Shown here: piece by piece, positions 1 to 64,000 of the stretch | How the letters are laid out: each line of letters starts with the position of its first letter | Numbering within the stretch: the stretch's first letter is position 1 | Assembly: GCF_014284155.1 (NCBI RefSeq) | Contig: NZ_JACOFZ010000003.1 | Location: forward strand, 303,072 to 367,071 | Length of the DNA: 64,000 nucleotides | Source of the DNA: Affinundibacterium nitidum | Lineage (GTDB): Bacteria > Pseudomonadota > Gammaproteobacteria > Burkholderiales > Burkholderiaceae_D | Direction: 5' to 3' | Translations under genes and position numbers: made by a program | The notes under the pieces: generated by a model | The model's input: the letters and a program-made list of their open reading frames with translations, nothing else | The model's database searches: none | What the model was told of the DNA's origin: nothing

Positions 1-1
1 T

Positions 2-82
2 TTAAGCGAAGCGCAGAAGGAAGGTATGTTCTGCCCTTGCGTCTCTCGCGCTGCCGATTCACACATTACGCTTGATCTCTAA
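2..82 (+). CDS. possible 3' end of an upstream gene (partial)
   Basis: Frame 2 is open from the window edge to a TAA at 80-82 and reads as 26 residues ending SHITLDL, including a Cys-Pro-Cys. Frame 1 is also open to position 75, so the choice is uncertain. I do not recognise the protein. If real, it ends 22 bases before the NTF2-like gene and the two would be co-directional. Very short, so weak support. Confidence 0.2.
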
Positions 83-104
83 ACCATCAATACCAGGAGC
101 GACA

Positions 105-590
105 ATGATCAATATAAAACCGGCGCCGCAACGCCCACCTTTACCGCCATTCAATCTAGACAGCGCAACACAAAAAGTGAGGCTCGCTGAAGACGGCTGG
201 AATACGCGCGACCCTCAACAGGTGGCCCTGGTCTATACCGAAGACAGCCAATGGCGCAACCGCCATGAATTCCCTCGCGGCCGAGCGGAGATCATCGCCT
301 TCTTAGAGCACAAGTGGCAACGCGAACACGAGTATCGCCTGATCAAAGAAATCTGGGCCCATGACAGCCACCGCATTGCTGTGCGTTTCGCCTACGAATG
401 GCACGACGACCACGGTCAATGGTATCGCTCTTACGGCAACGAGAATTGGGAGTTTGACGACAATGGTCTAATGCAGAAACGCTATGCCAGTATCAATGAT
501 CTCGCGATCGACGCTTCGCGGCGATTGTTCTATTGGCCGCAGGGACGACGCCCTGATGACCATCCGGGTTTGTCGGAGCTTGGGTTATAG
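105..590 (+). CDS. DUF1348 / SnoaL-like NTF2-fold protein
   Basis: A 161-residue cytoplasmic protein. The run of aromatic and charged blocks ([61 protein letters not shown]) is characteristic of the DUF1348 branch of the NTF2/SnoaL superfamily, small cone-shaped barrels that bind small molecules; the substrate is unknown. The ATG at 105 is preferred over an in-frame TTG at 72 because an AGGAGC Shine-Dalgarno lies just upstream of it. Length matches the family. No partner gene is evident; the next gene lies 170 bases downstream on the same strand. Confidence 0.85.
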
Positions 591-760
591 GAAGGGATTT
601 TGCACGAGGTGGGAGGGATCGGTGCACCACAACTTCCGCGCTAGGCTCATTCAATTGATTGCAGGCTTGCGACGACACGTCGCGCATCGTGCCGAGCGCA
701 CTTGAGATACACTAGTCTTTCACGCGATAACATTTCGTTTCGAACTTGAGGGGCTCATTC

Positions 761-1168
761 ATGACCAGCGGATACTCAGGAACACCACTCGCCAAAAAAC
801 TCGGCATCAAGGAAGGCAGCACGGTGTACACCATTGACGCACCTGCAAACTACCATGAGCTACTTGCACCCTTGCCAGAAGACGTGCAATTTGTCGCTAG
901 ACTCACGGCATCAACTGAAGTGATTCATTTGTTCGTCGACAAAAAACAAACGCTACAAAAAACACTCAAGAGCCTTCGAGACAAGATGCCAGTGGACGCC
1001 ATGATTTGGGTTTCGTGGCCGAAGAAGGCATCAAAAGTGCCGACCGATGTCACCGAAGATGTGATTCGCGAAGTCGCTTTGCCGCTGGGCTTGGTTGATA
1101 TCAAGGTGTGCGCGGTGAGCGAAGTGTGGTCTGGGTTGAAGTTAGTGGTGCGTAAGGAGTTGCGGTAA
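761..1168 (+). CDS. DUF3052 domain protein
   Basis: A 135-residue soluble protein beginning MTSGYSGTPLAKKLGIKEG, the conserved opening of the DUF3052 family, followed by a Rossmann-like alternation with DAMIWVSWPKKASK and a C-terminal VWSGLKLVVRKE block. Family function is unknown to me. The ATG at 761 has GAGGGG eight bases upstream, so the in-frame TTG at 746 is not needed. The 3' end shows a short imperfect duplication (GGAGTTGCGG occurs twice across the stop codon), and a REP-like hairpin follows 20 bases later. Confidence 0.85.
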   Translation: MTSGYSGTPLAKKLGIKEGSTVYTIDAPANYHELLAPLPEDVQFVARLTASTEVIHLFVDKKQTLQKTLKSLRDKMPVDAMIWVSWPKKASKVPTDVTEDVIREVALPLGLVDIKVCAVSEVWSGLKLVVRKELR

Positions 1169-1188
1169 CAGGAGTTGCGGCAATACAG

Positions 1189-1220
1189 GCGTACGATTAC
1201 GCTTTGCTAATCGTACCTAC
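1189..1220. repeat. REP-like palindromic repeat, copy 1
   Basis: A 32-base unit containing inverted arms GTACGATTA (1191-1199) and TAATCGTAC (1208-1216) around a short GC-containing loop. A second copy at 1918-1949 has one mismatch over the 32 bases and the same orientation. The layout, a hairpin with a CGC/GC core and a trailing CTAC, resembles the short dispersed extragenic palindromes common in proteobacteria. It sits between a plus-strand and a minus-strand gene, where it could also end transcription, though no T-run follows. Confidence 0.7.
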
Positions 1221-1239
1221 AGCACTGAACGCTAGCGAC

Positions 1240-1662
1240 TCAATTCTTTTTTCCAAATTTGACGGCGAATTTACCCGCGATAAATGCCATCGGTAGATAT
1301 GCAGCAATCACATCCAAGGCATTAAACCAAACGGGGCCTGGCAGGAGAAAGATATTCGCGACGCCACCGGCTAAAAACAAACAGCCTATACCATAAGCAA
1401 ATCGCATTTTATGCTGCGCTACGATCAAAGCCGCAACAAACGCACCGACTAAAGTTCCCACGGCGTGAGCGAGAAATGGAAAAATGAAGTGCTTTGGTTC
1501 GAACAGATGAAGCGAAGCTTTGAGACCTTCGAGCGTGGTGACGACCGCACCTTCAGGTGGCGGGATCAGTGACGGGCCGATGGTCACCAAACACATGTTT
1601 GCCACACTTCCCAGTACCGCCCCGACAATCACGGCCAGTATGTTTCTCAAGATTGGATGCAT
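1240..1662 (-). CDS. four-helix integral membrane protein, unknown
   Basis: A 140-residue hydrophobic protein with about four predicted membrane segments: residues 6-30 (small-residue-rich, GAVLGSVAN), about 58-82, about 86-106 and about 112-132. The C-terminus is basic (FAVKFGKKN). It resembles small uncharacterised membrane proteins found widely in Gram-negative bacteria, but I cannot assign a function. It stands alone, and the two copies of the REP-like hairpin lie on either side of it at 1189 and 1918. Confidence 0.7.
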   Translation of the reverse strand: MHPILRNILAVIVGAVLGSVANMCLVTIGPSLIPPPEGAVVTTLEGLKASLHLFEPKHFIFPFLAHAVGTLVGAFVAALIVAQHKMRFAYGIGCLFLAGGVANIFLLPGPVWFNALDVIAAYLPMAFIAGKFAVKFGKKN

Positions 1663-1808
1663 TTGACATTCCTCCCCATAATTGGATGTTCTCGATTAAT
1701 TCATGCGACCTGTGAACCGACTGATGGCTTGACTTCACTATGCCATGTTTTGGCGATATTAAAAATCAAGAAAATAAGCATTTCAAGACAAAACAAGAAC
1801 GCTATTGA

Positions 1809-1908
1809 TCACAAAGCCTTCAACATCACCAAATCCTGCTCCACCTTAGTCCCAAAGTGATACTCCAAAAAGCCCATTTCTTCGAAACCAACTTTGAAAC
1901 AGCAAGCC
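1809..1908 (-). pseudogene. decayed 3' fragment of a GNAT acetyltransferase
   Basis: On the minus strand this stretch reads as about 32 residues ending at a TGA (1809-1811), including KVGFEEMGFLEYHFGTKVE. This closely matches the C-terminus of the intact GNAT gene at 5744-6265 (KVGFEEVGLMEYHFGTKVE), and the DNA aligns over about 100 bases. Similarity stops at about 1908, ten bases before REP-like copy 2. No upstream part of the gene remains, so this is a truncated duplicate or relic rather than a gene. Confidence 0.8.
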
Positions 1909-1917
1909 TCAACCCAT

Positions 1918-1949
1918 GCGTACGATTACGCGTTGCTAATCGTACCTAC
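1918..1949. repeat. REP-like palindromic repeat, copy 2
   Basis: Same 32-base unit as at 1189-1220, with one substitution and the same orientation; arms at 1920-1928 and 1937-1945. It abuts the break point of the GNAT relic at 1809-1908. The rest of the 1663-2167 gap, beyond the relic and this repeat, shows no convincing gene; short frames on both strands there have no family resemblance. Confidence 0.7.
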
Positions 1950-2167
1950 TGAGCTTCTTTTTTCAAAAGCTCACTTGGGCCAAAGTTCCTCGATATTTTG
2001 CCATTTCACCTTTTTCGATCTTTGCTATGAAGTACAAAGTTGAGCGCGGATCGAGAGCTGTAAAATGCAGACATTTCGTTGTAAAGGAAATGGCACCGCA
2101 CACATTGCATGAGAATGGATATGAGTTTGGCGCACGAAGGAAGCGACTAATCGCCACTTCCGCCTTT

Positions 2168-5100
2168 TTACTTGATTGTCTGCCGATAAGTCTTTCGTTC
2201 TCTATCCTTATAGCGGGCATACGAAGTCTCGCCCAACAGTGACTCTCCCCGCAGACCTACTGGCGGAGCAGCTTGATTCGTATTTGAGCCTAGACCAGTC
2301 GAGGGAGATGCTTCCCAATTGAGCTCCCCTCTTAGAGCTGCGGTTCTATACTCACAATGCTGTTCAAAGCGAGCATGGATACTTGTCAGCTTGTTTTCAA
2401 CATAAGTTACTTTATCAATTGCAAACCACCCGATCGATACGTTGCATGCGCTACCGTTTGCAGTCCATGTTAGACCACCAAAAGCAAAGTTCTGGAATGG
2501 GTATCGCATCGTTCTATCGTAAAAACCGACCTGAAATTGTTTCACGCCCACCATCGCTTGAAATGCGCCATTCCAACTTCCAACTTGTCCATTACTCGAT
2601 TGCGCCCAGATTTGGAAGAAAGCATCATCAGTTCGAATAGGGGTGGTTGAAGTCAAGAATGTAGTATCCGTTGAAGTCATTAGCGCAGTTATTCCAGATT
2701 GTCGATTGCCGACAAGGTCATCAGGTTCAGAACTAATGTAAAGATAATTACCACCTGAGGGTAAAGATTCTTTCGGTGCACGCCACAGGTTTGATGGAAT
2801 AGGAGAGGTCGGTCCGGCCGGCTTACGCAGGTCACTCGCGGACCAATGGATTTCGCCACGCAATGCGCCGGGTTCGTTCTCACAATGTTGCTCAAAGCGG
2901 AGATCAATTTCGGTGAGTTGTCCACTGACATAAGTCACTTTATCAACAATGACTCCCGAGGTCGCATTATTGCATCCATGCCCGTTCCCCCCAAGGTTAA
3001 AACTTCCCTTCGCTGGATTACCATAGGGCAAATTATCAAGCCCAGCATAATATCCAACCTGGATCTGTTTCAGGTTGTCCATCGTCACAAATCGCCCGTT
3101 CCAACTCTCATCGCCGTTCATCCTAAATTCAATCGCGTTCCCATCCCCTTGAACGACAGAAATGCTATCCAACGGCGTATATAAATACGAATCTTGGTCA
3201 CCAACAAAGTCACTTCGATCACTCTCTAAATAAATGTAGTTCCCAATAGATGGGGTGCGTCCAGATTTTGGACGCCAGAAGGTATTTGGTGCAGGTAACA
3301 CTGGTCCTGCAAAATTGTTGGTTTGTTCCGCTCGCCAATGGAGCTGTCCGTGTAGAAAGCCCAACGCATTCAGTCCCAGTTGCTCAAACCTGAGATCCAC
3401 GGCAACCAACTTCCCTCCCACGTAGCTGACGTGATCAATCACTAACCATCCACGGGGATCATTGTTCGAGTAACCATCTCCCGAAATCGACAGAGATCCA
3501 TCGACTCCTACGCTGCTTGGGTATCCACTCATATTTGGGTATTCCCCACGCACAAATTGGTTTTGTCCCGATCGAGCAATAAAATTACCCCTCCAGTTGT
3601 GCACACCACGAACCTCAAAGATCAGGGTGTTATCTTGAACGTATGCTTCAACCTTCGCTGTTGAACTCGTTTGCAGAAATGCCATTCCCTTAGCTATTGA
3701 TTCACCGAGATCACTTTGGATGTAAAGATAGTTCCCTTGGTTGGGTATCTCGTTCGAAGGTGGTCGCCATGAACCAACGGCAGACGTGCTCGTGATAGGA
3801 GAAAGCTGAGATGTATCTGGCTTTACCCAATGAATGACGCCATGCAGAGCAGCTGCACGATCCTCACAATGTTGTTCAAAACGTAGATCGAAGGCGAGAG
3901 GGCTATCATATACATCAGTCTTCACATGATCAATTGCAAACCATCCACTCGACTTACTACAACCCCGACCTTCACCTGTCCAACTCAATCCTCCTTTAAC
4001 CACATTGTGAAATCGAGATCCTTTCGTTCCAGGATAGTAGCCAGCTGTTAGTTTGGGATTCGGCGTGTCCATGCCGCGAAGTTCCGCTGTCCATAGCTCG
4101 TTGCCTTTAACCGTGATCACAAGGTTAGAGACGCTTCCCTGAACTGATATCGACGTCGAGCGTTGATCGTAACGATAAGTTTTCCCTAATCCAACGTAGT
4201 CATTGTTCTCACTCTCAAAATAAGCATAATTACCGATACTATTTGCTAAGTCACTCGGTGGTTTCCAGAGTGTCGCGGGAATAGGTAAGACCGGTGGAGG
4301 CGGCGTAGTCGAATCATCGGCATAAAATTTGATTTGACCATGTAGAGCCGCAGCCCCACCATTGCAGCGACGCTCAAAGCGCAAAGAAAATTCCGTCAGC
4401 CTTAAACCTGAGTATTTAATGTTATCGATTGAAAACCACCCTTTAGAATTGAAGCAATACCGAGTTTCGCCATACCAAGCAACTGCACTCTGATTCCAAG
4501 GTAGGCCGCTATAGTAACTGTTAGCATCAGTAACGACACCGGGTTTCAATTCTGATTGTTCACTGCCCCCGGTTTGAAACACTCCAATCCATGTTTCATC
4601 ACCTGAGACCCTGATAACCACTTTATTCTTCTCAGTGCTGACTTCAATTTTTGCATTAGTTTGGTCGTAAGCGTAGGCTTGTCCAGCACCTTGGAGATCG
4701 CCTGCATCGCTCTGCAATCGAATCGTTGTTCGCCTCAAATTAGGTGAAGTCGTCGATGCAGCCAAACGCAAATCGAGAGTACTTTCCGAACTTGATAATT
4801 TTCCTTTGGCTTGGGATATATCAAGAAATGTAACTGCTGATGCTATCTCCATTCCTTTAGAAATCGACTCCTCAGCGGTGTTAAAGCTGAGTCCTTGTTG
4901 AATGGAAAAAAACGTAGCTATCTCAATCTTATTATCGATCAAATCAGCCACCCATCCATATTGGGAATCGCCTTTAAAACTGTGTGCTGAATTAAGAATA
5001 GTATTAATCAAGCTACTACGTGTTTGTGCGCCAATGCTACCAGCTGGCTTTGCAAGCGCTGAAGTCCAATAGTTCAGACCTTCTTGATCAACCTCACTCC

Positions 5101-5650
5101 GTCCTAATACATTTTTATAGATTATCCTCACAAAATCTGCGTCACTCATTGAATCGGAGTAACCGGTAAGGTTCGAATACAGAATTGCAGCCTTGTAAAA
5201 ATTATCGGCCAACTGTTCCAATGTCATCCCGCCCTTAATTTGATCAATCCAGTATGACATTCCGTCCGCGTCGGGCACGCGATTAAAGAACGCGATATAC
5301 AGCTCGATCAGCGACTTCAGCTTTGCAGGGGGAATTAATGTTGATTTATCACCGACTAACAAATTAACCGTGACGTCGGCAAATCTCGCCCTTGTTTTCG
5401 GTAAATTGATCGTCGTGGTGCCGCCGCCGATTCCTACATCAGTCACTACAAAGCCGGTAGCAGTGCGACTTATCGTGTAGTTTGAACGTATACCAGGAAA
5501 TACCTCGGTCGTACTATCAAGTGATGGGCTCGGTGGCCCATTCATCGCTTTCTGTGCCTCTTTGCTGTCAGAGCCGCCACCACATCCACTGAGCAACATG
5601 GCTAAACTTATCGCTACGCCCACAAAGTAATTTTTGAATTGATTTGTCAT
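2168..5650 (-). CDS. DUF4214 lipoprotein with five tandem C-terminal repeats
   Basis: A 1160-residue exported protein. The N-terminus carries a lipoprotein signal with lipobox LLSGC followed by GGG, so it should be lipid-anchored in the envelope. Residues of about 110-270 hold two DUF4214-type units (LYIAFFNRVPDADGMSYW and IIYKNVLGRSEVDQEGLNYW), a fold often found in secreted proteins of proteobacteria. The remaining roughly 840 residues are five tandem units of about 165 residues, each with GNYxYxxS near the start, a GWFxIDxVxY block, a LRFEQHCE block and an ALxGxIxW end, separated by Pro-rich linkers containing LWRxP. The ATG at 5650 is preferred to an upstream GTG because it starts the signal peptide. 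Substrate unknown; a surface adhesin or carbohydrate-binding role is a guess. Confidence 0.85.
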   Translation of the reverse strand: MTNQFKNYFVGVAISLAMLLSGCGGGSDSKEAQKAMNGPPSPSLDSTTEVFPGIRSNYTISRTATGFVVTDVGIGGGTTTINLPKTRARFADVTVNLLVGDKSTLIPPAKLKSLIELYIAFFNRVPDADGMSYWIDQIKGGMTLEQLADNFYKAAILYSNLTGYSDSMSDADFVRIIYKNVLGRSEVDQEGLNYWTSALAKPAGSIGAQTRSSLINTILNSAHSFKGDSQYGWVADLIDNKIEIATFFSIQQGLSFNTAEESISKGMEIASAVTFLDISQAKGKLSSSESTLDLRLAASTTSPNLRRTTIRLQSDAGDLQGAGQAYAYDQTNAKIEVSTEKNKVVIRVSGDETWIGVFQTGGSEQSELKPGVVTDANSYYSGLPWNQSAVAWYGETRYCFNSKGWFSIDNIKYSGLRLTEFSLRFERRCNGGAAALHGQIKFYADDSTTPPPPVLPIPATLWKPPSDLANSIGNYAYFESENNDYVGLGKTYRYDQRSTSISVQGSVSNLVITVKGNELWTAELRGMDTPNPKLTAGYYPGTKGSRFHNVVKGGLSWTGEGRGCSKSSGWFAIDHVKTDVYDSPLAFDLRFEQHCEDRAAALHGVIHWVKPDTSQLSPITSTSAVGSWRPPSNEIPNQGNYLYIQSDLGESIAKGMAFLQTSSTAKVEAYVQDNTLIFEVRGVHNWRGNFIARSGQNQFVRGEYPNMSGYPSSVGVDGSLSISGDGYSNNDPRGWLVIDHVSYVGGKLVAVDLRFEQLGLNALGFLHGQLHWRAEQTNNFAGPVLPAPNTFWRPKSGRTPSIGNYIYLESDRSDFVGDQDSYLYTPLDSISVVQGDGNAIEFRMNGDESWNGRFVTMDNLKQIQVGYYAGLDNLPYGNPAKGSFNLGGNGHGCNNATSGVIVDKVTYVSGQLTEIDLRFEQHCENEPGALRGEIHWSASDLRKPAGPTSPIPSNLWRAPKESLPSGGNYLYISSEPDDLVGNRQSGITALMTSTDTTFLTSTTPIRTDDAFFQIWAQSSNGQVGSWNGAFQAMVGVKQFQVGFYDRTMRYPFQNFAFGGLTWTANGSACNVSIGWFAIDKVTYVENKLTSIHARFEQHCEYRTAALRGELNWEASPSTGLGSNTNQAAPPVGLRGESLLGETSYARYKDRERKTYRQTIK

Positions 5651-5743
5651 AATGGCTTTACACTTACCGCTAACTGGAATGAATTGCACCGCTTGATTTC
5701 CACGAATTTCCAGACGAAAACGCGCTTGCTCAATAAAAATTTC

Positions 5744-6265
5744 TCACAAGCGCTTCAACAACACCAAATCCTGCTCGACCTTAGTCCCAAAGTGATACTC
5801 CATCAGACCGACTTCTTCAAATCCAACTTTCAAATAGTAGGCTTTGGCTCTTTGGTTGGGTGCCCACATGCTAAGCCATAGGTACTCGGCGCCGGAGTCG
5901 TGTGCGGCTTTTTCGATTTCTTGTAGTAGTGGGGTGGCAATGCCTTTGCCGTGCCATTCTTGTTTGACGTAATAGCGGTAAAGGCAAATCGTTTTTTCCA
6001 CTTTGACGCAGTCGGGTGCGGGGCGTTGCACGACTTCGGTGAAGGCGATTAACTCGTCTTGGTGGTAGACCAAGATCACAATGTAATTGGGGTCTTCGAT
6101 TTCGCTTAACTGCTGAGCAACGCCGAAAGATTTGTCGCAATGTAGGCGCACGTCTTCCGGGTCAGTGTAAGGCCCATAGGTATCGATGAAGGTTTGGCGC
6201 GCTAAGTCGGCCAGCGCGGCGGCGTCACTGGCTTGCGCGCGGCGGAAAGTCAAAGGAACTGTCAT
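5744..6265 (-). CDS. GNAT family N-acetyltransferase
   Basis: A 173-residue protein with the GNAT layout: N-terminal TFRRAQASDAAALADL, a central beta strand pair, the acetyl-CoA pyrophosphate loop QEWHGKGIATPLL (Q/RxxGxG/A type), then the AKAYYLKVGFEEVG segment typical of motif B. It should transfer an acetyl group from acetyl-CoA to an amine; the substrate is unknown. The ATG at 6265 is used rather than an in-frame TTG at 6280. A degraded copy of its 3' end lies at 1809-1908, so the gene or a close relative was once duplicated nearby. Confidence 0.88.
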   Translation of the reverse strand: MTVPLTFRRAQASDAAALADLARQTFIDTYGPYTDPEDVRLHCDKSFGVAQQLSEIEDPNYIVILVYHQDELIAFTEVVQRPAPDCVKVEKTICLYRYYVKQEWHGKGIATPLLQEIEKAAHDSGAEYLWLSMWAPNQRAKAYYLKVGFEEVGLMEYHFGTKVEQDLVLLKRL

Positions 6266-6378
6266 ACCAAGAAAATGCAAAAGTGAAGTATAAATGCGAC
6301 TGAGGAAAGCGCATCTTACGCTAAGCTGTGGCGCGGGCGAAGTGGCATTTGCCAGCTTCGCCTAAATACAAAGTATAT

Positions 6379-6762
6379 TTATTCGGCAGACGTTTTGACC
6401 GAACATTTCATGTTGCGATCGAGTGGCCCAAAAACTTTTTGTGTGCCAGCGAAGCCGCCTACTTGGATGATGTAAATCGTTTTTTGGTCTGGGCTGACGT
6501 ACAGCGTATGACGATAACCATCGCGGATACGACCTGTTTCATTGAGTTGGAAAAAACTGCCCTTCTCTAGAATCGTTGGCTTGCCTTCGACCAAGGGCAA
6601 ATCCTGCGTTAGACCTACTGCATTGACGCAATCTTTAAATTGCATCACTAACGGATTCTTATAATCCACCACTGGGGTAAATGCCGGCAAAGTAGTTTGT
6701 GCGATAGCTGTCATTGCCAATGGCCCTAACATGGTCAGTACAGCGGCTTTAGAAATACTCAT
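6379..6762 (-). CDS. small secreted protein, unknown
   Basis: A 127-residue protein with a signal peptide (MSISKAAVLTMLGPLAMTAIAQ, cleavage after AIA likely), so probably periplasmic. The mature part has two cysteines, in the MQFKDCVNAVGL segment and near the C-terminus (MKCSVK), which could form a disulfide. I recognise no family. The ATG at 6762 has a GGGAGA Shine-Dalgarno; the upstream in-frame ATG at 6774 lies within that ribosome site and is less likely. Confidence 0.7.
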   Translation of the reverse strand: MSISKAAVLTMLGPLAMTAIAQTTLPAFTPVVDYKNPLVMQFKDCVNAVGLTQDLPLVEGKPTILEKGSFFQLNETGRIRDGYRHTLYVSPDQKTIYIIQVGGFAGTQKVFGPLDRNMKCSVKTSAE

Positions 6763-6830
6763 TTGTTCTCCCATTTCTTGATTTGCTTTTTGTCGCTATT
6801 TTTATCGAACACGGCTGGTTCGCAATCTGC

Positions 6831-7226
6831 TTAAACCGCCGTGCCTTCATACACTGTATAAAGTAATACCAGTGAGGTCAAGCCTATCGAAGTAAAGGTC
6901 AAAATCATACCTACCATACGGAAAATTAACTTTTCTTTGAGCTGGCTCACGCCGTAGGCATGAATTAAGCGGCCCGCTAACAACAAAGACGCGAACACGT
7001 GCACTAAGACTCGTGAGTAAGCTTGGGATTCGAGTAAAAATAAGAGAACTAAGGCCAAAGGCACGTATTCGGCAAAATTACCATGCACACGAATCGCACG
7101 ATTCAGCGCAGCATCGCCGCCATCGCCTAAAGAACGACGACTTTTACGACGTAAATTAATCGTTCTAAAGCTAAGGAAAATATAGAACAAACCAAAAATT
7201 GCTGCATACAGAGGCAGGACATGCAT
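6831..7226 (-). CDS. MAPEG family membrane protein
   Basis: A 131-residue protein with four predicted helices and the MAPEG hallmark segment RAIRVHGNFAEYVPLALVLL followed by LLLAGRLIHAYG. MAPEG proteins (membrane-associated proteins in eicosanoid and glutathione metabolism) form trimers in the inner membrane; bacterial members are mostly of unknown substrate. Length and topology fit the family. It is followed on the same strand by the small secreted gene and preceded by the rhodanese gene, but gaps of about 65 bases leave an operon unproven. A second MAPEG-like gene occurs at 27892. Confidence 0.88.
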   Translation of the reverse strand: MHVLPLYAAIFGLFYIFLSFRTINLRRKSRRSLGDGGDAALNRAIRVHGNFAEYVPLALVLLFLLESQAYSRVLVHVFASLLLAGRLIHAYGVSQLKEKLIFRMVGMILTFTSIGLTSLVLLYTVYEGTAV

Positions 7227-7291
7227 TGGAACTCTCCTTCTGAATTAGGAAAGCCATTGTATGCCGAATTGGGTTCGAGGTGATCAAGTGA

Positions 7292-7693
7292 TCAGCTGCT
7301 GAGGCTGAAGCCTTCATCGATCCAGCCTGTGATGCCACCAATCATGATTTTCACTGGCCGCCCCAATTGCGCCAAAGCAATCGCGGCTTTCGTCGCGCCA
7401 TTGCAATGGGGGCCTGCACAGTAAGTAACGAACAGCGTGTCGGCTGGGTATTGGGCAAGTTTGGAGGCGATGATTTTGCCACGCGGCAAATTGATCGCGC
7501 CTGGGACATGGCCACGTTCGAACAAATTTGGGCCCCGCACATCTAGCAACACAAAGCCAGGATCGCCTTTTGCAAAAGCATCATGCACATCCCAACAATC
7601 GGTTTCGTAACGCAAACTTGAAGCAAAGTGTTCGATAGCGCTGGCGCTATCAGCAGCAGGTACGGTGAGTACGGAATTGGTGATCGAAGTCAT
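7292..7693 (-). CDS. rhodanese-like domain protein
   Basis: A 133-residue single-domain rhodanese. Visible features are the substrate-side motif VLLDVRGPNLFERGHVPGAINLPR and the active-site loop TYCAGPHCNGA, whose first cysteine would carry the persulfide. Single-domain rhodaneses move sulfane sulfur or act in sulfur and redox sensing. The gene is divergent from the FtrA-type regulator at 7883, with 189 bases between them; this pairing suggests regulation by FtrA (inference). Confidence 0.9.
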   Translation of the reverse strand: MTSITNSVLTVPAADSASAIEHFASSLRYETDCWDVHDAFAKGDPGFVLLDVRGPNLFERGHVPGAINLPRGKIIASKLAQYPADTLFVTYCAGPHCNGATKAAIALAQLGRPVKIMIGGITGWIDEGFSLSS

Positions 7694-7804
7694 GCTGTTA
7701 CCTTTTGAAGTGGACGGATGAAGATGAAAGTAGATCGCTATCGCCTGATAACTAAAGTCAAGCAGATAGGCAGTATTGTCGACTAGGTGCGCTTGATGTT
7801 ACAG

Positions 7805-7818
7805 TGGCAGAAATGTCA
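7805..7818. promoter_or_regulatory. candidate FtrA operator
   Basis: Imperfect inverted repeat TGGCA-N4-TGTCA (one mismatch between arms) in the divergent region between the rhodanese and ftrA genes, about 65 bases before the ftrA start. The position fits a shared or autoregulatory site. No published motif was available for comparison, so this is pattern-based only. Confidence 0.35.
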
Positions 7819-7882
7819 TAGTGCGGTAAGATATCGCCAAAGCACTTCTTGCTGCTATCAAGACCAAAGAGGAGGCCAACAG

Positions 7883-8851
7883 ATGAAATCAAGACCAGCG
7901 CATCGTGTGGTTGCACTCGCTTATGATCAACTGTGTACCTTCGAGTTTGGCTGCACAGTGGAAGTCTTTGCCCTCGAGCGACCCGAGTTAGAGGTCGATT
8001 GGTATCGCTTCGACGTCTGCGCCGCTGAGCCCGGCAAATTGCGGGCGGCGGGTGGTATCACTATCGATGCGCCTTACACTTTGCGCCTGCTCGATCTCGC
8101 AGACACGATTATCATCCCCGGTTGGCGCGGTGCAGACCAAGCACCACCCGAAGCCCTACTCAAGAAGATTCGCGCTGCGTATCAACGCGGTGCTCGCCTG
8201 TGTACGATTTGTTCTGGCGTATTTGTGCTGGCTGCTGCAGGCATTCTTGATGGTAAAACAGTGACCACCCATTGGCGCTATGTCGACAAACTATCGCAAC
8301 GCTACCCGCAACTGACCGTGAACCCCGATGCGCTGTACATCGACGAGGGGCAAATCATCACCTCAGCAGGCTCTGCCGCTGGCCTCGATATGTTGTTGCA
8401 CTTGGTGCGCAAAGATTATGGGGTAAAGGTGGCGAACCAAGTCGCGCAACGCTTAGTCATCCCGCCGCATCGCGAAGGCGGGCAGGCGCAGTTTGTGCCG
8501 CGTCCGGTGGCCAGTGATGAACGTGGTCGTTTAAGCCAGCTGCTTGATGATTTACGGCGCTATCCGGCCGCCCCCCACAGCTTGGCAAGCATGGCCGACA
8601 AAGCAGCGATGAGCGAACGTAGTTTGCAAAGGCATTTTGTCGAACTCACGGGCTTTACGCCCTACGATTGGTTGATACGTGAACGCGTGGCTTGCGCCAA
8701 AGATCTGCTCGAAAGTTCGGAACATAGCCTCGCCCGTATTAGCGAATTATCAGGGTTTGGCTCTGAAGAATCTTTCCGCCGACATTTTCGTCGTATTACC
8801 AGCACATCACCAAATCATTATCGCAAACAGTTTGCAACAAAATCAGCATGA
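7883..8851 (+). CDS. ftrA: FtrA-type transcriptional regulator (DJ-1/PfpI + AraC HTH)
   Basis: A 322-residue regulator. Residues of about 8-185 form a DJ-1/PfpI (GATase1-like) ligand domain with the elbow TICSGVFVLAAAGILDGK, whose cysteine sits at the usual nucleophile position, and TTHWRYVD after it. Residues of about 225-318 are a double helix-turn-helix AraC domain (SMADKAAMSERSLQRHFVEL and ARISELSGFGSEESFRRHFR). This is the GlxA/FtrA family. The ATG at 7883 has a strong GAGGAGG site. A GST gene follows 43 bases downstream and a rhodanese gene lies divergently upstream, both plausible targets. Confidence 0.85.
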   Translation: MKSRPAHRVVALAYDQLCTFEFGCTVEVFALERPELEVDWYRFDVCAAEPGKLRAAGGITIDAPYTLRLLDLADTIIIPGWRGADQAPPEALLKKIRAAYQRGARLCTICSGVFVLAAAGILDGKTVTTHWRYVDKLSQRYPQLTVNPDALYIDEGQIITSAGSAAGLDMLLHLVRKDYGVKVANQVAQRLVIPPHREGGQAQFVPRPVASDERGRLSQLLDDLRRYPAAPHSLASMADKAAMSERSLQRHFVELTGFTPYDWLIRERVACAKDLLESSEHSLARISELSGFGSEESFRRHFRRITSTSPNHYRKQFATKSA

Positions 8852-8894
8852 ATCGTTTATGCTAGACACTAACCCCACTCGATGAGAAATCACC

Positions 8895-9578
8895 ATGTAC
8901 ACCTTGTATATTGCCAATAAAGTTTATTCCTCTTGGTCTTTACGTCCTTGGGCCTTGATGCGCGCATTGAATATTCCATTCGAAGAAAAGATAGTCACGT
9001 TTGGCCCCGGCAGTAATTGGGAAAGCTTCCGTACCTTCTCACCAGCGGGCAAAGTACCGTGCTTGCACGATGGTGAGTCTATCGTGTGGGACTCGCTTGG
9101 CATTACCGAGTTTTTAGCTGACCGCCATGCTGGCGTTTGGCCTAGCGATGCGCAAGCCAAAATTTGGGCGCGCTGTGCAGCCGCTGAGATGCATTCTGGC
9201 TTCACTAACTTACGCGGTGTTTGCCCTATGCATGTGGGCTTGCGTGTACATATCGACGCCATTCCAGCCGGTGTGAAATCAGACCTTCAACGTATTAGCG
9301 AGTTATGGAACGAAGGGCTCAATCGCTTTGGTGGCCCTTTCTTGGCGGGTGATAAATTCACCGCGATCGACGCTTTCTTCGCACCGGTGGTATTCCGTAT
9401 TCAAACCTACGGCTTACCCGTCGATGAAAAAGCGGGTGCTTATGTGCAGCACATGCTACAACAGGCGCCGATTCAACAGTGGCAAGATCAAGCTTTGAAT
9501 GAAACTTGGGTTGAGCCTGGACATGAAGAAGCAGCACTGGCTGCAGGCAAACTGATTAGCGATTTGCGCAAGAAATAA
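8895..9578 (+). CDS. glutathione S-transferase family protein
   Basis: A 227-residue cytosolic protein with an N-terminal thioredoxin-like domain (YIANKVYSSWSLRPWALM, then GKVPCLHDGESIVWDSLGI, the cis-Pro and glutathione gamma-Glu site) and a C-terminal all-helical domain containing GGPFLAGDKFTAIDAFFAPV, the conserved N-capping Asp motif of GSTs. It resembles the YfcF/zeta-like group, with serines rather than cysteine at the catalytic position. It follows ftrA by 43 bases and is probably co-transcribed; an intrinsic terminator lies 37 bases after the stop. Confidence 0.9.
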   Translation: MYTLYIANKVYSSWSLRPWALMRALNIPFEEKIVTFGPGSNWESFRTFSPAGKVPCLHDGESIVWDSLGITEFLADRHAGVWPSDAQAKIWARCAAAEMHSGFTNLRGVCPMHVGLRVHIDAIPAGVKSDLQRISELWNEGLNRFGGPFLAGDKFTAIDAFFAPVVFRIQTYGLPVDEKAGAYVQHMLQQAPIQQWQDQALNETWVEPGHEEAALAAGKLISDLRKK

Positions 9579-9614
9579 TCGCGATTACTTCGAAACTAGT
9601 TCTCTTAAGCGCAA

Positions 9615-9646
9615 TAAAAAAGCCGGACTTAGTTCCGGCTTTTTTG
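9615..9646. terminator. bidirectional intrinsic terminator
   Basis: Stem AGCCGGA (9621-9627) with TCCGGCT (9634-9640), flanked by an A-run on the left and a T-run on the right. It would end the GST transcript on the plus strand and the convergent small-protein gene (stop at 9701) on the minus strand. Confidence 0.85.
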
Positions 9647-9700
9647 TGCCTAGCCGTATCTTCCGATTCGGCATTAAGCTGTGCACCTCAATCTAAAACA

Positions 9701-9931
9701 TTAAGGCATGTCATCCAAAGGCAATGTGCTTGGATCTGTATGACGGTTAATACCGTAGTAGGTACCGTAACGGTCTACTTTAACGCAAGAAGTTTGATTG
9801 CCAGCTTGGCACTCAAGCAACCATTCAACCACTGTGTAAAATGGAGGATAAGCAAACGCGCTGCTCATCGCTGTCATCATTACTACTACGCCTACGCTCA
9901 AACCCAAGAGGGCTTTTTTCAATGCTTTCAT
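9701..9931 (-). CDS. small secreted two-cysteine protein, unknown
   Basis: A 76-residue protein with a clear signal peptide (basic MKALKKALLG, hydrophobic core, cleavage after AFA). The mature part is about 49 residues, with cysteines in LLECQAGNQTSCVKV that could form one disulfide, and a Tyr/Gly-rich YGTYYGINRHTD segment. An AAGGAG site precedes the start. Family unknown. Confidence 0.7.
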   Translation of the reverse strand: MKALKKALLGLSVGVVVMMTAMSSAFAYPPFYTVVEWLLECQAGNQTSCVKVDRYGTYYGINRHTDPSTLPLDDMP

Positions 9932-10347
9932 TTTGACTCCTTGTGATTGTCAACGAAGTGAAATCTTGTGTGGGGTGACCACAGACTTATTTCACAAACC
10001 GGCCGAAACATGCATTTTAGCTAATGCATTCGACCGCTGGTGATGCTAACAAAAGCTAGTCTTCTTGAGTAGGTTTTTTTGCAAATAACAGTGATGGAAT
10101 AGAGCCGAAATTCAGTAGCAAAATCTTTAAATTAGCTTCTTAATTCATCAACTCACTTCATTTGCTATCCAAAATAGCAATTTGAGCAGATCTGTCGATA
10201 CTCGATGACTGAGCACAAAAAAAGGCGAGATGTTGTTTTTTAGAATAAAGAAAATGAAAAGCAAAAAAAATAGCAATGGGCCCCCGCACCATTGCTATCT
10301 TTGCGCATTCGAGTTGAATCACGCTCTCCGTGATTCGCCCTTAAGCC
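9932..10347. other. AT-rich intergenic region
   Basis: No convincing gene. It holds the minus-strand terminator at 10264-10297 and, at 10316-10336, a separate perfect inverted repeat GAATCACG/CGTGATTC with no T-run on either side. The 10050-10260 part is AT-rich with several homopolymer A and T runs and would contain the promoter for the small secreted gene at 9931. Confidence 0.5.
10264..10297 (-). terminator. intrinsic terminator of the DUF1161 gene
   Basis: Perfect 9-base arms TAGCAATGG (10271-10279) and CCATTGCTA (10289-10297); read on the minus strand the stem is followed by a run of about eight T. It lies about 50 bases past the stop of the minus-strand gene at 10348. Confidence 0.8.
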
Positions 10348-10578
10348 TTACGACTTCGTTTTTTCGTAAATGATTTTCTTACTGCCAGACTCGCAGGTAC
10401 CGACCACGCGGTTTTTAGTTTCTGTCGCTTTATCAACGATGGTGAGTGTATAGCCTTTAACGCCTTTGCCATCGACCTTTTTCTCAATCTTTGCCTTTAA
10501 GTCTTCGCAAGACAAACCAGTTGCGGAAGCGGAAAGTGCCATCAGCATCAAACTGCTAGCCAAAATCAATTTTTTCAT
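10348..10578 (-). CDS. DUF1161 small periplasmic protein
   Basis: A 76-residue precursor with a signal peptide (MKKLILASSLMLMALSASA) and a mature part reading LSCEDLKAKIEKKVDGKGVKGYTL, then VVGTCESGSKKIIYEK. The two cysteines and the GVKGYTL and VVGTCE blocks match DUF1161, a small periplasmic family of unknown role. GGAGC lies upstream of the start. Transcript ends at the hairpin at 10264-10297. Confidence 0.85.
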   Translation of the reverse strand: MKKLILASSLMLMALSASATGLSCEDLKAKIEKKVDGKGVKGYTLTIVDKATETKNRVVGTCESGSKKIIYEKTKS

Positions 10579-10791
10579 CGTGCTTGCTCCTGTCGTAAAT
10601 ATAGACCGTAAGAAATCAGCGAATGCAGTAAATCATTTCCCTGTGTCGCGTCAGATAAAACCTTATCACTCGAAAACAGTTCCGAGAAGAAATATTCACA
10701 AAAGCAATGTTTTTTGTTGTAAATGCCACGCACAAGACTCCTTGCGAACGATTAAAATGCCTCACCAACAGCTAAGTTTCGGAGAAACTTC

Positions 10792-11484
10792 ATGGCTACT
10801 TTTTGTCAGCGACTTACTCTCACCTCAGTCTTTTTCTTCGCCAGTATCGGTCTAAGCTTGGCACAAGATGGCCCGCCAAAGCCAACTGGGGCTGTGCGCG
10901 AAAGTGATTTAGTTGAACTGGTCAAACTAGACCCTAGTATCAAACTCGATATTCGCTATGCCACCGCCAATAATTTTGTTGGCAAACCGGTCTACCCTGA
11001 AGCGCGAGCTTTCTTACAACGCCCTGCAGCAATAGCTTTGTTATCGGCACATCGTTGGCTCAAGACTCAGGGTTATGGCATCTTGGTGCACGATGCCTAT
11101 CGTCCTTGGGCCATCACCAAGGTCTTTTGGGATATCACCCCCGCGGATAAGAAAATCTTTGTGGCGGACCCTGCAGTTGGATCAAAGCACAATCGCGGCT
11201 GCGCGGTCGATATTAGTTTATATGAGTTAAGCACAGGCAAAGCGGTCGAGATGCCAGGCGACTACGATGAAATGAGCGAGCGTTCTTTTGTGACTTTTAC
11301 AGGCGGCACTGAACAGCAACGCAAGCTACGTGATTTGCTACGCCATGCGATGGAACGCGAAGGCGAATTCTTCGTCTACCCGGAGGAATGGTGGCACTAT
11401 GATTTCAAAGATTCGAAACATTATGCGGTGCAGAATATTCCCTTTTCGGCGATTAGCGGAAAAGGGACCAAGCTCAAAAAATGA
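10792..11484 (+). CDS. D-Ala-D-Ala dipeptidase (VanX/DdpX-like, M15D)
   Basis: A 230-residue exported zinc dipeptidase with signal peptide ending SLAQ. The M15 metal motif is SKHNRGCAVDISLYE (SxHxxGxAxD: His and Asp ligands) and the second motif is YPEEWWHYDF, giving the catalytic Glu and the third His. LDIRYATANNFVGK and HDAYRPW are the typical VanX-family substrate-cleft segments. It should split D-Ala-D-Ala or other D-dipeptides in the periplasm, in peptidoglycan recycling rather than vancomycin resistance, since no vanHA genes adjoin. It stands alone, 53 bases before the STAS-like gene. Confidence 0.9.
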   Translation: MATFCQRLTLTSVFFFASIGLSLAQDGPPKPTGAVRESDLVELVKLDPSIKLDIRYATANNFVGKPVYPEARAFLQRPAAIALLSAHRWLKTQGYGILVHDAYRPWAITKVFWDITPADKKIFVADPAVGSKHNRGCAVDISLYELSTGKAVEMPGDYDEMSERSFVTFTGGTEQQRKLRDLLRHAMEREGEFFVYPEEWWHYDFKDSKHYAVQNIPFSAISGKGTKLKK

Positions 11485-11536
11485 GACCACGGATGGCTCG
11501 TCATTCGCTTCCTCGCACTAATACCAAAGATCCATC

Positions 11537-11956
11537 ATGAGAAGCATCGACCAGCACCGAGAACAGTTTGTCCAAACCACCATTAGCGGCCGCGTATTAG
11601 TGACCCGCGTCAGCGGATCTTGGACGCCTGAAATGCATCGCGCTGCAGATGAGTACAATCAGGATTTTGTGACTCGGCTCAATGAAACAGGGAATTGGGC
11701 GAGTTTGGTGATTATTGAGGATACCCTGGTCAGTTGTTTGGAGGTGTTACAAGCTGGCCGAGAATCAATCCCAAACAATCCTAACTGCACTCGCTTGAAA
11801 GCACTGGCCTGGATCATTGACGAGAGCATTGAAGGCTACACCATACTCCTACCTCGCTACCGATCTCTGTTCGACGGTGTGTTACGCAGCGAAGTATTTA
11901 ATGATATCGAAAGCGGGCTTAACTGGCTCGACCTATGCCTCAGTCAGGGATCTTGA
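11537..11956 (+). CDS. STAS-like small protein, paralogue A
   Basis: A 139-residue soluble protein of unknown function. It shares an architecture with the two genes at 62887 and 63421: a first strand pair (GRVLVTRVSGSW), a helix, then GNWASLVIIEDTLVSCLEVLQ, a third helix, a hydrophobic strand (LKALAWII), and a C-terminal FDGVLRSEVFNDIESGLNWL segment that aligns with their FFDDYxSAKxW end. The alternation of strands and helices suggests a STAS/SpoIIAA-like fold. Identity is low but the block order is the same. Confidence 0.65.
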   Translation: MRSIDQHREQFVQTTISGRVLVTRVSGSWTPEMHRAADEYNQDFVTRLNETGNWASLVIIEDTLVSCLEVLQAGRESIPNNPNCTRLKALAWIIDESIEGYTILLPRYRSLFDGVLRSEVFNDIESGLNWLDLCLSQGS

Positions 11957-11983
11957 AGTAGCACAGCAGTCTCATTCGTTCGA

Positions 11984-13186
11984 TCAAACCAAACCCAAAT
12001 CTCGCGCCTTCACTCCTGCAAACACCTGATCGAGTTGCTGTGAATTCAGGCCGTAAACGCCAGCAAATATGCCACCGAGCACTGCACGGTATTCGTTCAA
12101 GACTGGGTAATCACGATTTTGAAACAAGGATGCCGCTTCAAGCTTGACTTGCTCACCAAGCACACGTCCACCTTTGATGCCACCGCCTAACACCCAATAC
12201 ACACTACCGTGACCATGATCGGTGCCACGTTTACCATTTTCTCTGAAGGTGCGGCCAAATTCACTGATCACGACCACCGTCGTGTTTTTCCACATCGCGC
12301 CCATCTCATTCTTGTAAGCAGCTAAACCACGACCTAACTCCTCGAACTTTCCGGCTAAAGCACCACTAGCACCACCCTGATTGACGTGGGTATCCCAACC
12401 GCCAACATCAATAAAACCTAGGGCATATTTGTCACGCATCATCTTGGCGATACGTTTTGCTTCCAACTCGAATCCTTTGGTGGTTATCGCGTTGCGATTG
12501 CCATCATTGTTTTGCATTTCGGCTTGCATATCGCGCACTACTTCGCCACGCACCTCAAAGCCATCATTAACTTGTTTTTCAAGCCCGGTTTTGTTGTACA
12601 TTTGAGCGATGATTTTGCTTTGTTTATCATCCATATTCGATTTACTAATCGTACGTAAGGCCGTGTTCGCCACCTTAGTATCGCCCCGCATAATGATGGG
12701 TAATTGATCTGTGAATGACATCGCCATGCCGCTGTTCAACTGCGCGGCCAAACGATTCAAAAAGCCCGATTGATAATTGCGCGTGCCACTCATGTCTTGC
12801 CCCATCTCTATGCTGTCTTGCGTTTCGAAATGGCTGCGCGAAAGATCATCTGTACCGGCGAAAGGAATAAAAGAAGCTTCACCTGCTTTGAACATAGGGT
12901 AAATCGTGTCGCGTAAGGCTGGATGCAAACCCCAATCGGCGTTGAGCTCAAGCGCCGAGTTCACATCGGCGCTCGGCTTGGCGATAGAGATCGTTGGGCG
13001 GGCATCGTAATAGAATTGACTCGAAGTTGGCACCAACAAATTACTCGCATCGTAACCACCACGCAAAAAAACAAATAAGAGACGGTTCTGTGTCGCAGGT
13101 GCTGCCAATAATTGCGCTGATATCGTGCTGAGGCCAACGCCTGCACCAAATAAACCTATCGATTTCAAGAGTTCGCGACGATTCAT
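11984..13186 (-). CDS. DUF1501 family exported protein
   Basis: A 400-residue protein with a twin-arginine-type leader (MNRRELLKSIGLFGAGVG), so likely exported folded. DUF1501 signatures include LLFVFLRGGYDASNLLVP, SRSHFETQDSIEMG, and GWDTHVNQGG, with FGRTFRENGKRGTDHGHGSVYWVLGGGIKGG near the end split over two blocks; the family belongs to the alkaline-phosphatase/sulfatase fold and carries metal-binding Asp/His residues. It is the downstream partner of the DUF1800 gene, a conserved pairing in many bacteria whose joint function is not established. Confidence 0.9.
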   Translation of the reverse strand: MNRRELLKSIGLFGAGVGLSTISAQLLAAPATQNRLLFVFLRGGYDASNLLVPTSSQFYYDARPTISIAKPSADVNSALELNADWGLHPALRDTIYPMFKAGEASFIPFAGTDDLSRSHFETQDSIEMGQDMSGTRNYQSGFLNRLAAQLNSGMAMSFTDQLPIIMRGDTKVANTALRTISKSNMDDKQSKIIAQMYNKTGLEKQVNDGFEVRGEVVRDMQAEMQNNDGNRNAITTKGFELEAKRIAKMMRDKYALGFIDVGGWDTHVNQGGASGALAGKFEELGRGLAAYKNEMGAMWKNTTVVVISEFGRTFRENGKRGTDHGHGSVYWVLGGGIKGGRVLGEQVKLEAASLFQNRDYPVLNEYRAVLGGIFAGVYGLNSQQLDQVFAGVKARDLGLV

Positions 13187-13256
13187 GATTTTTCCTTTTG
13201 TCTATTTTTGATGATGATGTTTGTTGAATGGACTTGAATTGCTTCTAAATCAAGAC

Positions 13257-14927
13257 TCAACGTCGCATCATTTCCGGTGTCGCCAAGAAGAAGGCATTCC
13301 ATTCTTGTGCTGAACCAGATTGACTTAATGCTTCCTGCGAACTCATCGCAAAACGCTTACTCAAGTCTTTCACGAAATTATTTTGTGCCAGTGCAGGTTT
13401 GGCTAACTCGCGCGCTTGCACATTCAGGCTTTCGTTTTTACCGTCATCACTTTCTGGTTTAAATAAGTTGGGGGCCCCGCGCGCCATGAGCTTGGCAATA
13501 TCAAAACGGCTCGTCATTTGTGCTGGACTAGCCCAAGCTTCTTGGTTGAGCGGATAACCATCTGGTGTGAGATGACCGTTCGGTGTTTGGCCTAAGGTGT
13601 TTAACCAGTTCAAGATCGGCCCCATATTCACGATAGTCTTATCTTCATAGGCCAAGCGCATCGACGACACGACATAATGCATAGGGTCTTTAAATTTTTG
13701 CCCTAATGAAGCCATGAACTCTTGGCTATCAAACATGGTTTTTAACACTGAAGGAATATCACCACGGGTCTGCAAGAAACGGTCTGCCATTGCTGAAATC
13801 AAGGCTTCGGAAGGTTTGTCCGAAACAAAATACATTGCTATTTTCTTGCTGACGAATTTGGCGGTTGCCGGCTGACGCATCAGCAAATCCAAAACCTGCT
13901 CTATTTCGGCCAATCCACTGCCTTTAATCGTCGTACCAAGAATCAGTTTGTCGCCGAAATCATGACGCTTCGCATCAAATACGATTAGATCATAACTATG
14001 TTGGCGGGAACCAATCGCCAGCTTTTCATCGGCCTTGCGATTTTTGTCTTGGCGCAAACGAATACTGATGCCCGTCAAAACCCGCGCCAATTCTTGTACG
14101 TCATTTTGCGTATAGCCACTACCGACACCCATGGTGTGTAATTCGAGTAATTCGCGCGCATAGTTCTCGTTGATTTTATTGGCTGCGTTATGTTCATTAT
14201 CCAAGTAACGCAGCATCGCTGGATGCGCCAAGGTTGATCGTAATAGATCTTTAAAATTTCCTAAAGCGTAAGGGCGGATCGCCGTCTCTTCAAAATCACC
14301 GACCATGGCGCGTAGATTCTCTTTACGCGTTGAGACATTGAAATGATTCATCCAGAACCAATCCATTTGTTCGAGTAATTGGTTCGATGAATAGGTGTAA
14401 CGCAGGAGTGATCGCGTTGCGGCCTCGCGTGCAAGGCGTGTGAGTTCTTGTTGGTAAGCCTTCCGGAGGGTGTCATCCGTACCCTTTACTTCTGCAGCGG
14501 CCTTGCGTTGTGCTTCCAATTCCAGCATCAATTGATCAAACGGCTTTTGACTGATCGTCAGTTGCGCAATTTGTTCTTGTACCGCAGGGGGCAAACTGCT
14601 TCCGCGTGCCTGCAATTGTTGACGCAAATAGGCGTCCATACCAACTGTATTCATTTGGTTTAGGCTGCTACTGTTGACGCCCCAACTCAAGCGATTCAAC
14701 AGCATTACGGGATCAAGCTTGGCTTGCTCGTAATAGTTCGTCTTCGCGATTGCAAAAGGCAACGCATTTGTTGTACGCGCGTTGCTGCCATTCGATGTCG
14801 ACGATGAATCAGAAGTTGGTGTACTTGAACAAGCGGCTAAGGCGCTCAAGCTCATTACAATCGCCGCTCGTTTAAGGCAAACATTTAAGGACAATTTCGA
14901 TGTAGATGTAGAAGTAGAGCAAGTCAT
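13257..14927 (-). CDS. DUF1800 family lipoprotein
   Basis: A 556-residue protein with a lipoprotein signal (lipobox SALAAC followed by SS) and a low-complexity Ser/Thr linker, so it is anchored to the envelope. DUF1800 features are VMLLNRLSWGVNSSSLNQM, a long helical region, WFWMNHFNVSTRKE, LRYLDNEHNAANKINENYAR with ELLELHTMGVGSGYTQND, and a C-terminal QEAWASPAQMTSRF block. The DUF1501 gene follows 70 bases downstream on the same strand and is probably co-transcribed. AGGAA precedes the ATG. Function unknown; the pair has been linked to export or surface structures only by context. Confidence 0.9.
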   Translation of the reverse strand: MTCSTSTSTSKLSLNVCLKRAAIVMSLSALAACSSTPTSDSSSTSNGSNARTTNALPFAIAKTNYYEQAKLDPVMLLNRLSWGVNSSSLNQMNTVGMDAYLRQQLQARGSSLPPAVQEQIAQLTISQKPFDQLMLELEAQRKAAAEVKGTDDTLRKAYQQELTRLAREAATRSLLRYTYSSNQLLEQMDWFWMNHFNVSTRKENLRAMVGDFEETAIRPYALGNFKDLLRSTLAHPAMLRYLDNEHNAANKINENYARELLELHTMGVGSGYTQNDVQELARVLTGISIRLRQDKNRKADEKLAIGSRQHSYDLIVFDAKRHDFGDKLILGTTIKGSGLAEIEQVLDLLMRQPATAKFVSKKIAMYFVSDKPSEALISAMADRFLQTRGDIPSVLKTMFDSQEFMASLGQKFKDPMHYVVSSMRLAYEDKTIVNMGPILNWLNTLGQTPNGHLTPDGYPLNQEAWASPAQMTSRFDIAKLMARGAPNLFKPESDDGKNESLNVQARELAKPALAQNNFVKDLSKRFAMSSQEALSQSGSAQEWNAFFLATPEMMRR

Positions 14928-15130
14928 GGCAAGTTCCTGTCAATCTGATGTGATTAGCATAAGCGAACTGCAATGCTTAAGCACGTCTCTTTTGGTAACA
15001 GTCCATGGCGCTTAGTAAGCACTTGTAACAAAGTACCCAATTCCTTGTCCGAAAATGGCGAGTAAAGCAAATGGCTCCCATGCATACTGAATATTCGTTC
15101 AGTCATCAAATCCAAAGGTGTTAAATCATC

Positions 15131-15616
15131 ATGCTTAAATTATCACATCACATACAAATGCTCTCTTCGTCTTACTTGAATCAAGTTAGGCGCAACAGTG
15201 TCGATGATTTAGGACAAGCTGTCGAACGCATAACCGCCCAAGGCGGCGAGCCTTGTCGCGATGTCTTACGCCGCGCACGCGCGGGAGAAGAATTAATTTT
15301 GGCCAGCTATTGCCCATTCACAGTCGCCAGCCCCTACAAAGAATACGGGCCTATCTTTGTGCTAGCGAATGCGAGCGACGAAGAAGTGGCGAGCGACCAT
15401 ATCAGCTGTTCAGCGCATATCGATGACCGCACTTACTTACAAGCGCAATTTGTACTTCGTGCATATTCAGTGCAAGAACGCATCGTTGATGCCTGCGTTA
15501 GTTCACCAGAGAAAGCAGAAGGCGACCTCGAACGTTTTTTCTCGCGTACTGAGGTCGCCTTTGTTCTAGTTAGATTTGCCGCCTACGGTTGCTATGCGGC
15601 GAGAATCAATCGATAG
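15131..15616 (+). CDS. DUF1203 family protein
   Basis: A 161-residue soluble protein. CRDVLRRARAGEELILASYCPF, SPYKEYGPIFVLAN and the C-terminal AYGCYAARI are DUF1203 hallmarks; the function is unknown. A perfect 10-base inverted repeat (AGGCGACCTC and GAGGTCGCCT, 15520-15560) lies inside the last 100 bases of the gene, followed by TTT, so the 3' end of the message could fold into a terminator-like hairpin while still coding. It converges on the GIN-domain gene at 15677. Confidence 0.85.
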   Translation: MLKLSHHIQMLSSSYLNQVRRNSVDDLGQAVERITAQGGEPCRDVLRRARAGEELILASYCPFTVASPYKEYGPIFVLANASDEEVASDHISCSAHIDDRTYLQAQFVLRAYSVQERIVDACVSSPEKAEGDLERFFSRTEVAFVLVRFAAYGCYAARINR

Positions 15617-15676
15617 ACGCCTTACTTGATCGTCATTCCAAGTCAGTTAGGAATGACATCTATGCTTGGCTTCAAC

Positions 15677-16567
15677 TCAGAAAATGAAACTGACGCGCTT
15701 GCCACTGACATTGCGCTGTGCTGGATTGCCATAGACTGTCACCCGACCAGATCCATTCGCTTGTGCATTCACGTTTTGGGAAACAGCTGCAGCGATATCA
15801 CCAGAACCGTAGCTATTCAAATCCGCAGATTGGCTCTTTACTGAGGACAATTCAGCAGATCCAGAACCATGCGTCTGCGCATACAAGTTACGTACATTAC
15901 CGGTCGCACTCACAGAGCCTGAGCCGTGGACGGTAACATCTAGTTGAGTGCCATTGACCGCGCCCAGATTCAAAGAACCAGAGCCATGCACACGCACTTT
16001 GGCATCATTGCTCAATAGACCCAAGGCATTGATGCGACCAGAGCCAACTGAATTCACATCGAGGCGCGCTACTTGGCCTTCGAGCACAACGGCACGTGAA
16101 CCATTATTACTGATATTGAAATTGCTGCCATTCAAACCATTGATCGTTAGGCGACCAGAACCGCTAGAAGCAACTTCATTGAGTTGCGGCACCGTGTAGA
16201 CGACGCGAATCGGATTTTGACTATTGAAACGTTCGTCGATCCAGATTTTTTGACTTCCACCGACTGTTTGCGTTTGTACCAAGCCGACCAAATTACTATC
16301 AGCAATTACTTCCATGCTAGGTGCCACACCCACTTTCACTTCTACTTGCAAAGGACCGCTGACATTCAAGTTAGCCAAGCCGGACACCGCACGTTTCTCA
16401 GTAATGATTTCATTGTTGCCTTTGATGGCGTTGCTGCTCCAGGCTGATTCGAAACGCGCGTCGTTGCCGTCAGGAGCGATGATGATGGCGCAACCACTAA
16501 AGGCCAGCGCAGAACCCAATGCCAACACGAGTGGTAAGCGTTTGATCAAAATTTGTGGAGTAGTCAT
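15677..16567 (-). CDS. GIN-domain (DUF2807) lipoprotein
   Basis: A 296-residue lipoprotein with lipobox AFSGC. After the signal, residues of about 60-280 form the head GIN / DUF2807 domain, seen as many repeated short turns GSGSLNLGA, HGSGSVSATG, YGSGDIAAA and ANGSGRVTVYG, one per coil of a predicted right-handed beta-helix. Such proteins are envelope-associated and of unknown role. The ATG at 16567 has AAGGA upstream and starts the signal; the longer reading frame is rejected. Monocistronic, divergent from dctA. Confidence 0.88.
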   Translation of the reverse strand: MTTPQILIKRLPLVLALGSALAFSGCAIIIAPDGNDARFESAWSSNAIKGNNEIITEKRAVSGLANLNVSGPLQVEVKVGVAPSMEVIADSNLVGLVQTQTVGGSQKIWIDERFNSQNPIRVVYTVPQLNEVASSGSGRLTINGLNGSNFNISNNGSRAVVLEGQVARLDVNSVGSGRINALGLLSNDAKVRVHGSGSLNLGAVNGTQLDVTVHGSGSVSATGNVRNLYAQTHGSGSAELSSVKSQSADLNSYGSGDIAAAVSQNVNAQANGSGRVTVYGNPAQRNVSGKRVSFIF

Positions 16568-16931
16568 GTTGAAATTTCCTTCTATATCAGAGTGAATTGA
16601 TTGTTGCGGGTACATCGCACTAATCAAGATGTTTTTGCGATGGTCGAACTGTAAAGCACCACGATTTTCTATGCGAGCGGAAAGCGACGAAATGCATGAG
16701 CGCGGTACTGAACTGCGGAAAATTGGCGTAAACCGCAGCATTCCAAAAAGACAAAATTGCGGTTTTCCACAATAGACGCTGTATTTGCTTCCTTTGATAA
16801 TGCGTGCCAAGACAGTCAATCTCACCTCAAATGAATGAAGGCTGCTGCCAACTCGGCATCACAATCTCAGACCCAGACAACGTATCAATCTCGGCTCTGC
16901 GGTTCCATTCAAAAACGCATCGGAGACGATT
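16568..16931. other. divergent regulatory region (GIN gene / dctA)
   Basis: No gene seen. The region must hold the promoters for the GIN-domain gene and the dicarboxylate transporter. An inverted repeat CTGCGG/CCGCAG spans about 16713-16734. I see no clear sigma-54 element of the type that controls dctA in some proteobacteria. Confidence 0.4.
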
Positions 16932-18182
16932 ATGAAGAAACTCACTAGCCACCTTTATTTTTGGGTGTTGTTAGCCATTATTTGCGGCGGCACATTCGGT
17001 TATTTCTCGCCTGCGAGCGCAGTCAAACTCAAACCGCTTGGCGATGGTTTTATCGCCCTCGTCAAAATGCTGATCAGCCCTGTTATTTTCTGTACCGTGG
17101 TGCTTGGCATTGCCGGTGCTGGCGATATGAAAAAGGTTGGCCGCGTCGGTGGCAAAGCCTTGATCTACTTCGAAGTGGTGTCGACATTTGCGCTCGCAAT
17201 CGGATTGGTGGTGGTCAATATTCTCAAACCAGGTGCGGGCTTTAATGTAGATCCGGCGACACTTGATGCCAAGGCCGTGGCGAACTATGCAAAAGCTGCG
17301 TCAGAACAAAGTACCACTGACTTTTTATTGCACATTATTCCTAAGACCTTCACTGATGCCTTCACTGGCTCTGGCGACCTACTGCAAGTTTTGTTAGTCG
17401 CGATTTTGTTTGGCTATGCCATGATGCGCATGGGCAAAACAGGACAAGCTGTGCATATGTTTATTGAAGAAGCCTCACATATTTTCTTCGGCATGATGAA
17501 CGTGATTATGAAGTTAGCACCTATCGGGGCAGGCGCGGCAATGGCGTTCACCATTGGTAAATACGGTATTGCTTCCTTAAAACCGTTGGCGGCCTTGATG
17601 GGTAGCTTCTATTTAACCTGCCTCTTATTTGTCATCGTCGTGCTTGGTGCTATCGCGCTAATGGTGGGCTTTAATATCTTTAAATTTATTGCTTACATCA
17701 AAGAAGAATTGCTGACGGTACTCGGTACGTCTTCTTCTGAATCTGCGTTGGTGCCATTGATGAATAAGTTAGAGAAGATGGGTTGTTCTAAGTCAGTGAT
17801 TGGTTTGGTTGTTCCTTCGGGCTATTCATTTAACCTCGACGGCACCAACATTTATATGACCATGGCAGCATTATTTGTTGCCCAAGCACTCAATATCGAA
17901 CTGAGCATGACTCAGCAACTGACCATGTTAGGCGTAGCGATGCTGACCTCGAAAGGCGCTTCCGGCGTGACTGGCGCGGGCTTCATCACCTTGGCTGCGA
18001 CCCTCGCGGTAGTACCGAGTATTCCGGTGGCAGGCTTAGCGCTCATCCTAGGGATTGACCGCTTTATGTCTGAAGCACGCGCCTTGACCAATTTCATCGG
18101 TAATGGCGTTGCCACAGTGGTGGTTTCGCACTGGGAAGGTGAACTCAACCACGACACCATGAAAAAAGAATTGTCGGCGTAA
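16932..18182 (+). CDS. dctA: DctA-like dicarboxylate/amino acid:cation symporter
   Basis: A 416-residue inner-membrane transporter of the DAACS (GltP/DctA) family. Key segments are [20 protein letters not shown], the serine-rich re-entrant loop [15 protein letters not shown], the cation-binding [10 protein letters not shown] motif, and the second hairpin [13 protein letters not shown] with [20 protein letters not shown]. The family imports C4-dicarboxylates or glutamate/aspartate with protons or sodium; the Arg in SEAR of helix 8 is the position usually reading the substrate side chain, and DctA is the likeliest call. CGGAGA precedes the ATG. It ends at a hairpin inside the convergent epimerase gene. 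Confidence 0.88.
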
Positions 18183-18184
18183 AT

Positions 18185-19189
18185 TTATTGATTGCGCGTT
18201 TTCAAAGAAATCTCAGTGGGCATTTGCTCCTGAGATTTTTTGTTTGTAGGCAGGTATTCGCGCAACGCGAGCTTCATCGGTGTCTGTGGAATCGGACCAA
18301 TCAAGCGCATTAGTTTCTCCCCCGATAGTTGATGCGGTCGTTGCCATAAATAGCGCATCTTTATTACGGCGCGCAGCAAAGGGGAGAACCAAGCAATCAC
18401 TTGCATCATGTTCCATGCCATAGGCTTTTGCTGTAAACGCTGACCAAGCAAGAGTTCAAACGTGCTCTGCAAATCTTGCTGGCTCGCATGATACCCAGGG
18501 AAATGCAAAACTTCATAGGCAGCGAGTTGATCGCGCTTCTCTGCAACTCGCACGAACACCTGTGCCAGATCTGGCAAATAGGCCCAAGCGTGAGCAATAT
18601 GGTCTGGTCCCATGCTCGTGAACACACCTTTATGTAACTGCTTGCTGATGCCCATATCTAACCAAGTGCCACTGCCACCAATGAAATCGCCGGCACGTAT
18701 CACGACCGTGCGCACACCGACATCAACAGCAGTGGCAAAACTCGCTTCCATCGCAATACGTTGCCTCGCTTTGTCGGTATTCGCCACAAAGGGCGTGGTT
18801 TCGGTCAGCACTGAAGGCAAGTCTTTGCCGAAGTTATACACATTCCCCGGAATCATGATCAAGGCATCGAGTTTTTTCGCTAAGGCCAGCACCGCCGCAT
18901 TCACCGGAGGTAGCAACTGCTCCCAGCGTGCATAATCGGGGTTGATGGCATGCACGATCACATCGACATCACCGCTCTGGGCCACAATCGATTCCACCTC
19001 AAGCGCATCAGCCCGAATATGACGGACATTGGCCCAGCGTTCCGTATGGATCGGTTTCCTCGCTTGCGCCAACACCGTCCAACCCGCTTGTGCAAACGCT
19101 TTAGTGGCGGCTTGTCCAAGTCGCCCACCCGCTCCGAGCACCAATACCGTTTTACTGAGCTTGTCTTGAGACTCTGTGGCAATGTGCAT
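18185..19189 (-). CDS. NAD(P)-dependent epimerase/reductase (extended SDR)
   Basis: A 334-residue protein with an N-terminal Rossmann fold: TVLVLGAGGRLGQAATKAF is the GxGGxxG dinucleotide loop, followed by DVDVIVHAINPDYARW and LIMIPGNVYNFGKDLP, the extended SDR substrate side. The usual YxxxK catalytic pair is not clear; a Tyr occurs in GNVYNFGK. RAGDFIGGSGTWLD and HAWAYLPDLAQVFV are also family-like. Substrate unknown. It is divergent from the LysR gene at 19365, which probably controls it. AGGAG precedes the ATG. Confidence 0.85.
   Translation of the reverse strand: MHIATESQDKLSKTVLVLGAGGRLGQAATKAFAQAGWTVLAQARKPIHTERWANVRHIRADALEVESIVAQSGDVDVIVHAINPDYARWEQLLPPVNAAVLALAKKLDALIMIPGNVYNFGKDLPSVLTETTPFVANTDKARQRIAMEASFATAVDVGVRTVVIRAGDFIGGSGTWLDMGISKQLHKGVFTSMGPDHIAHAWAYLPDLAQVFVRVAEKRDQLAAYEVLHFPGYHASQQDLQSTFELLLGQRLQQKPMAWNMMQVIAWFSPLLRAVIKMRYLWQRPHQLSGEKLMRLIGPIPQTPMKLALREYLPTNKKSQEQMPTEISLKTRNQ
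18208..18241 (+). terminator. intrinsic terminator of dctA
   Basis: Arms AAATCTCAG (18208-18216) and CTGAGATTT (about 18230-18238) followed by further T residues, 26 bases past the dctA stop. It lies within the last codons of the convergent epimerase gene, so the same DNA codes the C-terminal tail of that protein. Confidence 0.7.
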
Positions 19190-19288
19190 AATAAACTCCT
19201 AAATGAGGGTGAATAGGGATATAGATAAGTGAATGGATGCCATTGTGCGAGGCTCCGAACATATTTACAATTGATAGATGTGCATATG

Positions 19289-19310
19289 AGCTATGCGTTT
19301 ATGAATAGCT
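19289..19310. promoter_or_regulatory. candidate LysR-type operator
   Basis: Perfect inverted repeat AGCTAT-N10-ATAGCT between the divergent epimerase and LysR genes, including a T-N(11)-A arrangement typical of LysR binding sites. Its position about 60 bases before the LysR start fits autoregulation plus control of the epimerase. Confidence 0.5.
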
Positions 19311-19364
19311 TATGCCGCTATACTATGGACTTATCTTCTCATTTCAGCAGCAATCGGATCCCCC

Positions 19365-20276
19365 ATGAGCAAACCCGAATTTGATCCTCAACTCAGTGAT
19401 TGGAACCTCATTCGCAGCTTTATCGCCGTCGTCGAACAAGGCTCCTTAACGCGTGCCGCTGACGTCCTTGGCTTAAGCCAGCCCACGCTCTCTCGCCAAA
19501 TCAACGAACTCGAACAGAACACGGGTAATGCCTTATTCGAACGGGCCGCCCGCGGCTTGAAACTAACCGAAGCCGGAGAGCGTCTAGTTGAGCCTGCTCG
19601 ATTTATGATGAGCGCAGCTCGTAGCTTGGGACTGGCGATCGTCAAACAAGATCAAACTTTGCAGGGCACGGTGCGAATTACCGCGAGTGAAATGGTGTCC
19701 GCTCACGTCTTGCCACGCATCTTAGTAAAACTGGCAAGACAATATCCAGACATTGAAATTGAGCTAGTCGCCAGTAATCAACTCAGCAATCTACTCGAGC
19801 GCGAGGCCGATATTGCGATACGGATGCTTAGACCCACGCAGACTGCCTTAATTGCGCGACATTTAGCTGACTGGGGTATCGGCTTCTATGCACATCGCAA
19901 CTATCTCAAAGGACTTGCCAAAGATGAATTAGCACCGGCCTCGAACCCTATGACCATGTATCGTTGGCTTGGTCTAGATCAGTCGGATCGTTTCATTCAA
20001 GGATTTCGCGAAGCCGGAATACAGGTCGATAAACATTTTTTTGGTTTCCGCTGCGACAGTCACTTAGTCAATTGGGAAGCCATGAAGGCTGGACTAGGCG
20101 TGGGTGTCGCACCGCATTGGCTTGCGCAAAAAGAGGATGGCCTAGAGCCTATCTCAATTGGCGCCGACATACCGGCGTTGCCAGTTTGGCTCACCAGTCA
20201 TCGTGAACTCAAAAACAACTCAAGGATACGTGCGGTCTTCGACTTCCTCGCCCTTGAACTACAGGCCTTGACTTGA
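19365..20276 (+). CDS. LysR family transcriptional regulator
   Basis: A 303-residue regulator. The N-terminal winged HTH reads WNLIRSFIAVVEQGSLTRAA, DVLGLSQPTLSRQINELEQ and NALFERAARGLKLTEAG, the standard LysR pattern. Residues of about 95-300 are the periplasmic-binding-like effector domain (VRITASEMVSAHVLPRIL, YPDIEIELVASNQL, ADIAIRM). The effector is unknown. It is divergent from the epimerase gene at 18185, the probable target. Confidence 0.93.
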   Translation: MSKPEFDPQLSDWNLIRSFIAVVEQGSLTRAADVLGLSQPTLSRQINELEQNTGNALFERAARGLKLTEAGERLVEPARFMMSAARSLGLAIVKQDQTLQGTVRITASEMVSAHVLPRILVKLARQYPDIEIELVASNQLSNLLEREADIAIRMLRPTQTALIARHLADWGIGFYAHRNYLKGLAKDELAPASNPMTMYRWLGLDQSDRFIQGFREAGIQVDKHFFGFRCDSHLVNWEAMKAGLGVGVAPHWLAQKEDGLEPISIGADIPALPVWLTSHRELKNNSRIRAVFDFLALELQALT

Positions 20277-20293
20277 AACTGTTGAATTGCGCT

Positions 20294-20350
20294 ATGATAG
20301 TTTCTTGCTGCCACTTTGTGGCAGTAGCTAGATACTCATCTCACTATCAT
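20294..20350. promoter_or_regulatory. nested inverted repeats before the YafY-type gene
   Basis: An outer pair ATGATAGT (20294-20301) and ACTATCAT (20343-20350) encloses an inner perfect hairpin CTGCCAC-TTT-GTGGCAG (20308-20324). The outer right arm ends six bases before the ATG at 20356. It could be an autoregulatory operator, or an RNA structure over the ribosome site; no T-run follows, so a plain terminator for the LysR gene is less likely. Confidence 0.45.
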
Positions 20351-20355
20351 TGACT

Positions 20356-21051
20356 ATGTCACGCACGCAACGCTTACTCGACTTGCTACAACAGCTACGC
20401 GCTTATCGTTATCCAGTGACCGCGCAAACTCTGGCGCAGACGTTGAATATTAGTGTGCGCACCCTGTACCGTGATATCGCTAGCCTACAACAGCAAGGTG
20501 CCAATATCACCGGTGAGGCAGGTCTCGGGTATGTACTTAAGCCTGGTTTTATGTTGCCACCGTTGATGTTCTCTGAAGATGAAATCGAGGCCTTAGTCTT
20601 GGGCTCGCGCTGGGTCGCTGAGCGTGCCGACCATCATTTAGGGCTTGCGGCCCGCACTGCTTTACAAAAAATCGCAGCAGTTTTACCTTCAGATCTTCGC
20701 CTCTCCTTGGACACCAATGCACTATTGGTCGGTCCCGATGAAAACAAACCTGATTTCGACACCGCTTTGCCTTTACTGCGAACAGCAATCCGGCAAGAAC
20801 ATAAAGTGCACTTACAGTACGCTGATGCCAAAGGAAAACACAGCAAACGCGTAGTATGGCCCTTCGCCTTAGGCTTCTTTGAACATGTCCGAGTACTGGT
20901 TGCTTGGTGTGAACTACGTCAAGAAATACGACATTTTCGTACCGATCGCATTCATGCTTTCGAAGTTTATCCCGAGCGTTATCCGCAACGTCGTCAAGCA
21001 TTACTCAAAATTTGGCGCGAACAAGAAGGAATTCCGGAATCGTCGATCTAA
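20356..21051 (+). CDS. YafY-type HTH/WYL transcriptional regulator
   Basis: A 231-residue regulator with an N-terminal DeoR-like HTH (RTQRLLDLLQQLRAYRYPVT, LNISVRTLYRDIASLQQQG) and a C-terminal WYL-family sensor domain, seen in LQYADAKGKHSKRVVWPFAL and EIRHFRTDRIHAFEV. WYL domains sense ligands, often nucleotides or stress products. The VOC and EVE genes follow on the same strand 109 bases downstream, a common pairing. The ATG at 20356 is used rather than TTG at 20350; neither has a strong ribosome site. Confidence 0.9.
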   Translation: MSRTQRLLDLLQQLRAYRYPVTAQTLAQTLNISVRTLYRDIASLQQQGANITGEAGLGYVLKPGFMLPPLMFSEDEIEALVLGSRWVAERADHHLGLAARTALQKIAAVLPSDLRLSLDTNALLVGPDENKPDFDTALPLLRTAIRQEHKVHLQYADAKGKHSKRVVWPFALGFFEHVRVLVAWCELRQEIRHFRTDRIHAFEVYPERYPQRRQALLKIWREQEGIPESSI

Positions 21052-21071
21052 TTGGCGTATAGCATATAACA

Positions 21072-21094
21072 CTACTGACAAAAACTGACAGTAG
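21072..21094. promoter_or_regulatory. inverted repeat before the VOC gene
   Basis: CTACTG-N11-CAGTAG, with an internal direct repeat of ACTGACA, lies between the YafY stop and the VOC start. It is a candidate operator for the YafY regulator in front of the VOC-EVE genes. Confidence 0.35.
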
Positions 21095-21160
21095 GGCGCG
21101 ATACGATCTTCCTCACTGGCACAGAAGGGTCTGTGCAGATTTTCTGAAGAGGACTAGATC

Positions 21161-21529
21161 ATGCGTCATCCCAATTTCATTCTGCTATACGTCGACCAAC
21201 CAATTCAAAGCGCTCAGTTTTACCAAGATCTGCTCGCTAGCGCGCCGATCGAAGCTTCACCGGGCTTTGCTATGTTTTCCCTCGATTCAGGCGTGATGCT
21301 AGGCTTATGGGCGCGCGAACATGTATTACCCAGCGCCACTGGCCACGCTGGCGCGACTGAAATCGCGATTAGCCTAACAAGCAAGTCTGAGGTGGATGTC
21401 CTGTACCAAGACTACTTAGCCAAATCGATTGAGATCGCACAGACACCAACTGACTTAGATTTCGGCTACACCTTCGTCGCACTTGATCCAGATGGCCATC
21501 GTATTCGTGTATTTGCTCCGCACGTATAA
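21161..21529 (+). CDS. VOC (glyoxalase/bleomycin-resistance fold) protein
   Basis: A 122-residue VOC-superfamily protein made of two beta-alpha-beta-beta-beta units: [20 protein letters not shown] opens the first and [20 protein letters not shown] the second, ending [18 protein letters not shown], the usual DPxGHxIxV end. The typical metal-binding His at the first strand is absent here (the strand reads NFILLYV), so metal catalysis is doubtful. It follows the YafY gene and overlaps no other; the EVE gene begins five bases after its stop. Confidence 0.85.
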
Positions 21530-21533
21530 GCCT

Positions 21534-22025
21534 ATGACCAAGTATTGGATTGCCGTGGCCTCCGCCGAACACGTGCGTTTCGGTCAAGCACAAGGATTTA
21601 TGCAAGTGTGCCATGGCAAGAGTGGGCCACTGCGACGCCTACAAGCGGGGGACGTCGTCGTCTATTATTCGCCAGTAGAAGTGTTTGGCAGCAAGCTAGC
21701 CTGCCAAGCTTTCACGGCGATTGGTGTTGTCTTGCCACGACCGCCTTACCAAGTAACGATGTTGATAGAAGATACCATACCGTTTCACCCCTTCCGGCGC
21801 GATGTACAATGGTTTGCATCACACACTTACCCCATCAAGCCGCTCCTAAATCAACTCGAATTCTCCAAGGGTAGATCCAACTGGGCCTATCCTCTGCGCT
21901 TTGGCTTAGTCGAAATCAGTGAGGCCGATATGCGTCTCATTGCACAAGCGATGCAGGTGAATGAACTAGACGTTGGAAGTCGCAGCATTGTGTCGAGGCC
22001 GCAGGCTAGCTTTGCTTTCGACTAG
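21534..22025 (+). CDS. EVE domain protein (UPF0310)
   Basis: A 163-residue EVE (PUA-like) protein: [39 protein letters not shown], then [30 protein letters not shown] and [17 protein letters not shown] are all conserved in UPF0310. EVE domains bind modified bases in DNA or RNA and are common in defence and RNA-modification settings. Its start lies just five bases after the VOC stop, so it is translationally linked to that gene. No restriction or defence genes adjoin. Confidence 0.88.
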
Positions 22026-22115
22026 TCCGGCAAAACAACAGCCCACGGCTTGCTTGTTTTCAGAGGCGCTTATTTGGTTCAGAATGCATGGCATCCCACC
22101 ATTGATGGAGTTGGC

Positions 22116-24440
22116 ATGTCTTTTTTCTTTTTGTCTGATGAAAAATCTTGGAAGCAACGATTACAGCTGATCATCGCCATTATTTTGGTTATCACTTGTG
22201 CTTGGTTGGCGATACGCTGGAATCAACCCGTTGAGAAAACAATTGCTGGCTACGACTACGCCCAAGCGCGGCAACATCTACAGGAAATGACCAAAGAGCG
22301 GCACCCTGTCGGCAGCGTGGCTCACAGCCGCGTCAGAGATTATCTCGTTTCACAGATTCGTCAGTTGGGTTACGAGGCTCAACTACATCAGGGTTTTGCC
22401 TTTAATCCAGACAGTAAGTCAGCAGCCCAAGTCGATAATATTTTGGTGAGGGTGTCAGCAACAGAAAGCAAGGCCGGTGGCAAGGCGGTGCTGATTGCGG
22501 GCCATTATGACGCAGTACCCAATAGCTACGGCGCGGGCGACGATGGTGTATCGATGGCCAATATGCTGCAAACCTTAGCCAGCGTGAAAACCATGGGCAA
22601 ACGCAGCAACGATTTGATTTTTCTATTTGGGGATGCGGAAGAAGTAGGCTTACTCGGCGCTATTGCTTTCGCTGAGCAACATCCTTGGATGAAAGATGTG
22701 GGCATGGTGCTCAATTTCGACAATCGTGGTAACTCCGGCCCGATCTTAATGTTTGAGACCAGTGCCAAGAACGGTAGGCTAATACAAGAATTTGCGCAGG
22801 CAACACCCTATGCCATTAGCAATTCCGTCATGTATGAAGTATACAAAGCCTTACCGAATGACACGGACTTCAGTGTGTTTCGCAAGAAGGATTTGCCTGG
22901 CTTAAATTTTGCCATGATAGAGAATTTCTCTAGCTACCACACACGACATGACAAGGGTGAAAACCTCAACCCAGCATCACAGCAGCAACAAGCAAGTTTG
23001 ATGCTGAACTTGGTATCGCATTTCGCGAATCAAGATCTGAGTCAATTGAGCTTACAACGAGGCGCGAGCAATCATATTTACTTTAACTTACCGCTGATAG
23101 GTCTAGTCCACTATTCAAGTATGTTAGCCATACCGATCGCCGTTGCGCTGATCGTGATGGCTATTCTGTTATTTATTCGCATTCGACGTCAACGCCAACA
23201 AGATCTTGCATCAAAACCTATTAGCGTCCTCAAGAGTCTATTGGGCTCATTAATATTTGTGGTCGAGCTAGCGCTATTTGCTTTCTTGGCGCAACGTGTG
23301 TGGGTGTTTATCTGCCGCATCTATCCTGAATACGCCAGTATGCGTGACCCCGATATTGGTCACTATTATTTATTGGCATTAGTACTGCTCTTTATTACAG
23401 TTTTCGCTTACCTACAAAAATTGCTACGTCGTTGGTTTGAAGAAGCGGAACTCAGTTTTGGTGCGGTCTGGGTGTGGTTGCTATTACTCGGATTTAGCAG
23501 TATTCAGTTCGCGGGTGCGAGCTTTATATTTGCGCTTCCTTTGCTCTTTATATTAGGTTCTTGGACCTATCTCAGTTACAAATCATCATCACAGGACAGT
23601 CAAGGTAGCCAGCCCCCGCTGTGGACACTACTTGCAGGTGTTTTACCGAGCGTCATCTTATTCGCACCTTTTGTGCTGTTGATTGCAATCGCTTTAGGTT
23701 TTTACTCCATTGGTGTACCAATTTTATTGATGAGCTTGCTACTCGGTTTATGTATCCCCTTGTTGCTACAAATTGCTTCCACGTTCCGCCGGTGGATACC
23801 GCTGGCCTTTGTCAAAGTGTTTGTAGTGATGGGCGCTTTAGCAACAGCGCATTTTCACAATACATTTCCACAGCCTGCTCAACTCATGTATGTCGCCGGT
23901 GTAAAACCAGGCCAAAACTGGTGGGCTTCACCAAATGAGATCCTCAATCGCGATGCATTACGTATCTTCACCAATAAAGCAGAACAGAAAAGTGCGGATA
24001 GCATCATCGGTCCCTTATCTCGTTTTGGCAAACGCATGCTGTGGTTAGAGAGTGCGGACGATCTGAACTTGCCACGTCCGATTATTCAAGTTCAGCAACT
24101 GGAAACGACCGGTGATCGTTTAAGACTCAAGGTTCTGCTACAAAGCCCCTTGCATGCGCCAAATACGCAAGTTGCGATTGAAGGTGCCAAAGTCTTCAGT
24201 GCCAAGATCAATGGTGCGAACTATCAAAGCACCGATTCTGAACATTGGAGTATCTGGATTCATGGAAGAAACAAAGCGGAAGCGTCATTAGGTAATGTAA
24301 TTGAATTGGAAATTGAAGCGGGCAAGCGACATAGCTTACGCGTGAGTGATACGGTCTACCAACTTCCACCTAATATCGCCACACCACGCCTGCCCGATGA
24401 TTTTATGGCCATCTCAATGGCCACCCTCGATATCAATTGA
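22116..24440 (+). CDS. M28 zinc peptidase with large membrane domain
   Basis: A 774-residue membrane peptidase. One N-terminal helix (about 18-34) leads into an M28 aminopeptidase domain at residues 50-320: VLIAGHYDAVPNSYGAGDD supplies His and the bridging Asp, FLFGDAEEVGLLGA the catalytic Glu pair, VLNFDNRG the second Asp, and SSYHTRHDKGEN the last His. Residues of about 335-590 hold eight or so membrane helices, and a soluble C-terminal domain of about 180 residues follows. This layout resembles ER-type FXNA/ERMP1 peptidases. The longer frame start is rejected in favour of an ATG with GGAG. Its stop lies two bases from the convergent phosphatase gene. Confidence 0.88.
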   Translation: MSFFFLSDEKSWKQRLQLIIAIILVITCAWLAIRWNQPVEKTIAGYDYAQARQHLQEMTKERHPVGSVAHSRVRDYLVSQIRQLGYEAQLHQGFAFNPDSKSAAQVDNILVRVSATESKAGGKAVLIAGHYDAVPNSYGAGDDGVSMANMLQTLASVKTMGKRSNDLIFLFGDAEEVGLLGAIAFAEQHPWMKDVGMVLNFDNRGNSGPILMFETSAKNGRLIQEFAQATPYAISNSVMYEVYKALPNDTDFSVFRKKDLPGLNFAMIENFSSYHTRHDKGENLNPASQQQQASLMLNLVSHFANQDLSQLSLQRGASNHIYFNLPLIGLVHYSSMLAIPIAVALIVMAILLFIRIRRQRQQDLASKPISVLKSLLGSLIFVVELALFAFLAQRVWVFICRIYPEYASMRDPDIGHYYLLALVLLFITVFAYLQKLLRRWFEEAELSFGAVWVWLLLLGFSSIQFAGASFIFALPLLFILGSWTYLSYKSSSQDSQGSQPPLWTLLAGVLPSVILFAPFVLLIAIALGFYSIGVPILLMSLLLGLCIPLLLQIASTFRRWIPLAFVKVFVVMGALATAHFHNTFPQPAQLMYVAGVKPGQNWWASPNEILNRDALRIFTNKAEQKSADSIIGPLSRFGKRMLWLESADDLNLPRPIIQVQQLETTGDRLRLKVLLQSPLHAPNTQVAIEGAKVFSAKINGANYQSTDSEHWSIWIHGRNKAEASLGNVIELEIEAGKRHSLRVSDTVYQLPPNIATPRLPDDFMAISMATLDIN

Positions 24441-24442
24441 GC

Positions 24443-24925
24443 TTAGTTTTTTGGGAGGATGTCGGCTAACAAACCATCAGCGGCATCTTCCAAATAATCC
24501 AACACCACATCAAATCCGCGTCCACCACCGTAGTACGGATCTGGGACGACGTCCGATGGGCTATGCGTGGCATACGACATCATCAATTTCAGTTTATGTT
24601 GATACTCAGCGGGACATTGATTCTGCAATAGTCGGAGATTGTCTTTGTCCATTGCCAACACCAAGTCAAACTTTGAAAAATCACTATCCTGCACTTGGCG
24701 CGCACGTTGTGATGAGAGGTCAATACCACGTTTGCGCGCGTATTCTTGCGAGCGCAAATCGGGCGGTTCACCCACATGGTAGGCATGGGTGCCTGCAGAA
24801 TCGATAAGGAACTTATCAGCGATGCCTGCCTGCTCAACTTTATGTCTAAACACGCCTTCCGCTGTCGGTGAGCGGCAGATATTGCCCATGCAAACAAAGA
24901 GAATTTTGTGTGAAGAAGTCGTCAT
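24443..24925 (-). CDS. low molecular weight protein-tyrosine phosphatase
   Basis: A 160-residue LMW-PTP. The P-loop FVCMGNICRSPTAEGVF has the CX4-5CRS signature with nucleophilic Cys and binding Arg; VPDPYYGGGRGFDVVLD carries the general-acid Asp. GTHAYHVGEPPDLRS is the other conserved loop. Members dephosphorylate tyrosine kinases or small molecules such as arsenate; no polysaccharide-kinase cluster adjoins here, so the target is unknown. Confidence 0.93.
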   Translation of the reverse strand: MTTSSHKILFVCMGNICRSPTAEGVFRHKVEQAGIADKFLIDSAGTHAYHVGEPPDLRSQEYARKRGIDLSSQRARQVQDSDFSKFDLVLAMDKDNLRLLQNQCPAEYQHKLKLMMSYATHSPSDVVPDPYYGGGRGFDVVLDYLEDAADGLLADILPKN

Positions 24926-25121
24926 ATTTACTCTCTATTTAAGTTCATTGCGCCTATTTTAGTGGCAAAAGCTCCTCATTTGTGGGCTTCCTCACCTGCT
25001 TAAGTAACTGAAATTATAGATGGCCGCACCCTGAACAATGGGCGCTAGGTCTTAGACTATGTTTAAATGTGGTCTTCTTGTTTTATTTACGCTTGGCCTG
25101 AAGCCTTTGTTCAGTTCTTCT

Positions 25122-26615
25122 ATGTCTGCCGCCATTTCTGATTTACTCCAACGAGCCGTAGCACTGCATCAACAAGGACAGCTAGCTGCTGCGGAATCCT
25201 TGTATGCGCAAGTCTTGCAAATAGATGCTCGTCAATTTGATGCCTTGCATTTGATTGGCGTGATCGCGCAACAACGTGGCGACCTGCAATCGGCAATGAA
25301 TTTCTTCGGCAAAGCTCTCTTGGTCGATGCAAAGCAATCAAAGTTGCATTGCAATTTAGGAGCATGCTTACACCAAATGCAGCGTCATCAAGAAGCTCTA
25401 TCGTGTTATGACTTAGCACTGCAACTACAGGCTGACTATGTTTTAGCTTGGATCAACCGTGGCAATGTCTTACGCAGCCTAGAACGATTTGAAGAAGCCA
25501 TACGCAGCTATGAAAAAGCAATGGAATTGCAAATCGACGAAGCAGAAGCTTACTATCAGCGTGGTTTGACGCTGCAAACGATGGGGCTGCATGAAGACGC
25601 TTTGCTCGATTTTGAAGATGGCTTGCGCTGGCGAGTGCAAGAAGCACGTTGGTACTTTGCGCGCGGCTATAGTTTCCAGCAGTTGGGCCAAACGGCAAAT
25701 GCACGTCAAGCTTATTTGAGCTGCTTGCGACTCGATCCTCTTCAAGCACAAGCTCACTGTAACTTGGCCATCATTGAAAAGCATGCGGGCGACTTCGAGC
25801 AAGCGCTAAGGCATTGTGATGACGCTCTCGCAATCCAGGACAAGTTCGCCAACGCCCATTTGCAGCGTGGTCACATCTTGAAGTTAATGCATAAGCAAGC
25901 TGAAGCAGGAGCTGCTTTTCGCCGTGCTGCTGAATGCGGTATCGATGGCGCGCAAATTGAATTTCTATTAGCGGGCCTAGGTGAACACGCGGCACCTGAA
26001 TCGGCGCCGACAAGTTATGTGCGAGATTTGTTCGACCAATATGCGACGCATTTTGACCAACATTTACAGCAACAATTGCATTATCAAATTCCACAGCTCC
26101 TACAACAGGCATTATCTCGACATTCGCCACAGCAGGTGGAGAGGAGCTTGGATTTGGGTTGTGGTACGGGCCTATGCGCACAGTTCTTAAGGCCACTCAG
26201 CAAGCGCCTCACTGGCGTCGATATCTCAGCCGCGATGCTTGAACGGGCTTCGCAACTGGCGCTGTATGACCACCTTGTTTGCGATGAGATTCAGCACTTC
26301 CTGAGACAAGATGACACCTCTTACGATTTGATTTTGATGGCGGATGTCTTAGTTTATTTCGGCAATTTGCTCAGCTTGTTCGATGCCTGCTCACAGCATC
26401 TCAAACCAGGTGCGCTGTTGGCATTTTCGGTGGAACAGAGCGATGCCCAAGAATATTACTTGCAAAACTCTCAGCGTTACGCACATTCACTGGCTTATCT
26501 TAATCGCATCGCCGCAACCCAAGGCTGGGATGTACGAGAGATGCGTCTCGCAGATAGTCGACGAGAAGGTGATCAGATGTTGCAGAGCTTAATTTGCGTT
26601 TGGCAGAAAAAGTAA
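25122..26615 (+). CDS. TPR repeat-methyltransferase fusion protein
   Basis: A 497-residue protein. Residues of about 10-285 form about seven tetratricopeptide repeats (AVALHQQGQLAAAESLYAQ, then ALSCYDLALQLQADYVLAW and similar). Residues of about 305-495 are a class I methyltransferase: SLDLGCGTGLCAQFL is motif I, RLTGVDISAAMLERA is motif post-I, and DLILMADVLVYFGNL is motif II. The fusion is known among bacteria; the target may be a protein or glycolipid held by the TPRs. The ATG at 25122 is chosen because the TPR starts there; an upstream ATG at 25059 would add a hydrophobic 21-residue head and cannot be ruled out. Confidence 0.85.
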   Translation: MSAAISDLLQRAVALHQQGQLAAAESLYAQVLQIDARQFDALHLIGVIAQQRGDLQSAMNFFGKALLVDAKQSKLHCNLGACLHQMQRHQEALSCYDLALQLQADYVLAWINRGNVLRSLERFEEAIRSYEKAMELQIDEAEAYYQRGLTLQTMGLHEDALLDFEDGLRWRVQEARWYFARGYSFQQLGQTANARQAYLSCLRLDPLQAQAHCNLAIIEKHAGDFEQALRHCDDALAIQDKFANAHLQRGHILKLMHKQAEAGAAFRRAAECGIDGAQIEFLLAGLGEHAAPESAPTSYVRDLFDQYATHFDQHLQQQLHYQIPQLLQQALSRHSPQQVERSLDLGCGTGLCAQFLRPLSKRLTGVDISAAMLERASQLALYDHLVCDEIQHFLRQDDTSYDLILMADVLVYFGNLLSLFDACSQHLKPGALLAFSVEQSDAQEYYLQNSQRYAHSLAYLNRIAATQGWDVREMRLADSRREGDQMLQSLICVWQKK

Positions 26616-26651
26616 AGGCAAATGCTGATTCAACGAGAATAGCCGAAGAAT

Positions 26652-26873
26652 TTACTGAATGATTTTCGCTACCAGCTTGCGCGCCAGCGGTGCGAAGATC
26701 ACTACTAAAGGGAAGGCACAAATCCATGCGGCGAGAAACGCCTTGGACCAACGTCCGAAGTAACCGGCATCAATTCCAGTATTCAATGCTGTCAAGATAC
26801 CAGACATACAAAATGCCATAAACATGGACATCAGGGCGGCGAATAGTAATTGCTGTTTTTTCTCTTTAGTCAT
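26652..26873 (-). CDS. DUF2798 small membrane protein
   Basis: A 73-residue protein with two membrane helices (LLFAALMSMFMAFCMSGIL and AFLAAWICAFPLVVIFAPL) and the KKQQLLF opening and PLARKLV end of DUF2798, a family of small inner-membrane proteins of unknown function. The ATG at 26873 is used rather than an upstream start in the longer frame. It converges with the TPR-methyltransferase gene. Confidence 0.8.
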   Translation of the reverse strand: MTKEKKQQLLFAALMSMFMAFCMSGILTALNTGIDAGYFGRWSKAFLAAWICAFPLVVIFAPLARKLVAKIIQ

Positions 26874-27029
26874 GCTCAAATCCAATCTATATCGGCCCAT
26901 AGTTTAACACGCACAGCAAATGCCAGTTTCGTCCCAAACACTATTGCAAAAATGTCTTCACTCGTTACAATGGCGCTTTCCGCTTCAACTTGTTTTAGCT
27001 GTCGCAATAAAGCGCAAAGGATCGTGTAC

Positions 27030-27881
27030 ATGAAACGAACCCAGACTCATTTCTCAATGACGACTTCAGCAAAGTTACTCGGGCTGGGTGTCGCACTGAG
27101 TTTGTCGCTTAGTTCTTGCGCCAGCCATGTCGTCTACACCACGGGGCACACGGGCATCAATAATGTTCCTTTGGCCTATTCAAAAATGGGGAGTGGCGGC
27201 CCAACCGTGGTGTTCCAATCAGGGCTTGGAGATGGCAAAGATAGTTGGTCACCAATAGCGTCAAGTCTCGCGCGTGGTAGCCAAGTGTTTGCCTATGATC
27301 GTCCAGGCTATGGCGATAGTAAAGAAAGTAGCGCAGCACGCGATCCATGCACCATCGCGACAGAACTCCGCAGCGCCTTACATCAGGCTGGCGTACGCCC
27401 ACCTTTCTTGTTGGTAGGTCATTCGATTGGTGGCATCTATCAATATGCCTTCGCCCGTATGTATGCTGAAGATGTTCTTGGCGTAGTACTAATCGACCCT
27501 ACGCATCCACGCCATTGGGAAACTATACAAGCGCAGTCACCGACACTGACGGCAACGATGAAGACAGTGCGCTTGGTTGGATTTTCAGCCACTGAACGCC
27601 GCGAGTTTGATGAGCAAACTACTTGCTTGGATCGTTTTGATTTTAAACAGCCACTCACGATGCCTGTGAAGGTCATGCTACGGACCGAATTTCAGAAGAT
27701 AGAGAGTGGTGCTTTTGAGAAGATAGTGAAAGACTTGCAGCCCGATTGGAAAACCATTACCGGCACGCCTGAACTCATCTACGTTCAAGGTGCCGGTCAT
27801 TACATCCATCGAGATCAAACACAGCAAGTGATTAAAACGATTGCAGATTTTCGTTCCGAAGTTTCACATCAAGCGAAATAG
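27030..27881 (+). CDS. alpha/beta hydrolase lipoprotein
   Basis: A 283-residue lipoprotein with lipobox SLSSC. The hydrolase fold shows GGPTVVFQSGLGDGKDSW (oxyanion region), SQVFAYDRPGYGDS, the nucleophile elbow LVGHSIGGIYQYAFA (GHSIGG), VVLIDPTHPRHW and the terminal catalytic His in VQGAGHYIHRDQ. The likely role is envelope-located ester or lactone hydrolysis; substrate unknown. AAAGGA precedes the ATG at 27030, which starts the signal; the much longer frame is rejected. Confidence 0.9.
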   Translation: MKRTQTHFSMTTSAKLLGLGVALSLSLSSCASHVVYTTGHTGINNVPLAYSKMGSGGPTVVFQSGLGDGKDSWSPIASSLARGSQVFAYDRPGYGDSKESSAARDPCTIATELRSALHQAGVRPPFLLVGHSIGGIYQYAFARMYAEDVLGVVLIDPTHPRHWETIQAQSPTLTATMKTVRLVGFSATERREFDEQTTCLDRFDFKQPLTMPVKVMLRTEFQKIESGAFEKIVKDLQPDWKTITGTPELIYVQGAGHYIHRDQTQQVIKTIADFRSEVSHQAK

Positions 27882-27891
27882 ATTTTCAGCC

Positions 27892-28284
27892 TCAGCCGAT
27901 ACAAAACAGGGCAATACTGACAGCTACGCCAGCGAACCAGATTAAAGACCTCAAGGTCGCCTTGTCGGCCAAATAGGCGCCAACGTAGAGACAGCGGATA
28001 CCAATAAAGCTCATCGCTAACAGATCAATCGTGCTTTGATTCGCATGATTCATTTGCGCGATCAACACTCCCGCGATAAACAAAGGCAAGGCTTCGAAAC
28101 CATTCTTTTGGGCAGCGATCGCACGTTGCTGCCAGCCTGTGAGTTTCTGTTCCCAATCGCGCGGATGATGATTGTCGTAGCCACCATTACGACGTGAAAC
28201 ACGTCCTAAACTGCCTTTGGCAAAACCTACGGTAACCACGGGTAAAAAGCAAGCTGCCATCACACACCAATTTGCAATGCTCAT
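27892..28284 (-). CDS. MAPEG-like membrane protein
   Basis: A 130-residue protein with about four helices. RAIAAQKNGFEALPLFIAGV is the MAPEG signature (the Gln/Asn-rich R-A-x-x-A-x-x-N-x-x-E-x-x-P pattern), and IGIRCLYVGAYLADK matches the third helix. It is similar in type to the gene at 6831 but not close in sequence. Ten bases separate its stop from the hydrolase stop on the other strand. Confidence 0.85.
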   Translation of the reverse strand: MSIANWCVMAACFLPVVTVGFAKGSLGRVSRRNGGYDNHHPRDWEQKLTGWQQRAIAAQKNGFEALPLFIAGVLIAQMNHANQSTIDLLAMSFIGIRCLYVGAYLADKATLRSLIWFAGVAVSIALFCIG

Positions 28285-28483
28285 TTTCTTCTCCTTTTCA
28301 ATTTTTGTTCTGACAGCGGCAAAGCCAGCTGCAACGCACTCACTCTACATTAGGCTGACAAATTTTTCAGACTATTTCTAGAGAATCCCATCTAGCTCCT
28401 GACGTCAACAGTTTGTGGTTCGACCCCGTTCTTGGCATACGTAGATCAACTACGCAACTTAATAAACAAAGGATGAACCCATC

Positions 28484-29023
28484 ATGAACAAGTTAATCGC
28501 TACTCTTATCGCTTCTACTTTCGCCATGGGTGCAGCTTTCGCACAATCCCCAGCGACGACAGCAACGACAACAACACCAGCAGCGGCGCCTGTAACAACA
28601 ACGACTAGCCCAGCGCCAGCAGCAACGAGCGCAGCACCGAATAAGGCTGCGCCAGCAGCGGTTTTAACAGCGGCAACAGCACCTGTCGCCCCAGCAGCGA
28701 CACCTGCGCCGGTAAAGGCCGAAGCAGCCGTTGTGGCAGCAAAGCATGAAGCTAAAGCAGCTACAGCAACACAACCTGTACTGACATCGGAAACGAAAAC
28801 TGTGATGAAAACGCCAGAGCCTGCGACAGTTGTAAAGAAAGAAGTGACCAAAAAAGCGGCCACTAAACACGCTGAGCACGCAAAACATACTGGCAAGAAA
28901 AACGCTGACGTGAAGGTATCGAAAGTCGACGCAAAACCATCGACTACTTCAACATCAGCAACGACTTCAACTACTGCTGTCGCTGCAACAACTACGCCAG
29001 CAAAAATGGCGACAGCGAAGTAA
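28484..29023 (+). CDS. Ala/Thr/Pro/Lys-rich exported protein
   Basis: A 179-residue precursor with a signal peptide (MNKLIATLIASTFAMGAAFA). The mature part is low-complexity: an Ala/Thr/Pro-rich first half, a Lys/Ala/His-rich middle (KKAATKHAEHAKHTGKK) and a Ser/Thr-rich tail. No globular domain can be seen. Similar exported, disordered, often basic proteins occur in beta-proteobacteria; the function is unknown. GTTGC-type intrinsic terminator follows at 29088. The reverse strand is open over much of the gene only because of its composition. Confidence 0.75.
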   Translation: MNKLIATLIASTFAMGAAFAQSPATTATTTTPAAAPVTTTTSPAPAATSAAPNKAAPAAVLTAATAPVAPAATPAPVKAEAAVVAAKHEAKAATATQPVLTSETKTVMKTPEPATVVKKEVTKKAATKHAEHAKHTGKKNADVKVSKVDAKPSTTSTSATTSTTAVAATTTPAKMATAK

Positions 29024-29087
29024 TTGTCACGAACGAAGGTTCATGCAGACGGTTTAGGTTCCTTGGCGGCGCCTAAACTATCGGCAG

Positions 29088-29112
29088 CGCCGGTCTCTCG
29101 ACCGGCGTTTTT
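29088..29112 (+). terminator. intrinsic terminator of the Ala-rich exported protein gene
   Basis: GC-rich stem CGCCGGTC/GACCGGCG with a TCTC loop, followed by five T, 65 bases after the stop at 29023. Confidence 0.88.
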
Positions 29113-29171
29113 CGTTAACTTGTTACAGTTTCCATTATGCTTCCCTATGGCGCACGCAATGAGCGCCACAC

Positions 29172-29780
29172 TTACTTGATCAAACCCTCGGCTTTCATCG
29201 CCGCGACCGTTGCAGGACGTGCGGCAACACGCGCGCGCAATGCGTTCAGGTTTGCCAAGCCGGTAATATCAACACCGACCAATGGCGCCCAGTTGGTAAC
29301 ATTGAATAAATAGGTATCTGCAATCGTATATTGCGCTCCCATCAAATACTCTTTACCCGCAAGCTCGCGATCGGTAAAGCTCAGTCGTTCCAAGACCTTT
29401 TGTTTTGCCATTTCTTTGTACTCTGCGGGTGCAGCGGGATTAAACAGAGGTGAGAAATTTTTATGAATTTCGGTACTTATAAAATTCAACCATTCTTGCG
29501 TTTTGTAGCGCTCAAAGTTTCCGGCTGCAGGTAAAAGATTTTTTTCAGGAGCCAAATCGGCGAGATATTGCGAGATCACTGGACCTTCGCGCAGCTGGCG
29601 ACCATCATCTAACACTAACAGCGGGACATAACCAAGCGGATTGACCAGGTAATAATCGCTACCGTCGGGTAGTTTATGCGTTTTGGTCGGTGCCAAGATT
29701 GCCTCATAGCTCGCACCAATTTCTTCCAAAATGATGTGCGTGGTTAAGGAACATGCGCCGGTTGAGAAATACAGTTTCAT
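29172..29780 (-). CDS. gstA: beta-class glutathione S-transferase
   Basis: A 202-residue GST. MKLYFSTGACSLTTHIILEE carries Cys10, the beta-class residue, and NPLGYVPLLVLDDGRQLREG is the glutathione-binding loop with cis-Pro. The second domain has STEIHKNFSPLF (the conserved His106 region) and AGKEYLMGAQYTIADTYLFN. Beta-class enzymes conjugate glutathione to electrophiles and protect against oxidative stress in proteobacteria. It is monocistronic, with 187 bases to the upstream small exported protein gene. Confidence 0.93.
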   Translation of the reverse strand: MKLYFSTGACSLTTHIILEEIGASYEAILAPTKTHKLPDGSDYYLVNPLGYVPLLVLDDGRQLREGPVISQYLADLAPEKNLLPAAGNFERYKTQEWLNFISTEIHKNFSPLFNPAAPAEYKEMAKQKVLERLSFTDRELAGKEYLMGAQYTIADTYLFNVTNWAPLVGVDITGLANLNALRARVAARPATVAAMKAEGLIK

Positions 29781-29967
29781 TACAGTGTGCTCCGTAAAAT
29801 AGAGAGAAAGGGATTGAACAAGGCTTCAAGTTCATCGGCGATCGAGAAAAAGCGGATGATGCATCGACTCGGGAAGCGATGTCTTCAATTTATTACGCCG
29901 TCTATACTACTGCAAAGCTCGACAATTCGTCGCCAGTGCACTTGTTTTACCGAAGGTTAGCAAGGAA

Positions 29968-30276
29968 CTATTTGGCTGAATGTTGTGGCAATTTATCGAG
30001 CTCTTTTTTGGCCTTACCCTGTTTTTCGACCTCAGCCTTTTTCACATTGGCTGCAACTTGTTGTTCGTCTTTTTGAGTCTTTTGTGCAAGCTCATCGGCA
30101 TTCATCGCACGTGGAGAGACCAATTCATAAAAGTCAGCCAGTGGGCCATTTTTGAGTTGTACTTGTTCGATACGCGCAGGAGCAGTTACGTTCTGCGTAC
30201 TCGTTGTTTGTTGCGCGATAGCGGGAAGGTTTAAACTAAATAAGACGATGATGGCTACGTTTGTAATGCTTTTCAT
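29968..30276 (-). CDS. small charged periplasmic protein, unknown
   Basis: A 102-residue precursor with a signal peptide (MKSITNVAIIVLFSLNLPAIA). The mature part holds LKNGPLADFYELVSPRAMNAD and a highly charged helical tail of Lys, Glu and Gln (QKTQKDEQQVAANVKKAEVE). GAGGAG precedes the ATG. Function not recognised; the neighbouring divergent HxlR gene may control it. Confidence 0.7.
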   Translation of the reverse strand: MKSITNVAIIVLFSLNLPAIAQQTTSTQNVTAPARIEQVQLKNGPLADFYELVSPRAMNADELAQKTQKDEQQVAANVKKAEVEKQGKAKKELDKLPQHSAK

Positions 30277-30399
30277 GGGAATTCTCCTCAATTTGTTAAA
30301 AATGCTTAAGTGCACACTAGAATGATTTTCTTCTCAGCGGCCTTAGCCTAAAGGGCGATTCCTTTGCAAAATAATATCGAAAAGAACATCGCCTAACGC

Positions 30400-30428
30400 T
30401 TAGTCACTTTTAAAACGCAAGTAACTAA
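30400..30428. promoter_or_regulatory. candidate HxlR operator
   Basis: Inverted repeat TTAGTCACTT-N9-AAGTAACTAA, with one mismatch between arms, in the divergent region between the small exported gene and the HxlR-type regulator. HxlR-family proteins bind palindromes of this kind and the position suits control in both directions. Confidence 0.55.
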
Positions 30429-30536
30429 GTGCATCATATAACATAGACTTTCATTTTGCAAGTGTGTAGAATCAGGTGCATCCGCATTAAGCCCCAAATC
30501 GAAAATACACTCCCTCAGCGCCCGAAAGAAACGATC

Positions 30537-31019
30537 ATGAGCAAGAAAGCCGAAGTGGCGACCACCAGCATTGCCTGTCCCTTAGCGCGCACCGCACGGT
30601 TAGTCGGTGACGAATGGATTTTGCTGATCCTGCGTGAACTGTTCAAGCGACCACATAAATTTGATGAGCTACAAAAAGCGTCGGGTGCAGCTACGAATAT
30701 TTTGACCAATCGCCTGCAGCGTATGATGGAAGCGGGGATGATCAAGAAAACACCGTATCAAGAACGCCCTCTACGTTACGAATATAAGCTGGCGAGAGCT
30801 GGATATGCGATGTTGCCAATGCTGTTGGAAATGATGCGTTATAGCGAAGACTACTTTCCAAGCGCCGAGGAAGCGCCAAATCAATTGCGCCATGTCGATT
30901 GCGGCCAGCTCACGAAAGCAGGCCAACGTTGTTCGCATTGCGGTGGAGAGTTGTCGATTCATAACCTGCGTATGGAACCGACGAAACCGTCCCAGGCCGA
31001 GGCAGCCGCATCAAGTTAA
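30537..31019 (+). CDS. HxlR family transcriptional regulator
   Basis: A 160-residue winged-helix regulator. SIACPLARTARLVGDEWILL with ILRELFKRPHKFDELQKASG and TNILTNRLQRMMEAGMI is the HxlR core, with the Cys near the N-terminus that serves as a redox or electrophile sensor in several members. The C-terminal DCGQLTKAGQRCSHCGGEL is a common cysteine-bearing tail. The inverted repeat at 30400 is the probable operator. Its 3' end overlaps the convergent AlkD-like gene by nine bases. Confidence 0.92.
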   Translation: MSKKAEVATTSIACPLARTARLVGDEWILLILRELFKRPHKFDELQKASGAATNILTNRLQRMMEAGMIKKTPYQERPLRYEYKLARAGYAMLPMLLEMMRYSEDYFPSAEEAPNQLRHVDCGQLTKAGQRCSHCGGELSIHNLRMEPTKPSQAEAAASS

Positions 31020-31691
31020 GTGCTTGAGCGCTTCTCGAACGCTCAATTTAGCAAATTCTTTTTCGTATTCCGTGAAGAATTCTCGTACGAAGGTCGGATT
31101 CCAACGACCATAATCACGGAAAGCCCAACCGATTGCTTTGCGAATAAAGAAATCGTCTTCTTTTGCTAGCGATTTGGCATAGGTCGCCAATCGTCGTGCA
31201 TCAGTATCGAGGCGCCAGCCCAGTTGGTGGGTCATCACCATTCTTCGCACCCACATTACGTCGTGTTGCAATGCTTGATCCATCAAGTCGTGCGCAGCTT
31301 GGCCTCGTTTTTTAGCGGGCAGCAAAATGTCGCCGATCACCGCATTCAAACCATCCACACTATCCCACCAACTGCGCTGTTGGGCTAAGTGGAGTAATTG
31401 CGGAACATGCTCTACCTGCAGCACCTTCCTATGACGCGCCAACGTATCAATCGCGACATAGTGATACTCGCGATAGCGCAAACCCCACAGGGCTTCTGCT
31501 AATTGTAAGACCTGCTCGGCCGTGAACATCGGCTGCCCTAGGCTCTTGATCAAGGCACGGCGTTCCGGTGTCTTGATGCCAAGGAAGGAAAACTGATGCA
31601 GCATATAAGCTTCCATGCCCGCCATATTTTCAGGGCGTGCATGAGCAATCAAACTTTGTTGAATCTGTTCGAAATAGTCAGGGGCTTGCAT
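31011..31691 (-). CDS. DNA alkylation repair protein (AlkD-like)
   Basis: A 226-residue all-helical HEAT-like repeat protein. The family segments are MLHQFSFLGIKTPERRAL, REYHYVAIDTLARHR, SWWDSVDGLNAVIG (with Trp-Asp in the active-site region), HDVMWVRRMVMTHQLGW and FFIRKAIGWAFRDYGRW. AlkD-type glycosylases remove N3- and N7-alkyl purines from DNA. The ATG at 31691 opens the family motif; the longer frame is rejected. It overlaps hxlR by nine bases and follows the Cys/Gly-rich protein gene by 42 bases on the same strand. Confidence 0.9.
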   Translation of the reverse strand: MQAPDYFEQIQQSLIAHARPENMAGMEAYMLHQFSFLGIKTPERRALIKSLGQPMFTAEQVLQLAEALWGLRYREYHYVAIDTLARHRKVLQVEHVPQLLHLAQQRSWWDSVDGLNAVIGDILLPAKKRGQAAHDLMDQALQHDVMWVRRMVMTHQLGWRLDTDARRLATYAKSLAKEDDFFIRKAIGWAFRDYGRWNPTFVREFFTEYEKEFAKLSVREALKHLT

Positions 31692-31732
31692 GTGTTGGTA
31701 GGAAGATTTTGAGTATGAGTTTCTAGTGTAAC

Positions 31733-32557
31733 TTAGGAACCACAACCGCCGCCACCGCAGCCTCCTCCACAAGAGCTTCCGCAGCTACCGCCGTCCGCAC
31801 ATCCGCTGTCACTGGCATCACAACTTGATGAGCTTCCGCACGAAGAACCAGAACTGTAGGAGGATGAAGTCTCCCGTCTTATCTTTTCAGTACGGTAGGC
31901 GTCGAATGCGCTTTGACTGATCAAGCCCACCGACAAGAGGTAGAAGGGATCTAAGCTAACTGGGAAACTCAAGTTGCCGATGGCGCGCCCTTTGCCATCC
32001 ATGTCTTGGTAGCCCACGCCATTGTCTTTCACTCGATAAGCATAGCCCTCTGGCATCTTGAGTCGACGATCTAAGCTAAACAGGAGTGGAAGGTATGCGC
32101 CGGCGGGGTCATGTCCTGTGCGGATGCGTGCTGATACTAAGGTATTAGCTAGGGCATCCGACATTGCTACCGGCATACGCTCTGCCTCGAGGTGAGGAAT
32201 TTCGCGACCGAAGTACCGTTGGCAGAAGCTCTCAATTTGCAAACCCTGCTGGGCTGCATTCGGCAGACTCAGCCACGCATGCCATATCGAATCCGCGGCC
32301 TTGGATGGTAGACCACAGGGTCGATCGCTGTGGCTGACAAAATCGAAAAACATCATCAAGCCCTCGGCTGCACGGACAAAAAAAATGGCATCCCTTGGGA
32401 TGCCATGAAATTCTTGTGGTGCACATTGTTGCCAATGTTCGAAGAGCCCCGGTGGAAGGTCTTCCAGTTGCATCTGAAAGCGTGAACGCTGCAGGTGGTG
32501 CTGATAACGATAATTGATCCAAATTTGTTTTACTTTGCTACTGATGTGTTTCAACAT
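31733..32557 (-). CDS. protein with Cys/Gly/Ser-rich tail
   Basis: A 274-residue protein of unknown function. Residues of about 1-220 look folded: KAADSIWHAWLSLPNAAQQGL and FCQRYFGREIPHLEAERM (a WH...CxxxFGxxxxH pattern resembling that of glycine-rich domain proteins), then DNGVGYQDMDGKGRAIGNLS. The last 50 residues are almost only Ser, Gly, Cys and Asp, with repeated SCGSS and GGCGG units and about nine cysteines, a metal-binding or disulfide-rich tail. No signal peptide is evident. It precedes the AlkD-like gene, probably in the same transcript. AGGAG precedes the ATG. Confidence 0.7.
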   Translation of the reverse strand: MLKHISSKVKQIWINYRYQHHLQRSRFQMQLEDLPPGLFEHWQQCAPQEFHGIPRDAIFFVRAAEGLMMFFDFVSHSDRPCGLPSKAADSIWHAWLSLPNAAQQGLQIESFCQRYFGREIPHLEAERMPVAMSDALANTLVSARIRTGHDPAGAYLPLLFSLDRRLKMPEGYAYRVKDNGVGYQDMDGKGRAIGNLSFPVSLDPFYLLSVGLISQSAFDAYRTEKIRRETSSSYSSGSSCGSSSSCDASDSGCADGGSCGSSCGGGCGGGGCGS

Positions 32558-32700
32558 TTACTTTCTCCTTTATTGTTGTTTTTAGTTTTTTCATTTCTCT
32601 TTTTTTGCTCCTAAAGCATAAATCGAAAATATGACAAATTCATGACAACACAGCGATGGCGATAAAGTTCGAAAAAATTGTCAGCACAATGCAACATGCG

Positions 32701-34023
32701 TCAGATCGCTAAGGCAGCGACACAAGCAAGAATCAGAAGAATACTGAGGATGACGGCCACACGATTCTTAAACCCGATGACAGCGTCGCCCATCAAGTTC
32801 GTATTACTGGCCAACAAATACAAAGCAATCGCATGCAAAGGAAGTAACACTGCATTCACCACTTGGCTAGAATAAATCAAGGGTATTAGAGGCAAGCCGG
32901 GAATCGACACCACACTCGCGGCAGCCACCGTTAACACCACGAAAGCTGCATAAAAAAACTGGAAGTGCTTGGAATCCAAATCAAGCGATGCGGGAGCACC
33001 AATGCCCTCGGCAATCGAATAGGCTGTCGCCAACGGGACGATCGCTGCAGCCAATAATGAGGCCCCAAGCAAACCAACGCCAAATAGAATCGTCGCAAAA
33101 GAGCCGGCCAATGGCTTTAAGGCTGCTGCTGCGTCGCTGGCGTCCACTATATGAATACCCGATTTATTCAGCGTCGCGGCACAAGCAACTGCTATCGCGA
33201 GGCCAATGACACCGGTCAAGATAGAGCCAATCACAACGTCAACTCTCTCCCACTTCAAACTGGCCACGGTAATTTTTTTATCCACCGCATACGATTGAAT
33301 AAAGGCGAGCCCCCACGGAGCTAAGGTAGTTCCTAAGGTAGCAGCGATCGCCACCCAACCGGCATGGTCACTTGGGAAATGGGGAATCAAAGATTGGTGT
33401 ACAACGGCGGACCAATCGGGCCCCGCTAAAATACCATCAACGATGTACAAAGCGAGGCTGGCAGAGATCAACAATAAAATACGTTCAACACGATGGAAGG
33501 AGCCAAAGATAACGACAGCACAAATCAAAAAGCCAGCGATAGGTGCGCTAAGCCACGCGGGCACTTGGATCAAACCCAATGCTGCCGAAATACCTGCATA
33601 CTCCGCACAGATCGTACCGAAGTTTGCAAACAATAAACCGACCACAGCAGCATAGCCCCAGAACCTACCCCAGTGTTGGCGAATCACTGCGACAAAACCT
33701 TTCCCCGTTGCCGCACCAATACGCACCGCGAGCATATGAAATTGCACGAGCAAAATCGTCGAAAATGGAATAATCCACAGTAAGCGATAACCAAAATCGG
33801 TGCCAAGCACCGAGTAGGTGGTGATACCTGCCGGATCATCATCAGATAAACCTGCTAACAGGCCGGGGCCGAGTACCGCCAAGAATGCCGCAATTGCGCC
33901 TGCACCTTTATGTCGAAATTGCGCGAAACGCGTTGCCACACCTCGTTTGTGGTGAGCGGTGGCATGAGGATGTTGCGGGTGGATACGGGGAAGCTTGCGC
34001 ACGAATGGATCCTGTTCACTCAA
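32701..34023 (-). CDS. Nramp family divalent metal transporter
   Basis: A 440-residue protein with about eleven helices and a charged N-terminus. In the first helix, where manganese/iron Nramp proteins have the metal-binding DPGN, this one reads DDDPAGITTY at 61-70: the Asp is kept but Asn is replaced by Gly. In the sixth helix the usual His/Met motif is replaced by LAPWGLAFIQS (234-244). Other blocks (TICAEYAGISAALGL, VVIFGSFHRVERILL) match the family. The altered metal site suggests a different cation, such as Mg2+ in Nramp-related transporters. It stands upstream of the Cys-rich protein on the same strand. Confidence 0.85.
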   Translation of the reverse strand: MSEQDPFVRKLPRIHPQHPHATAHHKRGVATRFAQFRHKGAGAIAAFLAVLGPGLLAGLSDDDPAGITTYSVLGTDFGYRLLWIIPFSTILLVQFHMLAVRIGAATGKGFVAVIRQHWGRFWGYAAVVGLLFANFGTICAEYAGISAALGLIQVPAWLSAPIAGFLICAVVIFGSFHRVERILLLISASLALYIVDGILAGPDWSAVVHQSLIPHFPSDHAGWVAIAATLGTTLAPWGLAFIQSYAVDKKITVASLKWERVDVVIGSILTGVIGLAIAVACAATLNKSGIHIVDASDAAAALKPLAGSFATILFGVGLLGASLLAAAIVPLATAYSIAEGIGAPASLDLDSKHFQFFYAAFVVLTVAAASVVSIPGLPLIPLIYSSQVVNAVLLPLHAIALYLLASNTNLMGDAVIGFKNRVAVILSILLILACVAALAI

Positions 34024-34066
34024 TGAATTTCTGTCATCGACATGTTCAATTCAGGTCGCAGATAAG

Positions 34067-34104
34067 AAAAAAGCCAGTGTAGATCAGAAGATCCAACACT
34101 GGCT
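34067..34104 (-). terminator. intrinsic terminator of the BI-1 gene
   Basis: Arms AGCCAGTGT (34072-34080) and ACACTGGCT (34096-34104) around an imperfect loop; read on the minus strand a T-run follows. It lies downstream of the BI-1 gene stop at 34173 and just upstream of the Nramp gene start. Confidence 0.75.
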
Positions 34105-34172
34105 GATTTTAATCAGGTACACAAAATACGATTTGCGCACCGTCAAATTCGACTCAATCGAGCCAAACAGAA

Positions 34173-34850
34173 TTAGTCGCGGCTCATAAAGATGCGCAAC
34201 ACGTACCAGAACATCATCGCGATGGATGCAAACAATTCCAAGGCTGCACCAACATAGCGATCTTCATCATAGTGATGGAAGATATTTGATGCATCGTACA
34301 AAATCGCAGCACCTGCTAAACCGACCATCGCTACCGAGAAGAACAAGCCTAATTGGAAGCCAAAAATAGCGCCGCACACGATCAAAACCAAAGCCAAGAT
34401 ACCGCCCCATTTCAAGACGCTACCGAGGAAGCTAAAATCTTTGCGAGAAGTATAAGCAACGGCAATCAAGCCACCAGTAGCAACCAGTGTTACCACTGCA
34501 GCGTTGGTGATCATGCCTGGTGCTACTGAATTCGCAATGAACAAGATTGGCACAAACAATAAAGCTTCAGCTACTACGTAGGCAGCAAGTGCTGCGTACT
34601 GAGCACCTTTGCTAGTCGCCGAATGTGCAGTACGTGTTGCCAGCCAACCGACTAACATAAACGCACCAAGAATCGCTAACCAAGGCAATGCGAACATCGC
34701 ACGAGCCATGCTTTCTGCGATACCGCTCATAAATAAAGCACATTCGATCAAGGTGAAACCAACAATGGCAGCACCTAAATGGTTAAATGTACGTCCGATA
34801 AATTTCTCACGTGATGGGCTAAAGCCCTCTTGTGCGCTAGCGATTTCCAT
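34173..34850 (-). CDS. Bax inhibitor-1/YccA family membrane protein
   Basis: A 225-residue protein with seven predicted helices, starting after a charged N-terminus. FIGRTFNHLGAAIVGFTLIE is the family opening and GLAGAAILYDASNIFHHYDE (aspartates of the di-aspartyl pH sensor in BI-1 channels) followed by RYVGAALELFASIAMMFWYV with LRIFMSRD is the conserved end. Such proteins move Ca2+ or interact with the FtsH quality-control system in bacteria. Monocistronic, ended by the hairpin at 34067-34104. Confidence 0.93.
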   Translation of the reverse strand: MEIASAQEGFSPSREKFIGRTFNHLGAAIVGFTLIECALFMSGIAESMARAMFALPWLAILGAFMLVGWLATRTAHSATSKGAQYAALAAYVVAEALLFVPILFIANSVAPGMITNAAVVTLVATGGLIAVAYTSRKDFSFLGSVLKWGGILALVLIVCGAIFGFQLGLFFSVAMVGLAGAAILYDASNIFHHYDEDRYVGAALELFASIAMMFWYVLRIFMSRD

Positions 34851-34982
34851 GTTTTCCCTTTATTTTTAATGTAGTCAAACTACCGCTGGTGTTGAAATTT
34901 CCTCACCAGCGGCGTGGCAAAAGCTTAACGTCATTTACCAATTTAAGCAATGAGCCTCATATGAGGTCAAAGGTATTTCACA

Positions 34983-35645
34983 TTAGAACTGGAAGCTTGC
35001 AGAAATTCCGACGTGATCACCTTTTATTGCAGCTGAACGCACAGCAATTGATTGACTACCGACAGAGTACTTATTCGCTTTGTAGTTTTCTGCGACATAA
35101 CGCACATTGATCCACAATTTTGGAGAAATCGCATAACCAACTTCGGCAATCGCACCTGTCGTATTATCAAATTCCAGTGTTTTAGTGGTAGCACCTTTAA
35201 TTTGAGAAGTGTAACGTGGTGATTGCACCGCACGAACACCCACGCCAAAGCGCCATTGTTCTACACCAGTAAAGAACAACATACCTTCAATCGGGAAGCG
35301 ATGAAAACGCATGGTACCATTCGTTGCATCAGTATCATTGACGTGGTAGTTCGCAGTCAATTGTGCTGCGATAGGAAGATCATTCGCTTCATAGATACCA
35401 CCAAAGCCAAACTCAAGCATGCCGCCCGCATTGATTTTTTGATCTGTACCGTTAGTGTATTGCGCAACCGCGATCGTATCACCGCCAAAAGTGAAACCTG
35501 CATTTCCAACAAACTGAAATCCTTTTGTGGATGCAGCAGTAGGCGCTGGTGCGTTAGCAGGACGATCTTGTGCAGCTGCGCTCAAACTTGTTAATGCGAT
35601 TGCTGCAGCAGCGACGTGGCGTAAAGACAAAGAAAACATATACAT
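34983..35645 (-). CDS. outer membrane beta-barrel protein
   Basis: A 220-residue protein with a signal peptide ending SAAAQ and a mature part of alternating amphipathic strands, ending in SISASFQF with a terminal Phe, the usual C-terminal signature for outer-membrane insertion. FTFGGDTIAVAQYTNGTDQ, KLWINVRYVAENYKANKY and EVGYAISP fit a small barrel of eight to ten strands. No specific porin family is certain. It follows no operon partner within 130 bases. A start two codons downstream at 35639 is equally possible. Confidence 0.8.
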   Translation of the reverse strand: MYMFSLSLRHVAAAAIALTSLSAAAQDRPANAPAPTAASTKGFQFVGNAGFTFGGDTIAVAQYTNGTDQKINAGGMLEFGFGGIYEANDLPIAAQLTANYHVNDTDATNGTMRFHRFPIEGMLFFTGVEQWRFGVGVRAVQSPRYTSQIKGATTKTLEFDNTTGAIAEVGYAISPKLWINVRYVAENYKANKYSVGSQSIAVRSAAIKGDHVGISASFQF

Positions 35646-35789
35646 CTACTTTCAAAGTGAAAAATGTGATGCGCATCGATCAAGATAATCGAATTGACAA
35701 ACACGGGGTTACTTCGACCTCTCGCGAGGTCAAAAAAGAGGCTTAAAAAAGAGGGACCTACAATATGCGCTAAAGAGTATTCAAAGCGA

Positions 35790-36371
35790 TTACTTTGCTT
35801 TCAACTCTTTCGACTGGTAAGCAGGAAGTTTTTCATAGTCACGCGAACAGACTAAGGCGAATGCTGCGCCGTCGCCGGTAGTGGGTGAGCCAACTACTGA
35901 GGGAGGCCTGTTCGCATTTTCGAAGCGTTTAATGAACTCTGGTTTGCTTCGAATATTACGGTAAATTTCAATGGCAAACGACTGATGCTGATTGCTGTCG
36001 CAATAAAAGTATTTCCGCGTCAAAACATCAAATTGCGCTAAGGAACTACCATCTTTGAATACCGATTGACTTGAGTCTACCGGAACAATGAACATCGCTA
36101 CTTCGGCAACGCGCCCCTTCCATTTCACATGATTGATATCGAGATAAATCACGTTGTTATTCTGCTTTACTAACAACAGTGGATGCCAATCGATGGGCAT
36201 ATCGGGTGCCTTACTACATTTGCCTGGATACTCATCCATGCTGCTTGCATATTGCTTTCCATTCTCGGTATCACAAATGAAGAGATTCACCGTTTGCGGT
36301 GGCGTCGGACTTGCCTGTACTGGAGACAAGATGCTTAAAAGCAGCAGAGAGGAAATTGCGATGCGGAACAT
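35790..36371 (-). CDS. secreted protein with four cysteines, unknown
   Basis: A 193-residue precursor with a signal peptide (MFRIAISSLLLLSILSPVQA). The mature part is about 172 residues with cysteines in VNLFICDTEN, YPGKCSKAP, YFYCDSNQH and FALVCSRDY, so up to two disulfides. I do not recognise the family. Next on this strand 145 bases further lies the outer-membrane protein gene, and a small inverted repeat GACCTC/GAGGTC lies between them. Confidence 0.65.
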   Translation of the reverse strand: MFRIAISSLLLLSILSPVQASPTPPQTVNLFICDTENGKQYASSMDEYPGKCSKAPDMPIDWHPLLLVKQNNNVIYLDINHVKWKGRVAEVAMFIVPVDSSQSVFKDGSSLAQFDVLTRKYFYCDSNQHQSFAIEIYRNIRSKPEFIKRFENANRPPSVVGSPTTGDGAAFALVCSRDYEKLPAYQSKELKAK

Positions 36372-36561
36372 AATAAGTCTAAAGTTTGAAAGAGTGGAGC
36401 ACCGATTTTTCTCAGAGGAAATTGAGTAAAGCGATGCGAAGTCCGCATTATAAATGCAGACCTACTCAAACAATTTGACGATGTGACGAAACGCGGGAAA
36501 TCGACCGCAAATGACACTTTTTAAGACTTCAAAATAGAAAGAATTCCTTAAGGCAAGAGCT

Positions 36562-38367
36562 TTAGTGTGCCTTCTTCTGCACCTTCGCACTACCAACTCC
36601 ATGACGCTGCGGTTCACTGACTGCAGTTACCGTACCGTCAGTATGAAAGACGATGGCATTGGCAGCACCAATCTCGGGATCACTCTCATCGATCTGCCAA
36701 ACATGCCCCAGAAGTGCCAATCCTACTGCCTGAGCAGAATGAATAAAGTTAGGTTCAACTTGCGTTTTGCCTTCGTTACGCTCAGACAAACGCGGTGCCG
36801 CTATCGCTTGTACCATAGGCATCTGCATATCAACATGATTTACGATGCTTTGCAGCACAGTAGTAATAATGGTCGAACCTCCTGGGCTGCCAATCGTGAA
36901 TACTGGTTTGCCGTTCTTCATCGCAATGAAAGGCGCGATGCTACTACGTGGGCGCTTACCGGCTTCAGGAATATTCGGGTGCGGTGGAGTGAAATCGAAA
37001 TCGGTTAACTCATTGTTCAAGAGAAAGCCATATCCCGGCACCACCATACCATTACCACCCCAATCTTCGATCGTATAGGTGTAGGCCACAATGTTTCCCT
37101 CTTTATCGCTCACCGTTAGATGCGTCGTGTGCTTGCGTTCTTCTTGTAATTTATTGGTGGGAGCTTGCGGGCGCAAGGTGACGCTTGGATCATTTTGAAA
37201 CGCATACGGATCACCCGCTGCCGTCGGCGTGTCGCGCGACATACTGCTGTTACTCGAAATCAGCGTTGCTCTTTGTTTGGCATAGGCTTTATCGAGCAGC
37301 CCCGCGACTGGAACATCCACAAATTCTGGATCACCCAAATACGCGTTTCGATCAGCGAATGCTAAACGCGCCGCTTCCAAATAGAGATGCTCAATTTGTT
37401 GACGCGACATGCCTTTGGTATCGAAGTTTTCAAGGATATTGAGTGCTTCTGCAACGGTAATGCCGCCACTACTTGGCAAGCCCATACTGACCAAATCCAA
37501 ACCGCGATAAGTACTTCGCACAGGCAAACGCCAACGCGCTTCATAGTTCTGTAAATCGGCGCTATTCATATTGCCTGCAACGACCTGCACACCATTTTTT
37601 GCTGGCGGTTGGTTGACGGTTTGGAGTAATCCCTGTGCCACGGGTCCACGATAAAAACCATTGACACCAGCTTGGGCGATGATGCGATAGGTTTTGGCGA
37701 GATCAGGATTCTTAAAATGAAACCCGATCGGTAAAGCTTTTCCCTCATGTAAATACAATGCACTACTCGATGTGTAACGCGCAAATTTCTCAACCGCACC
37801 TTGATTCAAATGATGAAAGATCGGAGTAACAGTAAATCCTTTTTGTGCCACTTGAATGGCGGGCGCCAATACCTGTTTAAATGACAGACGGCCATAGCGA
37901 GTCAAGGCCTCATCCCAACCGCGCACAGTGCCTGGAACGCCGACCGCCATACCGCTATTAACAGCCTCTTCCCATGCGATTGCTTTGCCGTTTCGCATGA
38001 ACGCATCGGATCGAAAGCCTGCAGGTGCAGTTTCGCGATGATCAAGTGTGATGAAACGGTTTTCTTTGGCGAGATAAATCAACATGAATCCACCGCCACC
38101 AATACCGCAACTAAAAGGATCAGTAACACCTAAAGTCGCCGCTGCTGCTACTGCGGCATCAATTGCGTTGCCACCACGATTGAGGATATCTATCGCGGAC
38201 TGCGTAGCGTGCTCATTGATAGTCGCAACCGCACCACCACTGCCTGTAACAAAAGGCGTCTTTTGTGCTGACCAAACTTGAGTGCTGGTACTGAGTAGCG
38301 CTGCCGAGAGGGTCAAGGAAATTGAAACTGCTAGGATATTTTGAGGGGCCTGGAATGCATTAGTCAT
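36562..38367 (-). CDS. ggt: gamma-glutamyltranspeptidase
   Basis: A 601-residue exported enzyme, made as one chain and self-cleaved. The signal peptide ends QVWSA. The large-subunit part shows GGNAIDAAVAAAATLGVTDP and the pocket residues in LDHRETAPAG, and the self-cleavage point is ERKHTTHLTVSDKEG, where the Thr becomes the N-terminal nucleophile of the small subunit. The lid-loop region VAYTYTIEDWGGNGMVV and the later GSPGGSTIITTVLQSIVNH are conserved. It hydrolyses or transfers the gamma-glutamyl group of glutathione in the periplasm. The ATG at 38367 is preferred to a GTG at 38412. Confidence 0.95.
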   Translation of the reverse strand: MTNAFQAPQNILAVSISLTLSAALLSTSTQVWSAQKTPFVTGSGGAVATINEHATQSAIDILNRGGNAIDAAVAAAATLGVTDPFSCGIGGGGFMLIYLAKENRFITLDHRETAPAGFRSDAFMRNGKAIAWEEAVNSGMAVGVPGTVRGWDEALTRYGRLSFKQVLAPAIQVAQKGFTVTPIFHHLNQGAVEKFARYTSSSALYLHEGKALPIGFHFKNPDLAKTYRIIAQAGVNGFYRGPVAQGLLQTVNQPPAKNGVQVVAGNMNSADLQNYEARWRLPVRSTYRGLDLVSMGLPSSGGITVAEALNILENFDTKGMSRQQIEHLYLEAARLAFADRNAYLGDPEFVDVPVAGLLDKAYAKQRATLISSNSSMSRDTPTAAGDPYAFQNDPSVTLRPQAPTNKLQEERKHTTHLTVSDKEGNIVAYTYTIEDWGGNGMVVPGYGFLLNNELTDFDFTPPHPNIPEAGKRPRSSIAPFIAMKNGKPVFTIGSPGGSTIITTVLQSIVNHVDMQMPMVQAIAAPRLSERNEGKTQVEPNFIHSAQAVGLALLGHVWQIDESDPEIGAANAIVFHTDGTVTAVSEPQRHGVGSAKVQKKAH

Positions 38368-38501
38368 GGATGCTCGTGATTGAGTATTGTTTTTCTGATG
38401 AGCGATCAACACGCTCGTCTCCGAACATCCAAGATACCTGAAAAGACAAAATCATCGCAAGTAAGAAACTCGAAAGTTTTGCGAGCTGCGTCTCGCAAGC
38501 C

Positions 38502-38747
38502 TCAGACGCAATCGATCTTAGCAACGACAGCAGCTAGTGTGCGCCACTTTGCTTTGACGATTTTTGTTTCGCCGCTGTGGATCAAAATCACGTCAACGCC
38601 TTGCGATTTATTCTCAGGAATTGGCTCTTGCTTGGTTTCCATCCAAGCCTTCATCGCAAACGCAAAAGCGATAGTGCCCAGCAAGATAGTCGCCAAGGCT
38701 TGAATAAACTGCTTAAATGAAAATACTTTTTGAACATTTTTTAACAT
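38502..38747 (-). CDS. small single-helix membrane protein, unknown
   Basis: An 81-residue protein with one membrane helix (residues 15-32, ALATILLGTIAFAFAMKAW) and a soluble tail containing VDVILIHSGETKIVKAKWRT, which may lie in the periplasm. GAGGAG precedes the ATG. No family recognised. A near-perfect 26-base AT-rich palindrome lies about 60 bases upstream. Confidence 0.6.
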   Translation of the reverse strand: MLKNVQKVFSFKQFIQALATILLGTIAFAFAMKAWMETKQEPIPENKSQGVDVILIHSGETKIVKAKWRTLAAVVAKIDCV

Positions 38748-38808
38748 GATGCACTCCTCAAAACGACACGACGGTACTAAGCAATGCAGAATTCATGCCA
38801 GTCAGGCC

Positions 38809-38834
38809 TTTTAATTTAAGTGCTTGAATTAAAA
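38809..38834. promoter_or_regulatory. 26-base AT-rich palindrome
   Basis: Arms TTTTAATTTAAG (38809-38820) and CTTGAATTAAAA (38823-38834) match as inverted repeats at 11 of 12 positions, with two bases between. It sits in the divergent region between the small membrane protein gene (start 38747) and the M48 protease gene (start about 39004). A candidate operator or hairpin; regulator unknown. Confidence 0.4.
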
Positions 38835-39003
38835 CAGTAAATTTTTTTCGCCGAGACGCATCGAGTGTCCGCGGCGTGCGCTTGCGAACACTTTCTAGAA
38901 AAAGCGAACACCATTGCCATGTAAGCAGACAGGCCTTAAATCGGGCACAATGAAAATATCGCTTTTGCGCTGCTCCGCCCATTTGCATCATCGACATCAA
39001 ACT

Positions 39004-39789
39004 ATGCCAAGCACTTTTCCTATGCGTCGACTCTTCCTTAAGTGCAGTCTTGGGCTATGGATAAGTGAGGCATGTGCAAAAACAATCACCACGCAATCTG
39101 GCTCAAAATGGCAACTCAGTCCGCAATTAGTCGCACAAGGCGCCTCTAAAAAATATCGTGTCAAAGTCGGCGAATTACAACAAGCCTATTTGCTCGACAC
39201 GGATGTACAGCTTACCGAACGCCTCCAACGCATCATGGCAAAACTCGCCAATCAAGCCGCCATTGACTACCGTGGCAGTGGTCACTGGCAATGGGAAATT
39301 CATAGCAGTGATCAACACGACGAAAGTTCCTATAGCATGGCGGGCGGAAAAATCATGATCAGCAAGCCACAAGTCAATGCATTGGCATTAAACGAAACTG
39401 AACTTGCAATGTTGATTGCCCACGAAATGGCACATTCTCTGCTACTTCACAATTTTGCTGAAGACCAAGAAGCGCTGCGCTTATTTCCGGCGTGGCTCAA
39501 TCAAGATTTCGAAGAATTTGAAACGGCTATTGATGATGACGACACGCTCGTCACAGCCTTAGCCGCACTCGGCAAACAGCAGGAATTTGAGGCCGACCTA
39601 GGCGGTATGGAATTGGCATTGAAGGCGGGATACCCAGCCAAGAACTTAATGACATTCTTTGAAAAGCTCAAGAAGCGCAGTGCCTATCCCAATTTTGAGA
39701 GTCGTAGTCACCCCGCTCCTGCCGAGCGCCTGCAACGCTTGCGTGATTGGTTTCAGCAGCAAGCCCAAAAAAACAATTTACATCAATGA
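39004..39789 (+). CDS. M48 family metalloprotease
   Basis: A 261-residue protease with a short N-terminal hydrophobic signal (LFLKCSLGLWISEACA). AMLIAHEMAHSLLLHN is the HExxH zinc motif and QEFEADLGGMELALKAGY carries the third ligand Glu, both M48 hallmarks; SHPAPAERLQRL is the usual terminal SxHP block. It is a periplasmic relative of BepA/LoiP that probably degrades misfolded envelope proteins. Three starts are possible (38950, 39004, 39022), none with a good ribosome site; 39004 is chosen for the signal. It overlaps the PilZ-like gene by seven bases. Confidence 0.88.
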   Translation: MPSTFPMRRLFLKCSLGLWISEACAKTITTQSGSKWQLSPQLVAQGASKKYRVKVGELQQAYLLDTDVQLTERLQRIMAKLANQAAIDYRGSGHWQWEIHSSDQHDESSYSMAGGKIMISKPQVNALALNETELAMLIAHEMAHSLLLHNFAEDQEALRLFPAWLNQDFEEFETAIDDDDTLVTALAALGKQQEFEADLGGMELALKAGYPAKNLMTFFEKLKKRSAYPNFESRSHPAPAERLQRLRDWFQQQAQKNNLHQ

Positions 39790-40643
39790 TTGAGAAGTGC
39801 CGCTTTCAATTCGACCAAATCGAAAGGTCCAAAGTTTTGATAACGTTCGTCTTTCAAGATCATTGATAAACGAATCACGCGCGCCTTAGGAAAACGGCGC
39901 ATCACATAACCCTTCAATTGAAATTGTTGCTCAGTTTTCGCCACTTGCACCATCACCGACACTTCGCTGTGCACGGGTAACACAAAAGCATCGTGGTGTT
40001 CTTCAGCATCTCCTTGCAATTGCACGCGTATCGCTTGATCTGAGACATCAATTATCTTCCACGCCCCAAGCCATGGACCATTGGGCTCTGCCAACAGCAC
40101 AGGTACATCGGTTTTGACACGCGATTTTCCGCGTTGATCGGTGATGCTCATCGTTTCTAAATTGGGCATCAAACAGATCATATTTTGGTGAGCATAGGGC
40201 CCATGATCAAGAGCGATGCGTTCATTGACCACGGTATCAACCACGGATGCACCACGCCCCGCTTGGGAAGATAAGAGAGAAATCGTATTGCCCACTTCGA
40301 ACTGACGCCCGCGACCCAAAGCTGCGCGACGTTCGTAGTCAAGATGTCGTTCTAAGTCGGAAGTGTCAGGCACCACCAATTCAAAATTCTGTAACTGCGA
40401 TACGTGTAAACGCTCGCCATTGGCACCGATTTTGAAAAATGCCGGATCTCCCTCAGCGTTATTATCAATCGCGTTCATGCTGTAAATAAAATGTCCGTTG
40501 ACACGATAAGCAATCACCATTGTGTCAAACACAATGTCAGATTTGTAGCCCGGGTAGTAGCGCTGTTTACGACCTAAAGGGAAGAGCTCAATGACGGGAC
40601 GCAACCATGCGAAACGCTGGTCGATAGCGCTCGATTCGTCCAT
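39783..40643 (-). CDS. PilZ-like domain protein (tentative)
   Basis: A 286-residue cytoplasmic protein. The C-terminal third resembles PilZ: an Arg-x3-Arg pair in RGKSRVKTDVPVLLAEP and an IIDVSDQAIRVQLQ strand where PilZ has D/NxSxxG, here ending in Ala rather than Gly. Such domains bind cyclic di-GMP. The N-terminal part has no recognised family. The link to c-di-GMP is strengthened by the divergent diguanylate cyclase gene at 41048. The ATG at 40643 is used; the longer frame begins at a TTG with a weak ribosome site. Confidence 0.65.
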   Translation of the reverse strand: MDESSAIDQRFAWLRPVIELFPLGRKQRYYPGYKSDIVFDTMVIAYRVNGHFIYSMNAIDNNAEGDPAFFKIGANGERLHVSQLQNFELVVPDTSDLERHLDYERRAALGRGRQFEVGNTISLLSSQAGRGASVVDTVVNERIALDHGPYAHQNMICLMPNLETMSITDQRGKSRVKTDVPVLLAEPNGPWLGAWKIIDVSDQAIRVQLQGDAEEHHDAFVLPVHSEVSVMVQVAKTEQQFQLKGYVMRRFPKARVIRLSMILKDERYQNFGPFDLVELKAALLNH

Positions 40644-41047
40644 GACGATATGCGGTTTTTCGTCGCTCTTGAAAGCAATACTCAACAAAGTTTTTAACAC
40701 GGCAGTCTCAACCAATCAGAAAGTCATTCGCCTGTGGGTTCAATCAACACGCAGCAACGCATTTGGGAAAAAATGGCCACACTACTTTGTACAGGATTTT
40801 TATCGATTCAAATCGGAGATTAGAAGGTAAAACATAGACTATCTGCAAACATTCAGTGTTCATAGAGCGACAGTCCAGCCGATCTCGATCGTATCTACCT
40901 GCTTTTCCTAAAACAGTAACACAGGGAAACATTAATTCGCTTTAAAATAGAGCCCTCCGTGTTGCGCGATTGGCCCAACAAGCTGAATACTATTTACTTT
41001 TTTCATTCCCAAAGATTCACCTTTGCAGCGGCTACCGCCAAACGATA
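40644..41047. other. divergent region between PilZ-like and GGDEF genes
   Basis: No gene seen; short frames there lack family resemblance. It must carry the promoters of both genes, or of one if the PilZ-like gene starts further upstream at 40715. AT-rich stretches occur at about 40795-40835 and 40925-40955, but no defined operator was found. Confidence 0.4.
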
Positions 41048-42247
41048 ATGCAATTAGACCCGCGCACCATCTTAATCATCTGGGCTACCATCAATGTGAT
41101 GTTTGCTGGGGTACTTGCTTTGGTCGGCAAGCAGTCAGAAGAGATTCGCGGGGCCAAGCAGTGGGCGTGGGGAGACCTGTTGATCGGGCTCTCATTTGCC
41201 CTTTCTAGTCAGGTCACAAGTCCTGCACCGTTTCATGTTGTGCTATTCGCCTCGGTTGGTATAGGGACAGGCTTTGGGCTACTCTACAACGGGATTGAAG
41301 CTTTCCGCGGCAAACGCTGTTCGTATTGGATTCCCGTCGTTTTATCGATCGCGATGTTTAGCAATAATTTTGCATTCGCGTTTCTTGAAAGCGAACCTCG
41401 CCTACGCATTCTAATTAATTTTGTCTTCTTTGCAGGAATACACATCGCTTGTGCTCGCGCCTTATTTGTCAAGGTGGAAGCGCCTTTGCGTACTGCATAT
41501 TGGATAGCAGGCTTATCTTTTTCTTTGATTGCAGTCTTGTGCGTCGCACGCATCGTCAGCTTGCTGTTTTTTACTGTTGACACAGTGAAGATGTTTAGCA
41601 ACACGGGCGTGAATCCCTATGTATTCTTCTTCGCTAGCATGGCGCAGATGTCGATGTCTCTTGCCTTCATGCTATTGATTAATACGGCCTTGGCCAATCG
41701 TTTGATCGCCCTAGCAGCTACCGATGCGCTTACCGGTCTAATGAACCGTCGCAGCTTAGATCAAGAAATTACGCGCCAACTCGCTAACGAGAAACGCCAT
41801 GGCGAGTGTATGAGTTTGATGATGATAGACGTAGATCACTTCAAGCAAATCAATGACCAACACGGCCATCTTGCGGGTGACGAAGTGTTGAGACGTTTGG
41901 CGCATCTGATGCAGTCCGTGGTTCGCACCAACGACTATATCGCTCGTTATGGCGGCGAGGAATTTTGTATTCTGCTACCCGGTACGAATGAGGCGCAGGC
42001 GCTGATCCTTGCCGAACGCCTACGTCGCTTGTTTAACGAATTAGTGATTGAATGGGATGGTGATATTGTGCGCGGCAGTATTAGCATTGGCGTGGCAGAC
42101 ACGCTTCATGATGCACATGAAGCGCATTCTATTCTCTCTGCAGCCGACCTCGCCCTCTACATGGCCAAACATCAAGGGAGAAACCGTGTCATTGCGTTTT
42201 CCGCTTATGGTAAACACGATGTCTCTGTCATCACGGCAAAATCTTAG
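41048..42247 (+). CDS. membrane-bound diguanylate cyclase (GGDEF)
   Basis: A 399-residue protein with about six or seven N-terminal membrane helices (residues 8-215) and a C-terminal GGDEF domain (220-385) reading DALTGLMNRRSLDQEI, DVDHFKQINDQHGHLAGDEV and the active-site GGEEF at 302-306. The inhibitory I-site RTND at 293-296 lies five residues before it, so product feedback is likely. It makes cyclic di-GMP from two GTP. The ATG at 41048 is used; an upstream start is possible. Its end overlaps the amidohydrolase gene by 17 bases. Confidence 0.93.
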   Translation: MQLDPRTILIIWATINVMFAGVLALVGKQSEEIRGAKQWAWGDLLIGLSFALSSQVTSPAPFHVVLFASVGIGTGFGLLYNGIEAFRGKRCSYWIPVVLSIAMFSNNFAFAFLESEPRLRILINFVFFAGIHIACARALFVKVEAPLRTAYWIAGLSFSLIAVLCVARIVSLLFFTVDTVKMFSNTGVNPYVFFFASMAQMSMSLAFMLLINTALANRLIALAATDALTGLMNRRSLDQEITRQLANEKRHGECMSLMMIDVDHFKQINDQHGHLAGDEVLRRLAHLMQSVVRTNDYIARYGGEEFCILLPGTNEAQALILAERLRRLFNELVIEWDGDIVRGSISIGVADTLHDAHEAHSILSAADLALYMAKHQGRNRVIAFSAYGKHDVSVITAKS

Positions 42248-43799
42248 GCTGCCGCGCAGATAATTTGGTGCGTTCGACCGCGACTCCACGCAAGATCACC
42301 CACCGAATTTGATCATAGGCTTTGATATCTTCAAGCGGATTTTTCTCTAACAATAGGAGATCAGCTTGCTTTCCTACCGCGATACTACCGATGTGCTCTT
42401 GCAAACCCAATGCACGTGCATTTTCTATCGTCATGGCCTGGAATAACTCAGATAAGTTCATCCCGGCTTCCAGCCAACGATCCATTTCCCAACGTCCATT
42501 CATGCCAGGAAATTGGGTGTAGAAAGGTCCGCTCGGTGTATCACTACCGAACTGCAAACGCGCGCCCTCACGATGCAGGTGAGCCATCATTTGTCTGACC
42601 GTGGTCAACGGTTTTTGATACATCTTGCTGATCGCTTGATACATCGCAGCAGGAGGCATCGCTACCGTTGCGACTTCTTCAGTCAGGATATTCTTCATCC
42701 ATTGCCCTTTCTCGCTTTGATACCATTGCATGAGCGAAGCTGGAATAGCATCGGCTACGTAAGGATGCTGAAAAAAAGCCGGATTGGTTTCCTCTTGCTC
42801 GCCATACAGTACTTGCATCGTCGGTTGCACCGAGATGCCAGCATGTTTGATTTCTTGCGCCATTTGTTTTAACCGTGTTTGATTGACTGTTGCATCGACG
42901 TTTTTCGTCTCGTGCCAAAGACCATGGACTAGGGTATCAACTCCCGATTGCAAGGCAAACTCATAGGCTGACTGCGAATTGCCATGCAAATACACAGGTA
43001 AGTTGCTTTGATGCGCCTCTTTCACTACTGCGCGAATTAACTCAATCGATGGCACTGGCAAGTTTTTCTTTGGGCCAAAACCTGTTTCGTAAAACACCTT
43101 AATACAACTCGCCCCGGCTTGTTTGGCCGCTTGCACTACAGCTGCAGGACTATGCTGTTCGACGACAAAATTGGATGGGTAGACATTGGGCTGTGCTTGA
43201 TCAAACAGCATCATCTTGGCGGCCGGGACTTGGAATTGCAGATCCTTATCCATCCAAGAAGCTGGATAGCCATTCGGTATCGTCACTGGAGCGCAGAAAA
43301 AGGCGCGCGGTGCTATCGCTTCTTGATTCCACTTTGCAATGAAATCGGCATCACCCGTCAGATCCAACACGGTGGTGAATCCAAAGTAAGCATAACTACG
43401 CGGCATTTGATTGCGCGCTTCCAGCACCATCGCAGTATCAGCTGTACTTGGATTGTCTTCGCTGATATAGCCGGGGACGCCATCGAGATGTACATGGGCA
43501 TCGATCAAACCAGGAATTAAATACTGACGCTTGCCATCAATTTTGCGTCCTGCTTGAGGCTTGCTCTTATTCGTCGCTGACTGGATGCCTACGATCTTAC
43601 CGTTCTCCAATAAGACATCGAACAAACCACTTGCAGGCTTTTCGGTTCCAATAAGATGCACATTTTGAATCAAGGTTCTGTCGGTCGACATGGTTTGCGC
43701 TTGCACCACATGCGATGACAAAGCGGCAATACCAATGAGAAGCGAGCCAAATGGTGCATTGAGCAAGCGCTGAAACTTGCCAGTAAAAAAGAAACTCAT
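42231..43799 (-). CDS. exported amidohydrolase family protein
   Basis: A 522-residue metal-dependent hydrolase with a signal peptide ending VVQAQ. The N-terminal beta-sandwich is followed by LIPGLIDAHVHLDGVPG, the HxH metal motif of the amidohydrolase superfamily; ASCIKVFYETGFG provides the Lys that is carbamylated in many members, YLHGNSQ and TLVHGLWHE the later His ligands, and QFGSDTPSGP the final Asp. The C-terminus has IENARALGLQEHIGSIAVG with KQADLLLLEKNP. Substrate unknown (a peptidase or amidase of the imidazolonepropionase-like group is likely). It is divergent from the AraC-type gene at 43994. GGAGGG precedes the ATG. Confidence 0.9.
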   Translation of the reverse strand: MSFFFTGKFQRLLNAPFGSLLIGIAALSSHVVQAQTMSTDRTLIQNVHLIGTEKPASGLFDVLLENGKIVGIQSATNKSKPQAGRKIDGKRQYLIPGLIDAHVHLDGVPGYISEDNPSTADTAMVLEARNQMPRSYAYFGFTTVLDLTGDADFIAKWNQEAIAPRAFFCAPVTIPNGYPASWMDKDLQFQVPAAKMMLFDQAQPNVYPSNFVVEQHSPAAVVQAAKQAGASCIKVFYETGFGPKKNLPVPSIELIRAVVKEAHQSNLPVYLHGNSQSAYEFALQSGVDTLVHGLWHETKNVDATVNQTRLKQMAQEIKHAGISVQPTMQVLYGEQEETNPAFFQHPYVADAIPASLMQWYQSEKGQWMKNILTEEVATVAMPPAAMYQAISKMYQKPLTTVRQMMAHLHREGARLQFGSDTPSGPFYTQFPGMNGRWEMDRWLEAGMNLSELFQAMTIENARALGLQEHIGSIAVGKQADLLLLEKNPLEDIKAYDQIRWVILRGVAVERTKLSARQPKILP

Positions 43800-43993
43800 G
43801 TCTAACCCTCCGTTGAAAAGAACGGTCTCAGTTTCTGTGTTTAAACGCCTTTCAACGACCGAAAACGCGATCGAGGACCACTTTTCACTCAATTTCGGTC
43901 TGGTTTATCGGATTTATTGGGAAAAAATGGGGTGATGATACTTAAAATGCACGTATTTCAATTAAAGTACCAAGCATAGTTTATGATCGTCAG

Positions 43994-45088
43994 ATGACTT
44001 ATTACCTTAGCCACATCCAGATCGCCAATGCCGTTTTATGCCTACTGATGGCAGCGCAGTTATTGGGCATGCCCGCGATGCGCACCCTACCGAAGCGCCT
44101 GTTGGCGATGAATTGTTTTCTGTATGCACACCAAAGTATTGCCTTGGTGATCCTACTCAATAGCAATTCGGCATGGTTTTCGCTCAGCCGACCGCTCGGG
44201 GCGATGCTGCTGGGACCAGCGCTTTACCTCTATTTTGCCTGCCTCCAACGAACAGATGGCAAGTTGCGTCGCCATGACCTTTGGCATGCCTTCGCCGCAA
44301 TCCTCATCTTCCTATGCCTCTATCTCATCAAGCCCATGCGAGCATGGATAGACACCGCCATTCTCATCAGCTTTGTCCTGTATACCATGATCACCGCCTG
44401 GAGTATGCGCCCCGGTCAGCAAGCACTCGCTCACTTGGGTAGCCATGCGGCATCTGCTTTCATTTGGCTCAAAGCCTTGTTAGCGATGTCTGTGGTCAAC
44501 ATCATCATAGAACTCGCGGTCAATCTGGAACTGGCTCAGGGTACAGCACTTAGCGACTCGATTTCCATGCTGATTGCCAGCATCGCTTTCTTTGCCATCA
44601 ACGCGACCATGGTCTTAGCCGCCTTACAGCGGAGTCACTTCTTGGAATGGATGTATCAATTTGGCGCACCCCAAAAACTGGGGGAGGATGCAGTCGAGCC
44701 AAAATCAGATACCGCGATTGAAGAACAAACAGAATGTCGGGCTTTATTTGAGCGTTGGGTGCAGCTTATTCAGACGGAGCAACTACACAAGCTGGAATTC
44801 GGCATCACCTTGCCGCAAGCTGCACGAAAACTCCAGATCCCCGCACGGCAGTTATCCAATGCGGTCAATCAAATCTATGGTAAAAGTTTCTCGATGCATT
44901 TGAATGATCTGCGTGTTCAAGAGGCCCAAGTGCTGCTCAGTAGCCGACCTGATCTCAGTATCATTGAGGTGATGCATGAAGCTGGCTTTAGTACAAAATC
45001 TAACTTCAATAAAGAATTCTTGCGTGTAACGGGGATGTCGCCAAGCGCCTACCGTGACGAAAATTTATCCGCCTCACCACTTCCATAA
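43994..45088 (+). CDS. membrane-anchored AraC family regulator
   Basis: A 364-residue protein: seven or so membrane helices in the first 220 residues (for example VLCLLMAAQLLGM, LLGPALYLYFACL, MSVVNIIIELAV) and an AraC HTH in the last 110 (ITLPQAARKLQIPARQLSNA and LSIIEVMHEAGFSTKSNFNK, FLRVTGMSPSAYR). This group of membrane-bound AraC proteins senses signals at the membrane. It is divergent from the exported amidohydrolase gene, a probable target. Confidence 0.88.
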   Translation: MTYYLSHIQIANAVLCLLMAAQLLGMPAMRTLPKRLLAMNCFLYAHQSIALVILLNSNSAWFSLSRPLGAMLLGPALYLYFACLQRTDGKLRRHDLWHAFAAILIFLCLYLIKPMRAWIDTAILISFVLYTMITAWSMRPGQQALAHLGSHAASAFIWLKALLAMSVVNIIIELAVNLELAQGTALSDSISMLIASIAFFAINATMVLAALQRSHFLEWMYQFGAPQKLGEDAVEPKSDTAIEEQTECRALFERWVQLIQTEQLHKLEFGITLPQAARKLQIPARQLSNAVNQIYGKSFSMHLNDLRVQEAQVLLSSRPDLSIIEVMHEAGFSTKSNFNKEFLRVTGMSPSAYRDENLSASPLP

Positions 45089-45170
45089 CGCCAGCCCGTG
45101 CGCCCCCTCTTCCTTCACAATTTCAAATAGTGTGCAGCGGAGGTCTCGTTTATGCCTTTTAAAAGCGGCC

Positions 45171-46130
45171 CTATGTCCTAGCATCACTATTCGCAATCTC
45201 CGCCATCACAAAATCAACGAAGGCACGCACTGTCGCTGACATTAAGCGATTCGGCAAATACACCAAAGAGTAAGGACGCGTTTGGCCGTTATATTCTTTG
45301 AGCACCTCGACTAATCGCCCTTGCGCGATATCATCAGCCACAATGTAGTGAAAACTTTGGCAGATACCGCCACCATTTTTTGCCAAGGTCATGCCACCCA
45401 AGACGTCATCAGTGACGCTAATACTAGGGGCAAATGCAAACTCCTGAGTCTCGCCGTTTACCTCAAAATACCAAGGAAATGGGCGCCCGGTACTTGGCAG
45501 CAGAAATTGCAAACAGCGATGTTGATGCAAGTCTTCTGGTGTGCGCGGCATCCCAAAACGTTTTAAGTAAGAAGGCGAAGCATAGGTGCCACGCACCACA
45601 TCCTCAAGCTTACGTGCGACCAAGCCAGAAGCCAAACGTGCATCGTCTAAATAGCCAAGACGTATCGCCACATCATAGCCTTCTTCAACGAAGTCGACAT
45701 TGCGATTGGAGATGTTGAGCTCGATCTTGATTTTCGGATAGCGTTCAAAAAAACGTGGCATCAATGGCAGTAAGCGATAGTGTGCGTAGGTGGTGGGTGC
45801 GCTGATTCGCAAGCTACCACTGGGTTCACGCTGCTTGCCAGCGAGACTTAACTCCGCTTCACGAATCTGCTGCAACGCTTGTGTACATTGTTCGTAATAC
45901 GCCTTGCCTTCCTCAGTTAAACGGATCTGCCTCGTAGTACGCGCAAATAGTTTGACCTGCAAACGCGCTTCTAATCTGGCGACCGATCGACTCACTGCTG
46001 CAGGGGTTAGGCCCAAAGCGCTCGCTGCCAAGGTGAAACTTTGCTGTTCCGCAGCTTTACAAAACAACTCAATCGAGCCCAGTTGTACCGGGTCGAAATC
46101 TCGGTTGATATTGCGACTTGATCCCACCAT
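45171..46130 (-). CDS. LysR family transcriptional regulator
   Basis: A 319-residue regulator. The HTH reads SIELFCKAAEQQSFTLAASA, LGLTPAAVSRSVARLEARL and KLFARTTRQIRLTEEG, and the effector domain LRISAPTTYAHYRLLPLM with IELNISNRNVDFVEEGYDVA is standard for the LysR group that responds to small aromatics or quinones. Divergent from the oxidoreductase gene at 46367, with the palindrome at 46244-46258 between them. Confidence 0.93.
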   Translation of the reverse strand: MVGSSRNINRDFDPVQLGSIELFCKAAEQQSFTLAASALGLTPAAVSRSVARLEARLQVKLFARTTRQIRLTEEGKAYYEQCTQALQQIREAELSLAGKQREPSGSLRISAPTTYAHYRLLPLMPRFFERYPKIKIELNISNRNVDFVEEGYDVAIRLGYLDDARLASGLVARKLEDVVRGTYASPSYLKRFGMPRTPEDLHQHRCLQFLLPSTGRPFPWYFEVNGETQEFAFAPSISVTDDVLGGMTLAKNGGGICQSFHYIVADDIAQGRLVEVLKEYNGQTRPYSLVYLPNRLMSATVRAFVDFVMAEIANSDART

Positions 46131-46243
46131 GACTCTGGTTCCTCACCGTTGAAGCTTATTGCTGATACCGGCATGTGATGACAAAACTTCCTAGCCAAAT
46201 CTGGCTTTTATTGGCCAAAATTTCCGTGTTTTATCGTTTGTTA

Positions 46244-46258
46244 ATTACATTATGTAAT
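46244..46258. promoter_or_regulatory. candidate LysR operator
   Basis: Perfect 15-base palindrome ATTACATTATGTAAT with the T-N11-A spacing typical of LysR boxes, in the 236-base region between the divergent LysR and oxidoreductase genes, about 114 bases from the LysR start. Confidence 0.6.
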
Positions 46259-46366
46259 AAATCATATGCTTAGTCGTCTGTTTATTCAAGTGCGCGAGCA
46301 GCCTACACTGGCGCCATCGACATTGATCGAAAACCCTCACAAACTTATCAACAAGAGAGATATCGT

Positions 46367-47305
46367 ATGAACAACACACATAAAGCCGTCCGCATCCACC
46401 AATTTGGTGGCCCTGAAGTTTTAGTTTATGAAGATGCGCCTGTGCCAAGCATTCAAGCCGATGAAGTACTGGTCAAAATTCACGCTGCCAGCGTTAATCC
46501 AGTCGACTGGAAGGTGCGTGAAGGCTACCTCAAGGACATGATGCCACACCAACTGCCTTTGGTTTTAGGCTGGGATTTCGCAGGTGAAATCGTCGCCGTC
46601 GGCAGTGGGGTTAGCGACTGGAAGATCGGCGATGCCGTGTATGCGCGCCCTGATATCGCTCGCGATGGTAGTTATGCTGAACACATCGCCGTCCGTGCTA
46701 GTGAAATCGCCGCGAAGCCAAGTAAAGCAACATGGCAAGAAGCAGCCGCTGTACCATTGGCGGCGCTGACAGCATGGCAAGCACTGTACGAAATTGCAGG
46801 CTTACAAGCCGGTGAAAGTGTGTTGATACATGCTGGGGCAGGTGGCGTTGGTAGCTTCGCTATTCAACTCGCAAAACTGCGTGGCGCTCACGTCATCACA
46901 ACGACATCAACAAAAAATGTAGCCTTGGTCAAAGCATTAGGCGCAGACGAAGTGATCGACTACACACAACAAGACTTCAGCCAATTGCGTGATCTTGATG
47001 TGGTGTTCGATACCCTGGGCGGCGAGATTCAAGACAATTCCTGGCAAACCTTAAAACAAGGCGGTCGTTTGGTATCGATTATCTCAGGACCATCTGAAGA
47101 AGCCGCCGCGCGCATCAACGGTAAAGCACTGTTCTGCTTCGTGCAGCCTAGCGCAGAGCAGCTGACCTCCTTAGCGAAATTGATCGATGCTGAACAATTG
47201 AAGATCGTCATCGACAGTGTTTTCCCACTGACTGAGATCATCGCAGCGCATGCCAAGAGCGAAAGTGGTCGTAGCGTTGGTAAAATTGTGATTCAAGTGA
47301 GCTAA
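46367..47305 (+). CDS. NADPH-dependent MDR-type oxidoreductase
   Basis: A 312-residue zinc-independent medium-chain dehydrogenase of the quinone oxidoreductase group. VHAASVNPVDW-type segment (KIHAASVNPVDWKVREGYLK), DFAGEIVAVGSGV and YAEHIAVRASEIAAK are the catalytic domain; LIHAGAGGVGSFAIQLAKLR is the NADPH-binding AxGGVG loop. The zinc-binding cysteines of alcohol dehydrogenases are absent, as usual for the quinone reductase branch. The divergent LysR gene probably controls it. It ends at the hairpin at 47333-47367. Confidence 0.92.
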   Translation: MNNTHKAVRIHQFGGPEVLVYEDAPVPSIQADEVLVKIHAASVNPVDWKVREGYLKDMMPHQLPLVLGWDFAGEIVAVGSGVSDWKIGDAVYARPDIARDGSYAEHIAVRASEIAAKPSKATWQEAAAVPLAALTAWQALYEIAGLQAGESVLIHAGAGGVGSFAIQLAKLRGAHVITTTSTKNVALVKALGADEVIDYTQQDFSQLRDLDVVFDTLGGEIQDNSWQTLKQGGRLVSIISGPSEEAAARINGKALFCFVQPSAEQLTSLAKLIDAEQLKIVIDSVFPLTEIIAAHAKSESGRSVGKIVIQVS

Positions 47306-47332
47306 TAGGTATCCTGCGTCAGTAAACAAGCA

Positions 47333-47367
47333 AGCCTATGTATTTGGTCGTACATAGGCTTTTTTTA
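47333..47367 (+). terminator. intrinsic terminator of the oxidoreductase gene
   Basis: Arms AGCCTATGTA (47333-47342) and TACATAGGCT (47351-47360) followed by six T, 28 bases past the oxidoreductase stop at 47305. Confidence 0.9.
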
Positions 47368-47431
47368 TGCGCCCTGCTCGTCGAGCAGCGGTAAAATCGG
47401 GTTAAATGAAAACTAAAACAATAGGGCATAA

Positions 47432-47821
<390 letters not shown>

Positions 47822-47859
47822 AAATCGACTGATCTTACCAATCGCTTTAGGAACAAAAT

Positions 47860-48264
47860 ATGTTCGCTTTTCTTATTTATTTAGCTTGCAAAGTCATTAT
47901 CTACAGCGGAGTCTGCGCGTTACTGCGGAACTTCTATCAATTTCCAAAAACCTCGCTTATCGAGTTTTCCGTCAAGTGGGGAACATTACGATTGCTCATT
48001 GGCATATTATTCTCCATCCCGATATTGATGACTTTCGCTATCTTGAAGTTAGATAACCTTCCTGATTGGCAAATCGGTGCCATCGTTCTAACACCATATC
48101 GTTTTTTAGAATGGGCAGTACTATTTTGGCTCATTAAACGCAAACACGATATTTCTTGGAATAACAAGATCACAGTTTGGCTTCTGATCGCCGTATGCGC
48201 GTCCTTCATATCTGATGTAATTGCACTTCTAACTGGCGCAAATAACATAAAACTCTGGTGCTAG
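47860..48264 (+). CDS. integral membrane protein, unknown
   Basis: A 134-residue protein with four predicted helices: residues 3-22, about 45-66 (LLIGILFSIPILMTFAIL), about 75-95 (IGAIVLTPYRFLEWAVLFWL) and about 107-125 (TVWLLIAVCASFISDVIALL). It starts 39 bases after the VOC gene and may share its transcript. Family not recognised. Confidence 0.6.
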   Translation: MFAFLIYLACKVIIYSGVCALLRNFYQFPKTSLIEFSVKWGTLRLLIGILFSIPILMTFAILKLDNLPDWQIGAIVLTPYRFLEWAVLFWLIKRKHDISWNNKITVWLLIAVCASFISDVIALLTGANNIKLWC

Positions 48265-48352
48265 AAGAAAAAAGAGCTATCCATAGATAACCAAGCCAAG
48301 ATGCCACTCCATACTGTGCTTTAAAATTCACAACAGCAATCGTGGAAATTAT

Positions 48353-48547
48353 TCATTTAATTGCTTCAGAGTTCGCATCTTCGCTCGAAGATGCTGCGAA
48401 TTGTTCTCTCTCTGGTAGCACCAGAGGCGGCAATTTTTTATTCACTAAAGGCAGGTTCGTGACCTCGGTTCCATCAGGACGGACAGCCTGTTGTGCCGAC
48501 AACCAATCGCCGTTGTCTTTCGCTATGACTTCTAAAGTATTTTGCAT
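48353..48547 (-). CDS. small soluble protein, unknown
   Basis: A 64-residue protein (MQNTLEVIAKDNGDWLSAQQ then AVRPDGTEVTNLPLVNKKLP) with a Glu/Ser-rich tail. It has a good GGGAGA site before the ATG at 48547 but matches no family I know. It lies alone between two minus- and plus-strand genes. Confidence 0.5.
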   Translation of the reverse strand: MQNTLEVIAKDNGDWLSAQQAVRPDGTEVTNLPLVNKKLPPLVLPEREQFAASSSEDANSEAIK

Positions 48548-48692
48548 TATCTTCTCCCAGTTTTTTCTCACTGGAAGAAGATGATAAACAGATTACGCAA
48601 GCTCTGAAAATTGAAACGCAAAAGTTTGTCTTAGCTCAAAGTTCGCGCCATGCCTTGTGTCAAGAAGTAGGAAAAAGTTTACCCAAAGAAAA

Positions 48693-50096
48693 TCAACCAC
48701 CAAAAAACTCCGCATGCACGGCTTGCAAAGCTTTTTTACGATCTTCTTGATGCACTAACATATACGCAGCCACTTCGCTAGCACCAGCAGCTGCCAAAGT
48801 GACGCGCACGCCACTTGCAATCGCTGCCGACAATGCACGGCTGGCAATCGCACTACCCACGTCAGAAGCTTCCAGCACGCCGTCGCCGACGACAGCGACA
48901 ATCGCCACTTCGTCATTGCGGGAGACATCAACCACGCCGGCTAAATGATGTTCTTTCAAGGCCGCATACGCAGCATCGAGGTGATCTCGCGCCAATAAAA
49001 TATTAATCGCGGTTTGCGCGGTCAACACACTCTTGATATTGATACCGTTTTGATCAAGCGTATTCGTCACTTGTGCCAAGATGCCAGGTTTGAAGCCAAC
49101 ACCTGGGCCATGCAATTTGAGAATCGCCACGTCTTCGGTTGAGGTTACGCTTTTCACCACGTCTTTGGTCACCTTACGTTGTGCATTAATGATGGTGTAG
49201 GGCTGCAAGCCACGATCTGGGCGAGTGATATTTAAGATGCGAATCGGAATATCTTGGTTAAACAATGGCTCCACCGTGCGTGGGTGCAAAATTTTAGCGC
49301 CAAAATAAGACAGCTCAGCAGCTTCCAAATAATTCAATTGCGAAATCGAACGCGGGGTCGTCACCGTGCCGGGGTCTGCACTCAAGAAACCATCGACGTC
49401 TTTCCACACATCGAGCGACTCTGCACCGATACAGCAAGCAATCGATGCTGCGGAATAATCAGAACCGCCACGACCAAACAGCGTCGTTTTGCCTTCGCGA
49501 TCAACGCCATAAAAACCGGGCACCACGATGACCTCATTGCCTTCTAAGGCTTTCGCGACCGAGGCAGTACTCGCCTCGAAATCGCAGGCCGAGTTTCCAA
49601 ACACGCCATCAGTGATCAAACCGATGTCTTCCGGCAAAGCTTCGCGCGCGGCGATGCCACGGCTTAACAACACTTCGGTGAGCAACAAACTTGATAATCG
49701 TTCGCCGTAACTGAGAATTGCATCATTCACAAACGTCGGCACATCGCCTATGCAATGAATGCCAGTTAAGAAACGGTCTAATTGATCTAAGCGTTCGCCC
49801 AGTGCTTTTTCGGTGCGCTCACGATGTGCTGCATCTTGAATATTCGCTTCCACAATTTCTTTTTTCAAGGCGCGCAGGGTCAAGGTGTAATTGCGGCTCT
49901 CGGCCAAAGCGGCTTTAGTACCAGCACCTTCTTTGGCAGCCTGCACACAGCCGATAAGCGCATTGGTAATGCCGTAAAACGCCGACACCACTAGCACCAA
50001 TGGACGGTTATACGTTTGTACGACATTGACCACGCGGTCGATATCCTGAGGTTGGCGCAAGTTAGAGCCGCCAAATTTAACGACGATTTTTTTCAT
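48693..50096 (-). CDS. lysC: aspartate kinase
   Basis: A 467-residue aspartokinase. The kinase part opens with IVVKFGGSNLRQPQDI, has YGERLSSLLLTEVLLSRG, and LFGRGGSDYSAASIA (the nucleotide loop), then WKDVDGFLSADPG and LSYFGAKILHPRTVEPL. The C-terminal 150 residues form two ACT domains (VAILKLHGPGVGFKPGILAQ and VAIVAVVGDGVLEASDVG) that sense lysine or threonine. It catalyses the first step of lysine, threonine and methionine synthesis. The opening motif carries SNL where most have TSV. It stands alone, unlike the usual beta-proteobacterial lysC of about 410 residues, so it may be an additional aspartokinase. Confidence 0.9.
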   Translation of the reverse strand: MKKIVVKFGGSNLRQPQDIDRVVNVVQTYNRPLVLVVSAFYGITNALIGCVQAAKEGAGTKAALAESRNYTLTLRALKKEIVEANIQDAAHRERTEKALGERLDQLDRFLTGIHCIGDVPTFVNDAILSYGERLSSLLLTEVLLSRGIAAREALPEDIGLITDGVFGNSACDFEASTASVAKALEGNEVIVVPGFYGVDREGKTTLFGRGGSDYSAASIACCIGAESLDVWKDVDGFLSADPGTVTTPRSISQLNYLEAAELSYFGAKILHPRTVEPLFNQDIPIRILNITRPDRGLQPYTIINAQRKVTKDVVKSVTSTEDVAILKLHGPGVGFKPGILAQVTNTLDQNGINIKSVLTAQTAINILLARDHLDAAYAALKEHHLAGVVDVSRNDEVAIVAVVGDGVLEASDVGSAIASRALSAAIASGVRVTLAAAGASEVAAYMLVHQEDRKKALQAVHAEFFGG

Positions 50097-50314
50097 AAGA
50101 AGTACACAGAAAGAGAGCGGTTAACTTCTACAAAACTTGCGAGATTGAAACCAATGGCCATCCGCACGTGCATAGCCCAAGCTTGTAGATTTAGCATAGT
50201 CTTCGCAGTATATCGCAAGGCAAAATAGAATCCTAAAAAAGTTCGATACGGATATACTGGCCGCACCTATGTCTTGAGCATAATAGTCAGCGCCATGATG
50301 CCGCCATCAAACAC

Positions 50315-51472
50315 ATGAAAAAATTCTTGATTCAGCTTCGCAAAACACGGCTTTCATTGACGCTCATCACCTTATTCTTATTGCTTCTGATCTCGCTAGG
50401 CCTGGTTCTGTTTTTCGTGGCACAGGCGCGCTTTCGTGAGCCAGGGCCCGCGGTGCCAAGGCCACAGTACTCGGTAACAAAAATAAAGCGTGACGAGGGT
50501 AATGCCTTTTTTATTCTGCGCGGGATGGCGGCGGCCGCACATTTGAATGCCTTTGATGCGGGGCTCAACGCGGCCCAGAGAGATCTTGATATTTACGCCA
50601 AAGACGCTATTGCGGCAGAATCAGACGAGATAATCAAGGCCAATTTCCCCTTAATGGAAAAACCAGATTGGACCATCTGGAATTGCGCCTTGCCGCCAAA
50701 ATATTGGCAGACGATTATGAGGGATCGCCAGCATATCCAAACGAAAATCGCCGCCAACGCAGTCGGATTGAAAAGACTAGCTGAAATGCAGGCGCTGCCG
50801 CGTTACCAAGAGTATCTTCCACCCGGCATTCTCGACGGCAGCGCCTATTATGCGCATTTCCGCGTAGCGCTGGATATGCATTCGACCTTAGCAATCATCG
50901 ACATCCAAGATGAAAACACTGCGCCGGCGATCTTGCGTCTCACAAACGACCATATTTTCCTCAGAAAGCTCTTGGCAAATTCTGGCACACTGATCTCGCG
51001 GCGGGTCATGCTCGCCACCATGCATAAGCAACTGCAAGATCTCGACCAGATTCTCGAGCGTGCCTCATCTTTGCGTCCAGCAGACATCCAAGCACTACGA
51101 CAAGCATTTGTTCCTCTAACCGCAGCAGAAGGCGACCTCAGTGCTGTTTTGCAGCATCAGCAACAATGGCAAACGGTGAGTTTCGATAAAGCCGATTGGC
51201 AACGCCATTTGCGATTTGCTTTTGAATTGGAAGGTCAGCTCGACGCCATCCATCTCAAGCTCAGAGCGATCAATGAAGGAATCGATTTCACAGGCTTCGA
51301 GGCACTAGTACGCGAAGCAAATAAACTGTCAACCTCAGTCAAACTCATTTGGGACGCCAACAGCCGACAACTATCTCTTGACGTCGAACCTTATCGTCCC
51401 TCGTGCGGCAAGCAGGTGCTAGCTTTAAACATACCGTTGAACTCTCAAGGCGTCAAAGGCTTATCTAGGTAA
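50315..51472 (+). CDS. membrane-anchored protein, unknown
   Basis: A 385-residue protein with one N-terminal helix (residues 13-36, SLTLITLFLLLLISLGLVLF) and a mostly helical soluble part rich in Ala, Leu and Gln with an aromatic block PDWTIWNCALPPKYWQTIM, ending in SRQLSLDVEPYRPSCGKQVL, which looks like a short beta domain. Topology suggests a periplasmic body. I do not recognise a family. It lies 130 bases upstream of the FHA gene, on the same strand, and is a possible fourth member of that cluster. Confidence 0.65.
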   Translation: MKKFLIQLRKTRLSLTLITLFLLLLISLGLVLFFVAQARFREPGPAVPRPQYSVTKIKRDEGNAFFILRGMAAAAHLNAFDAGLNAAQRDLDIYAKDAIAAESDEIIKANFPLMEKPDWTIWNCALPPKYWQTIMRDRQHIQTKIAANAVGLKRLAEMQALPRYQEYLPPGILDGSAYYAHFRVALDMHSTLAIIDIQDENTAPAILRLTNDHIFLRKLLANSGTLISRRVMLATMHKQLQDLDQILERASSLRPADIQALRQAFVPLTAAEGDLSAVLQHQQQWQTVSFDKADWQRHLRFAFELEGQLDAIHLKLRAINEGIDFTGFEALVREANKLSTSVKLIWDANSRQLSLDVEPYRPSCGKQVLALNIPLNSQGVKGLSR

Positions 51473-51601
51473 AAATGCAAGACGCGATAAACAGAATCAG
51501 ATTAACCCATCTATTCACGGTATCGTGCGACAAAGTTCGGGCCTACAATTTGCTCACAAGACCTTGAATCCAGTTGCAAAATCGGTATACGCGCCTTCTT
51601 T

Positions 51602-52927
51602 ATGCACATTCCACCCATCCTACCGTCACCGTCACTACTAGCGTCGACGAGCTATGACCAGCACCCCGCTGCGGCGGCGGCTGTCTCGCGCCTGCGGCTC
51701 AGTGCCTACGATCCTCGAGCAGTTGGAGGTAGGCAGACCGTACGCCTCAGTTTGCCTAGCGACTTCGCCGTGGGTTTGGATAATCTAGAACTCCGTGTGC
51801 GTTGTGATTTGCTACCAATGAAGACGAGCCAATATCGTTTTGTTCGCTCGCTGTCAGGTGAATGGCAGTCGGTCTTACTGAGTTTCTCTTCGCGGAACAA
51901 AGAACACGGACAATATCCTTTAGAAATGGAATTGCGTTTCCATCATGAGCAGGCTTGCGTAAAACGTTGGCTCTGCAGCACGGTATTGCTTCTGCCGCGT
52001 AGTGACGCGAGCTTAAGTGAAATTCATCAAGTGTTCTTGGCGAGTCAAAAGAATGTCCGTGTCATCGCCGAAGATGGCGCGATCGCGCGACTACAGCAAG
52101 GTCAACTCGACAGTGGACGACATCGTCAACTCAATGTCGAAGTTATCGCGCGCGATGCGTCATTGGCACAAGTGGCCATGCCGAGTGATGCAGACCAAGG
52201 CCATAGTGAGACCGCGCCAGGTTACCTAGCCTGGGACGAAGTTTTGGTCGAAGTCGCAGCAGAAGCAATGACGCAGGAACAAGCGCTGCAACGCGAATAT
52301 CAACAAAAGAGCGTGGCGACTTCTGCAAACATCACCGCCCCAGCTATTTCTACAGAGGAGCGCTGGTGCGCCTTTTATCATCCTGTACGCCATCATTGGC
52401 TACGTATTCTCGAAGGCGAAACTTGGCGCATAGGCAGAGCTGTGGAGAAGGAAACTCAAGCCTTAACCAGAAACGCTGATATTCAGATTGCCCATCCGCG
52501 CATCAGCGCCATGCATGCCACGCTGCAACGACAAGAAGGTGGTGTCGAATTGATTGATAGTTCGCGTTACGGTGTGCTGCTCAATGGCGAGCGTCTCGCT
52601 CCCTTACGCCCGGTCAGATTGCAAATCGGCGACCGTATCGACTTATGTGCAAGCTTTGCTGGGACACTGGTGTGGCAAGTCATCACACTCAATCAAAACA
52701 TGTTAGTACTGCAGCACAGCTCAGAACATGGCGCTTTCGAGACTCTGTGTCTGATCTTCCGAGCAGCGAATGAAAAGTCTTGCGCCATCGCCAACGTCTA
52801 TCAAGGTTTAGCGCAGATGCAAGAGCAAACACAAGCACGTGGCATTCCCAATTTTGGCGCGGAAAACGCCACTACGAACTTAGACAGCTGGAAACGTTTC
52901 GAGCAGAGTTACCCGCCACAAATATAG
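51602..52927 (+). CDS. FHA domain protein
   Basis: A 441-residue protein. Residues of about 40-160 are beta-rich (VRLSLPSDFAVGLDNLELRV) with no known family. Residues 275-350 form an FHA domain: TWRIGRAVEKE gives Gly and Arg, HPRISAMHATL the RxSxxHA phosphothreonine-binding core, and YGVLLNGERLAPL the NG turn. FHA domains bind phosphothreonine. No membrane segment. It is followed 168 bases later by the zinc-ribbon/SPFH-like gene and then the Ser/Thr kinase gene, making an FHA target of the kinase likely (inference). Confidence 0.88.
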   Translation: MHIPPILPSPSLLASTSYDQHPAAAAAVSRLRLSAYDPRAVGGRQTVRLSLPSDFAVGLDNLELRVRCDLLPMKTSQYRFVRSLSGEWQSVLLSFSSRNKEHGQYPLEMELRFHHEQACVKRWLCSTVLLLPRSDASLSEIHQVFLASQKNVRVIAEDGAIARLQQGQLDSGRHRQLNVEVIARDASLAQVAMPSDADQGHSETAPGYLAWDEVLVEVAAEAMTQEQALQREYQQKSVATSANITAPAISTEERWCAFYHPVRHHWLRILEGETWRIGRAVEKETQALTRNADIQIAHPRISAMHATLQRQEGGVELIDSSRYGVLLNGERLAPLRPVRLQIGDRIDLCASFAGTLVWQVITLNQNMLVLQHSSEHGAFETLCLIFRAANEKSCAIANVYQGLAQMQEQTQARGIPNFGAENATTNLDSWKRFEQSYPPQI

Positions 52928-52967
52928 TTATTTCACCAACGAAAACTAGACTAACTTACAGATCTAA

Positions 52968-52995
52968 CACCAACAAGCGTTGAGTTGGTGGGTTT
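52968..52995 (+). terminator. weak hairpin between FHA and SPFH genes
   Basis: Arms CACCAAC (52968-52974) and GTTGGTG (52984-52990), loop of nine bases, followed by GGTTTTC. A short stem and broken T-run make it a weak terminator, more likely a partial attenuator that trims downstream expression. Confidence 0.35.
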
Positions 52996-53095
52996 TCACC
53001 CTTCTATTCAGACAAAGCAAAAAATCGGCGACTGCTACTATTTTGAGCATGATGCGCTGTCTTGGAAAGCGCAGCCTTTGCTTGAGGAGTCTCGC

Positions 53096-55156
53096 ATGAT
53101 CAGCTTATTTAAATCCGCTCATTCTGGTTGCAGCCGGTGCGCGCAGCCACATCACAATGACACACGCTTTTGCAGCGTTTGCGGTCTCGATTTCGACGCT
53201 CCCGCTCAACACGTGCTGTTAGCGCCAGATGAGGTCGCCATCGGATTTCATGCAACTAAGCTCGGCGATTTTTTAGCTTTGCATGCCCAACATGCGCATC
53301 AACTTCATATTCAAATTTTTCAATATGGGCAGGTGCATGACCTCACTCAAGATCAAGCGCTCAGTGTTGATAAACAAAGTGCTGCTGGCATCTTTATTAC
53401 GCGTAAAGGCCGTTTTGATGTGAACGTAGTGGTCGACGATTTACACACCGCTGAATTTCTCCCCTTGCAAGCAAATATTCGACTACAACTGCATGTTGCA
53501 CAAACTCGAGAATTCGCCGAACAATTTATGTCGGGAAGCTGCCGTGTGACCTTAACAGATCTGCAAACCTTGTTTTCCCCCAGCGTGCGTCAGCAATGCT
53601 TAGAAATGACCAATGCCCATACGCTCAGAGAGTTACAGGACCAAGTCGGACTCCAACAACATCTTCAACAAGAGATCAAGGCAACACTCGCAGCGCAACT
53701 TGAAAAGCTTGGCCTTGCTCTTGATCGCATCCAAGTCCAAGAACTTCGCCACGACAAACTCTCCAGTGCGAGAGAAAGCCTAGGTGAAAAACTTGGTAGC
53801 TTATACCTCATTATTGATCATCAACGTGCCAATAATGCGCATCGCAAACAGATCGATGCCTTATACAGCGAGGCAGAATGGCAGCAAATCGCCCGTGATG
53901 AAGAGCGGGTTCGTTTGCGTTATCGTCGCGAGGAAATGCGCCAACAACTGGGCAACGATCTATCGTGGTTGTATTTGCGTGGTGAACACGAGAATGCGAA
54001 GAAACGCTTAAGCCGCGCCAAGCTACGTCAAGACGAAGCAGAGCGTCTACACGCGATTCAATTGCGTGAACTCGAGCTCTATGCGCGCATTGCTGAAGCC
54101 AGTACTCGCAAACAAGCCATCGAACAAGGGGCGGCTAGTGCGGTACAGGAGCTCGAACATCAACTTCGCGAAAAGAAAGATCAGCAGCAAAACGAAGTTG
54201 ACGAATGGTTGCATATCCGCACTTTGGCGCGTATCAAAATGCGCTCAGAGTCTGAGCTAGCACAGATGCATAGCAAGGAAGCGGCGCAACTGCTCCAGCA
54301 GAAAATTGAACATCAATTACAAGCACAGCGTCTTGAACATGATCTCGAAGTGAATCAACGCCAGCAGCAGAGCTTAAGACAACAAGAGCAAGCCGCCTGG
54401 CTACACGAGCAGCAAAGACAATTACAACTACGCGAACAAGCACTAGAAGAGGAAGCCCATCAAACACGCTTGCTCAGCCTCAGCTTAGAAACGGAAGTGC
54501 GCGCACGCGAGTTCAAACGCATACAGGCTTGGGAAGACGAGCTGGCGCAACAACGGCAACAACAGCTACAAAGCGAGTCAGTACTCAAAGCGCAACAACA
54601 GGCGGTACAAATGGCGACGCTCAAACAGCAGATCGCTCAATTAGAACACCAGCAAGCGCAACAACAGGCCTTAGCGCAGCATGACAAACTCAGTCGCACC
54701 TTGGCTTTAGAGGCGCAATATGCGGAGCTTGAACAGCAGCGTCAACAGCAATCACATGTGGCCCAAGCACAGGCCGAACTCGAAGTTCAGTTGCGCAAAT
54801 TTGAGGCAATTGCCGCACTGAGCGAAACCAGTAAGATTGCGGTAGCTGATCAAGCAAATGCTGCCATGCTGACAGACGTGTTGAAGTTACAGACCATGGC
54901 CGCCATGAGCCCCGAACAAATTTTAGCGATCCAAGCAGCTCAGTCGGAGCACGCAGCGCAGGCGGTAGCCGAAGTCAAACGCCAAACTCATGGTCTCTCT
55001 TGGGAAGATACGGTGCGTATGCTGCACGAACGGGTACAAGAGGAGCGTGCGCAACGACAAGCAGAGCAAGAACGTCGACACGAAATCGATCTGCAAAACG
55101 CACAAGGTCTTGCTTTTGCACGTACGCCACCCTACGGTCCTTTGCAGGGTAAATGA
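53096..55156 (+). CDS. zinc-ribbon/SPFH-like/coiled-coil scaffold protein
   Basis: A 686-residue protein. An N-terminal zinc ribbon (CSRC at 12-15 and CSVC at 26-29) is followed by an SPFH (band-7)-like domain at 40-225, seen in PLQANIRLQLHVAQTREFAE, TLTDLQTLFSPSVRQQCLEM and LGLALDRIQVQELRHD. Residues of about 225-670 are a very long coiled coil rich in Gln, Glu, Ala and Leu. SPFH domains form oligomeric rings; here there is no membrane helix, so the protein would be cytoplasmic. The ATG at 53096 with GAGGAG is used. The SHOCT-kinase gene follows at 55221, 64 bases on. Confidence 0.75.
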   Translation: MISLFKSAHSGCSRCAQPHHNDTRFCSVCGLDFDAPAQHVLLAPDEVAIGFHATKLGDFLALHAQHAHQLHIQIFQYGQVHDLTQDQALSVDKQSAAGIFITRKGRFDVNVVVDDLHTAEFLPLQANIRLQLHVAQTREFAEQFMSGSCRVTLTDLQTLFSPSVRQQCLEMTNAHTLRELQDQVGLQQHLQQEIKATLAAQLEKLGLALDRIQVQELRHDKLSSARESLGEKLGSLYLIIDHQRANNAHRKQIDALYSEAEWQQIARDEERVRLRYRREEMRQQLGNDLSWLYLRGEHENAKKRLSRAKLRQDEAERLHAIQLRELELYARIAEASTRKQAIEQGAASAVQELEHQLREKKDQQQNEVDEWLHIRTLARIKMRSESELAQMHSKEAAQLLQQKIEHQLQAQRLEHDLEVNQRQQQSLRQQEQAAWLHEQQRQLQLREQALEEEAHQTRLLSLSLETEVRAREFKRIQAWEDELAQQRQQQLQSESVLKAQQQAVQMATLKQQIAQLEHQQAQQQALAQHDKLSRTLALEAQYAELEQQRQQQSHVAQAQAELEVQLRKFEAIAALSETSKIAVADQANAAMLTDVLKLQTMAAMSPEQILAIQAAQSEHAAQAVAEVKRQTHGLSWEDTVRMLHERVQEERAQRQAEQERRHEIDLQNAQGLAFARTPPYGPLQGK

Positions 55157-55220
55157 GGTAGCAGAGTTGGTGCGCCTTCCATGGCGTGCCATGACACTTT
55201 TTTGGCGGCTTTAGCAAACT

Positions 55221-56546
55221 ATGTCGACAGCGATTCAACAGATACGAGAACTACGCGCCTTGCATGAGGAAGGTTTGTTGAATCAGGACGAGTTCGCCCT
55301 GCGCAAGAACACCATACTCGATACCTTATTCTCTCTCTCCAAGTCTAAAGAGAGCGATGTCAAACCCGCTTCAGTCGTTGCAAACAAATCCCTCGCTGGC
55401 GATACCGATCTCGGTTATGTCGCTGGACAAGAACTGAGCGCCAGCCATAAACATTATCGGCTCATCAAATTGATCGGTCAGGGTGGTATGGGGCAGGTGT
55501 GGCAGGTGAATGATGTCAGCACCGAGCTGGAACTAGGTCATGCAGAAACACTAGCACTCAAAATATTAGCCCCCGAGTATAGTGACAGCGCCATTCATCG
55601 TCGCCTATTGATCGAAGAAGCGACCCTCGTTCGCAAACTCGCGCATGAACATATTGTTCGGGTGTACGACTGGGGGCGTGATCCAGCTACTGGCAACTAC
55701 TTCATCGTGATGGAATGCTTGCAAGGGCAAGATGTTGATCATTACTTGAGTAAGCATCTGCATCAAGCCGAAGTAGCACAGTCGGGCATAGGGCTACCTC
55801 AAGCCCTCAATATTTTGATGCCTGTCGCACATGCTTTGGCTTACGCTTGGGACAAGTATCAACTAGTGCACCGCGATCTGAAACCGGGTAATCTCTTTTT
55901 GTGTAAGAACGGTAGTGTCAAACTTCTCGATTTTGGCATCTCGGCACGGCTGCGCAGCCATTCACAACATCCTCAAGATGCTCAACGGAAAACTGAGCCC
56001 CATCTCAAACCGGGCCCACATGCTGGCACTGCGGGCTACCGCGCACCAGAGGCTGGCACGCATCAGCAAGTGTATCAACGTTCACTCGATGTATATGCGG
56101 TGGCTGTCATGCTTTATCAAATGCTGACGGGCGCCATGCCTTTTCCAGAACAGAGACTAATTCACCATCAGCCCGCCAAGCCAAGTAAGCTTAATGCAGG
56201 ACAGTGGCAGGCATTACAGAAAGGCTTTGCCTGGGACCCACGGCAAAGACATACCGATGTATTGGGCCTATTGCAAGACATCACGCAGCAGATGCAAGGC
56301 AGTGGCATTGCGCCAGCCTTTCACGACAGCGATCTGCGCGCTCAACAAAGGCAACAACGGAAGGAACTCGAACAACAACGTAGGCTGCAAGCCAGCCAAG
56401 CGTTAATACAATTGCAGGCAATGGTTAGCAAGCAATACCAAGCAAATGCAAACAGTCATGCATCGGTCCCCTTGCTTAAAACTCAGTGGGAAGCCTCAAA
56501 AACATATCTTGCTCGGATGAGTACTGGGACCCAGAAGAATACTTAG
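55221..56546 (+). CDS. Ser/Thr protein kinase with SHOCT-like N-terminus
   Basis: A 441-residue cytoplasmic kinase. Residues 5-38 resemble a SHOCT domain (IRELRALHEEGLLNQDEFA). Kinase motifs are the glycine loop GQGGMGQVW (86-94), ALKILAPEY with Lys114, HRDLKPGNL (217-225), DFGIS (237-241) and RAPEAGTH in the activation segment end, all intact, so it should be active. The C-terminal 90 residues are Gln/Glu-rich and coiled-coil-like. No membrane helix or PASTA repeat, unlike many bacterial kinases. It ends the FHA-SPFH-kinase set and overlaps a convergent small membrane gene by four bases. Confidence 0.93.
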   Translation: MSTAIQQIRELRALHEEGLLNQDEFALRKNTILDTLFSLSKSKESDVKPASVVANKSLAGDTDLGYVAGQELSASHKHYRLIKLIGQGGMGQVWQVNDVSTELELGHAETLALKILAPEYSDSAIHRRLLIEEATLVRKLAHEHIVRVYDWGRDPATGNYFIVMECLQGQDVDHYLSKHLHQAEVAQSGIGLPQALNILMPVAHALAYAWDKYQLVHRDLKPGNLFLCKNGSVKLLDFGISARLRSHSQHPQDAQRKTEPHLKPGPHAGTAGYRAPEAGTHQQVYQRSLDVYAVAVMLYQMLTGAMPFPEQRLIHHQPAKPSKLNAGQWQALQKGFAWDPRQRHTDVLGLLQDITQQMQGSGIAPAFHDSDLRAQQRQQRKELEQQRRLQASQALIQLQAMVSKQYQANANSHASVPLLKTQWEASKTYLARMSTGTQKNT

Positions 56547-56848
56547 CGTTCGATATCAATGTCGACGCCATGCTTTTTGAAGTACCACTGCATGAAGGGT
56601 ATCTCGATTAACAGATAGGTGATCACCGTGAACCAAAACCAATTCGCCTCAAATAAAAACATATTGAAGGCATAAGCAGTATTCCAACATTGCGAGCCGA
56701 CGATCAACAAGGAAAGTGCCGTCGCCACCAAATCACATTGCGCGATCTTCTTGAAGCTATTGCCTGCAAACTTGGGGTAGATCACGAGATAACCGACGAC
56801 AATAATCACAAAATTAAGTCCGATGACGGTAAATTCTAGGCTATCCAT
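56543..56848 (-). CDS. small membrane protein, unknown
   Basis: A 101-residue protein with three predicted helices (VIGLNFVIIVVGYLVIYP, VATALSLLIVGSQCWNTAY, WFWFTVITYLLIEIPFMQWY) and a charged C-terminus (KKHGVDIDIER). A good AAAGGA site precedes the ATG. Its stop overlaps the kinase gene end by four bases. It is separated from the next gene upstream (57245) by 85 bases. Family not recognised. Confidence 0.65.
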   Translation of the reverse strand: MDSLEFTVIGLNFVIIVVGYLVIYPKFAGNSFKKIAQCDLVATALSLLIVGSQCWNTAYAFNMFLFEANWFWFTVITYLLIEIPFMQWYFKKHGVDIDIER

Positions 56849-56933
56849 TTGTGGTCTTTCCTTTGATTTTTTGGGGTGTAGATCGTTCTAACATCTGGCT
56901 TTCGGCTTCTCAAATGGCCCCCATTTAATTCAA

Positions 56934-57245
56934 TTAACGAGTAGGACTAAAAAAGAATAAAAGCAAATTGAAGCTTAACAAGATGGGCGCAAGCAGTGTA
57001 ATCATCCATTGATGCGCTTGAGTTGAATCAGAACGTTTATTAAGTTTCCAGATGGCGATGGGCACCGCAAACAGTAAGAATATTGCTAGGAGAGGCAATA
57101 TGTAGACTATCAGCATGCCTAGCGCCAAGCCGCCCTGTGCATTGAAGAGCCCTAGATTACCGAACGCTCGATCAATCAAGATCATTACAATTGAAATGAC
57201 GAGAATGATAGCGGAGATAAAGATTTTTTGAACAATCGGAATCAT
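56934..57245 (-). CDS. small membrane protein, coupled to the upstream gene
   Basis: A 103-residue protein with three predicted helices (KIFISAIILVISIVMILID, LALGMLIVYILPLLAIFLLF, WMITLLAPILLSFNLLLFFF). Its ATG overlaps the stop of the 57242-57712 gene in an ATGA, so translation is coupled. No family recognised. The pairing of a soluble and a membrane protein resembles paired immunity genes in polymorphic-toxin loci (inference). Confidence 0.65.
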   Translation of the reverse strand: MIPIVQKIFISAIILVISIVMILIDRAFGNLGLFNAQGGLALGMLIVYILPLLAIFLLFAVPIAIWKLNKRSDSTQAHQWMITLLAPILLSFNLLLFFFSPTR

Positions 57246-57712
57246 GGTCGCAACACACTTCCGCACAGCTCGTTGAATTCCCCATCTTGAAATCTCGCCG
57301 CCACTGTATGCTCCTCGTCCCAATCAGTGCGATATGCAATTTCTGTCGCTAACTCATTTGCCAGGTAATAGACCGCCACGTATTCAATCTCCACATATGC
57401 CCAAATATCTGCGGCACGATTAATTTTAAGCTGAGACGCTGAACCAGTCTCTTCTGAGGCTAGAACTTCTGCGTATGGCTCATAGTGTTCGAAGAGTGCT
57501 CGTTCGATAGTTCGACACCAATGGGGATAGTTGTGTAGGGCAAGCTTCGCAGTCGAGATGGCGTCGGATTCTGGCGATTTTCTTGTCCCACTCAGAATCA
57601 ACGGATATTGTTGGCCCATCAGCCCGATTTGTCCACGCCACATGCCTCGACTACGTTTTAGCTCACCTAACTCTTGGTCGAAGTATGAGGGCGAGGAAAA
57701 TAGAGAGAACAT
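57242..57712 (-). CDS. small soluble protein, immunity-like (tentative)
   Basis: A 156-residue protein: MWRGQIGLMGQQYPLILSGT opens a beta-rich part, a helical part with LALHNYPHWCRTIERALFEH follows, and RTDWDEEHTVAARFQDGEFN near the end. The WDxEH segment and general shape recall DUF6985-type immunity-like proteins, a comparison from memory that needs a search. No signal peptide. A stop/start overlap (ATGA) joins it to the membrane protein gene at 57245. Confidence 0.5.
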   Translation of the reverse strand: MFSLFSSPSYFDQELGELKRSRGMWRGQIGLMGQQYPLILSGTRKSPESDAISTAKLALHNYPHWCRTIERALFEHYEPYAEVLASEETGSASQLKINRAADIWAYVEIEYVAVYYLANELATEIAYRTDWDEEHTVAARFQDGEFNELCGSVLRP

Positions 57713-57751
57713 ATATCCACCTTCTTTTCGTTGGTGACTAAGCTTACTTTT

Positions 57752-57988
57752 TTAGCCTAGAAGATATGCTGAGCCAGTTGCTTTCTTCACCCACTCTTCA
57801 TCACTTTTAATCACTTGTTCAGCGCGAAGTGCCAATTTCGTTGCAATAGCAATCGAACGCTCGACCAACTCATCCTCATTCTCTGCAGTTAGACTTTGAT
57901 GCTGAAGTAAGCCAGCAAAGACTGTCGCTGCCATTTGGGCGACCACTGATTCACTATGTTGCAAATGCAAGAATTCTTCTTTTGTCAT
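57752..57988 (-). CDS. small helical protein, unknown
   Basis: A 78-residue, probably all-helical protein (EEFLHLQHSESVVAQMAATV, ATKLALRAEQVIKSDEEWV) with no cysteines and no signal. The ATG at 57988 has a GGAGA site. It lies 39 bases before the tentative immunity gene on the same strand and may form a unit with it. Family not recognised. Confidence 0.55.
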   Translation of the reverse strand: MTKEEFLHLQHSESVVAQMAATVFAGLLQHQSLTAENEDELVERSIAIATKLALRAEQVIKSDEEWVKKATGSAYLLG

Positions 57989-58049
57989 ACTGTCTCCATG
58001 TATTTCTAATGATCTCAAAGATTGTCGCCGACTATGTCAATCGCAATCA

Positions 58050-58547
58050 CTAGTCTAATGCGCGACTCGCTTCACACAAAGCTTTGGACAATAGGTCTTT
58101 GTCGATTAAACCCGATGCCGGTTTGCGAACCGACGCACCCGCTGAGATAGCCCCACTCTGATACGAGATGCCATAGATCGTAGCATAAGTGCCGCTTGCA
58201 TCCATCACAAAAGCATAGGCACCGTTAAAACCCTCAGCACTCAATGCTTTAGCAAATTCAGTGGCCGAAGCTGCCGAACCATGGACTGCCTCGATCAATT
58301 TTGTCCTATCTAAGGCTTTCGGAAATTTATCGAATTGCACACTTTCTATGCCATCGATTTCGACAAACTTGCGCCAGCATGGATGTTCAAAATTCTTATC
58401 ACGCATGGCCTTAAATGATTTCGTTCCGAGTTCGGTTTTACTGAAATCGAAGAAGGCGACAACCAAAGGTTTAGAGCCAGCGTTGGCTGCCAAACTGGCG
58501 CATAACAGCGTGATGAAACAAAAGCTATAGAAAAGGAGTCGACGCAT
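58050..58547 (-). CDS. secreted protein, unknown
   Basis: A 165-residue precursor with a signal peptide (MRRLLFYSFCFITLLCASL, cleavage after ANA). The mature part of about 140 residues has KPLVVAFFDFSKTELG, HPCWRKFVEIDG and a C-terminal LCEASRALD. Cysteines in both (HPCW, LCEA) may pair. Family not recognised. It starts one base after the MarR stop, so the two genes form one operon and MarR may control it. Confidence 0.7.
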   Translation of the reverse strand: MRRLLFYSFCFITLLCASLAANAGSKPLVVAFFDFSKTELGTKSFKAMRDKNFEHPCWRKFVEIDGIESVQFDKFPKALDRTKLIEAVHGSAASATEFAKALSAEGFNGAYAFVMDASGTYATIYGISYQSGAISAGASVRKPASGLIDKDLLSKALCEASRALD

Positions 58548-58548
58548 A

Positions 58549-59016
58549 TTAAGCCTGCTCCACAAGACCATCTTCCTCTTGTTGTCGGTTACTGTTCACC
58601 AAGGCCTCTATCAAAATCGCCAGTGCATCATGTATCTGTGCGTGTTGAGCTTGCGGGATATGTTCGAACACTTGTGTCGCATGCGCATTCAAGGTTTGTT
58701 CGAGTTTTTCAGCACGAATACGACCCAGCGCCGTCAGACTTAATTTGACGCTACGCCCATCCGTGTCATGTGGCGACTTCTGCACCACACCATCGGAAAC
58801 TAAGGAATCCACCGCGCGACTAATCCAGGCTTTATCGAGTGATAAACGATCTGCCAAAGCTTGCTGGCTCAAACCATCAACGCGCAACAATTCCGTCAAC
58901 ACGTGACATTGCACATTCGAAGCACCATCCACTGAGGCGGATTGCGCACGTTGCGAGCGTACGAATAAACGACTGAGTTCACGGACCATCAACGCGGGAT
59001 CATCTGGGATAGGCAT
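58549..59016 (-). CDS. MarR family transcriptional regulator
   Basis: A 155-residue winged-helix protein. VLTELLRVDGLSQQALADRL and SLDKAWISRAVDSLVSDGVV are the HTH, HDTDGRSVKLSLTALGRIR the wing. MarR proteins respond to phenolic or oxidant ligands. The secreted-protein gene follows immediately (one base between stop and start), and the DUF3147 gene lies divergently 189 bases away, so these are candidate targets. Confidence 0.92.
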   Translation of the reverse strand: MPIPDDPALMVRELSRLFVRSQRAQSASVDGASNVQCHVLTELLRVDGLSQQALADRLSLDKAWISRAVDSLVSDGVVQKSPHDTDGRSVKLSLTALGRIRAEKLEQTLNAHATQVFEHIPQAQHAQIHDALAILIEALVNSNRQQEEDGLVEQA

Positions 59017-59205
59017 GGTGTTGAGTATCTTTCATTAGGAAACAGCCGAATGCTAAGACCATCGGAAATCGATGTCAAGGACAACTATTTGATCTTGCGC
59101 ATGAAATCGATGCTTTTCGCACTAGCGCGTGATGTTCAGCTTACAATCCAAGGCATGAGTCGCCTTCCAAAATGGAAATGGTGCATTTCTTGATTAAGGA
59201 AAAGC

Positions 59206-59556
59206 ATGTGGTATCTAAGCGCCAAATATCTCATTACCGCCGCGGTGGTAGTGGTGATTTCTGAATTAGCCAAACGTAGCGACAAACTTGGTAGGCTCCT
59301 TGCCGCCTTACCATTGGTCACTTTACTGACCTTGATCTGGCTCTATATCGAAAATCAATCGCCCGATAAAATCGCGAATCATGCGCGGTTCACCTTGTGG
59401 TATGTTTTACCAACGCTTCCCATGTTTCTTGCTTTTCCCTGGTTGTTAGAGCGTTTGGGCTTTTGGTTGGCTTTATTCGCGAGCGCATTGATTTCACTCG
59501 TTTCATTTCTTTTGCTAGCTTTCGTATTGAAACGATTTGGTTTAGCCTTGTTTTAG
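59206..59556 (+). CDS. DUF3147 membrane protein
   Basis: A 116-residue protein with four predicted helices. YLITAAVVVVISELAKRSDK and LLAALPLVTLLTLIWLYIEN then RFTLWYVLPTLPMFLAFPWL match DUF3147, a family of small inner-membrane proteins of unknown role. It ends at the bidirectional hairpin at 59583. Divergent from the MarR gene. Confidence 0.88.
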   Translation: MWYLSAKYLITAAVVVVISELAKRSDKLGRLLAALPLVTLLTLIWLYIENQSPDKIANHARFTLWYVLPTLPMFLAFPWLLERLGFWLALFASALISLVSFLLLAFVLKRFGLALF

Positions 59557-59582
59557 TGGCCATATGAATTAGGCCCTGAAAC

Positions 59583-59622
59583 AAAACGCCCACTATGCGA
59601 CTACGGCATAGTGGGCGTTTTT
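59583..59622. terminator. bidirectional intrinsic terminator
   Basis: Long stem AACGCCCACTATGC with GCATAGTGGGCGTT, flanked by A on the left and T on the right. It ends the DUF3147 transcript and the convergent M16 peptidase transcript (stop at 59672). Confidence 0.93.
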
Positions 59623-59671
59623 AGTTTGACCTACCTAGATCCAAAACTCTAGGTAAATCCAAGCACATCAA

Positions 59672-62548
59672 TTACTTCGTTTCCGCATTCAACAAGATCG
59701 GTTCACCAAATCCCAACTCTTTCATACGCGGCAGTTGAGTTTTCGCGTCACCCACCACCAACCACACCATACGGCTTGGGTCGAAGTAGGTTTGTGCCAG
59801 TGACTTGATCTTCTCTACCGTCATGGTCTTCACGATTTGTTCGCGATCTTTAACGTAGTTCGGTTTCCATCCGTATTCGCTGATGTTGTCCAACATACCC
59901 AATTTAGCGCCCGCTGTTTCGAAGGCGCGTGCATTGCTCTTGATCATAAAACTTTGCGTGGTCGCCAGATCGTCTTTGGTGTAAGTCGTCGCGAAGTCTT
60001 GCAATATCTTTTTGACCAATTGCGTCGACTCTAAGGTCACATTGCTACGCACGCCACTGCCAATCGTGAATGCGCCTGCGCTCTTGCTACCGCTAAAGCC
60101 CGAATTGATGCCGTAAGTGTAACCTTTACCTTCACGCAGTTCTTGTGTCAGACGTGAGGCAAAACCACCACCACCTAAGATGTAGTTCATGACAGAAGCT
60201 GGGTAGTAATCTTTGTCAGTTACTGCCAATGCTGGATAACCTATACGCAGGACCGATTGTTTTGCATCTGGAATATCGTAGAAATACACCTTTCCACCAA
60301 TAACGCTTGGCGCCGCGGCTGGTGCTGGCAAAACGACTTTACCTGCTTGCCATTGTTTTGCCAGCCTCTGTAGGGAGGCAGTCACTTCGGCTTTTGGCAC
60401 TGCACCGACCACATGCATACGTGCCACCGAAGCAGCCATATTTTTACTGTAGTAGGCTTTTAAATCATCTAAGCTAATCGCATTGATCGTCTCTGCCGTA
60501 CCCAACTGATTGCGTGATCGGATGTTATTTTGACCGTACATCAATTTCGAGAATTGAGCGCCAGCAACGGCATTTGGATTTGCTTCCTGTTGACGAATTT
60601 GGCTCAGAACACTTTGCTTCATGAGGGCAAATTCTTTTTCATCCCAACGCGGTTGCAACAACATCTCTTCGACTAAGGCTAAAGTCGCTTGGTAATTGCG
60701 CGCCAAAGTATTCACACTGATTCTTACATCTTCAGTACGTGCCGACACATTGATCGAGGCACCGAGTTGTTGCATCGCTTCTTCCAACTCTTGTGGTGTC
60801 TTCTTGGCCGTGCCCTTCGTCATCAAACGCGCCATCAAGTTAGAGACGCCAACCTTGTTGATATCCTCTAATAGCAAACCACCACCGACCACAATTTCAA
60901 ATTGCATCAACGGTACTTCTTTGTTTTCGATGCCGTATACCCGCATGCCGTTGGCTAACTTGCTTTCCCACACCGCTGGCACTTTCACGTCAGCAGCGGC
61001 GCCGTAAGCTGGCTCTTTGCTACGATCAATCTTGGACGGTGTTTTGGTGTAGGTCGCGTTGATATTTGGGTCAACCGCATCTTCCGCACCTTGTACAATT
61101 TTTTCTTCAACAACTTCTGCTTTAGTCGAACCAGTCAAGGCCAGATTCAATTTACCTTTCGGTACGAAACTTGTTGCAACAAAGTTCTTATCCTTGATGT
61201 ACTTCTGGTACACGCGCATCACGTCTGCCGGAGTCACCGCCAACACGTTCTTAATATCTTGCTCGATATAGGCTGGATTACCGTTGAGATAGTTGTACTC
61301 AGCAAGTTGAGAAGACTTACCCAGTACACTTGAAAGCGAATTGTAGAACTGCGTTTCTTGACCTGCTTTAATTCGATTCAAATCTTTTTCTGAGATACCT
61401 TCTTTTTCGAATTTGGCAAAAGCTTCATTGACCGCTACCGCCACGTCATCCAAAGATTTACCATCGAAGGCACGCACACTCAACATAAACTGGCCAGCCA
61501 ACTCGGAATTCTGACTACCGATACTGACGTTGGAGGTCAATTTCTTATCTTCGACCAAAACTTGATTGAACGGCGCTTTCTTGCCACGTGAAAGATATTC
61601 CGCTAACACTTCTAAAGCATAGGAATCAGGATGTAATTGCTCAACCGCTGGCCACGCCATTGTCAAAGCCGGTACACGTGCAAAATTATCTTCATGGTAG
61701 AACTTGACCGTTTCTTTGACGAAGCCAGCACGTTTTGGCAAGGATGGAATCTCTTCACCACGCTTAATCTCACCAAAGTATTTTTCTACCCATTTCTTCG
61801 CTTGCACAGGGTCAAAATCACCGGCGAGGACGAGCGTCACATTATTCGGCACATACCAACGACGGAAAAATTCTTTGACATCATCGACCGTCGCGTTTTG
61901 CAAATCTTCAAGTGAGCCAATCACTTGCCAGTTATAAGGATGATCGGCAGGGTACATCGCTTTATCAATCACGTACGAAGTATGACCGTAGGGATTATTA
62001 TCGACGCTCTGACGTTTTTCGTTTTTAACGACTTGCTTTTCCTTGGCCAATACTTGATCCGTGACGGTATTGATGAACCAACCCAATTTATCAGCTTCAG
62101 CCCAGATCATTTTTTCCAAAGCGTCTTTAGGTACCGTTTGTAAATAGTTGGTGCGGTCTTGTGAGGTGGAGCCATTAGCGCCAGAACCACCAATACGAGC
62201 AGTCATTTTATCGAGACCACCTTTGCCGAGGTTTTCTGACTCCAAAAACAGCAAGTGTTCAAACAAATGCGCGAAGCCGGTACGGCCTGCTTTCTCACGC
62301 GCAGAACCCACGTGTGCAGTCAGATTAACTGCAACCACAGGATCAGAACGATCAATGTGAAAAATCACGTCTAAGCCATTCGGCAGAGTGAATTTTTGGT
62401 ATTCAATCTTCAAGCTAGCTTTTGCAGACGCAGCGTTTGGTTTTGCGGCCATTGCTTTGTCTTCCGCTGCATGCGCTAACACGGGAAAAACACTTGCTGC
62501 AGTTCCCATTGCGCCTAAGACGGCAGCGACTAATAATTTTTTCTTCAT
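59672..62548 (-). CDS. M16 family metallopeptidase (two-half, periplasmic)
   Basis: A 958-residue peptidase with a signal peptide (MKKKLLVAAVLGAMGTAAS...). The N-terminal half holds FAHLFEHLLFLESENL, the inverted zinc motif HxxEH, and a downstream Glu in the conserved helix (VVKNEKRQSVDNNPYG); the C-terminal half is the inactive M16 half, with GGGFASRLTQELREGKGYTYG as the substrate-clamping segment. Such two-half enzymes degrade peptides in the periplasm. AAGGGA precedes the ATG. Monocistronic, ended by the hairpin at 59583. Confidence 0.95.
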   Translation of the reverse strand: MKKKLLVAAVLGAMGTAASVFPVLAHAAEDKAMAAKPNAASAKASLKIEYQKFTLPNGLDVIFHIDRSDPVVAVNLTAHVGSAREKAGRTGFAHLFEHLLFLESENLGKGGLDKMTARIGGSGANGSTSQDRTNYLQTVPKDALEKMIWAEADKLGWFINTVTDQVLAKEKQVVKNEKRQSVDNNPYGHTSYVIDKAMYPADHPYNWQVIGSLEDLQNATVDDVKEFFRRWYVPNNVTLVLAGDFDPVQAKKWVEKYFGEIKRGEEIPSLPKRAGFVKETVKFYHEDNFARVPALTMAWPAVEQLHPDSYALEVLAEYLSRGKKAPFNQVLVEDKKLTSNVSIGSQNSELAGQFMLSVRAFDGKSLDDVAVAVNEAFAKFEKEGISEKDLNRIKAGQETQFYNSLSSVLGKSSQLAEYNYLNGNPAYIEQDIKNVLAVTPADVMRVYQKYIKDKNFVATSFVPKGKLNLALTGSTKAEVVEEKIVQGAEDAVDPNINATYTKTPSKIDRSKEPAYGAAADVKVPAVWESKLANGMRVYGIENKEVPLMQFEIVVGGGLLLEDINKVGVSNLMARLMTKGTAKKTPQELEEAMQQLGASINVSARTEDVRISVNTLARNYQATLALVEEMLLQPRWDEKEFALMKQSVLSQIRQQEANPNAVAGAQFSKLMYGQNNIRSRNQLGTAETINAISLDDLKAYYSKNMAASVARMHVVGAVPKAEVTASLQRLAKQWQAGKVVLPAPAAAPSVIGGKVYFYDIPDAKQSVLRIGYPALAVTDKDYYPASVMNYILGGGGFASRLTQELREGKGYTYGINSGFSGSKSAGAFTIGSGVRSNVTLESTQLVKKILQDFATTYTKDDLATTQSFMIKSNARAFETAGAKLGMLDNISEYGWKPNYVKDREQIVKTMTVEKIKSLAQTYFDPSRMVWLVVGDAKTQLPRMKELGFGEPILLNAETK

Positions 62549-62886
62549 TTTTGTGTCCCTTGAAATGGTCTAATTCTTCTTGCTACAACAGTCAAAAAAT
62601 AGAAATTGTGGATGAGTTTCAAACCGCATTGGTCATGTTCTCATTTCATCATTTTGCGTGCGCAGTATTCCTGATGCCTGCACTTTATACAAGAGTGCAT
62701 CAACATTTAGACTTGCCACTTGGAAAAACGCGCACAGCGGATTGCCTAAACCAACCGATAACAGACTCATTTCGCGGTTCAAAGTTCCCCATTGCGTCTG
62801 ATATACGAGCACAAAATGACTACTCTTGATAAGATGACGCACTCTAGTAAAACAGAACTTAGCTACACCAACCTTTTAATCGGCAT
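62549..62886. other. intergenic region before the STAS-like genes
   Basis: No convincing gene. Overlapping short frames on both strands (for example a 69-codon minus frame around 62633-62842) lack a family match and good ribosome sites. It should hold the promoters of the M16 gene and of the first STAS-like gene. Confidence 0.4.
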
Positions 62887-63312
62887 ATGGCTCCGCTCTT
62901 TCCTTCACATGGCAAATACTCACTCTACCGCGACGGTCAGGTCTTGGTGACTGAAGTGGTCGGCCCATGGAACTTAGAGCTGGTTCAAGAATGGGCACGT
63001 TCAGCGATTCCATTTTCGATTGAGATACAAGAGGACGGCCCTTGGGCTGGAATCGCCATTATGTCGGAGTCCATGTTAGCCACACCAGATGCCATGGCGG
63101 CACTCCGCAAAGTGGTCGCTGCCAGTGTTGAACAATTTAATTGTATCGCCCACATCGTTGTTGCCGCGCCAGGAGTTGCGGGCAAAGGCGTCGTAGAACC
63201 AGCGTTTGAAAAGGTATATGAGGGACTATGCCTATCCGGTTTTTTTGATGACTACGTGAGCGCTAAGCAATGGGCAACGAAGGAAATCCATCAGCGAAAT
63301 TCGCAGAAATAA
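62887..63312 (+). CDS. STAS-like small protein, paralogue B
   Basis: A 141-residue soluble protein. HGKYSLYRDGQVLVTEVVG opens a two-strand unit, PWNLELVQEWARSAI a helix, PWAGIAIMSESMLATPDAMA a strand-helix and FNCIAHIVVAAPGVAGKGVV the next, ending FFDDYVSAKQWA. It is a close paralogue of the next gene (63421) and a distant one of that at 11537. The fold looks STAS/SpoIIAA-like, with no visible phosphorylatable Ser motif I can name. Function unknown. Confidence 0.7.
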   Translation: MAPLFPSHGKYSLYRDGQVLVTEVVGPWNLELVQEWARSAIPFSIEIQEDGPWAGIAIMSESMLATPDAMAALRKVVAASVEQFNCIAHIVVAAPGVAGKGVVEPAFEKVYEGLCLSGFFDDYVSAKQWATKEIHQRNSQK

Positions 63313-63420
63313 TCTTGCCTCAGCAAAATTAAATCATTACTGGTAACATAGCCTTAGCGTTCGCTTGAACTGGCATCTCGTTTAACGATAGACTAAATCC
63401 CACAGGGCGTAGAGTCAGCT

Positions 63421-63846
63421 ATGACAAAACCATTTCCACCTCACGGCAAATACAAGATTTATTGTGATGGACGTTTGTTAGTCACAGAAGTCGTTGGACC
63501 GTGGAATGTTGAATTCATACGTGACTGGTCAAGCGCTGCCATCCCCCTCTGTGAAGAATTAAAATCTCAAGCCCCTTGGATCGCGGTTGCCATGATTTCT
63601 GGCTCTATGTTGGCCACACCTGAAGCCATGGATGCGCTGCGCAAAGTGATACGAAACAGCGTGCAACATTATGGCTGTATCGCTCATGTACTGGTTGCTG
63701 AACCTACGGTCGCGGGACGTGGCATTGTGGAATGGGCCTTTCAGAAAACTTACGATGGTCTGAGCCAGTCTGCATTTTTCGATGACTACGAAAGTGCTAA
63801 AGCATGGTCGTTGGCTCTGTTAGCTAGTCATCCAAAATCAAGTTAG
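63421..63846 (+). CDS. STAS-like small protein, paralogue C
   Basis: A 141-residue tandem paralogue of the gene at 62887: HGKYKIYCDGRLLVTEVVGP, WIAVAMISGSMLATPEAMDA, YGCIAHVLVAEPTVAGRGIV and FFDDYESAKAW all align in order. The pair lies 108 bases apart on one strand. No function known. An insertion sequence end begins about 28 bases after the stop. Confidence 0.7.
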   Translation: MTKPFPPHGKYKIYCDGRLLVTEVVGPWNVEFIRDWSSAAIPLCEELKSQAPWIAVAMISGSMLATPEAMDALRKVIRNSVQHYGCIAHVLVAEPTVAGRGIVEWAFQKTYDGLSQSAFFDDYESAKAWSLALLASHPKSS

Positions 63847-63873
63847 TTTCTTCGAATCTCAGCAGAAGCTTAA

Positions 63874-64000
63874 TGTCCAGTCCTAAAATATATTGACAAC
63901 TAAAAGTGTTGCAAAGACGCCCGATGAACCTCATCGGGCGTTTTGTTTTTCAGGCTTGAGTGGGGCCGCTCGTTGTTATAGATTTGAATGGATTGTGCAA
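63874..64000 (-). mobile_element. right part of an IS3-family insertion sequence (runs off window)
   Basis: An IS end is inferred at 63874, where the sequence begins TGTCCAGTCC and would be the terminal inverted repeat starting with the TG of IS3-family elements; on the minus strand the element would end in CA. The transposase coding end lies inside. The left end lies outside the window, so the terminal repeat cannot be matched here. Confidence 0.65.
63900..64000 (-). CDS. IS3-family transposase, C-terminal fragment
   Basis: On the minus strand, 32 codons end at TAG (63900-63902) and read as the integrase-core tail SIQIYNNERPHSSLKNKTPD followed by EVHRA. The YNxxRPHxSL...TP pattern is the end of the rve_3 domain in IS3/IS481-type transposases, which copy out and paste the element. 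The gene continues beyond the window. A terminator-like stem at about 63917-63941 falls within this coding sequence and is not read as a terminator. Confidence 0.85.
   Translation of the reverse strand, partial: AQSIQIYNNERPHSSLKNKTPDEVHRASLQHF

Follow-up and report, generated by a model that had tools for sequence, protein, structure and literature searches.

Organization of the gene trio

Three genes, encoding in order an FHA protein, ZRS, and KIN, all lie on the (+) strand in the ORF listing of the window, the whole 64-kb stretch of DNA that was analyzed (all coordinates below refer to this strand). The FHA protein, a presumed phosphothreonine reader of 441 aa (51602..52927), is followed after 168 nt by a 686-aa scaffold with a zinc ribbon, an SPFH domain, and a long coiled coil, hence the name ZRS (53096..55156), and after a further 64 nt by KIN, a SHOCT-like kinase of 441 aa (55221..56546). 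The ORF list and Pfam agree with the positions and domains that the initial annotation gave to these same-strand genes. ZRS is taken to start at ATG 53096, which has GAGGAG upstream; the ORF lister instead places the start at TTG 52985. A hydrophobic helix is absent from all three proteins, whose highest 19-residue means are 1.02 to 1.25 versus 3.06 for the protein encoded by a nearby gene at 50315. A scan for promoter-like and terminator-like sites around the trio was at chance level.

The scaffold protein ZRS

The N terminus of ZRS contains a zinc ribbon, CxxC-x10-CxxC (residues 12 to 30; 53129..53185), recognized in the alignment by the positions of its cysteines (C12, C15, C26, and C29); Pfam zinc-ribbon matches to the window protein are weak and below cutoff. 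Most ZRS members of other genera have a C-terminal zinc ribbon, which is missing from the window protein.

The domain that follows (about residues 38 to 222; 53207..53761) is of the SPFH, or Band 7, type according to PF01145, Foldseek, and VIA-align. In Pfam, full-length ZRS gives only a weak match to Band_7_1 (11.8 bits, cutoff 24); ZRS without its coiled coil matches PF01145 Band_7 at 42.3 bits (cutoff 23.6), and Band_7 matches 22 of 22 ZRS members at E<=0.01. A structure model of residues 1 to 254, made from a two-sequence input, is of low confidence (pLDDT 58.9). Foldseek rows 1 to 44 obtained with this model are nonetheless SPFH-type, the exception being row 30 (2rpb), titled merely "membrane protein"; the TM-scores, normalized to the query, are low (0.27 to 0.40). 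Stomatin, prohibitin, HflK/C, flotillin, erlin, and vault are among the Foldseek and VIA-align matches. When the ZRS profile was searched against the sequences of solved structures, the 12 rows at E<=1 included no SPFH protein and came mainly from ribosomal L37e/L40 zinc ribbons, so the evidence for SPFH is that from Pfam and from the fold search. Both the profile and the fold place ZRS in the SPFH/Band 7 superfamily, as the annotation of its middle region had supposed. This membership suggests that ZRS may form an oligomeric ring or cage at the membrane. The remainder of the protein, from about residue 223 to 640 (53762..55015), is presumed from its composition to be a long coiled coil; residues 241 to 640 include 1 Pro and 4 Gly per 400.

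The kinase KIN

The N terminus of KIN is SHOCT-like (residues 6 to 33; 55236..55319). The window protein, at 23.8 bits, is below the Pfam cutoff of 27, yet the SHOCT profile matches 13 of 15 KIN members at E<=0.001. The assumption that SHOCT domains oligomerize is not borne out by the one such domain tested experimentally in the available part of PMC3581485, which apparently did not self-associate.

The Ser/Thr kinase domain (residues 79 to 312; 55455..56156) matches PF00069 at 130.4 bits (cutoff 31.7). Active kinases possess a glycine loop, a catalytic Lys, and HRD, DFG, and APE motifs. Invariant over 15 aligned KIN sequences are GGM, K114, HRD (217 to 219), D237, G239, and APE (275 to 277), with DFG reading DYG in one of the 15. 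The catalytic motifs are intact, as expected of an active kinase; together with the low hydrophobicity, this agrees with the earlier description of KIN as an intact kinase without a membrane helix. The solved structures nearest to its kinase part are those of PknA and then PknB, and Pfam scans of KIN gave no PASTA match.

In other genera, KIN ends in an FGE domain that the window KIN lacks. A possible FGE remnant (residues 414 to 438; 56460..56534) is suggested by the scores of three own-genus relatives (11.8 to 13.5 bits), a level reached in each case by 0 of 500 shuffles. The tail of the window KIN itself scores 1.3 bits, with shuffles reaching 5.7, and those from L038 and L039 are likewise not significant.

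The FHA protein

The FHA domain (residues 275 to 348; 52424..52645) matches PF00498 at 57.7 bits (cutoff 20.7), and 10 of 12 members of the family match this profile at E<=0.001. Canonical FHA domains use an Arg and a Ser in the phosphate pocket plus the Asn of an NG(T) motif. G278, R279, S302, and H305 are invariant in 12 of 12 aligned sequences, so the pocket Arg and Ser (R279 and S302) are present in all; in place of the NG(T) loop with its Asn, there is instead SRYG (SRFG in one aligned sequence). The TagH profile scores 20.7 bits against a cutoff of 120.25, which puts the protein outside the TagH/Fha family and agrees with the earlier separation of this gene from the type VI secretion (T6SS) pairings.

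A conserved N-terminal region (about residues 30 to 220; 51689..52261) has many invariant columns in the alignment of 12 sequences, matches nothing in Pfam, and corresponds to no known family. The predicted model of the N-terminal half (pLDDT 44.2) is too poor for a fold assignment, and Foldseek with this model gave no row at E<=0.001, its top entries being a mixture of FHA-domain and lipocalin-type proteins.

Distribution of the trio

ZRS is present in 58 of 196 family genomes, and a full-length FHA ortholog is present in all 58; the FHA ortholog occurs in 59 of the 196, the one without ZRS being a genome that is 68% complete. Among 20 genomes tested for KIN, it was found in 11/11 ZRS-positive and 0/8 ZRS-negative genomes of the family and was absent from G331, a ZRS-positive genome of another family. 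Twelve genomes drawn from the window's own genus contain either all three genes (5 genomes) or none (7 genomes). Even where the genes are scattered, as in G001 (0.63, 3.79, and 4.53 Mb of one contig), the trio is retained. In 21 of the 22 family neighborhoods examined, the gene immediately 3' of ZRS is KIN, in the same orientation; the spacing, measured in 20, ranges from -1 to 117 nt. For ZRS, KIN, and FHA, the pairwise distances among 13 loci are correlated with one another (0.84 to 0.97, raw values that include shared species history). In L038, a MAG of the Oxalobacteraceae, identity to the window is 63% for FHA and the ZRS N terminus and 93% for KIN. The module has been found in seven genera of one family. 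Both outcomes specified beforehand as decisive, co-occurrence of the genes and the SPFH fold, came out in favor of the trio.

The membrane gene at 50315, once considered a possible fourth member, was rejected because it does not travel with the trio. Paralogs at 22 to 28% identity are present in 12 of 40 genus genomes, the window's own included, and some of these genomes lack the trio; the protein has no match in L038 to L042. The interpretation offered in the initial annotation, in which a kinase would mark a ring-like scaffold with phosphothreonine read by the FHA protein, is supported as to co-occurrence, the SPFH fold, and the distinction from TagH and unsupported as to the fourth member and SHOCT oligomerization.

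A larger locus in relatives

In other genera the locus is larger, with FGE on KIN, a PP2C-like phosphatase, a second kinase, a SEDS protein, and a transpeptidase, as well as four uncharacterized proteins (U451, U183, U337, and U329). This form was missed in the earlier description. The SEDS and transpeptidase genes occur as a pair in the same 35 of 196 genomes, every one of them ZRS-positive; at the cuts used, the pair is missing from 23 of the 58 genomes with ZRS. The SEDS protein (the copy from L115) matches FTSW_RODA at 70.6 bits (cutoff 26.4), and the transpeptidase (the copy from L050) scores 59.2 bits (cutoff 22.1) and contains STFK, SLN, and KTG in order. The PP2C-like gene adjoins the FHA gene in 6 of 22 family neighborhoods examined, and its product falls below the cutoffs for PP2C_2 (19.5 bits; 24) and Stp1 (41.8; 230). 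U337 looked by eye like a second SPFH protein; an hhalign comparison with the ZRS profile covered 30 columns at E 0.069, and so this is not claimed. U329 has, by eye, possible tandem Lon/ComM-like domains.

In G070, a stretch of about 25 kb on contig C1 contains the transpeptidase, KIN, FHA, PP2C-like, and SEDS genes. Such a single locus is found in relatives and not in the window's genus, where searches of 12 genomes for orthologs of the transpeptidase, SEDS, U329, and PP2C proteins returned weak generic matches or none.

A proposed role in envelope synthesis

The domains of the trio, its co-occurrence, and its conserved gene context are best explained if the three genes form one unit for the control of envelope (peptidoglycan) synthesis, an SPFH scaffold served by a kinase and a phosphothreonine reader of its own. 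We give this reading a probability of roughly 45%. For assembly state, docking, phosphorylation targets, and output, we infer the following scheme. ZRS, without a membrane helix, would build a ring- or cage-type scaffold against the membrane's inner face. KIN, cytosolic and PknA/PknB-like, would dock on ZRS through its SHOCT-like N terminus. The FHA protein would bind the resulting phosphothreonines and so recruit or release a client, and the PP2C-like protein of the larger form would act as eraser. The presence in relatives of this eraser, a second kinase, a SEDS glycosyltransferase, and a transpeptidase indicates that the output may be control of peptidoglycan and envelope synthesis. A parallel exists in Bacillus subtilis, where membrane localization of PspA requires the SPFH protein YdjI and wall synthesis is misplaced when the YdjI partners YdjG/H are lost (PMC8581546, available part). 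Since the 12 own-genus genomes examined gave no orthologs of the transpeptidase, SEDS, U329, and PP2C proteins, an envelope output is proposed by analogy: this genus would have kept the core of kinase, scaffold, and reader, with the dedicated synthase pair either lost or absent from the start, and the unit would thus act on other envelope clients. Further observations count against the proposed reading: the synthase pair is missing from the 23 ZRS genomes mentioned above, the PP2C assignment is below cutoff, the B. subtilis wall phenotype arises when ydjG/H is lost but not when ydjI or pspA is (PMC8581546, available part), the one SHOCT domain tested apparently did not self-associate, the FHA domain is without its usual Asn, and in G331 caspase-FGE, rather than KIN, is present beside ZRS.

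Comparison with known systems and alternative explanations

The actinobacterial pknA/pknB cluster includes two FHA proteins, RodA, PbpA, PknA, and PknB, according to the available part of PMC3989709. The larger form of the locus similarly has an FHA protein, a PP2C-like phosphatase, two Ser/Thr kinases, a RodA/FtsW-type SEDS protein, and a transpeptidase, and the kinase part of KIN is closest to PknA and PknB among solved structures. A phosphatase also belongs to the actinobacterial cluster. Unlike the membrane PASTA kinases, however, KIN has neither a membrane helix nor PASTA and is combined with SHOCT and, in other genera, with FGE. The locus also differs by the central place of an SPFH coiled-coil scaffold and by the addition of U451, U183, U337, and U329 in the larger form; the synthase pair and a linked PP2C are missing from the window form. 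The architecture of other-genus KIN, N-terminal SHOCT, kinase, and C-terminal FGE, recurs in a protein described in PMC3581485, but this is a single protein with an extra peptidoglycan-binding domain, and the available part of that paper mentions no gene module.

The locus could instead be a conflict or regulated-death system, in which SPFH would be the sensor platform, the C-type-lectin-like FGE domain the recognition element, and a kinase or caspase the effector; we consider this unlikely. Support for it comes mainly from G331, where the neighbor of the ZRS homolog is a gene for a caspase-FGE fusion of 1344 aa. G331 has another caspase-FGE gene as well as an AAA protein whose C terminus scores 240.3 bits against NCBIfam anti-phage ProA (the cutoff, set for the whole protein, is 1500). 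Catalytic FGE domains have a Cys motif. The RGGSW block lacks Cys in 12 of the 12 family FGE domains listed, so these look like binding domains, as the conflict scheme would have it; the window kinase, however, has no FGE domain. Published conflict systems include FGE/FGS, kinase, caspase, and FHA domains (PMC7159879, available part). Several PADLOC PD-T4-6 models match KIN along the greater part of the profile (positions 8 to 260 of 292 in the best, at 1.5e-48), but they are mostly kinase domain, and the PADLOC kinase models probably match KIN as they would any kinase. The PADLOC mad6 match spans profile positions 44 to 317 of 659, and the NCBIfam MADS6 score (123 bits, cutoff 460) does not identify KIN as MAD6 of MADS. 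In a PADLOC scan of nine accessory proteins, eight were unmatched and PP2C matched weakly (17.7 bits). In addition, ZRS is unmatched in plasmids and phages, and FHA is unmatched in plasmids. Counting positives only, four genera contribute 12, 12, 12, and 11 genomes with ZRS, so that ZRS looks like a core gene, unlike patchy defense.

It is also improbable that the trio serves a phage-shock-like response to membrane stress, with a YdjI-like ZRS holding a repair protein at the damaged membrane and the kinase and FHA protein tuning assembly. YdjI itself acts in such a role, holding PspA at the membrane (PMC8581546, available part). The commonest SHOCT linkage is with the Band 7 family PF13421 (PMC3581485, available part). 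However, no PspA- or ESCRT-III-like gene was recognized near the trio by eye and by Pfam analysis of some neighbors. As systems, the two differ in that ZRS has an N-terminal zinc ribbon and a long coiled coil and that a kinase or FHA partner of YdjI/PspA is not mentioned in the available part of PMC8581546. Archaeal ESCRT loci likewise bring SPFH, FHA, kinase, and phosphatase genes together around membrane remodeling, but SPFH (Meth_adaptin) and FHA/kinase (Halo_FHA, main clade) occur in different archaeal clades, as far as the available part of PMC10936438 goes. Unlike these loci, the trio has no recognized Vps4/ESCRT-III. Finally, a T6SS-type threonine phosphorylation pathway (PpkA-Fha-PppA) would account for a kinase, an FHA protein, and the PP2C-like gene of relatives, but is highly improbable given the TagH score and the lack of any T6SS gene recognized by eye in the neighborhood gene lists examined.

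Implications

Gram-positive bacteria are well known to control peptidoglycan synthesis through phosphothreonine; in Gram-negative bacteria such control is, to our knowledge, little known. The position of the trio beside cell-wall-building genes in many relatives suggests an undescribed phosphorylation control of the envelope. No description of the module was found in open-licence PMC papers. More tentatively still, the module may be an undescribed Gram-negative phospho-signaling scaffold, in which a kinase and a reader are carried by an SPFH ring or cage and whose full form directs a dedicated SEDS-transpeptidase peptidoglycan synthase. It would then be the proteobacterial equivalent of the pkn cluster, with the ring standing in for the sensor of the membrane kinase. 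If so, it would provide a tractable Gram-negative case of phosphothreonine control of the wall and would tie flotillin-type membrane domains to localized wall synthesis through phosphorylation. In the window's genus, the reduced and patchy form sets up a natural contrast between genomes that carry the module and genomes that do not.

Genes and domains of the trio

The trio occupies the + strand and, by the ORF listing, consists of FHA (51602-52927), which encodes an FHA-domain protein of 441 aa; ZRS (53096-55156), a zinc-ribbon/SPFH/coiled-coil protein of 686 aa counted from the ATG; and KIN (55221-56546), a SHOCT-like Ser/Thr kinase of 441 aa. In Pfam, the FHA domain scores 57.7 bits (cutoff 20.7) and the kinase domain 130.4 bits (cutoff 31.7). 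KIN is indeed an intact kinase, as first annotated: all 15 sequences compared keep the glycine loop, lysine, HRD, and APE unchanged, and one has DYG in place of DFG. Hydropathy reveals no membrane helix in KIN, again as annotated, nor in the FHA protein or ZRS of the window. The SHOCT-like N-terminus fares less well in the window, where it scores 23.8 bits, below the Pfam cutoff of 27, but at E<=0.001 SHOCT is recognised in 13 of the 15 orthologues.

Co-occurrence and neighbourhoods

The initial annotation also proposed checking whether the three genes co-occur, and they do, in raw genome counts that ignore kinship. A profile search finds ZRS in 58 of 196 family genomes, belonging to 7 of 44 genera, and all 58 carry a full-length FHA orthologue. 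The FHA profile itself matches 71 of the 196: 59 full-length orthologues (E<=1.6e-137) and 12 short FHA-domain matches. The 59th carrier, G044, has no ZRS match; this genome is 68% complete. Within a 20-genome set, a KIN orthologue (E<=5.3e-150) is present in 11/11 ZRS-positive family genomes versus 0/8 ZRS-negative ones, and is absent from ZRS-positive G331, a genome of another family. Among 12 genomes drawn from the window's own genus, five have the complete trio and seven have no trio gene. G001 has its trio spread over a single contig, at 0.63, 3.79, and 4.53 Mb; because this genome retains all three far apart, adjacency is not what keeps the trio together.

Beyond the family, ZRS is rare in the genomes sampled. 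With 8 or fewer candidates scored per genome, its profile matches 8/300 genomes across the order, 5 strongly (four of the family plus G331); with 6 or fewer, it matches 4/398 across the phylum, the two strong matches both being in family members. An island in G331 (L077:3677-10010, L108:9264-14716, L109:1233-5399) surrounds the ZRS homologue with two caspase-FGE fusions, a PP2C-like gene, a transpeptidase, a kinase, and a Cdc48/CdvC-like AAA protein whose C-terminus matches anti-phage ProA. By eye, transposase-like genes are close by.

Neighbourhoods were compared for the window, the Oxalobacteraceae MAG locus L038, and 20 loci drawn from the other 57 ZRS genomes. KIN is immediately 3' of ZRS on the same strand in 21/22, the exception being G001, with a gap of -1 to 117 nt (20 measured). 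FHA and ZRS are immediate neighbours in the window and L038, and also at three of the four remaining own-genus loci; in G177 a 2.2-kb opposite-strand gene separates them. FHA and a PP2C-like gene are adjacent in 6/22.

In 6/6 cases (five own-genus carriers and L038), lysC is found beyond the FHA end of the trio, at 48693-50096 in the window. Of the seven own-genus genomes lacking the module, only G188 has a close lysC copy (88% identity), the other six having distant matches (29-31%). Between lysC and FHA, 50315-51472 encodes a 385-aa protein, membrane-anchored by hydropathy and matching no Pfam family, that had been proposed as a possible fourth member, a role that the gene comparisons do not support. 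Its paralogues within the genus are 22-28% identical, including a second own-genome copy (G000:C11:1567156). Downstream of the trio, five small genes (56543-58571), including DUF6985 (57242-57712, Pfam), have L038 counterparts of the same order and equal or similar length.

Larger and possibly reduced forms

KIN of other genera has a C-terminal FGE-sulfatase domain (9/15 members; 199.2 bits in L046). Its RGGSW block lacks Cys in 12/12 listed; against the catalytic motif of FGE domains, we read it as a putative binding domain. Upstream of ZRS, 11/22 neighbourhoods contain a transpeptidase with U451, U183, U337, and U329, and 1/22 these four without the transpeptidase; none of the four matched a family in family-profile scans. 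By eye, U329 (329 aa, conserved; L050:8518-9504) resembles two putative Lon/ComM-type fold repeats, and the conserved pair U451 and U183 (L054:5455-7361) may be a candidate HTH regulator and anti-sigma-like partner. Further along in L114, L115, and L117 are an unknown protein of ~515-579 aa, a SEDS-type protein (FTSW_RODA 70.6 bits in L115), and a second kinase (112.2 bits in L115). The PP2C-like protein scores 19.5 bits, below the cutoff of 24. The L050 transpeptidase has STFK, SLN, and KTG in the correct order, and transpeptidase and SEDS share one set of 35 genomes, all ZRS-positive. Some copies are in pieces or contain an in-frame stop (transpeptidase in G106, G018, and G120; SEDS in G003, G133, G056, G156, and G172), reflecting decay or assembly error.

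None of the 12 own-genus genomes carries an orthologue of the larger-form transpeptidase, SEDS, U329, or PP2C; any matches are weak and generic. Three own-genus relatives retain some FGE-core likeness at the end of the kinase (11.8, 13.2, and 13.5 bits, reached by 0/500 shuffles each); in the window (1.3 bits), L038, and L039 the kinase tail shows no significant likeness. The C-terminal zinc ribbon of ZRS, found in 10/12 other-genus tails listed, is missing from the window, L038, and four own-genus tails. Together, these traces and absences suggest that the window's genus may carry a reduced form of the module. A generic 271-aa PP2C-like frame in the window's own genome (G000:C11:470932, E 3.6e-7) could be an eraser.

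Possible function

The trio might be a conflict system, with SPFH as sensor platform, FGE as recognition module, and a kinase or caspase as effector. We consider this unlikely: its main support is G331, where ZRS lies beside caspase-FGE fusions and the AAA protein with its ProA-like part, joined by matches of KIN to PADLOC kinase models, which are probably generic, but within the family the counts of ZRS-positive genomes in four genera and searches yielding no plasmid or phage matches speak against it.

No description of the module as such was found in the open-licence papers searched, although its parts are known and some known assemblies resemble it in part. The roles of scaffold, kinase, and reader are deduced from the predicted domains. 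Docking, targets, and envelope output are suggested by gene context and by parallels with the actinobacterial pkn cluster (excerpted text of PMC3989709) and YdjI (excerpted text of PMC8581546). Counting against this, the output genes are missing from the window's genus, and the B. subtilis wall phenotype, in the excerpted text, came with loss of ydjG/H, not ydjI (PMC8581546). The best reading, to which we give a probability of roughly 0.45, is that ZRS would sit at the membrane as an SPFH scaffold, KIN would dock on it, and the FHA protein would serve as reader, the trio thereby controlling envelope synthesis.
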